Source: a virus | DNA: 23,322 nt | Virus record (IMG/VR): IMGVR_UViG_3300025889_000980 | Span: 1-23,322 of that record | Reading direction: 5' to 3' (one strand) | Shown here: positions 1 through 23,322 of the stretch, one piece after another | Layout of the letters: each line of letters opens with the position of its first letter | Position numbering within the stretch: the first letter of the stretch is position 1 | Translations under genes and position numbers: made by a program | The notes under the pieces: model-generated | What the model saw: only the letters and a program-made list of their open reading frames with translations | Told to the model about the DNA's origin: nothing | Database searches by the model: none

Positions 1-113
1 TCAGAGATTTTTATTCTGATGAGTATGACCCTAATGAAATCTCTGATGACTATGATAAAGAATACTTATTAGAAAAGTTAGAGTTTGATTTTGAAATGGG
101 AGGATTAATATAA
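1..113 (+). CDS. Partial hypothetical acidic protein (3' end only)
   Basis: An open frame enters from the left edge (first full codon at 3) and ends at TAA 111-113, giving 36 visible residues that are rich in Asp, Glu and Tyr. Its stop overlaps the next gene's start as TAATG. GGAGG at 99-103 lies inside its last codons and can serve as the ribosome binding site for the next gene. No family recognised; the start lies outside the window. Confidence 0.6.
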   Translation, partial: RDFYSDEYDPNEISDDYDKEYLLEKLEFDFEMGGLI

Positions 114-292
114 TGGCAGATAGAACTATATATTTATATGATGATGTATACTATTCAAATGAATATGAATTAAACAATGGTGTTAATGTTGATTTAGTAG
201 GTAAAAAACATATAAAAGAAATAAATTTTAATGCAAATGATATGGAAAGTTTATGTATAGCATTAAATAATTCAGATGTAGAGGAGGAATAA
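113..292 (+). CDS. Small hypothetical protein, 59 aa
   Basis: ATG at 113 overlaps the previous stop (TAATG) and follows GGAGG at 99-103 by a normal distance. The product is acidic and ends in Glu-Glu-Glu, because the GAGGAGG at 281-287, the likely ribosome binding site of the next gene, is read as its last codons. No signal peptide or membrane segment is visible. The family is not recognised; it belongs to the run of tiny early genes. Confidence 0.65.
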   Translation: MADRTIYLYDDVYYSNEYELNNGVNVDLVGKKHIKEINFNANDMESLCIALNNSDVEEE

Positions 293-296
293 TATA

Positions 297-452
297 ATGG
301 AAAAGAAATATAGAACTAAAGTAAAACCAGACACAAAGACAGTAGGACAATTAGCTTACAAGAAACATTGGAGTGTAGAGGGTTTGATTAAATCATTAAA
401 CTATAAACAACAGGAGATAGAAGCATGGCTAAAGTTAAACAAGCAATCATAG
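297..452 (+). CDS. Small basic hypothetical protein, 51 aa
   Basis: ATG 297 lies 9 bases after the strong Shine-Dalgarno GAGGAGG at 281-287. The product is Lys-rich, with an N-terminal basic stretch (KKYRTKVK) and a predicted amphipathic helix in the second half. It overlaps the next gene by 28 bases in another frame. No family recognised. Confidence 0.65.
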   Translation: MEKKYRTKVKPDTKTVGQLAYKKHWSVEGLIKSLNYKQQEIEAWLKLNKQS

Positions 453-652
453 ATGTGGAGGAAGAAGTCATGAGTATTGTACAAGGTAGTACAACACCAA
501 GTCTTCCAGAAGTACAAACTATTTTATTTAAAAAGTATTTTCATAAAGCAGATACTGGATACTTTCTAGATGAAACTATAGTTAAGAATGCATACAACAA
601 AGCAGTATATGAAAAAGAAAATGATGAGGAGTATGATGAGTGTAGAAATTAG
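425..652 (+). CDS. Hypothetical protein, 75 aa
   Basis: ATG 425 follows AGGAG at 412-416 by 8 bases. The product has a helical N-terminus (MAKVKQAIIDVEEEV), a central segment ending in TGYFLDE and a very acidic tail. It overlaps its neighbours on both sides, as is usual in this cluster. Not recognised. Confidence 0.65.
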   Translation: MAKVKQAIIDVEEEVMSIVQGSTTPSLPEVQTILFKKYFHKADTGYFLDETIVKNAYNKAVYEKENDEEYDECRN

Positions 653-833
653 TAAAGATAATATAGATGAAATGACTGAAGGAAATTATTTTTCTGAAGA
701 TACAGCAGTTAAATATGATTTACAAAATGGTACTATTAATACTGTAGCTTTTTGTATAGATAGTCAAACAGCAAGAGATATGGCTAAAGGTTTAAACTTA
801 TATGATAATATAATAGAGGAGTTAAATCAATGA
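636..833 (+). CDS. Hypothetical protein, 65 aa
   Basis: The same frame is open from 588, but that longer start has no ribosome binding site. GAGGAG at 626-631 sits just before the double ATG at 633 and 636, so I start at 636 (MSVEISKD). The gene overlaps the previous one by 17 bases and ends four bases into the next (ATGA). Acidic, no recognised domain. Confidence 0.6.
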   Translation: MSVEISKDNIDEMTEGNYFSEDTAVKYDLQNGTINTVAFCIDSQTARDMAKGLNLYDNIIEELNQ

Positions 834-988
834 GTGTAGATAAGCAAGGAGATTTAAGAATAGATAGTTGGTTAATAAAAATATTCTTAACTAATGGAAC
901 AGAGAAAACAATAGTTGAACTACCAGATGAGATAAGTCAATCAATCGATGACTACTTAACAGAGATACAACAGGAGTTAATAACATGA
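830..988 (+). CDS. Hypothetical protein, 52 aa
   Basis: ATG 830 overlaps the previous stop (ATGA) and follows GAGGAG at 816-821 by 8 bases. The C-terminal segment DDYLTEIQQEL resembles DSYLHEIKRL at the end of the gene at 1152-1337, and both proteins have a Trp-containing strand near the N-terminus (DSWLIKI, VDWSIVI). They may be diverged paralogues, but the similarity is short. Function unknown. Confidence 0.6.
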   Translation: MSVDKQGDLRIDSWLIKIFLTNGTEKTIVELPDEISQSIDDYLTEIQQELIT

Positions 989-1155
989 CAACACTAACAC
1001 CTAAACATTTTGAAGTAATAGATAAGAACAAAGCTAAAGCATATGAGGATAGAAAGGAAATGAAAAAAGAATTAACAGAGTTTATAGATAAGTGTAATAG
1101 TTATGAATTACAAAGGATGTACTCAGAGTTTAAAAGATTAAGGAGGGAAGTATGA
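985..1155 (+). CDS. Hypothetical helical protein, 56 aa
   Basis: ATG 985 overlaps the previous stop by 4 bases (ATGA), with CAGGAG just upstream at 970-975. The product is charged and probably all helical. Its last residues, KRLRREV, are encoded by the AGGAGGGAAGTATGA junction that also supplies the ribosome binding site and start of the next gene. The same junction, and so the same C-terminal residues, recurs at the end of the next gene (see the repeat at 1130-1159). Confidence 0.6.
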   Translation: MTTLTPKHFEVIDKNKAKAYEDRKEMKKELTEFIDKCNSYELQRMYSEFKRLRREV

Positions 1156-1159
1156 AAAA
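1130..1159 (+). repeat. 30-bp direct repeat over a gene junction, copy 1
   Basis: Positions 1130-1159 are identical to 1312-1341. The unit holds the last codons of one gene, an AGGAGG ribosome binding site, the overlapping stop and start (TATGA), and the first codons (Met-Lys-Lys) of the next gene. The copies are 182 bases apart, almost exactly one small gene length. Confidence 0.85.
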
Positions 1160-1337
1160 GAAAAAAATAGTAGATTGGTCTATTGTAATTAATTATGATG
1201 AAGATAATTCTTGGGGAGTAGTTGATAGCACCAACAATCCAGTTGAAATTATACATCAAAATCAATTAGATGACCATATATTATCAAGTGTAGATAGTTA
1301 TTTACACGAAATTAAAAGATTAAGGAGGGAAGTATGA
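1152..1337 (+). CDS. Hypothetical protein, 61 aa
   Basis: ATG 1152 lies 5 bases after AGGAGG at 1141-1146 and overlaps the previous stop. The product is acidic, with a likely N-terminal beta strand (VDWSIVINY), and ends in the same KRLRREV as the preceding protein because the 30-bp junction repeat is present at both ends. Possibly a diverged paralogue of the 830-988 product. No known family. Confidence 0.65.
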   Translation: MKKKKIVDWSIVINYDEDNSWGVVDSTNNPVEIIHQNQLDDHILSSVDSYLHEIKRLRREV

Positions 1338-1341
1338 AAAA
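1312..1341 (+). repeat. 30-bp direct repeat over a gene junction, copy 2
   Basis: Identical to 1130-1159. Together the copies bracket the 61-aa gene, so that gene plus one junction unit is what a recombination event between the repeats would delete or duplicate. Confidence 0.85.
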
Positions 1342-1633
1342 AAAAGGAGTTACAGAAACAATTAGTGTTGAGATAACTGTAGAGCATTATGGATTTTATC
1401 ATAGTGATGAACACTTTGGTAATAAACATAAACCTTATAGAGATTGGGTTGTTAAACAAGGACATGATATAGGAATAAAAAAATGGAGTGACTATTCATC
1501 AGGAATGTGGACAACAGATGTTGAGATGATTGATGATTGGATTGAAGAAACTAATCAACCTTATGAAACATTATGGTCAGAAAGATACGATGGAATTTAT
1601 TTAGTTGATAAAGATTGGAGGAAACAAATATGA
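1334..1633 (+). CDS. Hypothetical protein, 99 aa
   Basis: ATG 1334 is coupled to the previous stop and sits 5 bases after the AGGAGG at 1323-1328. The product is rich in Trp, Tyr and His (for example KKWSDYSSGMWTTDVEMIDDW) and looks like a small folded cytoplasmic domain. Its final codons carry the GGAGG ribosome binding site of the next gene. Family not recognised. Confidence 0.7.
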   Translation: MKKKGVTETISVEITVEHYGFYHSDEHFGNKHKPYRDWVVKQGHDIGIKKWSDYSSGMWTTDVEMIDDWIEETNQPYETLWSERYDGIYLVDKDWRKQI

Positions 1634-2010
1634 AATATTGGTTGTGTGAATTTCACGAACAGAATGGTGAAGCTGAATATAAACATAGACATATATACAA
1701 CGACAAACAATTAGATGACATTGGACATGAAGGTGATGACTATGACTATAGAATATTAAATCATTTCTTTATGGAAAATATAACTAAAGATGATGAAGAT
1801 GGAGGAGGTTATTGGACTGGTGATGGATGTAGGATAGTAAGATTTGATGGCATGACAGAGGTTAAGAAAAAAGATTTTAAAATTATGTCAATGTGTGGTG
1901 TTTATTATGTAGGAGATAACATTAGATTAACTTGGAATAAAACTACTGAAAGCTACGATGAATATAGAGAAGAAAAATATAGAGTGAAAGGAGCAAGTAC
2001 AAAGGTATGA
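1630..2010 (+). CDS. Hypothetical protein, 126 aa
   Basis: A TTG start at 1615 is possible, but GGAGG at 1617-1621 is 8 bases before ATG 1630, so I start there (MKYWLCEFHE), which overlaps the previous stop as ATGA. The product is acidic and rich in aromatic residues, with likely alternating beta strands and a Gly-rich loop (DEDGGGYWTGDG). No catalytic motif is recognised. Confidence 0.7.
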   Translation: MKYWLCEFHEQNGEAEYKHRHIYNDKQLDDIGHEGDDYDYRILNHFFMENITKDDEDGGGYWTGDGCRIVRFDGMTEVKKKDFKIMSMCGVYYVGDNIRLTWNKTTESYDEYREEKYRVKGASTKV

Positions 2011-2177
2011 CAGAGGACATGATGAAAGAAATACTTGAAGACTGGATGAGTTGGAAGTATGACATTATTGAAATGAATAATTCAGAGTGGACACAAAGGG
2101 ATGAGAGTAAGTTAGCAATGATAGAAGCTATACTTATGGAACAACTTAATATAATAAAAGCTAGGGATAGAAGATGA
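2007..2177 (+). CDS. Hypothetical helical protein, 56 aa
   Basis: ATG 2007 overlaps the previous stop (ATGA). The product is Met- and Glu-rich and predicted helical, with a basic end (KARDRR). Its stop overlaps the start of the homing endonuclease gene by 4 bases, so the two are translationally coupled. Function unknown. Confidence 0.6.
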   Translation: MTEDMMKEILEDWMSWKYDIIEMNNSEWTQRDESKLAMIEAILMEQLNIIKARDRR

Positions 2178-2545
2178 ATAACTTAAATGAAGAACTAATA
2201 TATGCAACAGCATTTATAGATGCTGAAGGACATATAGAATTTAAAACAAGAGATAAAAAAAATGGAAGAGGTAAGATATATCCATGTAAATCTATTAGAG
2301 TTGAAGTAACTAATACAGATTTTAAACCTGTAAAAGATATGATAGAAACATTTGGATGTGGTTTTCTTTCCTATCCTAAAAGAAGATATAAAAAAAATGG
2401 TGAGTTGGGTAAGCAACAAATAAAATGGGGAGCATCACATAAAGATTGTTATAAAGTTATTCAAATGATTTTACCTTTTTTAAAAACTCAACAGAGAATA
2501 GATGTAGCTAATCAAATAATAAATTATTATGAGCAAAAAAGTTAG
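2174..2545 (+). CDS. LAGLIDADG homing endonuclease, single motif (copy 1)
   Basis: The N-terminus carries a LAGLIDADG-type helix at residues 11-19 (ATAFIDAEG), followed by the beta-rich DNA-binding sheet usual in this family. Family knowledge: single-motif members of about 120-170 aa dimerise, cut a long DNA target, and spread their own gene by the repair that follows. The residue at the catalytic acidic position is Glu18 rather than the usual Asp; this is conservative, but activity is not certain. It is a free-standing gene, coupled to the previous one by ATGA and overlapping the next by 17 bases; I see no intron or intein around it. It shares layout with the product of 3471-3842 (W[GK]xSHK near residue 90 and an ILP[FY] helix), so the two are probably related. 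Confidence 0.8.
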   Translation: MNNLNEELIYATAFIDAEGHIEFKTRDKKNGRGKIYPCKSIRVEVTNTDFKPVKDMIETFGCGFLSYPKRRYKKNGELGKQQIKWGASHKDCYKVIQMILPFLKTQQRIDVANQIINYYEQKS

Positions 2546-2831
2546 AGTTAACAAAGCAATCTTTGGTAGGAAAGTATTTAACAATAGAGTTGAACTTGAA
2601 TACTATAGAAAATATAAACAAATAAATTTAGCAAAGGAGTTAGTAGTGGACATACATCAAGCAGTAGGTATAGCTGAAGGTTATATACCAAGTGAAAGTG
2701 CAGAGGAAGAATTAAGAGCATGGCAAATGTTAATTGATACTGGAGTTTGTTGGAAACTTCAAGGTTGGTTTGGAAGACAAGCACATTGGTTAATAGATAA
2801 TAATATATGTAAGGCTAAGGTAGTAAATTAA
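2529..2831 (+). CDS. Hypothetical protein, 100 aa, with AWQxLIDTG...LQGWFGRxA segment
   Basis: ATG 2529 lies inside the end of the homing endonuclease gene (17-base overlap). The basic N-terminus is followed by a conserved-looking block near residues 64-90: AWQMLIDTG, then WKLQGWFGRQAHWLID. I know similar blocks from small uncharacterised proteins in many phages (a DUF7417-like family, from memory, not checked). No catalytic function is assigned. It closes the first run of coupled genes; a promoter begins within four bases of its stop. Confidence 0.7.
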   Translation: MSKKVRVNKAIFGRKVFNNRVELEYYRKYKQINLAKELVVDIHQAVGIAEGYIPSESAEEELRAWQMLIDTGVCWKLQGWFGRQAHWLIDNNICKAKVVN

Positions 2832-2834
2832 TGC

Positions 2835-2862
2835 TTGACATTTTTTCAAATTAGTGTATAAG
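2835..2862 (+). promoter_or_regulatory. Sigma70-type promoter, TTGACA-N16-TATAAG
   Basis: A perfect -35 box TTGACA at 2835-2840 and TATAAG at 2857-2862 are separated by 16 bases, in the short gap between the genes ending at 2831 and starting at 2869. The expected transcription start is near 2869, at or next to the ATG of the 46-aa gene, so that gene may be translated from a leaderless or very short-leader message, or may not be the true first target. Confidence 0.6.
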
Positions 2863-2868
2863 GATAAT

Positions 2869-3009
2869 ATGTTTTTTAAAAAATTAATAGTAAGATTGCG
2901 TATGTGGTATGCTGATATAAGAGGACATCATGGTAAACGATGGAACTATGAACCTTCAGAGTGGTACATGGGCAGACATAACAAAAGGAGAAATAAGAAT
3001 GGAAAATAA
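2869..3009 (+). CDS. Small very basic hypothetical protein, 46 aa
   Basis: ATG 2869 follows AAGGA at 2860-2864. The product is strongly basic, with a hydrophobic start (MFFKKLIVRL) and a Lys/Arg-rich tail (RHNKRRNKN), suggesting nucleic-acid or membrane binding. It is the first gene after the promoter at 2835-2862. Too short for confident assignment. Confidence 0.5.
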   Translation: MFFKKLIVRLRMWYADIRGHHGKRWNYEPSEWYMGRHNKRRNKNGK

Positions 3010-3220
3010 TAAAACAAAAAAGTATATGGTAATGAGTAAGTTTACACATTCAGATAAATTTATTTTAGAAAAACAATTTGTTAATAGACATAGTGCTGAT
3101 TACTTTGTTGATGCAATGATTTCAGAAAATGAATATGATGACTTAGAATATTTTTTGTTTGAACAAAGTGTTGCTTATAATAAAAAAGATAATGTAGATG
3201 ATGATGGTATTCCATTATAA
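2999..3220 (+). CDS. Hypothetical protein, 73 aa
   Basis: The frame is open from 2930, but AAGGAG at 2985-2990 lies 8 bases before ATG 2999, so I start there (MENNKTKKYMVMSK). The product has a basic N-terminus, a central helix (SADYFVDAMI) and an acidic tail (NVDDDGIPL). It overlaps the previous gene by 11 bases. Function unknown. Confidence 0.65.
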   Translation: MENNKTKKYMVMSKFTHSDKFILEKQFVNRHSADYFVDAMISENEYDDLEYFLFEQSVAYNKKDNVDDDGIPL

Positions 3221-3222
3221 AT

Positions 3223-3474
3223 ATGTCAGGAAGAAATTATAAATGGTTGGAGAAAGATATGTTAACACCAAGACAATTAAAGTTATTTAAATATTTAGTA
3301 GCTTATAAAAAGAAGCATGAGATAATGCCTAAATTTGATGAGATAAGAGAGTACATGAATATTAAATCAAAGAGTGGTGTTTATCAAATGCTTGGGTACA
3401 TAGAGTGGAAGGGATATATTAAAAGACATCCTGCACACGCAAGAGCAATAGAAATATTAAAGGAGGTAGCATGA
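3223..3474 (+). CDS. LexA-type winged-helix DNA-binding protein without protease domain
   Basis: Residues 13-80 match the LexA N-terminal DNA-binding domain: LTPRQ at the start (LexA has LTxRQ), a first helix LKLFKYLVAYKKKHEIMP, the helix pair FDEIREYMNIKSKSGVYQML, then a wing (KGYIKRHPAHARAIEIL). LexA itself continues for about 120 more residues with a Ser/Lys self-cleaving domain; here the protein stops, so RecA-triggered self-cleavage is not expected. It may repress an early promoter, or act as an anti-repressor or dominant-negative version of host LexA (inference). ATG 3223 is 2 bases after the previous stop; an internal ATG at 3259 has a better site (GGAG 3249-3252) and matches the start of LexA, so it may be the real start. 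The dyad near the 4076-4104 promoter is a possible target. Confidence 0.75.
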   Translation: MSGRNYKWLEKDMLTPRQLKLFKYLVAYKKKHEIMPKFDEIREYMNIKSKSGVYQMLGYIEWKGYIKRHPAHARAIEILKEVA

Positions 3475-3478
3475 GTAA
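3460..3478 (+). repeat. 19-bp direct repeat at the start of the homing endonuclease cassette
   Basis: Positions 3460-3478 match 3828-3846 at 18 of 19 bases (G/A difference at 3464 versus 3832). The unit holds the ribosome binding site, the last codons of one gene (ending Val-Ala), and ATGAGTAA, the start of the next gene. The two copies sit exactly at the two ends of the homing endonuclease gene. Confidence 0.8.
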
Positions 3479-3842
3479 GTCTGAACTTTATCAAATAGAA
3501 AAAGATGCTTTTTTAGCAGGTCTATTTGATGCTGATGGTTCTGTTTCTATTTATCAAAGCTTAAAGAAAAAATCTAATAAGGTTTATACTGTTCATGCTT
3601 GTGAAATTTCTATGACAAATGAAGAAGTTATTAATTGGATTAAAGATACTGTTGGCTTTGGTAATATTTTTTATAGAGAAGCACATGAAAAATGGTTAGG
3701 TACTAAACCTCAATGGCGATGGAAAGTATCACACAAAAAAGCTTTAGAGTTTGCTAAAATTATATTACCTTATAGTATTATAAAAAAAGATAAGTTAAAT
3801 AAAATAATAAAACATTATGAAACAAAAAAGGAAGTAGCATGA
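3471..3842 (+). CDS. LAGLIDADG homing endonuclease, single motif (copy 2)
   Basis: Residues 15-23 read LAGLFDADG, a near-perfect LAGLIDADG helix with the catalytic Asp at 22. The rest (a beta-rich middle with GFGNIFYR and WRWKVSHK, then helical ILPY and a C-terminal helix) follows the single-motif fold, and 123 aa is typical for a dimerising member. Role by family: site-specific double-strand cutting that copies the gene into genomes lacking it. ATG 3471 is coupled to the LexA-like gene by ATGA, with AGGAGG at 3461-3466. The gene is bounded by 19-bp imperfect direct repeats. Gene 2174-2545 is a likely distant paralogue; this copy keeps the canonical catalytic Asp. Confidence 0.88.
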   Translation: MSKSELYQIEKDAFLAGLFDADGSVSIYQSLKKKSNKVYTVHACEISMTNEEVINWIKDTVGFGNIFYREAHEKWLGTKPQWRWKVSHKKALEFAKIILPYSIIKKDKLNKIIKHYETKKEVA

Positions 3843-3846
3843 GTAA
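3828..3846 (+). repeat. 19-bp direct repeat at the end of the homing endonuclease cassette
   Basis: Second copy of the 3460-3478 unit, with one mismatch. It gives the following 55-aa gene the same start context (GTAGCATGAGTAA) as the endonuclease gene itself. Confidence 0.8.
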
Positions 3847-4006
3847 AAGAAAAACAATAAAAAATAAAAAAGAAAGTAGTAATTGGTTTGATAAACATAT
3901 TGTTGTCATGACTTTAGACGATGATAAAAAAAAAGAAAAACAAATTAAAACTTTATTAAAAGAAAGATTAACAAAAGATTTATCTAAATCACAATACAAC
4001 TTATAG
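3839..4006 (+). CDS. Small Lys-rich hypothetical protein, 55 aa
   Basis: ATG 3839 overlaps the endonuclease stop (ATGA), with AAGGA at 3828-3832 upstream. The product is very rich in Lys, with a short hydrophobic strand (HIVVMTLD) between two basic helices. It is the last gene of the left cluster; the non-coding control region begins right after its TAG. If the endonuclease was inserted, this gene originally followed the LexA-like gene directly. Function unknown. Confidence 0.6.
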   Translation: MSKRKTIKNKKESSNWFDKHIVVMTLDDDKKKEKQIKTLLKERLTKDLSKSQYNL

Positions 4007-4026
4007 TAGAAAGGCAACACCCTGAC

Positions 4027-4075
4027 CCTCTCTAAATTACTGATATTATTACATAATATTTATTTTTTAGAGAGG
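4027..4075 (+). promoter_or_regulatory. Two-tier inverted repeat (possible cruciform, operator or origin element)
   Basis: Arms CCTCTCTAAA (4027-4036) and TTTAGAGAGG (4066-4075) are perfect complements of 10 bp. Inside their loop is a second perfect stem, ATATTAT (4043-4049) and ATAATAT (4053-4059), around the triplet TAC. No T-tract follows on either strand, so this is not a standard intrinsic terminator. It lies in the longest non-coding stretch of the window (4007-4173), directly against the -35 box at 4076. Operator, replication origin element or RNA processing site are all possible. Confidence 0.75.
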
Positions 4076-4104
4076 TTGTTAAGACAAAAGTTATAATGTA
4101 TAAT
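4076..4104 (+). promoter_or_regulatory. Sigma70-type promoter for the replication gene cluster
   Basis: TTGTTA at 4076-4081 and a perfect TATAAT at 4099-4104 are spaced by exactly 17 bases; a second TATAAT lies at 4092-4097. The expected start is near 4111, giving a leader of about 60 bases before the ATG at 4174. The 10-bp inverted repeat ends at the base before the -35 box, so a protein bound there could touch RNA polymerase. Confidence 0.65.
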
Positions 4105-4112
4105 AGAGATAC

Positions 4113-4131
4113 TGTCTTTAAAACAAAGACA
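4113..4131 (+). promoter_or_regulatory. Dyad at the start of the leader, TGTCTTT-N5-AAAGACA
   Basis: Perfect 7-bp inverted repeat, 4113-4119 with 4125-4131, starting just after the predicted transcription start. As DNA it could be an operator for a dimeric repressor; as RNA it would form a hairpin at the 5' end and protect the message. AAGACAAAA occurs in the same orientation at 4081-4089 and at 4126-4134. Binding partner unknown; the LexA-like protein is only a candidate. Confidence 0.5.
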
Positions 4132-4173
4132 AAATCTTTTTATCCAACATAACTTACAGACAGGACATTCAAT

Positions 4174-4440
4174 ATGAGTAACAAATTCTTTTTAAAAAAA
4201 ACATGGGTCAATGTAGATGTATGCGTTGAAGACTATTATAATTCAGGTACTACATTAGAACAAGTTAAAGAGAAAATAAATTGGAGTCCATATTCAAATA
4301 TAATTAGTAAAGAAGTGAAACATAGTAGACATACAGTAGAGGAGATTGATGAAGAAACATTTAAAAATAAAATCAAGAAATCCGATAGCGAAAAATCTAC
4401 TAACAAGAAAGTTTCATTCGAAGATTATAAAGCAGAATAA
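4174..4440 (+). CDS. Hypothetical protein, 88 aa
   Basis: ATG 4174 follows AGGA at 4162-4165 by 8 bases and is the first gene after the promoter at 4076-4104. The N-terminal half looks folded (KKTWVNVDVCVEDYYNSG); the C-terminal half is highly charged and probably flexible, with many Lys and Ser. As the first gene of the replication cluster it may have a regulatory role, but no family is recognised. Confidence 0.7.
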   Translation: MSNKFFLKKTWVNVDVCVEDYYNSGTTLEQVKEKINWSPYSNIISKEVKHSRHTVEEIDEETFKNKIKKSDSEKSTNKKVSFEDYKAE

Positions 4441-4478
4441 AAAGTCTTTGTTACAAAAGGTGTTTGATAAAATGAAAT

Positions 4479-4838
4479 ATGATATTGAACAATAACACAG
4501 CACACAATCTAAGTCAAGGCGAAGGTAGAGCAATCACATCTGAGGTACTATTATATCGAAGTGTTATTGTCAGAGCAATTATGGATGCATTGGATATTGA
4601 TATTCATGCATGGGGTAATAAAAGAAAAGAAATAATACAAGAAGCTAGGGCTTGGTTTTCAAAAAAAGACTCACACTTCTGTGAGATATGCGATTACGCA
4701 AATTTAGAACCTACATTTATAATAAAAAAGTTTAAGCAATTGCATGAAGCTAATGCTAAGAAACTATTTAAGCATAAAAATATTCATAAGTTTTTAACTC
4801 ATTATATTTGTACTTTTCATCAACAGGAACAATACTAA
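4479..4838 (+). CDS. Hypothetical helical protein, 119 aa, possible DNA-binding
   Basis: Starts at ATG 4479; the ribosome binding site is weak (AAAGG near 4456-4460). The helical layout, with LLYRSVIVRAIMDAL, then EARAWFSKKDSHFCEICDYANLEP and FIIKKFKQL, resembles short phage proteins with a conserved WF..DF..VC..AGL-type segment that I remember as uncharacterised and possibly helix-turn-helix. The position just ahead of replication genes fits a regulatory or replication accessory role, but this is inference. Confidence 0.65.
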   Translation: MILNNNTAHNLSQGEGRAITSEVLLYRSVIVRAIMDALDIDIHAWGNKRKEIIQEARAWFSKKDSHFCEICDYANLEPTFIIKKFKQLHEANAKKLFKHKNIHKFLTHYICTFHQQEQY

Positions 4839-4839
4839 A

Positions 4840-5226
4840 ATGACAACAGGAAAAAATACTAAGTTTGATTTAGACTTAGAGTATGGACAAATAAGAGAGA
4901 AAAGAGTAGCTGACTTACTTAAAGGAAGTAAGGTAGAAATTAAAACTGAAAGGAGTTGGTGGAGAAAGACAGGCAATATTGCTATTGAGTATGAGTATAG
5001 AAATAAACCATCTGGTATTGATAAGACAGAATCTAAATGGTGGTTTCATATACTAGAACTTAGTGGTAAAGAACATTGTATGCTAGTGTTCAGAGTATCA
5101 AGACTAAAGAAGATAGTTAAGAAATATAAAAAGACACACACTAAAAACATAGGAGATTATAGAGCATCTAAATGTGTAGTAATTCCAATAGTAGAATTAT
5201 TTAATGAAGGATGTTACTCAATATAA
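4840..5226 (+). CDS. PD-(D/E)XK nuclease, resolvase/endonuclease I-like
   Basis: The fold signature is near the N-terminus: Asp12 and Glu20 in DLEYGQIREKRVADLL, then the catalytic pair Glu33-x-Lys35 (VEIKTER), then TGNIAIEYEY and KPSGI with a Trp-Trp pair at 67-68. This order (D, ExK, TGN, PSGI) is what I know from small phage Holliday-junction or structure-specific endonucleases, the role filled in T7 by gp3. At 128 aa it is close to T7 endonuclease I (149 aa). It would resolve branched DNA before packaging or help degrade host DNA. It sits 1 base after the previous stop and 2 bases before the coiled-coil gene. It could instead be a restriction-like nuclease; family sure, exact role less so. 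Confidence 0.75.
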   Translation: MTTGKNTKFDLDLEYGQIREKRVADLLKGSKVEIKTERSWWRKTGNIAIEYEYRNKPSGIDKTESKWWFHILELSGKEHCMLVFRVSRLKKIVKKYKKTHTKNIGDYRASKCVVIPIVELFNEGCYSI

Positions 5227-5228
5227 AC

Positions 5229-5510
5229 ATGACTGAAAAAGCTTTACTAACAGAATATAAATCTACAATATCTGATTTAACAAAAGAGAAACAGGAATTA
5301 AATGAGATTATTATTCAAAAGGATAGCAAGATTAAAAAGATTCTAATACAATTAGAACAGGCTAATTCTGATATTCAATCTATGGGTTCTAAGATAGGTG
5401 AACTTCAGGAAAAGCTGAACAAGAAACAAACTATTAAATTAAACATCGATAAAAAGATAGAGGAAATGCTTGAAAAAAAAGATGAACCAAGTGTTGACAA
5501 CGATGATTAA
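5229..5510 (+). CDS. Coiled-coil hypothetical protein, 93 aa
   Basis: The frame is open from an ATG at 5211, but that start would overlap GAAGGA (5206-5211). ATG 5229, 2 bases after the previous stop, gives MTEKALL and is preferred, though its spacing from GAAGGA is long. Almost the whole length is heptad-like helix (TISDLTKEKQELNEIIIQK, LEQANSDIQSM, IGELQEKLNKK), ending in an acidic tail. Probably a dimeric or trimeric coiled coil; partner unknown. Its 3' end contains the -35 box of the ssb promoter. Confidence 0.7.
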   Translation: MTEKALLTEYKSTISDLTKEKQELNEIIIQKDSKIKKILIQLEQANSDIQSMGSKIGELQEKLNKKQTIKLNIDKKIEEMLEKKDEPSVDNDD

Positions 5511-5522
5511 ATTTGATATTAA
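5494..5522 (+). promoter_or_regulatory. Extended -10 promoter for the ssDNA-binding protein gene
   Basis: TTGACA at 5494-5499, a 17-base spacer, and TATTAA at 5517-5522, with the extended -10 dinucleotide TG at 5514-5515. The expected start is near 5529, giving a leader of about 30 bases before the ATG at 5561. The -35 box is inside the last codons of the coiled-coil gene. With the terminator at 6062-6094 this makes ssb a possible single-gene transcript. Confidence 0.6.
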
Positions 5523-5560
5523 AACAATAACAATTAACAATTATAACAAAGGAAATACAT

Positions 5561-6010
5561 ATGGCAATAATTGAAGGCACAGCTTACTGGGCTTCTCTGA
5601 CACGACCAAACGAAAAGTTTGAACCTATGTGGAGAATTGATTTAGCAGTAGACGACAAGTCAGCTAATGAACTTAAAGAACAAGGTATAGCACTTGGTGA
5701 AACTACTGTAGATGAAAAGACTATTCCTAATATAGTAAGATTCAAAAGAAAAGTACAGAAAGCTAATGGTGATAAGAATACTCAACCACAATTAGTAGAT
5801 GCTTCTAAGAATCCACTAGATAAAATAGTAGGTAATGGAAGTAAAGTTAAAGTAATGTACAAACCATACGAATGGAACTTCAAAGGTAAGAAGGGAATGG
5901 GTTTAGACTTACAAGCTGTACAAGTCATTGACTTAATCGAGTATACACCTAAAGAAGATTTTGATGTTGAAAATTCTTCAGGTGGTGTTGACATCAAGGA
6001 TGATTTTTAG
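5561..6010 (+). CDS. Single-stranded DNA-binding protein, T7 gp2.5-like
   Basis: 149 aa, shorter than T7 gp2.5 (232 aa). The N-terminus (IIEGTAYWASLTRPNEKF, then MWRIDLAVDD) is typical of phage OB-fold ssDNA-binding proteins, with a conserved aromatic and positive stretch, and VRFKRKVQKANG and VKVMYKPYEWNFKGKKG give basic strands for DNA contact. The tail is acidic and ends Lys-Asp-Asp-Phe; in T7 such a tail with a terminal Phe docks on the polymerase and is swapped with the helicase tail. It coats lagging-strand template DNA and helps annealing. ATG 5561 follows AAAGGA at 5548-5553. Its own promoter and a strong terminator suggest high, separate expression. Confidence 0.82.
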   Translation: MAIIEGTAYWASLTRPNEKFEPMWRIDLAVDDKSANELKEQGIALGETTVDEKTIPNIVRFKRKVQKANGDKNTQPQLVDASKNPLDKIVGNGSKVKVMYKPYEWNFKGKKGMGLDLQAVQVIDLIEYTPKEDFDVENSSGGVDIKDDF

Positions 6011-6026
6011 TACTATCCAACTGTTG

Positions 6027-6051
6027 AAATGAAATTTACTTTTCATTTTTT
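6027..6051 (+). terminator. Weak AT-rich hairpin with T-run, first of a tandem pair
   Basis: AAATGAAA (6027-6034) pairs with TTTCATTT (6041-6048) around a 6-base loop and runs into more Ts (6049-6051). It has few G-C pairs and is probably a weak pause or RNA-stabilising hairpin just ahead of the strong terminator. Confidence 0.45.
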
Positions 6052-6061
6052 CTTACTCCGA

Positions 6062-6094
6062 GGGGGTGGCGAGAAATTGCCACTCCTTTTTTTT
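6062..6094 (+). terminator. Strong intrinsic terminator after the ssDNA-binding protein gene
   Basis: GGGGGTGGC (6062-6070) pairs with GCCACTCCT (6079-6087) through about nine pairs including two G-T, around an 8-base loop, and is followed by T at 6087-6094. It is the most GC-rich spot nearby. It separates ssb from the primase-helicase gene, which must be reached by read-through, by antitermination or from a promoter I cannot see. Confidence 0.9.
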
Positions 6095-6124
6095 GGACTC
6101 AATTAAAATTAACTAAGGGCGACA

Positions 6125-7765
6125 ATGGAAGAAATAAATAAAAAAGGTTTTGTAAAATACCACTTACCCTGTCCACTATGTTCAAGTAGTGACGCAGTAT
6201 CTGTTAACGCAGACAACTCAGCTTATTGTTTTTCATGTCAAGAATTTATAAAGGAATACGATATGGAAATACAACCAACAATACCACAAACTAAAAACGA
6301 ATATGAAGTAAAAGATTTCATGAAAGATTCTAACTATGCAGAAATTATAGATAGAAATATTTCTGAAGACACCTGTAAAAAGTTTGGTGTTACAGTTAAG
6401 ATGGATAACATGGGTAATATCATTAGTCATTATTATCCTTATCATGATACTCAAGGTGCAAAGATTGCAACTAAGACTAGGTATACTAAGCTAAAAGAAT
6501 TTAGTATACAAGGTAACACAAAAGATTCTGGCTTGTTTGGTCAACATCTTTTTTCTAAAAATAAATACTGTATTATAACTGAAGGAGAGTTGGATGCTCT
6601 ATCATCTTATCAGATGATGTTAAAGGGTAACTATCATACACCAGTAGTAAGTATTAAGAATGGAATATCTTCAGCAGTAAAAGATATTAAAAATAGTTTA
6701 GAGTGGTTAGAAAATAATTTTGATAATGTTATTATAAATTTTGATAATGACCCACAAGGTAGAGAAGGTGCAATGAAAGTTGCAGAATTATTCTCTCCAG
6801 GAAAATGTAAAGTCATGCATTTACCTGAAGGATTAAAAGATGCTTCAGATTGTTTAACTCAAAACAAAATACAAATATATAATAAAACATTTTGGGATGC
6901 TAAGAAGTTTGCACCTGATGGAATTATAAATGCTAGTACATTATTAGATGATGTACTTAAACCAGTAACAAAATCATTTGTTCAATATCCTTTTGAAGGA
7001 TTAAATAAAATTACATATGGTCTAAGACCTTCAGAGTTAGTTACATTTACAGCAGGGTCTGGACTAGGTAAGACACAAGTAATGAGAGAAGTAGTACATC
7101 ACATTATAAAATCAACTGAAGATAATATTGGTTTGTTAATGTTAGAAGAAACACCAGTCATAACTTCAAAAGGTTTGATGAGTGTTGAAGCTAATCAAAG
7201 ATTACACTTACCAGATGTTCATGTAAGTAAAGAAGAAATGACAACTTACTTTAAAGCAACAGTAGGTACTGGTAGAGTATTTATGTTTGACCATTTTGGT
7301 TCTAACTCTATTGATAATATTGTTTCAAGAGTTAGGTTCTTAGCTAAAGGTCAAGACTGTAAATACATAGTGATTGACCATATAAGTATTATTGTATCCG
7401 ACCAACAACATGGTGATGAGAGAAGAGCATTGGATGAAATTATGACTAGACTTAGAACACTTGTTCAAGAGACAGGGGTATCTATGATAGTTGTATCACA
7501 CCTTAGAAGACCTGAAGGTAAAGGTCATGAAGAGGGAGCAGCAACTTCACTATCACAATTAAGAGGTTCGGCTAGTATAGGTCAGCTAAGTGACATGGTT
7601 ATTGGGCTTGAGAGAGACGCACAGAACGATGACCCTGATATTAGGAACACCACTAGGATAAGAGTATTAAAGAATAGATTCTCTGGTATTACAGGTCCTT
7701 GTTGTGATTTAAAATATGATATAGATACTGGTAGACTTAATGAGGTAAAGTCTGATGACTTTTAA
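6125..7765 (+). CDS. DNA primase-helicase, T7 gp4-like
   Basis: 546 aa (T7 gp4 is 566). Domains in order: a zinc-binding domain with Cys16, Cys19, Cys35 and Cys38 spaced as in T7 gp4; a TOPRIM primase core with YCIITEGELDAL near residue 150 and IINFDNDPQGREGA near 205; a RecA-like ring helicase with Walker A GSGLGKT (Lys316), Walker B YIVIDHIS (Asp418), and VVSHLRRP near 458-465. It unwinds the fork 5' to 3' and makes RNA primers. The C-terminus ends Ser-Asp-Asp-Phe, like T7 gp4, and those codons overlap the start of the polymerase gene, so the two are translationally coupled. ATG 6125 follows AAGGG at 6115-6119. Gene order helicase then polymerase, with ssb upstream, mirrors a T7-type replisome. 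Confidence 0.95.
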   Translation: MEEINKKGFVKYHLPCPLCSSSDAVSVNADNSAYCFSCQEFIKEYDMEIQPTIPQTKNEYEVKDFMKDSNYAEIIDRNISEDTCKKFGVTVKMDNMGNIISHYYPYHDTQGAKIATKTRYTKLKEFSIQGNTKDSGLFGQHLFSKNKYCIITEGELDALSSYQMMLKGNYHTPVVSIKNGISSAVKDIKNSLEWLENNFDNVIINFDNDPQGREGAMKVAELFSPGKCKVMHLPEGLKDASDCLTQNKIQIYNKTFWDAKKFAPDGIINASTLLDDVLKPVTKSFVQYPFEGLNKITYGLRPSELVTFTAGSGLGKTQVMREVVHHIIKSTEDNIGLLMLEETPVITSKGLMSVEANQRLHLPDVHVSKEEMTTYFKATVGTGRVFMFDHFGSNSIDNIVSRVRFLAKGQDCKYIVIDHISIIVSDQQHGDERRALDEIMTRLRTLVQETGVSMIVVSHLRRPEGKGHEEGAATSLSQLRGSASIGQLSDMVIGLERDAQNDDPDIRNTTRIRVLKNRFSGITGPCCDLKYDIDTGRLNEVKSDDF

Positions 7766-9437
7766 TAAAGTTGTATTTGATATAGAAACAACCATGACTG
7801 CTGATAAGATATGGTGTATTGTTTGTAAACATGGCGATACTTATTATCAGTTTAAAGAGGATAGGTTACATAGGTTTGCTGAATTAATAAAGCAAACTGA
7901 AGAAGTTATAGGTCATAATATAATTGGATTTGATATACCAGTAGTCAATACTATTTTTGGTTATGATGTATTTGCTAATTGTAAAGTAACTGACACTTTA
8001 GTTTTATCTAGATTATTAAATCCTATGATAGAAGGTGGACACTCATTAAAAAATTGGGGTACTAAGTTAGGTCAAAATAAAATACATTTTGAACAGTTTG
8101 ATTTCTTCTCTGAAGATATGTTAACTTATTGTAGAAATGATGTTGAACTAACTGAAAGACTTTATAAATTTTTAATTAACAAAACAAAAGACTTTGGTAT
8201 GTCAATTGAATTGGAACATAAGGTTGCACAAATAATTCAGAAACAACATGAAAGAGGATTTAAGATTAATGTTGTTGAAGCATATGAATTACAATCTAAG
8301 TTTCAAGAAGATATGAATAACTTAACTTCTAAAGTTAGAGAAACTTTTCCTCCATTAAAAATAGAAGAAGAGTTTATACCTAAGTCTAATAACAAAGCAA
8401 GAGGTTATGTGAAGGGTGTACCTTTCACTAAAGTTAAATACAAAGAATTTAATTTAGGTTCAAGGCAACAGATTGCTGAACGATTAGTTATGCTTGGATG
8501 GAAACCAAAAAAGAAAACTGATAAAGGACATATCATTGTTGATGAGAAAGTATTATCTGAGATACATAATATTCCTGAAGCTAAATTAATAAACAGATAC
8601 TTAATGCTACAGAAAAGAATTGCTCAAGTAAATTCTTGGATAGAAGCTATTAAGGAAGATGGTAGAGTACATGGCAAGGTCATTACTAATGGCACTATAA
8701 CAGGAAGAATGAGTCACCAGTCGCCCAACATGGCTCAGATTCCTGCTGTGTACTCTCCATATGGTAAAGAATGTAGGGCATTATGGACAGTAAACAAAGG
8801 TTATAAACTAGTAGGAGTGGATGCATCTGGTCTTGAGTTAAGGATGTTAGCACACTACATGAATGATAAGGATTATATATATGAAGTCGTTAATGGAGAT
8901 ATACACACAGCAAATCAAAATGCTGCTGGTTTGGAATCAAGAGATAAGGCGAAGACTTTTATCTACGCATTTATCTATGGAGCAGGTTCAAAAAAAATCG
9001 GAAGTATCATTGGAGGTTCGGAAAGAGATGGAGAAAGAACTAAAGAAAAATTTCTTAGAGCAACACCAAGTCTTAGAAGCTTACGAGAAAAAGTGGAACG
9101 AGTGGCTCAACGAAGATGGGTCAGAGGACTCGACCAAAGAAAAATAATTATAAGACATCCTCATGCAGCATTGAATACTTTGTTGCAAGGAGCAGGTGCT
9201 ATTGTTATGAAGTATGCGTTGACAATACTAGAACAATATGTTATAAATAAACGAATCAAAGCATTTCCAGTTGTTAATGTACATGATGAATTTCAATACG
9301 AGGTTGAAGAAAGTAGAGCCGAAGAGTTTGGAAGACTAGCAGTACAATCAATTATAGATGCAGGTAAACAATTAAATGTAAGGTGTCCACTAAATGGCGA
9401 ATATAAAATCGGAAACAACTGGTCAGAAACACATTAG
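7755..9437 (+). CDS. DNA polymerase, family A, T7 gp5-like
   Basis: 560 aa with a 3'-5' exonuclease followed by a polymerase domain. Exo I is DIETT with Asp9 and Glu11, Exo II is GHNIIGFDIPVV near residue 55, Exo III is YCRNDVELTERLY near 125-135, so proofreading looks intact. Polymerase motif A is GVDASGLELRML with Asp356; motif B is RDKAKTFIYAFIYG with Arg396, Lys400 and Tyr404; motif C is VHDEF with Asp511. It is shorter than T7 gp5 (704 aa), so the thioredoxin-binding insertion of T7 is probably missing and processivity must come another way. Tyr404 is at the position of E. coli Pol I Phe762 and T7 Tyr526; Tyr there is reported for virulent phages. The start overlaps the helicase gene by 11 bases. 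A promoter-like sequence lies inside at 9219-9247. Confidence 0.96.
   Translation: MTFNKVVFDIETTMTADKIWCIVCKHGDTYYQFKEDRLHRFAELIKQTEEVIGHNIIGFDIPVVNTIFGYDVFANCKVTDTLVLSRLLNPMIEGGHSLKNWGTKLGQNKIHFEQFDFFSEDMLTYCRNDVELTERLYKFLINKTKDFGMSIELEHKVAQIIQKQHERGFKINVVEAYELQSKFQEDMNNLTSKVRETFPPLKIEEEFIPKSNNKARGYVKGVPFTKVKYKEFNLGSRQQIAERLVMLGWKPKKKTDKGHIIVDEKVLSEIHNIPEAKLINRYLMLQKRIAQVNSWIEAIKEDGRVHGKVITNGTITGRMSHQSPNMAQIPAVYSPYGKECRALWTVNKGYKLVGVDASGLELRMLAHYMNDKDYIYEVVNGDIHTANQNAAGLESRDKAKTFIYAFIYGAGSKKIGSIIGGSERDGERTKEKFLRATPSLRSLREKVERVAQRRWVRGLDQRKIIIRHPHAALNTLLQGAGAIVMKYALTILEQYVINKRIKAFPVVNVHDEFQYEVEESRAEEFGRLAVQSIIDAGKQLNVRCPLNGEYKIGNNWSETH
9219..9247 (+). promoter_or_regulatory. Candidate internal promoter inside the DNA polymerase gene
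   Basis: TTGACA at 9219-9224, a 17-base spacer, and TATAAA at 9242-9247, with extended -10 TG at 9239-9240. A start near 9254 would transcribe the exonuclease, speD and following genes separately from the polymerase. It lies in coding sequence, so the match could be chance, but it has the same layout as the ssb promoter. Confidence 0.5.
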
Positions 9438-10347
9438 TACGATAGCAACAGACATCAAGCAATTGATTTCTGATATATCTACTGGTAAACCTGCCAACAT
9501 GACAGAGGAAAACTTAAATGTTTTTCTTAATAATATTAAAGAAGCTGTTCTAGCTTGGAATACTTCTCAAGTAAAAGCAGAAAAGTATGAAGGTAAACTT
9601 AGGATGTCTTCTATTGGTAAACCTGCAAGACAACTATGGTATGATAAACATAGTCCTAAAGATAGAAAGAATGAAGACACAGGATTAAATTTAAAATTTT
9701 TATATGGTCATATCATTGAACATTTAGTTTTATATTTAGCAGAGTTAGCAGGACATACTATCAAAGACCAACAAAGAAAAGTTGAAGTGTCAGGAGTATC
9801 AGGACACATAGACAGTATCATTGATGGTGAAGTATGTGATGTTAAATCAGCATCACCTTTTAGTTTTAAAAAATTTCAATCAGGTGAGATAGTTGGTGAT
9901 GACCCTTTTGGTTATCATGCACAATTAGCAGCATATGAAGAAGGTTGTGATACAAAAGCAGGTGGCTTTCTTGTTGTTGATAAATCTTCTGGTGATATTT
10001 GTTTTTACAAACCAGATGATATGGCTAAACCAAATGTTAAATCTTTAATTAAAAATTTAAATACTGCTTTAGAACAAGACACTCCTCCAGAAAAATGTTA
10101 TGAATATAAAACAGAAAAGAATGGTAACAAAACTTTAGCTACTGGTTGTATGTTTTGTCCACACAAATGGGAATGTCATTCTGATGCTAATGGTGGTAAA
10201 GGTTTAAGAGTATTTAAATATTCTAATAAGAATGTTATGTTAGCTGAAGTTATTAAAGAACCTAATGTAGATGAAATTACAAATCAATATAAGGAACAAT
10301 TAGAAAACTATGGAAAAAGAACTGATACACAAGCACCTTCTAATTAG
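9394..10347 (+). CDS. RecB/Cas4-like PD-(D/E)XK exonuclease with a cysteine cluster
   Basis: 317 aa. The nuclease core shows GHIIEH (residues 105-110), then His138 and Asp140 (SGHIDSI), Asp149-x-Lys151 (CDVKSAS), and a QxxxY motif Gln177/Tyr181 (HAQLAAYEEG). This is the order of the RecB/AddB/Cas4 nuclease family. The C-terminus has Cys252-x2-Cys255-x5-Cys261 plus Cys235; the x2-x5 spacing is that of the AddB/Cas4 iron-sulfur cluster, although the fourth cysteine there usually comes before the nuclease core. Directly after polA it probably does the job of T7 gp6: degrading host DNA, removing primers and supporting recombination. ATG 9394 lies inside polA (44-base overlap), 10 bases after AAGG. 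The frame then runs into speD with a 38-base overlap. Confidence 0.85.
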   Translation: MANIKSETTGQKHISTIATDIKQLISDISTGKPANMTEENLNVFLNNIKEAVLAWNTSQVKAEKYEGKLRMSSIGKPARQLWYDKHSPKDRKNEDTGLNLKFLYGHIIEHLVLYLAELAGHTIKDQQRKVEVSGVSGHIDSIIDGEVCDVKSASPFSFKKFQSGEIVGDDPFGYHAQLAAYEEGCDTKAGGFLVVDKSSGDICFYKPDDMAKPNVKSLIKNLNTALEQDTPPEKCYEYKTEKNGNKTLATGCMFCPHKWECHSDANGGKGLRVFKYSNKNVMLAEVIKEPNVDEITNQYKEQLENYGKRTDTQAPSN

Positions 10348-10684
10348 AGCAGAGGTAAAGAAACCTTTAGCTACTGAAGAAGATACAGTTGCTTGGATGA
10401 AAAAATTAATTAATAAAATAGATATGAATATATTAGCAGGACCTTATTCATCTAGAGTTACTAAGAAAGGTAATAAAGGATTAAGTGGTGTTGCTATTAT
10501 AGATACTTCACACATTGGTATTCATACATGGGATGAACAACAACCTGCATTAATACAGTTAGATGTTTATTCTTGTAAAGAATTTAAGAAGACAGATGTA
10601 CTAGAATGTTTAGAAATATTTGAACCTATCATAGTAGAGTATAAATATTTTGATAGAGATACTAATTTTAAGGAATTAAAATAA
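10310..10684 (+). CDS. speD: S-adenosylmethionine decarboxylase family proenzyme (pyruvoyl enzyme)
   Basis: 124 aa, the usual length of the small bacterial class. The core is DTSHIGIHTWDE then QLDVYSC: Ser67 is the predicted cleavage residue that becomes the pyruvoyl group, His72 the processing residue and Cys89 the catalytic acid, matching Ser63, His68 and Cys83 of the Thermotoga enzyme with two residues inserted before the Cys. The family self-cleaves and decarboxylates S-adenosylmethionine to supply aminopropyl groups for spermidine. Odd points: the residue before the cleaved Ser is Thr66, where the family usually has Glu, and there is no spermidine synthase in the window. Some homologues are known to have become ornithine or arginine decarboxylases, so the substrate is open. 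It overlaps the exonuclease gene by 38 bases; AAGGA at 10291-10295 is the likely binding site. Confidence 0.88.
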   Translation: MEKELIHKHLLIRAEVKKPLATEEDTVAWMKKLINKIDMNILAGPYSSRVTKKGNKGLSGVAIIDTSHIGIHTWDEQQPALIQLDVYSCKEFKKTDVLECLEIFEPIIVEYKYFDRDTNFKELK

Positions 10685-10845
10685 TGAAATGTTTTATTTG
10701 TAATGGTGATGTTCTTTGGGGTAATGACTTTGATGCTGAAGATGTATATGATAATGATGAATATTTATTTGTAAGTAATTATAGTTGTAAAAATTGTAAT
10801 GCTTCATATGAAGTTTGTCATGGAAAGAAAGAAAATGAACAGTAA
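10684..10845 (+). CDS. Zinc-ribbon mini-protein, 53 aa
   Basis: ATG 10684 overlaps the speD stop (TAATG), with AAGGA at 10670-10674 nine bases upstream. The product has two CxxC pairs, Cys3/Cys6 (CFIC) and Cys35/Cys38 (CKNC), on either side of a very acidic stretch, the layout of a zinc ribbon. Cys45 is an extra. Such mini-proteins often bind nucleic acid or a protein partner. Coupling to speD suggests co-expression only; function unknown. Confidence 0.72.
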   Translation: MKCFICNGDVLWGNDFDAEDVYDNDEYLFVSNYSCKNCNASYEVCHGKKENEQ

Positions 10846-11131
10846 ACAAATGAAACCTATAAGAAGAAAAGCAAGACATATACTTGTTGAGTGGCTACAG
10901 TCTTTGTTATCTAAAGATGAAGCTAGTAAAATTAATTATAAAAATGTATTTGATTTTATTCCTAATCAAACTCACTACTATGATAGACAACAACAATGTA
11001 GACTACAACCTTGGTCTTACAAATGGATAGTAAAGAAACTAAAAAGAAATCCAGAGTTGACAATAGATGATTTAAATGCTATGTTACAACCAACAGAAAA
11101 ACAATTAAGAAGACAGGATAATATATTATAA
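10835..11131 (+). CDS. Basic hypothetical protein, 98 aa
   Basis: The frame is open from 10799, but that would lie deep in the zinc-ribbon gene. ATG 10835 (MNSKQMKPIRRKARH) follows a purine-rich GGAAAGAAAG and gives an 11-base overlap. The product is basic and mostly helical (ILVEWLQSLLSK, WSYKWIVKKLKRNPELTIDDL), with an NQTHYYDRQQQCRLQPW segment that looks conserved. Possibly a nucleic-acid-binding accessory factor; family not recognised. Confidence 0.65.
   Translation: MNSKQMKPIRRKARHILVEWLQSLLSKDEASKINYKNVFDFIPNQTHYYDRQQQCRLQPWSYKWIVKKLKRNPELTIDDLNAMLQPTEKQLRRQDNIL
11057..11085 (+). promoter_or_regulatory. Candidate internal promoter ahead of the DUF3310 gene
   Basis: TTGACA at 11057-11062, a 17-base spacer, and TATGTT at 11080-11085 (four of six), with extended -10 TG at 11077-11078. 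It shares GTTGACAA and the extended -10 layout with the ssb promoter and the polA internal candidate. It lies in coding sequence, and the -10 box is poor. Confidence 0.35.
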
Positions 11132-11370
11132 TGCCAAGCAAAGAAATGTTTAAAGGAGTTGCTTATGATAGCTTAGATAAGCAAATTGATGGAGACCACT
11201 ACAAAGGTATGAAGATTCAACCTGCTCAGTTTATAAATGAGAATCAATTATTATTTGCTGAAGGTAATGCTATTAAATATATTTGTAGACATAAGCTAAA
11301 AGGAAAACAAAAAGATATAGAAAAAGCAATTCACTATTTAGAAATGATATTGGAGAGAGACTATGACTAA
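11131..11370 (+). CDS. DUF3310 protein, T7 gp1.7 nucleotide kinase-like
   Basis: 79 aa. The family core is clear: DGDHYKGMKIQPAQFI at residues 20-35, then FAEGNAIKYICRHKLKGKQKDIEKAIHYLEMIL. DUF3310 includes T7 gp1.7, which phosphorylates dGMP and dTMP, so a role in nucleotide supply for replication is likely but not shown here. The protein is little more than the domain. The start overlaps the previous stop (TAATG), and the 3' end overlaps the next gene by 8 bases. Confidence 0.88.
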   Translation: MPSKEMFKGVAYDSLDKQIDGDHYKGMKIQPAQFINENQLLFAEGNAIKYICRHKLKGKQKDIEKAIHYLEMILERDYD

Positions 11371-11665
11371 CGAATCACAGATAACACAATTAGAAAAAAG
11401 AGCAAGAGGTTTTCGCAGAATCATCTCAGCACTAAATGATTTACCTATGTATGGTATTAACAGACACTTAGATAAAATACTTCATGTTAAAATTGATGCT
11501 TTGAAAGACCATCTTAAATTAAAGATAACAAGAAACAATGAGAAGTTAAATGAAATGTATACTGAAAGTGTAGATAGTTTAGCTGATGATGATGGACAAC
11601 AAGGAGAAATAGCACCTGTTGTTATAGAAGAAATACATAATAAGGAAATTATTAATGACAAGTAA
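11363..11665 (+). CDS. Hypothetical protein, 100 aa
   Basis: ATG 11363 follows GGAGAG at 11352-11357 and overlaps the DUF3310 gene by 8 bases. The N-terminal 60 residues are basic and helical (LEKRARGFRRIISALNDL); the C-terminal part is acidic and probably disordered (VDSLADDDGQQGE). No recognised family. Confidence 0.7.
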   Translation: MTNESQITQLEKRARGFRRIISALNDLPMYGINRHLDKILHVKIDALKDHLKLKITRNNEKLNEMYTESVDSLADDDGQQGEIAPVVIEEIHNKEIINDK

Positions 11666-11987
11666 TATAGTAGGATTGAATGGTAAACCTACCAAACCAG
11701 TAGAACCTAAACCAATTTATAATTTAAGAGTTTGTTTAATTGGTTCAGATGATATAGACATTAAAAGAGTAGAAACATTTGGTGTTGCTGAGGATGGGTT
11801 CTTTATGGTTAAGTCTTTAGACAATCCTAAGTTTCCTATATTCATGACTAATCCTGTTAGAATTAGAACCATTGAAACCTATAAAGAAGGTGATACTCCT
11901 ATGACTAAACTTAGAAGCGAGAAGAATGATGATGATTTTCTTGTTGACTTATTGAAAGAGAAACATGAAAACCAATCGAAAACTTAA
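11655..11987 (+). CDS. Hypothetical protein, 110 aa
   Basis: ATG 11655 lies 7 bases after AAGGAA (11642-11647). The product has a central beta-rich part (YNLRVCLIGSDDIDIKRVETFGV, FFMVKSLDN, FPIFMTNPVRIRTI) that could form a small barrel, and a charged C-terminal tail. It overlaps both neighbours. Family not recognised. Confidence 0.7.
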   Translation: MTSNIVGLNGKPTKPVEPKPIYNLRVCLIGSDDIDIKRVETFGVAEDGFFMVKSLDNPKFPIFMTNPVRIRTIETYKEGDTPMTKLRSEKNDDDFLVDLLKEKHENQSKT

Positions 11988-12222
11988 ACAAAAGAAAAGA
12001 ACTAAAAGAAAAGAAGCACACTTGATGGGCTTTAAATTAATTATTAATAATCAAGGACAATTTATTACTGAACTATCTAAGTATCCTTTAGATAAAATTC
12101 ATCTTCATTTTAAAAAAGAAAATGCTGGAGTTATCAAAGCATTATTAAAAGAATGTGATGCTAAGTTTAATATGTTGACTGAAGACCTAGAAAAGATTGC
12201 TTCAGATGTTTTTCATTCTTAG
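11965..12222 (+). CDS. Hypothetical protein, 85 aa, basic N-terminus
   Basis: ATG 11965 follows GAAAGAG and overlaps the previous gene by 23 bases. The first 18 residues are almost all Lys, Arg, Asn and Gln (KLKQKKRTKRKEAH), then a compact domain follows. An internal ATG at 12025 would remove the basic tail but has no binding site. It is the last rightward gene; its TAG (12220-12222) overlaps the stop of the convergent gene, leaving no space for a terminator between the two arms. Confidence 0.65.
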   Translation: MKTNRKLKQKKRTKRKEAHLMGFKLIINNQGQFITELSKYPLDKIHLHFKKENAGVIKALLKECDAKFNMLTEDLEKIASDVFHS

Positions 12223-12452
12223 GATTCAACTATGTCTTTAGGTACACAACTAAATCTTACATATAACTTTGCATCATTTATTTGTTGTTTAGTTAAATCA
12301 CTTCCAAATAAAATTTCATAACCATCACCCATTCCATTCTTAACACAATCATAATGTGTTTCATGTTCACTTATTACTTGTGGCATAACACATTGAGGTT
12401 GTCCTACTGCACATAACATTATTGTTAGTATATATATTTTTGCTGCTGTCAT
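12219..12452 (-). CDS. Small secreted Cys-containing protein, 77 aa
   Basis: ATG at 12452 overlaps the previous stop (ATGA). The N-terminus has a Sec-like signal: a Lys, then IYILTIMLCAVG. The mature part has Cys at about 21, 36 and 68 that could form a disulfide in the periplasm. There is no good lipobox, so a lipoprotein is unlikely. It is the last gene of the leftward arm, with the 74-72-residue secreted gene just before it. Possible roles are lysis, superinfection exclusion or host envelope change; none is shown by sequence. Confidence 0.65.
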   Translation of the reverse strand: MTAAKIYILTIMLCAVGQPQCVMPQVISEHETHYDCVKNGMGDGYEILFGSDLTKQQINDAKLYVRFSCVPKDIVES

Positions 12453-12667
12453 TTATTTGTTATTATTTTTTTTATTGTTAAACTTCCATCTATATTTTTT
12501 TCAAGTTCTGCTTTTACTTCTCCACACATAAATTTTTTATTATCCATATTCATATTTCTACTACCTTCTCTTTTCATTTTTAAACAAGTAGATAAAGTAT
12601 CTTGTATTCTATGTTCTACAAGTTCCCCATTAATAAACAAACATAAAGCAAATACTAATTTAATCAT
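12449..12667 (-). CDS. Small secreted Cys-containing protein, 72 aa
   Basis: A TTG start at 12673 extends the frame by two residues, but ATG 12667 overlaps the upstream stop exactly as TAATG, so I start there (MIKLVFALCLFING). The N-terminal hydrophobic stretch is a short signal peptide or anchor, followed by LVEHRIQDTLSTCLKMK and KKFMCGEVKAELE with two Cys. I remember similar proteins in marine phage genomes, always uncharacterised. A pair with the next gene, both probably exported. Confidence 0.65.
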   Translation of the reverse strand: MIKLVFALCLFINGELVEHRIQDTLSTCLKMKREGSRNMNMDNKKFMCGEVKAELEKNIDGSLTIKKIITNK

Positions 12668-13380
12668 TACCAAAATTTCATTTTCTTAGCAGCTTTTTTA
12701 CAAGCTTTACTAGTTGATTTAGCTGCATTAGATACAGGAGCAACTACATGATTTCTAATTGGATTCATTACTGGTCTCGTATCAACTGTTATACTTGGAC
12801 TAATAGATACACCAACTCCCAATGCTAATTTAACATCAGCACCTACAGTTAATTTACCATCGTCAACTGTTGCACCTCCTCCAACTTTTGCTCCTATTTG
12901 TGGACCAACAGAAACTGCAGCACCAAGCGATGCATTGTTTCTATCATTCCCAATAGTAGCTGAAGTTCCAACTTCTGCTTTAGCACCTGCAATAGCACCT
13001 GCTTCACCTTTAACACCATTCGTACCTACTTGTCCAGATACTCCAATGTCTGAATATGTTTTAGTTCCTGCATGAACTTCTGTATCTGCTGATACACCAC
13101 TACCAATATTAGTTGATGTACCTGCAGTAGCAGTTGCCCCTGCTTCTACTTTTGTACCTGCTTCAAATTTAGCATTACCATTTTTAGCTTCGGCACTTAC
13201 ACCTGCTTCAGCAACAACATGAGTTTCAGTTTTAGCTTCGCCTGTTGTACCATTTCCCAAACCTCTTTTAGAACTAGCTTCTGCACTAGCACCTGCACTT
13301 ACTCCTGCAGACGCAGAGTTCTTATCACTTGTTGCACCTTTAGTTACTTCTGTTTCTGTTGATGCATTATTTTTTACCAT
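12667..13380 (-). CDS. Gly/Ala/Ser/Thr-rich repetitive protein, 237 aa
   Basis: From residue 20 to 200 the protein is built of short irregular repeats of small residues alternating with Val, Glu, Lys and Thr (VSAEAKNG, FEAGTKVEAGATATAG, VSADTEVHAGTK), a pattern typical of beta-solenoid or fibre-like folds, though a disordered state is also possible. The last 20 residues change to a basic helix (SKACKKAAKKMKF) ending in Trp. There is no signal peptide. ATG 13380 overlaps the previous stop (TAATG), with GGAGAT upstream. It sits between the membrane protein cluster and two secreted proteins. It could be a fibre-like appendage, adhesin or decoration protein. Function unknown. Confidence 0.7.
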   Translation of the reverse strand: MVKNNASTETEVTKGATSDKNSASAGVSAGASAEASSKRGLGNGTTGEAKTETHVVAEAGVSAEAKNGNAKFEAGTKVEAGATATAGTSTNIGSGVSADTEVHAGTKTYSDIGVSGQVGTNGVKGEAGAIAGAKAEVGTSATIGNDRNNASLGAAVSVGPQIGAKVGGGATVDDGKLTVGADVKLALGVGVSISPSITVDTRPVMNPIRNHVVAPVSNAAKSTSKACKKAAKKMKFW

Positions 13381-13754
13381 TATTTATCTCCATTAAGTTT
13401 TCCAATATTTGTTCTTACACTATCTTTTAATTTTTCAGTATCAATTCTTAATCGTTCTACATCTTGTTGTAGTCTTTCAATGTTAACTTTGTTATTCATC
13501 ATACCATCAACTCTTAAAGTTAATTTTTCTAAACCCTCTGCTATATGTTCTAACAACATAAACTGTTCTTGGTCTATTGGTTTCTGTGTACTTGCTTCTA
13601 ATAAATCTTTTTCAAATAATTGGTTCTTAGTTTCTAATTGATTAAGTCTTTCAATTACACCAAATGCAAACCATGCACCTACTACAATTGCAGAAATTAA
13701 ACCTATTAAATTTCTTAAAGGTAAACCAATACTTGTCTTATCACTTATCTTCAT
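13380..13754 (-). CDS. Membrane-anchored coiled-coil protein, 124 aa (spanin- or holin-like)
   Basis: The frame is open from 13787, but GGAGG at 13766-13770 lies ahead of ATG 13754, so I start there (MKISDKTSIGLPL). A single membrane helix at about residues 15-36 (LIGLISAIVVGAWFAFGVI) is followed by a long heptad-rich helix to the C-terminus (LNQLETKNQLFEKDLL, IERLQQDVERLRIDTEKLKD). This N-anchored coiled coil is the shape of an inner-membrane spanin, but no matching outer-membrane lipoprotein gene is embedded or next to it. I recall close relatives in many marine phages. Its last codons Gly-Asp-Lys-stop contain the ribosome binding site of the next gene. Confidence 0.7.
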   Translation of the reverse strand: MKISDKTSIGLPLRNLIGLISAIVVGAWFAFGVIERLNQLETKNQLFEKDLLEASTQKPIDQEQFMLLEHIAEGLEKLTLRVDGMMNNKVNIERLQQDVERLRIDTEKLKDSVRTNIGKLNGDK

Positions 13755-13843
13755 TGTCCAGGTCCTCCAAAAAAAGCTAGTAAACACATTGCTATTATTA
13801 ATATAGCTGTAAACTTATAGTTTATATCTTCAGGTTCTTTCAT
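13751..13843 (-). CDS. Tiny single-membrane-helix protein, 30 aa
   Basis: ATG 13843 to TGA 13751, overlapping the next start as ATGA. After a charged N-terminus (MKEPEDINYK) comes one hydrophobic helix (FTAILIIAMCLLAFF) and the short tail GGPGQ, whose codons carry the GGAGG ribosome binding site for the coiled-coil membrane gene. It may be a mini-holin, a regulator of the lysis proteins, or just a translation leader for the next gene. The upstream ribosome binding site is weak. Confidence 0.5.
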   Translation of the reverse strand: MKEPEDINYKFTAILIIAMCLLAFFGGPGQ

Positions 13844-13859
13844 CCTACAATAGTCCATA

Positions 13860-14033
13860 TTATTTAGTTGCTTTTTTACCTTTATTAATACCCTCTTTAA
13901 TTATATATGATTGAGTACCATTTGCTCCAGTCTCAACTTCTTTCTTTAACTCTTTAACAAAGTTCATTTGTTTAGCTTTCTTCTCTAAAGACTTAATATA
14001 ATTAATTATTTGTTTATGTATTCTTCCTGCCAT
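13860..14033 (-). CDS. Small basic hypothetical protein, 57 aa
   Basis: ATG 14033 follows AAGGAAGAG. The product is Lys-rich and helical (IHKQIINYIKSLEKKAKQM, FVKELKKEVET), with a basic C-terminus (KGKKATK). It overlaps the preceding 49-aa gene by 20 bases. It lies in the cluster of membrane genes but has no membrane segment itself. Function unknown. Confidence 0.6.
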   Translation of the reverse strand: MAGRIHKQIINYIKSLEKKAKQMNFVKELKKEVETGANGTQSYIIKEGINKGKKATK

Positions 14034-14163
14034 CTCTTCTCTTCCTTAGTATATTTACTCTTGAATGCCAACACCAGGTAGTTAACTTAATAGCATAAGT
14101 TTCTATCTTAGATATTATACTATCAAGTCCACCAAAGAAATTATATAACCACTTATCTAACAT
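14014..14163 (-). CDS. Small Trp-rich basic peptide gene, 49 aa
   Basis: ATG 14163 is one base after the stop of the 143-aa membrane protein gene, so translation is probably coupled. The N-terminal half is an amphipathic helix rich in aromatics (MLDKWLYNFFGGLDSIISKI), then TTWCWHSR and a basic tail (RKRRDGRKN). It could bind the membrane surface. It shares 20 bases with the next gene in another frame. Moderate support only, from spacing and open frame. Confidence 0.5.
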   Translation of the reverse strand: MLDKWLYNFFGGLDSIISKIETYAIKLTTWCWHSRVNILRKRRDGRKNT

Positions 14164-14164
14164 C

Positions 14165-14596
14165 TTATTTTTTTACTAACGAACCTCCAAAGTATAAACC
14201 AATAATAGCTGACACTAAGTTAGTATCTAATGGTGTAATGACTAAACTATTAGATGATAATGTTATCCATTTCATTATTTCTTTTTCTGGTAAAAATAAG
14301 AATGAAGGTTTAAATTCTAAGTAGCCTACAATTACACTAGTATCTGGTGAAAATACAGGCATTAGTTTTGGTAATAGTACTATAGCAAATACAGCAGTCA
14401 ATGCTATGATTCTTCTAGTCCATTGGAATCCTACATTCTCATATTCTCTAGCTTCCTTAAAACCTTGTTGTTGTACTTCTGCTCTTTGTATAAGCATCTT
14501 TTGTTCTGCTTGTTTTGCTTTAATGCTTTGCGACCATATACTCATTACTCCTCCGAGTACAGTTGAGCCTAGCATTGTTATCATTTCAAATGGCAT
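14165..14596 (-). CDS. Membrane protein, 143 aa, holin candidate
   Basis: The product has a hydrophobic N-terminal segment (about residues 5-22), a basic and Gln-rich helix (KAKQAEQKMLIQRAEVQQQ), a clear membrane helix at about 63-82 (IIALTAVFAIVLLPKLMPVF) and another hydrophobic stretch at about 126-140. Its size, two or three membrane segments and place directly after the lysozyme-bearing virion gene fit a holin or a virion-entry membrane protein. Holin families are too diverse to confirm by eye. ATG 14596 has an excellent AAGGAG site formed by the last codons of the 1607-aa gene. I have seen relatives in marine podophages without known function. Confidence 0.7.
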   Translation of the reverse strand: MPFEMITMLGSTVLGGVMSIWSQSIKAKQAEQKMLIQRAEVQQQGFKEAREYENVGFQWTRRIIALTAVFAIVLLPKLMPVFSPDTSVIVGYLEFKPSFLFLPEKEIMKWITLSSNSLVITPLDTNLVSAIIGLYFGGSLVKK

Positions 14597-14597
14597 T

Positions 14598-17500
14598 TTA
14601 TTTATCTCCTTTTATTTTTTTAATAATTACTCCTGATGTTCCTATCTTATATTTACTAGGAATTTTTTCTACTTTAAATTTATCACCTAAAATACTTTTA
14701 ATATATTCTTCTAATTCTTTTTGACTATATCCTTTTTGAAAAGTCTTCTTATCTCCCTTACCAAATATCCACCCATCATTAAATGGTGTAGCATTCTTAG
14801 AAGCTTGGGCTGCTTTAGTAACTTCATTACCTCTTGTTGTAATAACAGCTATTCCTTTATCGCTTATTAATTGTGATATTTGTCTAACAACATTACTTCT
14901 TTCCATAGGGTCTTCAATTACATTCAATACATTAGCATTAACAACACCATCTTTAGAAGCAAATCCTTCTTTAAATATAACATCATCTGCTGTTTTATAA
15001 TCAGGTACTTTACCTTTTACTTTTATAATTTTTTCTACTGGAACAAAAGGTTCATGATTAGTTACTATTTTATTTGTAAATTCTTTTGAACCCAAACCTA
15101 AACCAGAACCAAAATCATGTACAGTTTTAACATTAGCATCATCAAATATTTTATTAACTTTTTTATATGTACCTACTGTAGTTGATATTGCTGTATCACC
15201 TCTTTTAACTCCATATTTACTAATTGCTTTTGTTGCTAATTTTGCAGCTAATCCACCTATATTAAATTTTTGTTTTGATAAACTTTTAATTGCGTTAGCT
15301 GTATTATTCATTCTTTCTATAATACCTCTTCTATCTAATGCAACAGCATTATCATATTCTTCATTTCTTAAAAATTCTTTTGCAGCTTTTTCATATTCAC
15401 CTGCATTAATTAAATCTAAAGTTAAAGGACTTCCTGATAAAGAACCTCTAAACCATGAAGATACTAAATTTTGTCTAACATCTAATGGAAATTTATCAAA
15501 GTTTTTTATATTTTTTTTTACTTGAGGAAGTCTTTCATTAATATCTTCTACTAATTGAGCATTAGCCTCAGCTTCAGTAACTGAATCTTCTAATTTATTT
15601 TCATCTCTATAACTACCATACCCACTTGTAACTTTTTCTTCTCCTTTACCTTTATAATTTTTATATCTTTCTTCACCATCAACAATAATTTTTTCACCTA
15701 AACTTTCATAACCTTTTATAATAGGCATATAATCGGCAGCTTCAGGTTTTTTCTTAGGTAATATTATTTCTTTAACTGGTGCTTGTTTTTCACTCTTCTC
15801 AGAAACTAAATCAATTTCTTGTTCTTCATTTTGTTTTAATTCAGTATTTAAACCAGACATACCTACTGTTGCAATATCACCAGTAGATAATTTAAGTGGA
15901 GTTAATTTACGACCTTTGATAGGCATATCACCTCGAACAGTTTTTGCTCCCCATAATTTACTAATCCAATTTCTCCATTCAGGAAAAGGTGCTATGTCTT
16001 TACTAAATTTTTTTAATGCTTTATCAAAATCACCTAATAAAGTTGCTTGTACAATTTCACCTGCACCTCTAGCAATTTGAAAAGCAGGAGCAAACTGATA
16101 CCAAGGTTCTCTTGAACTTGGTCCAACAGTTTTATTAATAAATAAATCAGATAAATAACCTTGTTGTCCTGATAATCTAAATGCTTCAGCAAACCATCTT
16201 TCAGTATTAGGACCAAAGTCTGTTACTACTTCTCCATACTTAGCAAACTCTCTTAGTCCTTGGATACCACCATAAACTGGTATTGCTGCTAGTACTTTTA
16301 TTAAAGTTTTTGTATTACCATTTTCGATTCGTTGTAAAATTTTATTTGTTTGTGCAGATTTTGCCATAGCCCATGACATAAACTGACCCATTAATCTTGA
16401 CCAAGGATTTTGACTTTGTGTAAATAATAATCTGTTTGATATTTGAGGAACTAATGCATCTCTGTTTGATGTTGTAATACCTGCACTATTTAATGCTTTT
16501 TTAAATCTAACATTTTTTATAGCTTCTTCAATAGAATTTGTTTTAGCCATATCTAAAGCTGTTTGAGGTTTAATATTATATCTAGATAAATCTTGTACAA
16601 CTTTTAAACCTTTACCTTTATCTAATGATACTCCATTGCTTACCATTTTAGATAAAGTTTTAGATAACCCATAAGCATCACCAGCACCTACATTATAAGC
16701 AAATCTTCTAGCAAATCCAGTTAACCATTCTAATCCTAATCCTTTAAATGCATAATTGTTAACTTTTTGTGTAACAGTTTCACCCATCCAATTAGCATTG
16801 GTAACAACATTACTACCATCAATACCTAATGGTTTAATTAATCCTTGTCTAATTTCATTTGTTATAGCTAAGTTTAATTCTTTTGCTATTCCTGTTTCAC
16901 CTTTAACAGTAAATGCTGTGTTAATTCCTCTTTGTCCTACAATAGGTAATGCTTTAAACCATGAACTAAACTGTGCTGAGTTTTGAAAAGGTTGAACTAT
17001 ATCACCTAATGATGATATTGTTACTCTACCCAACATATTTAAGTTAGATAAAGTAGAAAGAATTGCAGCACTAGACCTCCATAGACCATCCACTTGTTGA
17101 CCATATCTATCAAAGTATGCATCAATAGTATCAGCAACAAGACTACCTTCTTTAGCTGCAGCTTGATTTGCTTTTTCTACACTTAAACCTGAGTTAACAT
17201 ATTTTTGTTTTATTTGTTCAAAGAAAGGTTTTAATAATTGTCCATTCTCTCCAAACTGTCTAGTAAAAGCTATAGACCTCATAGATTTATTAACTATGTT
17301 AGTTAATATATTAGCAGCATCATTTACTAAATAATTATTTTTTTCTAATACTTCTTCTACTAATTTATAAGGACCATTTAAACTTCTTTCTTGTGAAATA
17401 TGTTCACTAATAGGAGTGTAAACAAACTCTTTACCATATTTAGTTTTAGTAGCACCTGATATTTTTCTATTACCAGTAAATATTTCTGATAATATTTCTC

Positions 17501-19421
17501 TATTAAATACAGAGTCAGTATTATTTCTATGTCCTGCAAAATAAGTTTCAGCAGCTTTCTTAGGGTCTTTATATTTTAAACTTTTAAATATACCTTCTAA
17601 TACTTTTTGGAAAGCTTCAGGGTCTCTATTTATTTTTTCCCAGTTAAATACTCTAGGAAAATAATCTTGTATTTCTGTTTTAGAAAAGAACCCTGCATCA
17701 TTATAAACTTTTTTAAATCCATCTAAGTAATCTTTTATTCCTTTAGCTAATTCTTCTACTCTTGCAGGTGTATCTTTTGTTAACTGTTTTCCTCTAACAA
17801 TAGAAACTGCAGCAGCTTGTTCAGCTTCAGTATAATTACCTTTATTAATTAAATCATATGCTTTACGAGTCCATTCTCTAGTTAATCTATCAGCATTTGA
17901 TACAACAGATTTTTGAGAAACAGATGAATCAATTGTTTCTAATAATAATTTACCTACTTGTTCTGTTGCTCCACCATAAGCTTCTAATTTAGTAGAAGAT
18001 GTAGATGCTGTTAATGCTCTAATTTGTTGTAAAGTATATTTAGTAGCTTCACTATCTATAATACCTAATATTTTATTTTTATCACCTAATGTAAATTTTT
18101 TACTAGCTTGTATGTATTTTTGTGTAGCACCCATTACAGCACCAGCAGTAAACCAATTTAATAATTTAGTATCTTCATCACCAAATAAAACACCAGCAGT
18201 TAATCCTGTTGCTCCACCTACTAAAGGTTTGACTGCTACTGATGTTAAACTTCTAACAGCCCAGTCTACTGAACTTTCTGTTGCTTTTAATTTTTCTAAT
18301 ATTAAACCATCTCTCTTAGCAACTAACTCAGCATACTTTTTAATTTTAGGTTGTTGTGCTTTATATAATTCTGCTTTAGTTTTTTCTAATGCTTTAGTAG
18401 CATCGTTTAGTTGAGTTCTAATATTTATTATTTGTTTACCAAGTGATTCCTGTTTTAACATACCAGGAACATTTGGCTTAGGTTTTTTTCTACCTTTTAA
18501 ACTTCTAATTTTAATTAATAAATTTCTTTTATCTAATAAATTTTTTTCTAATGTTTTAAATTTAGAAACTTCTTTTGATATAGGTGCTACAAAATTTGCA
18601 TTAGACCATTCAATTAAATTTTTACTAGCTGATACAACTTCTTTATCATTTGTTACTGCTCTTAAATTTTTTAATTGAGGTACAGTAATATTTTCTTTCT
18701 TAGCGATTTTATTATCTATATATTCTACAACTTCATCTACTTGTTTTTGTGTAGCTTGTGGTGCATATTTTTTAAATATTTTAGAAACAACAGGAGTTAT
18801 CGGACCTAGGGCTGCACCAAATGTACTTGCTAATCCTACTTTACCATAATCAATTTCACCTTTAGTAGCTAAATCTCTTAAAGCTACATCAGCACCAATA
18901 GTTAAACCACCCATTAAAGATGCCATTTTATAACTCTTCATAGCAGCTCTTCCCCAAGGAGTAGCATATGCTAATATATAACCAGGGTCAAGAATAAGAG
19001 TTGCTATCTCTCCTGCTTTAACAATACCATCATCATCATATTTACCTGAAGCAAATTTCCAATGTTCTTTTTCAATATCTTTTTGTCTTAATGCTTCATT
19101 TTCTAAAATATAATCTTTAAAAGATTTATCTTCATCAAATATATCTTGAACTTTAGCTTTACCTATACGATATATGTTACCAAGTATTTGTGTATTTTTA
19201 TCAAAAGCATATTCTAATTTTTCTAAATTAGATACTTTTATTTCTTCTCCTTGAGAAAAATCAATACCTTCAGTAATAGTATCTTCAACTACAGCTTCAG
19301 CTTTAACTGGCTCTGCTTGTGAAAAATCTAATTCACTTGTTACTTCTTCAGGTTGTGTGTTGGAAAGTTCTTCTGTATTGAGAGGAGTTGCCTGTTCAAA
19401 ACTTAGAGTTTCACTTGACAT
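14598..19421 (-). CDS. Giant internal virion protein with lysozyme-like and methyltransferase-like domains
   Basis: 1607 aa, ATG 19421 after AGGAGA. The N-terminus has three related short motifs (SFEQA 7-11, DFSQA 32-36, DFSQG 54-58). Residues about 100-1200 are mostly helical, with Gly/Ala-rich hydrophobic parts (for example MASLMGGLTIGADVALRDL), as in large ejected core proteins such as T7 gp16. Residues about 1230-1380 resemble phage GH24 lysozyme: Glu1239 in GYES and Thr1265 in VTSGYGSY, but the usual Asp between them is not evident, so activity is uncertain. Residues about 1385-1607 look like a class I methyltransferase: HDFGSGLGLGSKE with Asp1436 as the SAM-binding loop, then VLNVIEDPMERSNVV and GIAVITTRG. 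Likely ejected with the DNA to cross the cell wall. The methyltransferase target is unknown. Neighbours are other virion genes. Confidence 0.85.
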   Translation of the reverse strand: MSSETLSFEQATPLNTEELSNTQPEEVTSELDFSQAEPVKAEAVVEDTITEGIDFSQGEEIKVSNLEKLEYAFDKNTQILGNIYRIGKAKVQDIFDEDKSFKDYILENEALRQKDIEKEHWKFASGKYDDDGIVKAGEIATLILDPGYILAYATPWGRAAMKSYKMASLMGGLTIGADVALRDLATKGEIDYGKVGLASTFGAALGPITPVVSKIFKKYAPQATQKQVDEVVEYIDNKIAKKENITVPQLKNLRAVTNDKEVVSASKNLIEWSNANFVAPISKEVSKFKTLEKNLLDKRNLLIKIRSLKGRKKPKPNVPGMLKQESLGKQIINIRTQLNDATKALEKTKAELYKAQQPKIKKYAELVAKRDGLILEKLKATESSVDWAVRSLTSVAVKPLVGGATGLTAGVLFGDEDTKLLNWFTAGAVMGATQKYIQASKKFTLGDKNKILGIIDSEATKYTLQQIRALTASTSSTKLEAYGGATEQVGKLLLETIDSSVSQKSVVSNADRLTREWTRKAYDLINKGNYTEAEQAAAVSIVRGKQLTKDTPARVEELAKGIKDYLDGFKKVYNDAGFFSKTEIQDYFPRVFNWEKINRDPEAFQKVLEGIFKSLKYKDPKKAAETYFAGHRNNTDSVFNREILSEIFTGNRKISGATKTKYGKEFVYTPISEHISQERSLNGPYKLVEEVLEKNNYLVNDAANILTNIVNKSMRSIAFTRQFGENGQLLKPFFEQIKQKYVNSGLSVEKANQAAAKEGSLVADTIDAYFDRYGQQVDGLWRSSAAILSTLSNLNMLGRVTISSLGDIVQPFQNSAQFSSWFKALPIVGQRGINTAFTVKGETGIAKELNLAITNEIRQGLIKPLGIDGSNVVTNANWMGETVTQKVNNYAFKGLGLEWLTGFARRFAYNVGAGDAYGLSKTLSKMVSNGVSLDKGKGLKVVQDLSRYNIKPQTALDMAKTNSIEEAIKNVRFKKALNSAGITTSNRDALVPQISNRLLFTQSQNPWSRLMGQFMSWAMAKSAQTNKILQRIENGNTKTLIKVLAAIPVYGGIQGLREFAKYGEVVTDFGPNTERWFAEAFRLSGQQGYLSDLFINKTVGPSSREPWYQFAPAFQIARGAGEIVQATLLGDFDKALKKFSKDIAPFPEWRNWISKLWGAKTVRGDMPIKGRKLTPLKLSTGDIATVGMSGLNTELKQNEEQEIDLVSEKSEKQAPVKEIILPKKKPEAADYMPIIKGYESLGEKIIVDGEERYKNYKGKGEEKVTSGYGSYRDENKLEDSVTEAEANAQLVEDINERLPQVKKNIKNFDKFPLDVRQNLVSSWFRGSLSGSPLTLDLINAGEYEKAAKEFLRNEEYDNAVALDRRGIIERMNNTANAIKSLSKQKFNIGGLAAKLATKAISKYGVKRGDTAISTTVGTYKKVNKIFDDANVKTVHDFGSGLGLGSKEFTNKIVTNHEPFVPVEKIIKVKGKVPDYKTADDVIFKEGFASKDGVVNANVLNVIEDPMERSNVVRQISQLISDKGIAVITTRGNEVTKAAQASKNATPFNDGWIFGKGDKKTFQKGYSQKELEEYIKSILGDKFKVEKIPSKYKIGTSGVIIKKIKGDK

Positions 19422-19430
19422 AGTTATCTC

Positions 19431-21059
19431 CTATTTTCTAGATGCTATTTTTTTCTTACCTGTAATATCATTTTCAATTTGATTTACCATATTACTAAAA
19501 ACTGTATCAGCACCATCATTTATTGTAGTATCACTTTTTGATAATTGTTTAGCTTTCCATTTATCATATGCAGCTTTTTGGTCTGGTTTTAAATTTTTAA
19601 CTTGTTTTGTTTCTTCAATTTTTTCCCAAGTTAAAACACTATTTCCATTTGATATTCCATTCTCAACAATAATAATTTTTGATTTAGGTTTATTTTTTTC
19701 TATTTCATTTGCAACTTTGTCAGGTGCAACTGTATTATTAGTTGATGTTGTTTCTACTTCAGTACTTTCAGGTTGACTTGAAACAAGTTCAGCTTTTAAT
19801 TGATTAATTAAAGTTGCATTTCCATTTTCAATAAGCTGTTGAATATTAGATAGTTTTTGAAACTCCTCTAATTTAGAACCTGCATATAATGTATCTGCTT
19901 TTTTCTTTAAGAAATTATTATATATTTCTGAAGATTTAGCCATGTCAATATTAACCATTTTATCACCTATTCTAGTTTGATTATTAATATCAACAACATT
20001 TAAAGGTAACATAGTAATTAGTTCTCTATTATCTTCCCATGAACCTTTGCCTGTATCTATTTTATTTTGTCTAGTTAGTATAACATTTTGTACTTTTCTA
20101 TTTACAGCATCAGCATCAATTAAATTTACTAAATCTGATTTATTTTTAGTTACACTATTATATAAATCTGTAGCATTATTTGCATTTAATATTTCAGAGT
20201 AAATTAATTTATAAGAATTTAAAAATGCTTGTGATGCAGGATTAGTACCTTTAATTGTTTCATCTTTTTCATCAAACTTAAAATTCATTTCAGAAGTAAA
20301 TCCTAAATTATTACTTGCATTAATAAAATTAATTAAATTATCTTTATTATTTACTGAATCAAATTTAGCATTTGTTATTAATTTACTAAATTCTGTTTCA
20401 TAAGCTTCAGGTGGTTTTCTTTTTTTCTTAACTGTATCAGTAAATGTTATATCTTTTTTACCAGTTTCTATAGTTTCTTCATTTACTACTTTAGCAGCTT
20501 TTAATTGTGATTCTACATCTGCATTAACATCTTTATCAATAGTAGATTTTTTATTAAGAATTTTATTAATTAAAAAACTATCACCTTTAGCATCTTCAAT
20601 TGCTTGAGCAAAACCTTTATTAATAATTTTAGTATCAGTACCAAATTGATTATCAATACTATTTCTATCTAAAGTAAATTTATAATCTAAACCTCCATTA
20701 GATTTAGCTTGATTAGCAACATTAGAAACCATATCTAAAAATCCTTGTGGGTCTGCTTTTTGTAATGCATTAAATTTTTCAGTACCTAAACTGTGTAATA
20801 AGAATTGTTTAGCATATGATTCATTATCCATATTACCTGAAGCAGCAGCAGAATTTAATTGTTTAATTTCATTAGACTTAGCTTTTTCTTTTTTGTATTC
20901 AGCAATGTCAGCAGCATATTTATCTTTCTTCATTGCAATCATTAATTCTCTATTAGCTTTTAATTCTTCTGCTCTAATAGCTAATTTTTCATTAGTTAAT
21001 TCTTTATCTCTTTCAATAGCACCTGTTGCAAAATTTCCTAAATCTGTTAATAATCCCAT
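19431..21059 (-). CDS. Probable structural or internal virion protein, 542 aa
   Basis: ATG 21059 follows GAGGAA and lies 1 base after the upstream stop. The N-terminal 70 residues form a charged long helix, possibly coiled coil (RDKELTNEKLAIRAEELKA, YKKEKAKSNEIKQL). The rest is helical and Asn/Lys/Asp-rich with no enzyme motif that I recognise. Its place directly ahead of the giant lysozyme-bearing protein is where podophages keep their ejected core proteins (as T7 gp14-gp15-gp16), so an internal core or tail-linked role is inferred from order only. Confidence 0.75.
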   Translation of the reverse strand: MGLLTDLGNFATGAIERDKELTNEKLAIRAEELKANRELMIAMKKDKYAADIAEYKKEKAKSNEIKQLNSAAASGNMDNESYAKQFLLHSLGTEKFNALQKADPQGFLDMVSNVANQAKSNGGLDYKFTLDRNSIDNQFGTDTKIINKGFAQAIEDAKGDSFLINKILNKKSTIDKDVNADVESQLKAAKVVNEETIETGKKDITFTDTVKKKRKPPEAYETEFSKLITNAKFDSVNNKDNLINFINASNNLGFTSEMNFKFDEKDETIKGTNPASQAFLNSYKLIYSEILNANNATDLYNSVTKNKSDLVNLIDADAVNRKVQNVILTRQNKIDTGKGSWEDNRELITMLPLNVVDINNQTRIGDKMVNIDMAKSSEIYNNFLKKKADTLYAGSKLEEFQKLSNIQQLIENGNATLINQLKAELVSSQPESTEVETTSTNNTVAPDKVANEIEKNKPKSKIIIVENGISNGNSVLTWEKIEETKQVKNLKPDQKAAYDKWKAKQLSKSDTTINDGADTVFSNMVNQIENDITGKKKIASRK

Positions 21060-21060
21060 A

Positions 21061-21639
21061 TTATTCCTCTACTTCTTCTGTCGTTGCTTCTTTTACTTTA
21101 GATTCTAATTCATTATCTACTCTTGATAATAAACTTTTACTTAATGAATCTGGTTTAATAATTGGTTTAGTACTAGTTTCTGTATCAGGTTTGCCATCAC
21201 CATCCATATCAACTGGTGTAACATCATCTTCAGGTATCATAGTATCTGGGTCTTCATCTTCTTCATTATATAAAACATAATCTTTTATTTCTGCATAATC
21301 AGCAATAGCTATTAATAAATAAATTGTAGGCTCTGCTAACATTAACATCATATCAGGTGTATACTTTCCTTCAGTATATCCTTTATATAAAAGTACTTGT
21401 GCTATTTCATCTAAAGGTACACCTTCAGAAATAATACCTATTAATTGTCTTAATGTATCTTGTTCAGTTAACACCATGTAAACAGCCATCATAGCTTCAT
21501 CTTGGTCTGTATATTCAGGTGGTCTTTCCCATGCTCTAGGAGTTTCAGGTGATGCTGTTAATGATTCTCCAGGAATAGGAGCATTAAAAGGATTAACACC
21601 TACTTCATCAAATTGATTTTCTTTTATTTTTTCAGCCAT
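21061..21639 (-). CDS. Acidic virion-associated hypothetical protein, 192 aa
   Basis: ATG 21639 overlaps the previous stop (TAATG). The N-terminus has NPFNAPIPGESL and RAWERPPEYTDQDEAMM, a Pro-rich segment that I recall from several marine phages, then a helical hydrophobic domain (LRQLIGIISEGVPLDEIAQVLL, MLMLAEPTIYLLIAIADYA) and a long acidic, probably disordered tail with VDMDGDGKPDTET, which looks like a single calcium-binding DxDxDG loop. Probably structural; exact role unknown. Confidence 0.75.
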   Translation of the reverse strand: MAEKIKENQFDEVGVNPFNAPIPGESLTASPETPRAWERPPEYTDQDEAMMAVYMVLTEQDTLRQLIGIISEGVPLDEIAQVLLYKGYTEGKYTPDMMLMLAEPTIYLLIAIADYAEIKDYVLYNEEDEDPDTMIPEDDVTPVDMDGDGKPDTETSTKPIIKPDSLSKSLLSRVDNELESKVKEATTEEVEE

Positions 21640-21881
21640 TATGTTCTATACTTTCTTACTTTGTTTGCTATACTCTTTGGTTGTTTAACAAATTGTTTAC
21701 CTGCTGCTTTACCTTTTCTTTTAGCTGCACTTGTTCTTGCATACTCAGAAGATGATAAAGCTTTTATAGCAGCACTAGGTAAATATCTTTCTCCTGTTTT
21801 ACTAGAAGGTTTACCAGACTTAGTTCTCCATTTTTGCTTACTCCAATTTTTTAAGCTTTGCTGAGACTTAGCTAGTGCCAT
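21639..21881 (-). CDS. Small very basic protein, 80 aa, conserved in marine phages
   Basis: The product is rich in Lys, Arg and Ser, with the recognisable stretch LKNWSKQKWRTKSGKPS, then TGERYLPSAAIKALSSSEYA and a basic end (KQPKSIANKVRKYRT). I know this pattern from uncharacterised small proteins in marine phages. Charge and position among virion genes suggest that it binds DNA or is packaged in the head; this is inference. The start overlaps the upstream stop (TAATG), and the stop overlaps the next start. Confidence 0.75.
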   Translation of the reverse strand: MALAKSQQSLKNWSKQKWRTKSGKPSSKTGERYLPSAAIKALSSSEYARTSAAKRKGKAAGKQFVKQPKSIANKVRKYRT

Positions 21882-22051
21882 TATGATTTATATCCTCCAC
21901 CTGCTTTCTTGTAAGCTTTAGCTAGAGCCTGTGCTTTTCTTGCACTCCATTGTCCAGCTTTAGTTCCATGAGAAGCTTGTGATTTTATTCTTTGAAATAT
22001 TTTTTTTCTCATTGTAGGTTTTGTATAATTACCTGCTTTGTTTACTGCCAT
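21881..22051 (-). CDS. Small basic protein, 56 aa, with GQWSARKAQ segment
   Basis: ATG 22051 lies 1 base after the upstream stop (TAA-A-ATG), and TAA 21883-21881 overlaps the next start. The product has MAVNKAGNYTKPTMRKKIF, then KAGQWSARKAQALAKAYKKAGGGYKS. The segment GQWSARKAQxLAxxYKxxGGGY is well conserved in small proteins of marine phages (a DUF5872-type domain from memory, not checked). Very basic, likely a DNA-binding virion component or regulator. It forms a pair with the next basic gene. Confidence 0.72.
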   Translation of the reverse strand: MAVNKAGNYTKPTMRKKIFQRIKSQASHGTKAGQWSARKAQALAKAYKKAGGGYKS

Positions 22052-22052
22052 T

Positions 22053-23322
22053 TTAACTGCTTCCTATTATATTCATATTTTTGTAATAAGTCATTATTCT
22101 TTGTCTTTCTGCATCACTAAAAACTCCTTCTAATAAACTACCACCACCAGCACCTTGAATATCTGTACCAGTATAACCACCTAATGTAGTATTCATAGTC
22201 ATATCTTGATTACCCATATAGTATGGTGATATATTTTCAGTTTTAGCATCTGATGTTAATAAACCTTTTGCTTTACTAAAAGCTGATTTTTTAACAGCAC
22301 TTAATAATTTATTAGATTCTTTAACAGCATCTTTTACAACTGGACTATTATAACTTGAATTACCAGTAAAATTTAATGAACCTGAAACTCTATCTCTTGC
22401 ACTACCTAAACTATAATCACCAGTTTTCAATAAATCAATATCAATATTATATGGTGTTGTTGAAAAATCTGTTGCATAATTTTTTGTAACACCTAATGCT
22501 TTTTCTGCATCCATACCTGTTATTGCATCATTAACATAAGTTCCTAATTTTTTTTCATAGTTTACTTTATCAGTAAAATATCTTTTCATATCTGGACTAT
22601 AAGTATCTAATTTAGATTTAAATGCATCATTAATATTATTTGTAATAATTTCATCTGCCTTACCACTTCCTTGAGTAAACCAACCTGACTTACCTAATGT
22701 TTGTCCTGATAATTGTTCACCACTAATTTGACCTAACTCAAGTGCTTTAGATGCTTGAGCAGAAGTCATAGATGTTGTTTCTCCAAACCCATATCCCATA
22801 TCAGAAACTTGAACTGTACCTTGTGTTCCTTTAAAAGGTTTAGGAGAATATTTTTTAAGAGTTTCTTTAGATTGATTAAATAATCTTTTTGCTCCATTTG
22901 ATATTCTAGAAAAAATATTATTACCTGTACCTAAATCAGAAAATCCTTTTTTAATTGAATTTGTAATTGAATTAAAAGCTTTACCAACTTTCATAGTTGC
23001 TTGACTATATCCAGTTCTAATAGCATTACCTATATTACCAATACTTCTAATAAATAAATTTTCAGAACCCATCATACCTGTAGCTTTTATTCCAAGTTGT
23101 GGAACTCCTGCAGTTCCTATTGCAGTACTTAATCCTGAAAGTGCATAAGGCATGGCAATTGATAAAGCAATAGAACCTAGTGGTCCAAGTTTTTTATTTA
23201 ATTTAGCAACACCACGCATAGTTGCTTTACCAACTTTCATAATACCTTTAGCTACACCTTTAAAAGCTTTGCTAATAGGTTTCTTTACTGCTCTTGTTAC
23301 TTTTTTAAATACTCTTGATACA
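22053..23322 (-). CDS. Partial virion-associated protein (5' end outside window)
   Basis: The frame stays open from TAA 22053-22055 to the right edge, so the ATG at 23240 is probably internal; 422 residues are visible. The visible start is basic and repetitive (VFKKVTRAVKKPISKAFKG, then KVGKATMRGVAKLNKKLG), followed by a Gly/Ala-rich hydrophobic stretch (PLGSIALSIAMPYALSGL) and a long Ser/Thr/Asn-rich part. I recall similar starts in marine phage structural proteins. The membrane-active-looking N-terminal part and position ahead of the core proteins suggest an ejected or tail-tube protein (inference). Confidence 0.75.
   Translation of the reverse strand, partial: VSRVFKKVTRAVKKPISKAFKGVAKGIMKVGKATMRGVAKLNKKLGPLGSIALSIAMPYALSGLSTAIGTAGVPQLGIKATGMMGSENLFIRSIGNIGNAIRTGYSQATMKVGKAFNSITNSIKKGFSDLGTGNNIFSRISNGAKRLFNQSKETLKKYSPKPFKGTQGTVQVSDMGYGFGETTSMTSAQASKALELGQISGEQLSGQTLGKSGWFTQGSGKADEIITNNINDAFKSKLDTYSPDMKRYFTDKVNYEKKLGTYVNDAITGMDAEKALGVTKNYATDFSTTPYNIDIDLLKTGDYSLGSARDRVSGSLNFTGNSSYNSPVVKDAVKESNKLLSAVKKSAFSKAKGLLTSDAKTENISPYYMGNQDMTMNTTLGGYTGTDIQGAGGGSLLEGVFSDAERQRIMTYYKNMNIIGSS

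Follow-up and report, generated by a model that had tools for sequence, protein, structure and literature searches.

Among the SpeD homologues of marine phages, gp22 of HTVC201P was purified by Li et al. in 2023 and reported to decarboxylate L-arginine, with a Km of 0.87 mM and a kcat of 0.25 s-1 (PMC9992855). The same source reports no activity of gp22 on ornithine or lysine, and no S-adenosylmethionine decarboxylase (AdoMetDC) function, spermidine not being restored in an E. coli delta-speD strain. A second marine phage homologue, BAR31446, gave an agmatine peak threefold higher. Freshwater phage proteins that the source calls 'similar to' HTVC201P (LBP, UCP01-04) prefer ornithine, one of them taking both substrates, and the SpeD of phage phiN3 is described there as a shown AdoMetDC. 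A survey of neofunctionalised SpeD proteins places HTVC201P inside its SpeDC clade, gives Gln, Thr, Phe and Tyr as diagnostic SpeDC residues, and presents a conserved Pro said to separate AdoMetDC from arginine decarboxylase (ADC) (PMC10407285, Fig. 8).

On the host side, an arginine-based putrescine route is described for Pelagibacter (PMC9992855), and the cultured SAR11 strains HTCC1062 and HTCC7211 are reported to have a functional AdoMetDC-aminopropyltransferase fusion (PMC11107197). This kind of phage enzyme was already described in 2023, and the gene examined here is a further case. The present analysis establishes the gene, its conserved residues, its fold model, its family membership and its setting in an HTVC103P-type phage.

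The speD-like gene and its phage

The window, meaning the whole stretch of DNA that was analysed, is a virus record of 23,322 bases with a GC content of 29.8%, in which no tRNA genes were found. Thirty of its 40 picked ORFs matched a 24-kb stretch of HTVC103P, largely in order, the two endonuclease-like ORFs matching the same place. Identity to HTVC103P was 88% for the ssDNA-binding protein and 100% over 53 residues for one 56-aa protein. By these matches, the window is a fragment of an HTVC103P-type pelagiphage. This group is reported to have many metagenomic members and may infect SAR11 (PMC8528129); the host of HTVC103P itself is HTCC7211. The features listed here all lie on the + strand:

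6125..7765 (+): T7-type primase-helicase, 82% identical to that of HTVC103P
7755..9437 (+): family A DNA polymerase, 84% identical to that of HTVC103P, which marks the phage type
9394..10347 (+): Cas4-domain exonuclease-like gene (PHROG 1990) upstream of speD, overlapping its start by 38 bases; order alike in HTVC103P
10310..10684 (+): speD-like gene, probable SpeDA-like pyruvoyl-dependent arginine decarboxylase, 124 aa, class 1b SpeD fold
10505..10510 (+): Thr66-Ser67 codons, predicted self-cleavage bond with the pyruvoyl group from Ser67, counted from the translation and the phmmer alignment
10523..10525 (+): His72 codon (equivalent to T. maritima His68), from translation, alignment and PMC10407285
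10532..10546 (+): codons of residues 75-79 (DEQQP), inter-strand loop, likeliest site of the two extra residues
10574..10576 (+): Cys89 codon (equivalent to T. maritima Cys83), from translation, alignment and PMC10407285
10684..10845 (+): 53-aa Cys-rich small ORF, its ATG overlapping the speD stop (TAATG)

The speD-like ORF starts with ATG at 10310 and ends with the stop codon at 10682-10684, and its 124-aa product scored 52.9 bits against Pfam AdoMet_dc (PF02675; cut-off 25). Frame, coordinates and score agree with the initial annotation of a SpeD homologue at this position. In the PHROG collection the protein matched PHROG 3125, described as S-adenosylmethionine decarboxylase. Against TIGR03330, the NCBIfam AdoMetDC equivalog, it scored 45.3 bits, below the cut-off of 75.65. 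The HTVC201P and HTVC103P proteins scored similarly (38.4 and 38.8), and a typical Glu-Ser SpeD from a Microcystis phage reached 143.9.

The counted residues read T66 S67 H68 I69 G70 I71 H72 ... C89. In the phmmer alignment, S67, H72 and C89 paired with the Ser, His and Cys of Thermotoga maritima SpeD, with a two-residue gap in the target before the Cys; roles for the T. maritima residues S63, H68 and C83 are stated in PMC10407285. The alignment and residue counts bear out the first reading of these three as the family residues, of Thr66 as the residue before the cleaved Ser, and of two extra residues before the Cys. Ser67, His72 and Cys89 were invariant across a 55-sequence alignment, and the closest relatives retained an ORF of identical length. 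Median dN/dS, calculated with our own script, was 0.31 (range 0.08-0.59) over 105 pairs from the 15 clade representatives, and 0.19 over 128 pairs inside the closest cluster, indicating purifying selection. Low dN/dS, synteny with HTVC103P, and homologues in 14 phage records and 35 viral loci together exclude a chance ORF.

An AlphaFold2 model of the protein, built from the 55 sequences, had a pLDDT of 93.6. Its best match among solved structures was T. maritima AdoMetDC 1tlu (Z 15.2, rmsd 2.1, 110 residues aligned). The fold searches returned the AdoMetDC fold alone, and are silent on substrate. In the model, the two extra residues most likely sit in the loop of residues 75-79, which joins strands 67-74 and 80-88. 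This loop is near His72 in sequence, and the insert could influence which substrate is taken.

The gene order exonuclease, speD, ORF, DUF3310 is common to the window and HTVC103P. The 53-aa ORF itself had tblastn matches in 46 of 108 viral loci (a set that includes the best 80 of 559), and no match in the HTVC103P stretch, Pfam or PHROG. By eye, it is zinc-ribbon-like, and its protein keeps 100% identity in some loci whose SpeD has only about 80% identity, L020 and L026 among them. Elsewhere in the window, two LAGLIDADG-type endonuclease ORFs lie in the early region, at 2174-2545 (+), below the PF00961 cut-off, and at 3471-3842 (+), above it. A 1607-aa probable virion protein is encoded at 14598-19421 (-), with a phage lysozyme domain (PF00959) at residues 1253-1356 and a weak PHROG virion-structural match. 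HTVC103P carries an HlyC-type lysine acyltransferase gene, at 6380-6829 of locus L037 (PF02794, 5.7e-17).

The Thr-Ser bond, the 22-residue spacing and the family tree

Relatives were collected from several sources. A first scan of IMG/VR gave 35 viral loci, and a second was taken to the best 80 of 559. The phage-record search returned 14 records, of which 11 were Pelagibacter phages, one was an uncultured marine phage and two were 735-kb uncultured phage records, whose match was more distant than the others. A scan of genome contigs gave 26 loci. A Pfam search of the 162 genomes in the order of MAG G004 (titled Pelagibacteraceae only) found PF02675 in 10, three of them already among the contig-scan loci. 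LR756501, LR756503, HTVC104P, HTVC121P, HTVC304P, HTVC048P and duplicate loci were left out of the trait counts. The collection scans selected for other short stretches of the protein (e.g. HKH..RA and QLDVY.C), rather than on Thr-Ser or spacing, and the loci from the 162-genome search were picked by Pfam only.

All 149 close relatives counted (the viral part including the best 80 of 559) had Thr before the Ser and a Ser-Cys spacing of 22: 108/108 viral loci, many of them near copies of one another, 26/26 MAG loci, 8/8 reference phages and 7/7 further genome loci. The Thr-Ser bond and two-residue insert are therefore no peculiarity of the window phage, and the motif with its 22-residue spacing offers a simple sequence tag for the family. 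The distant phage protein LR756501 has Glu-Ser and a spacing of 20, and 6 of the 7 comparison SpeDs share that spacing. For phiN3 SpeD, the automated count ended at an earlier Cys (17), and a second Cys, taken by eye as catalytic, lies at 20. The annotated SpeD start of HTVC109P gp23 (88 aa) seems too far downstream; the conserved frame has 123 aa.

The cleavage bond, at first viewed as non-standard, does not speak against an active enzyme. HTVC201P gp22 is active with the same bond, which makes Thr-Ser compatible with an active pyruvoyl enzyme, and phiN3 SpeD, a shown AdoMetDC, carries Asp-Ser.

A tree was built from 74 proteins, including seven comparison SpeDs, four of them (S-PM2, P2559S, phiYS40 and phiN3) with shown AdoMetDC activity. 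It held no SpeDC ornithine decarboxylase, and so is silent on arginine versus ornithine decarboxylase (ODC) activity. The branch separating the seven comparison SpeDs from the window protein, HTVC201P and all Thr-Ser proteins received 85/87, below the tool's 95/80 mark, in a tree with very long comparison branches and few alignment columns (tool warning). Grouping with ordinary Thr-bearing SpeDs, which the initial annotation had named as the sign of an ordinary metabolic gene, was not seen; the Thr-Ser family stood apart from the four shown AdoMetDCs with this modest support.

Within the family, clades were recovered for the window type (15 representatives, 99/95), the HTVC103P type (8, 99/100), the HTVC201P type (6, 98/97), a gammaproteobacterial group (11, 99/99) and an alphaproteobacterial-type group (9, 98/99). 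Titles in the last group include one Pelagibacteraceae, one Alphaproteobacteria and one Proteobacteria. The branching order among these clades was without support. In this tree, the window protein and that of HTVC103P fall in different clades, the window type forming one by itself, a distinction that is new here. Separate clades, and a SpeD identity to HTVC103P of 53% against 68% for the exonuclease and 82-84% for primase and polymerase, indicate that the window speD is of a different lineage from that of HTVC103P.

DNA identity between the window and locus L026 was 0.94 in the exonuclease, 0.85 in speD, and 0.96 and 0.95 in the next ORFs. Against L029, speD was again a local minimum (0.85, flanking genes 0.93-0.96). 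No clear local minimum at speD was seen against L020 (against its exonuclease: 0.87, 0.86), L022 or L088. These values give a hint that speD alleles may have been exchanged between phages.

Chromosomal relatives in marine bacteria

Members of the family also occur on the chromosomes of marine bacteria. In one group, the gene adjoins a spermidine synthase homologue, and another SpeD, class 1a-like, is encoded at a separate place in the genome; both observations are new here. This group comprises 13 loci from small-genome gammaproteobacterial MAGs (L059, L066 and L072-L082) with a conserved speD neighbourhood. The opposite-strand neighbour was a spermidine synthase homologue in 12 of the 13, an identity drawn from Pfam for one representative and, for the same 12 genomes, from PF17284 hits to the adjoining gene; the remaining locus, L081, begins near a contig end. 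The representative SpeE scored 195.5 bits, below the curated SpeE equivalog cut-off of 249.55. An arginyl-tRNA synthetase gene (identified in L077) lies two genes from the Thr-Ser gene. A separate class 1a SpeD-like protein of about 250 aa, with the motif ESHI[TS]FHTY, was found in 12 of the 13 genomes and in none of the other 13; matches to TIGR03331 had E values of 4e-14 to 5e-8, all below the cut-off of 255.8. Two SpeD homologues per genome are a sign used to find neofunctionalised copies, and speE neighbourhoods are reported for speDC genes, which encode ornithine decarboxylases (PMC10407285).

PLP-type decarboxylases were searched for in these 13 genomes, and no candidate beyond lysA matches was seen, a second PF02784 hit in G018 lying outside the check. 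PF02784 hits in the MAG set were considered as PLP ornithine or arginine decarboxylases and rejected, since all 20 of those fetched (of 24) matched lysA, with E up to 1e-20; five seen individually scored above the lysA cut-off. The check left out two hits in G002 (one a 645-aa frame near a spermidine synthase hit), one in G018 and one in G026. PF01276 gave partial, weak hits only, in 8 of 26 genomes. With the G018 hit set aside, the lack of a PLP-type candidate suggests that the Thr-Ser protein may serve these gammaproteobacterial cells as their arginine or ornithine decarboxylase. Absences in MAGs and single-cell assemblies are weak evidence, as their completeness is unstated.

An agmatine route in the MAGs was also considered as support for ADC activity. 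Of the 26 genomes, 16 had PF04371 and 8 had PF00491; the support was judged weak because all 10 PF04371 proteins scanned (of 17 places) fell below the agmatine-deiminase cut-offs, the best at 235.5 of 381.8 bits (TIGR03380) and 241.1 of 483 bits (NF010070). A carbon-nitrogen hydrolase beside the Thioglobus-type copy was rejected as AguB (56.8 of 410.25 bits); a nitrilase model gave 221.5 bits, also below its cut-off. Among the scanned neighbours of the Thioglobus-type and alphaproteobacterial copies, no polyamine gene was recognisable. A literature search combining SAR86, polyamine and arginine decarboxylase returned 0 papers.

It is quite possible, though short of probable, that the Thr-Ser/22-spacing SpeD is a marine lineage of its own. 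Its chromosomal members would decarboxylate arginine or ornithine for polyamine synthesis in small-genome ocean bacteria where no other such decarboxylase was found, in one gammaproteobacterial group beside a spermidine synthase and with a second, class 1a-like SpeD. SAR11 phages would carry and exchange versions of the gene, the window clade being a distinct version that possibly acts on another substrate than the HTVC201P enzyme. The chromosomal relatives are a possible source of the phage genes, and candidates to fill a gap in the polyamine synthesis of streamlined marine bacteria.

Substrate and role of the phage enzyme

Taken together, the data make it probable that the window protein is a pyruvoyl-dependent arginine decarboxylase of the pelagiphage SpeDA type, feeding host polyamine synthesis. 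We infer that it shares the substrate of HTVC201P gp22, that the host could use the agmatine, and that the phage would benefit. The protein would cut itself between Thr66 and Ser67, converting Ser67 to a pyruvoyl group, which with His72 and Cys89 would decarboxylate L-arginine to agmatine, rather than act on S-adenosylmethionine. During infection, agmatine would enter the agmatine-to-putrescine and homospermidine/spermidine routes of the SAR11 host, and the polyamine supply for translation and replication would be raised. The initial annotation had suggested another substrate. This agrees with gp22, which has the same Thr-Ser bond and spacing of 22 and acts on arginine, not AdoMet (PMC9992855). 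No paper on the activity of an HTVC103P-type SpeD appeared in the literature search.

Arginine is likely for the window protein rather than certain, because other HTVC201P-like phage proteins prefer ornithine. A SpeDC-like ornithine decarboxylase, or a dual ornithine/arginine enzyme, giving putrescine directly, is the less likely reading, though one to be taken seriously. The freshwater ornithine enzymes, one of them dual, are similar to HTVC201P (PMC9992855), which itself falls in the SpeDC clade (PMC10407285), and the chromosomal relatives adjoin a speE homologue. Thr is among the four diagnostic SpeDC residues (PMC10407285), and by our guess may be the one before Ser. At the guessed positions of the SpeDC Gln and Phe, the window protein has Asp65 and Thr73. 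A Q-T-S-H...H-F pattern built on these guessed positions matched 18 stretches, none of them a SpeD, and phiN3 SpeD as query returned 15 records, none recognisable as a tested SpeDC phage. Against ornithine, the two marine phage relatives reported on in PMC9992855 use arginine, and HTVC201P showed no ornithine activity.

Partner genes were sought in the DNA around each speD, with queries that each matched at least one control locus. Two SpeE queries found no spermidine synthase in the window, while control loci matched. Queries for SpeE, SpeB (partial), AguA-like and class 1a proteins had no match in the window, in any of the 108 viral loci (including the best 80 of 559) or in any of the 8 reference phage stretches. 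The statement that no spermidine synthase lies nearby is therefore true. It is weak evidence, as the synthase was absent from all viral loci (including the best 80 of 559) and reference phage stretches scanned and HTCC1062 and HTCC7211 have their own fusion. With this fusion and the arginine-based putrescine route in the host, a single phage enzyme could plug in. That PF17284 matched in 0 of the 162 genomes from G004's order was at first taken to show a host without spermidine synthase; this was dropped, since G004 is titled Pelagibacteraceae only, PF17284 may miss a fused enzyme, and HTCC1062 and HTCC7211 do have such a fusion.

A different arrangement was seen in the Microcystis phage MaAM05 (MW495066), where a four-gene cassette at 5486-8264 of locus L243 is annotated speH_2 - speH_1 - speE - speB. 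Its first SpeD passes the TIGR03330 cut-off of 75.65 (143.9 bits) and its second falls below it (65.3). MaAM05 may thus be able to make spermidine from arginine by way of agmatine. For Microcystis phage PhiMa05, SpeD is mentioned in PMC8093824; a term search found neither speE nor agmatinase there.

That this is an ordinary AdoMetDC whose cleavage bond happens to be unusual, making decarboxylated AdoMet for spermidine, seems improbable. The protein passes the Pfam cut-off and has the fold of T. maritima AdoMetDC, phiN3 SpeD is a true AdoMetDC with Asp-Ser (PMC9992855), and the aminopropyltransferase of SAR11 isolates could use the product (PMC11107197). However, the protein misses the TIGR03330 equivalog cut-off and shares the motif family of HTVC201P, for which PMC9992855 reports no such activity. 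No partner synthase accompanied speD in the 108 viral loci (including the best 80 of 559), and in two cultured SAR11 strains the fused enzyme already supplies decarboxylated AdoMet (PMC11107197). At the Pro of HTWP (position guessed), where S-PM2 and P2559S have Pro, the window protein has Asp75, but the Pro is missing as well from phiYS40, whose AdoMetDC activity is shown.

That the gene drains host arginine or AdoMet as a counter-defence, rather than serving polyamines, is more improbable still. It would fit with the absence of any queried polyamine gene beside speD in the 108 viral loci (including the best 80 of 559) or 8 reference stretches, but the kcat of 0.25 s-1 of the tested relative would make a poor drain, and the product from arginine may be usable by the host (PMC9992855). 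Nothing was found in support of the earlier idea that host S-adenosylmethionine is consumed. Least probable of all, with no observation found in its favour, is that catalysis has been lost and the gene kept for another role or left to decay, given invariant Ser67, His72 and Cys89 in 55 sequences, dN/dS of about 0.2-0.3 and the 124-aa ORF kept in the closest relatives.

The gene is named 'S-adenosylmethionine decarboxylase' in 12 of the 14 matching phage records, the remaining two being unannotated. The one purified close relative, however, catalyses another reaction (PMC9992855), and surveys of ocean viruses would be misled if they tallied the gene under spermidine synthesis. The window gene resembles a spermidine-making gene, yet belongs to a family with one member shown to convert arginine to agmatine, and its carrier is a phage of abundant ocean bacteria.

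Compared with the known systems, the window protein is most usefully set against HTVC201P gp22 (AXH71538). Both are class 1b SpeD homologues with Thr-Ser, a spacing of 22 and the block WDE..P...QLDVY.C, encoded in a SAR11 phage by a replication-block gene that follows DNA polymerase and exonuclease, with no synthase partner seen. The two proteins are only about 42-45% identical, however, and HTVC201P belongs to the Autographiviridae, its gene adjoining ribonucleotide reductase, whereas in the window, which is HTVC103P-type, the neighbour is the 53-aa Cys-rich ORF. HTVC103P gp40, annotated as S-adenosylmethionine decarboxylase, occupies the syntenic position, but is only 53% identical and falls in a separate clade. 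Bona fide class 1b AdoMetDCs (T. maritima 1tlu, phage S-PM2) share the fold and the Ser, His and Cys; they have Glu before the Ser, Pro after HTW and, in S-PM2, a spacing of 20, against Thr, Asp and 22 in the window protein. The SpeDC ornithine decarboxylases (PMC10407285) are alike in being neofunctionalised SpeD proteins, and HTVC201P lies inside their clade.

Follow-up and report, generated by a model that had tools for sequence, protein, structure and literature searches.

The late gene analysed here, which lies in a 23,322-base virus record of G+C 0.30 (the window, meaning this whole stretch of DNA), encodes a 1607-aa protein that combines a long core, a peptidoglycan hydrolase domain and a C-terminal domain that, judged from its modelled fold and its relatives, is a class I SAM-dependent methyltransferase. 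Because the gene closes the virion operon, the product is large and carries a fused hydrolase, and one relative is of the polyvalent type, we reasoned that the product could be a T7 gp16-like ejection protein, whose hydrolase would open the peptidoglycan and which would deliver an active methyltransferase to the host; we give this reading a probability of roughly 0.55. That lysozyme-like and methyltransferase-like domains share one ORF, as the original prediction from the sequence had proposed, was borne out by Pfam, relatives, an AlphaFold model and Foldseek. The same prediction called the combination unusual; it is real and recurs in related and unrelated phages, but it is normal for this phage group, being carried by HTVC103P, by HTVC104P and by some 30 loci that have this core (loci are designated by L and a number).

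A late gene of an HTVC103P-type pelagiphage relative

The DNA polymerase and primase-helicase of HTVC104P are 84% and 82% identical to their window counterparts, and the gene order is the same. These close replication genes and the kept gene order indicate that the source phage is a relative of the HTVC103P-type pelagiphages, a kind infecting SAR11 bacteria and reported to have a common HMO-2011-type morphogenesis module (PMC8528129). The 1607-aa gene closes the late virion operon on its downstream side, an arrangement also seen in HTVC104P and HTVC115P (in HTVC115P terminase, portal and capsid come first, then structural genes, then the core gene), and the plus strand of 14598-19421 contains no long frame. 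Its full-length homologues are HTVC103P gp52 and HTVC104P gp54 (the latter 43% identical across a best segment of 1134 aa), both annotated 'hypothetical protein', and PHROG 6958 ('virion structural protein') matches core residues 689-911 with E=8e-6. Gene position and relatives thus support a virion protein, and it is plausible that the protein is present in the virion and injected. Literature searches returned no pelagiphage or HMO-2011-type virion proteomics data set covering it, and no paper that links ejection proteins with both lysozyme and methyltransferase domains. The product of the upstream 542-aa gene shows only 30% identity over 198 aa to its HTVC103P counterpart and had no match in family profile scans.

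Table 1. Features of the late region in window coordinates; residue numbers refer to the 1607-aa protein.
Feature	Residues	Position	Strand	Basis or remark
Late gene: core, peptidoglycan hydrolase, methyltransferase (1607 aa)	1-1607	14598..19421	-	ATG start
Core, putative ejection/internal virion part	1-1220	15762..19421	-	Helical model, PHROG match, operon position
Exchangeable slot with Phage_lysozyme domain inside	1221-1385	15267..15761	-	PF00959 match; replaced elsewhere
Stretch not common with L009		15276..15742	-	Homology stops at 15743 and resumes at 15275 (blastn); edges of swapped hydrolase cassette
Class I SAM-dependent methyltransferase domain (predicted)	1386-1607	14601..15266	-	Profiles, AF2, Foldseek
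Motif I HDFGSGLGLGSKE, SAM-binding loop after strand 1	1435-1447	15081..15119	-	DxGxG invariant
Motif II HEPF, acidic residue ending strand 2	1456-1459	15045..15056	-	E and P invariant (61 relatives)
Motif IV region NANVLNVIEDP	1495-1505	14907..14939	-	L and N invariant; matches TIGR04096 NLGFVINVIEDP
TFQKGYSQKEL	1560-1570	14712..14744	-	Signature common with TIGR04096 (TFQKYF.QAEL); Q-K-G and E-L invariant
Upstream late gene, 542 aa		19431..21059	-	Fast-evolving; position of second internal virion protein
Small gene, 143 aa		14165..14596	-	Hydrophobic stretches; downstream of the 1607-aa gene

The protein resembles T7 gp16 (internal virion protein D) in its size, its place at the end of the internal-protein block, its mostly helical prediction and the presence of a peptidoglycan hydrolase domain within a large late protein (PF00959, above the cut-off). 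By contrast, the hydrolase lies near the C terminus in the window protein and at the N terminus in gp16, and the methyltransferase is extra. Homology of the core to gp16 was not detected by hhalign (probability 0.3%) or significantly by hmmsearch. However, HTVC019P gp37, which is annotated as internal virion protein D, likewise fails the T7 gp16 profile, indicating that this profile test is too weak to exclude kinship. The AF2 model of the core is mostly alpha-helical with a pLDDT of only 52.9, too poor for a fold comparison with gp16, and gave no meaningful Foldseek matches.

The C-terminal domain has the predicted fold of a class I methyltransferase

Evidence from the single sequence was weak (PF13489, Methyltransf_23, E=0.01; a partial TIGR04096 match, E=6e-10), and the methyltransferase assignment became unambiguous once relatives were included, with PF13489 matching 48 of 61 relatives (best E=2.7e-9) and the TIGR04096 profile matching 55. 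Among PDB sequences, phmmer found chance matches only for the domain (malate dehydrogenase, E about 0.4), so a structure search was needed. The AlphaFold2 model of the domain (pLDDT 90.4, pTM 0.87) produced 621 PDB matches at E<=1e-3 in Foldseek; the top 50 were all class I methyltransferases, and the best were small-molecule, peptide and tRNA methyltransferases. The order of strands and helices in the model, these PDB matches and the invariant DxGxG all fit a class I enzyme.

The motifs cited in the original prediction are all present: GYES at 1237-1240 (quoted at about 1239), VTSGYGSY at 1264-1271, HDFGSGLGLGSKE exactly at the residues predicted for it, and VLNVIEDP inside the motif IV region. 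A fold lacking a SAM pocket, which that prediction named as a refuting outcome, was not what emerged: the AlphaFold model has a class I fold, and the SAM-site residues are conserved in the alignment of 61 relatives. In domain numbering, strands 1 and 2 of the model span residues 48-52 and 67-71; D51, G53 and G55 of DxGxG, after strand 1, and E72, after strand 2, are invariant in the 61 relatives and lie where this fold binds SAM. Further invariant residues outside the SAM motifs (T25, T30, Y34, K36, N115, R145 and QKG 177-179) suggest a candidate substrate pocket. Between lineages, dN/dS (NG86) was 0.09-0.66 for the methyltransferase, most values lying at 0.2-0.46, and 0.74-0.84 for divergent cores. 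These values favour selection on a functional methyltransferase domain but are only rough, since the cores compared are far diverged and recombination has blended their histories.

Hydrolase and methyltransferase behave as an exchanged C-terminal cassette

Within the slot, PF00959 (Phage_lysozyme, GH24) matches residues 1253-1356 with 31.6 bits against a Pfam gathering cut-off of 22.3 (E=2.3e-7). In the Glu-Asp-Thr triad of lysozymes, the Glu (in GYES) and the Thr (in VTSGYG) are plausibly placed, and visual inspection suggests that the middle position may hold Asn in place of Asp; phmmer aligned no lysozyme of solved structure with the region. Swapping of the hydrolase is known in the T7 gp16 class (PMC8954989), and alignments with relatives revealed it here. 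By blastn (coordinates converted from the reverse complement), the window and L009 have cores that are 99.6% identical over 4380 bases and methyltransferases that are 93.9% identical, with a glucosaminidase (PF01832) instead of the lysozyme in the L009 slot. L007 represents the converse of L009: its core is 42% identical at the protein level and its methyltransferase 98%, and a tract of 87.5% nucleotide identity spans the hydrolase, the methyltransferase and the downstream 143-aa gene. The product of this small gene is 96% identical to its HTVC104P counterpart, compared with 43% for the 1607-aa protein, and the gene was probably co-transferred with the cassette.

In further relatives the slot contains a different lysozyme or, in L016, a tail lysozyme (PF18013), and in some no hydrolase was recognised; the order of the domains also varies. 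HTVC103P gp52 and HTVC104P gp54 have the same core, a lysozyme domain and a methyltransferase about 61% identical to that of the window, arranged as core, methyltransferase, lysozyme, whereas the window protein runs core, lysozyme, methyltransferase; the methyltransferase also precedes the hydrolase in L020, L043 and L045. HTVC115P keeps the core and has no methyltransferase, indicating that the methyltransferase is inessential to ejection. Although a metagenomic chimera could explain one case, it can hardly explain the set of swaps, because the set includes isolates. Taken together, these comparisons show that the hydrolase and methyltransferase form a C-terminal cassette whose parts have been exchanged between phages, as read from the sequences by recombination.

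In-frame TAA codons were seen at some junctions, directly before the methyltransferase in L009 (4989-4991) and L014 (1070-1072), and between the core and the hydrolase region in L005 (590-592). They could reflect gene splitting, readthrough or assembly error, and those of L009 and L014 imply that the methyltransferase may be a separate protein in some phages.

Relatives in virion modules of unrelated phages

Sought in other phages, as the original prediction had advised, the domain recurs in virion-module genes of unrelated lineages. Of 414 IMG/VR stretches that fitted the search patterns, 313 encode a relative; a scan of genome contigs found only four. The fetched loci comprised 32 with the pelagiphage core, 33 with other or fragmentary larger frames and 20 with complete stand-alone frames (<=270 residues), frames being read stop to stop so that some exceed the true genes. 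Roseobacter phage CRP-3 gp36, encoded close to the portal gene, joins the methyltransferase to a cell-wall hydrolase (PF07486). In LS06-2018-MD07 it shares a frame of 3120 residues with ART-PolyVal and DUF7178, and the operon also encodes a protein annotated as internal virion protein; in mycobacteriophage Myrna, gp97 carries it after a head-maturation-protease domain, shortly before the capsid gene; and L074-type contigs have a stand-alone copy between terminase and portal. The nameable neighbours in all four lineages are head or other virion genes, and the phages with the domain include those of SAR11, Roseobacter, Microcystis and Mycobacterium. DUF7178 shares giant proteins with the methyltransferase in two different phages, CRP-3 (gp36, L025) and LS06-2018-MD07 (L028).

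Relation to the Dnd-associated family TIGR04096

By hhalign, the domain shows homology (probability 98.2%, E=2.9e-14, 140 columns) to the methyltransferase of TIGR04096 (dnd_rel_methyl, DNA phosphorothioation-associated putative methyltransferase), and the two have in common the motifs KTAI, DYGCG/DFGSG, NVIEDP-ER and TFQK-EL-YI. Since its score of 38.4 bits (positions 72-152 of 478) is far below the curated cut-off of 150, the phage domain is a relative of this family and not a member. TIGR04096 proteins differ from it in their N- and C-terminal regions, and some are located in dnd loci; on a Pseudoalteromonas megaplasmid, a TIGR04096 gene immediately precedes dndB and dndC. Among the window ORFs scanned, which are part of the total, none resembled a dnd gene, and the neighbours of the 1607-aa gene are virion genes; the record may be a fragment. 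Our literature search found no report on the function of TIGR04096 proteins, and the phage family may help explain what Dnd-associated methyltransferases do. PADLOC gave no match for the window domain; in two relatives it reported similarity to mad2, which is confined to part of the methyltransferase fold.

Proposed role and alternatives

Polyvalent proteins (PMC5512222) are likewise large, multidomain late proteins with a lysozyme domain and a predicted effector enzyme, and the window protein has two effector-type domains, lysozyme and methyltransferase. Pfam identified none of the polyvalent-specific domains (LPD, ART-PolyVal, MPTase) in it, and ART-PolyVal is present in its relative LS06-2018-MD07. 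The available passages of Iyer et al. 2017 (PMC5512222) describe methyltransferases that are adenine methylases of the EcoKI/TaqI kind, each fused to a helicase. By contrast, that of the window is from a different class I clade and lacks a helicase; those passages contain no mention of this clade.

We infer the protein's virion presence, ejection, catalytic activity and target as follows. Encoded last among the very large proteins of the virion operon, it would be packaged in the head and leave along with the DNA; its hydrolase domain would open the peptidoglycan, and the C-terminal methyltransferase would reach the host as infection starts. There it would probably methylate one conserved substrate, which could be RNA, a protein, a metabolite or DNA at a position other than an amino base, and this methylation might support takeover or counter host defence. 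That the hydrolase is swapped while the enzyme is kept in related phages suggests a delivered tool, and the spread of the domain across SAR11, Roseobacter, Microcystis and Mycobacterium phages makes a conserved substrate likely. We propose only tentatively, and with less assurance than the ejection-protein reading itself, that the widespread TIGR04096-related phage clade as a whole is an exchangeable ejected effector with non-amino-base chemistry, acting on a substrate that is conserved across SAR11, Roseobacter, Microcystis and Mycobacterium. In the portions of the literature examined, this methyltransferase clade has not previously been described in an ejected-protein role. If ejected and active, a defined enzyme could modify a conserved host component within the first minutes of infection. 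Testable isolates exist: HTVC103P and HTVC104P grow on HTCC7211, and HTVC115P, with the core and no domain, provides a built-in comparison.

Alternatively, the methyltransferase could be encoded in the virion operon to serve assembly rather than delivery. It would then act at a late stage, either inside the cell that makes the phage or on the virion itself (capsid, portal, packaging machinery or the DNA being packaged). Stand-alone copies between terminase and portal, the Myrna copy fused to a head-maturation-protease domain, and the stop codons that set the domain apart in L009 and L014 agree with such a late action. However, its joining to several hydrolase families in both domain orders fits entry better than assembly, and the ART-PolyVal fusion of LS06-2018-MD07 is a hallmark of presumed injected proteins. 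We regard late action as rather improbable.

Protection of incoming DNA, offered in the original prediction as an example of what the enzyme might do, is at best weakly supported. P1 DarB, which is packaged, co-ejected and contains a methylase domain (PMC5512222, PMC12810830), is a precedent for an ejected domain that methylates incoming phage DNA and shields it from restriction; packaging and ejection are what we infer for the window protein. The closest cellular relatives are TIGR04096 proteins, one of them encoded next to dnd genes as noted above, and the domain is basic (39 K+R versus 25 D+E). However, DarB is at once an adenine methylase of the NPP(Y/F) type and an SF2 helicase, and the window protein has neither part: family profile scans of the 1607 residues found no helicase family, and NANVLNVIEDP replaces the NPP(Y/F) or, more generally, [DNS]PP[FYW] motif of amino-DNA methylases, which makes amino-base DNA methylation unlikely. 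The best PDB matches, to enzymes for small molecules, peptides and tRNA, also point elsewhere, and according to the available passages of PMC9516812 the eight Pelagibacterales MAGs surveyed have no restriction-modification or CRISPR genes. Finally, GATC is already missing in phages with or without the domain. It occurs 0 times in the window against about 53-57 expected, and 0 or 1 times in every HTVC103P-type locus checked (L003-L048, HTVC103P, HTVC104P, HTVC115P). HTVC019P (L110) has 0 against 77 expected, and HTVC010P 131 against 82. GATC was thus ruled out as the methylation target, since almost no sites exist in the window and its close relatives, domain-less HTVC115P included. The available passages of PMC9516812 report GANTC depletion for some pelagiphages and do not mention GATC. 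On this evidence, a DarB-like shielding function appears unlikely.

A methyltransferase that has lost catalysis and is retained for a structural or binding role would accord with HTVC115P managing without the domain and with the lack of reported activity for any clade member in the literature examined, but it is highly improbable given that 61 sequences show no change in DxGxG, in the acidic residue of motif II or in other residues likely to line the pocket, and that the relatives come from phages of very different hosts.

Other observations

A 53% identical homologue of HTVC104P gp42, annotated as S-adenosylmethionine decarboxylase, is encoded at window positions 10310-10684 (+), and the gene is also found in HTVC115P, which has no methyltransferase. 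HTVC115P gp46 (L024 4391-4840), annotated 'toxin-activating lysine-acyltransferase', is among the late genes of that phage. A 237-aa protein with alanine/glycine/valine-rich repeats, a basic C terminus and no family match is encoded at 12667-13380 (-). Two small ORFs at 2174-2545 and 3471-3842 (+) contain, by eye, the LAGLIDADG-like stretches IDAEGHIEF and FDADGSVSI, and their products are possibly homing endonucleases.
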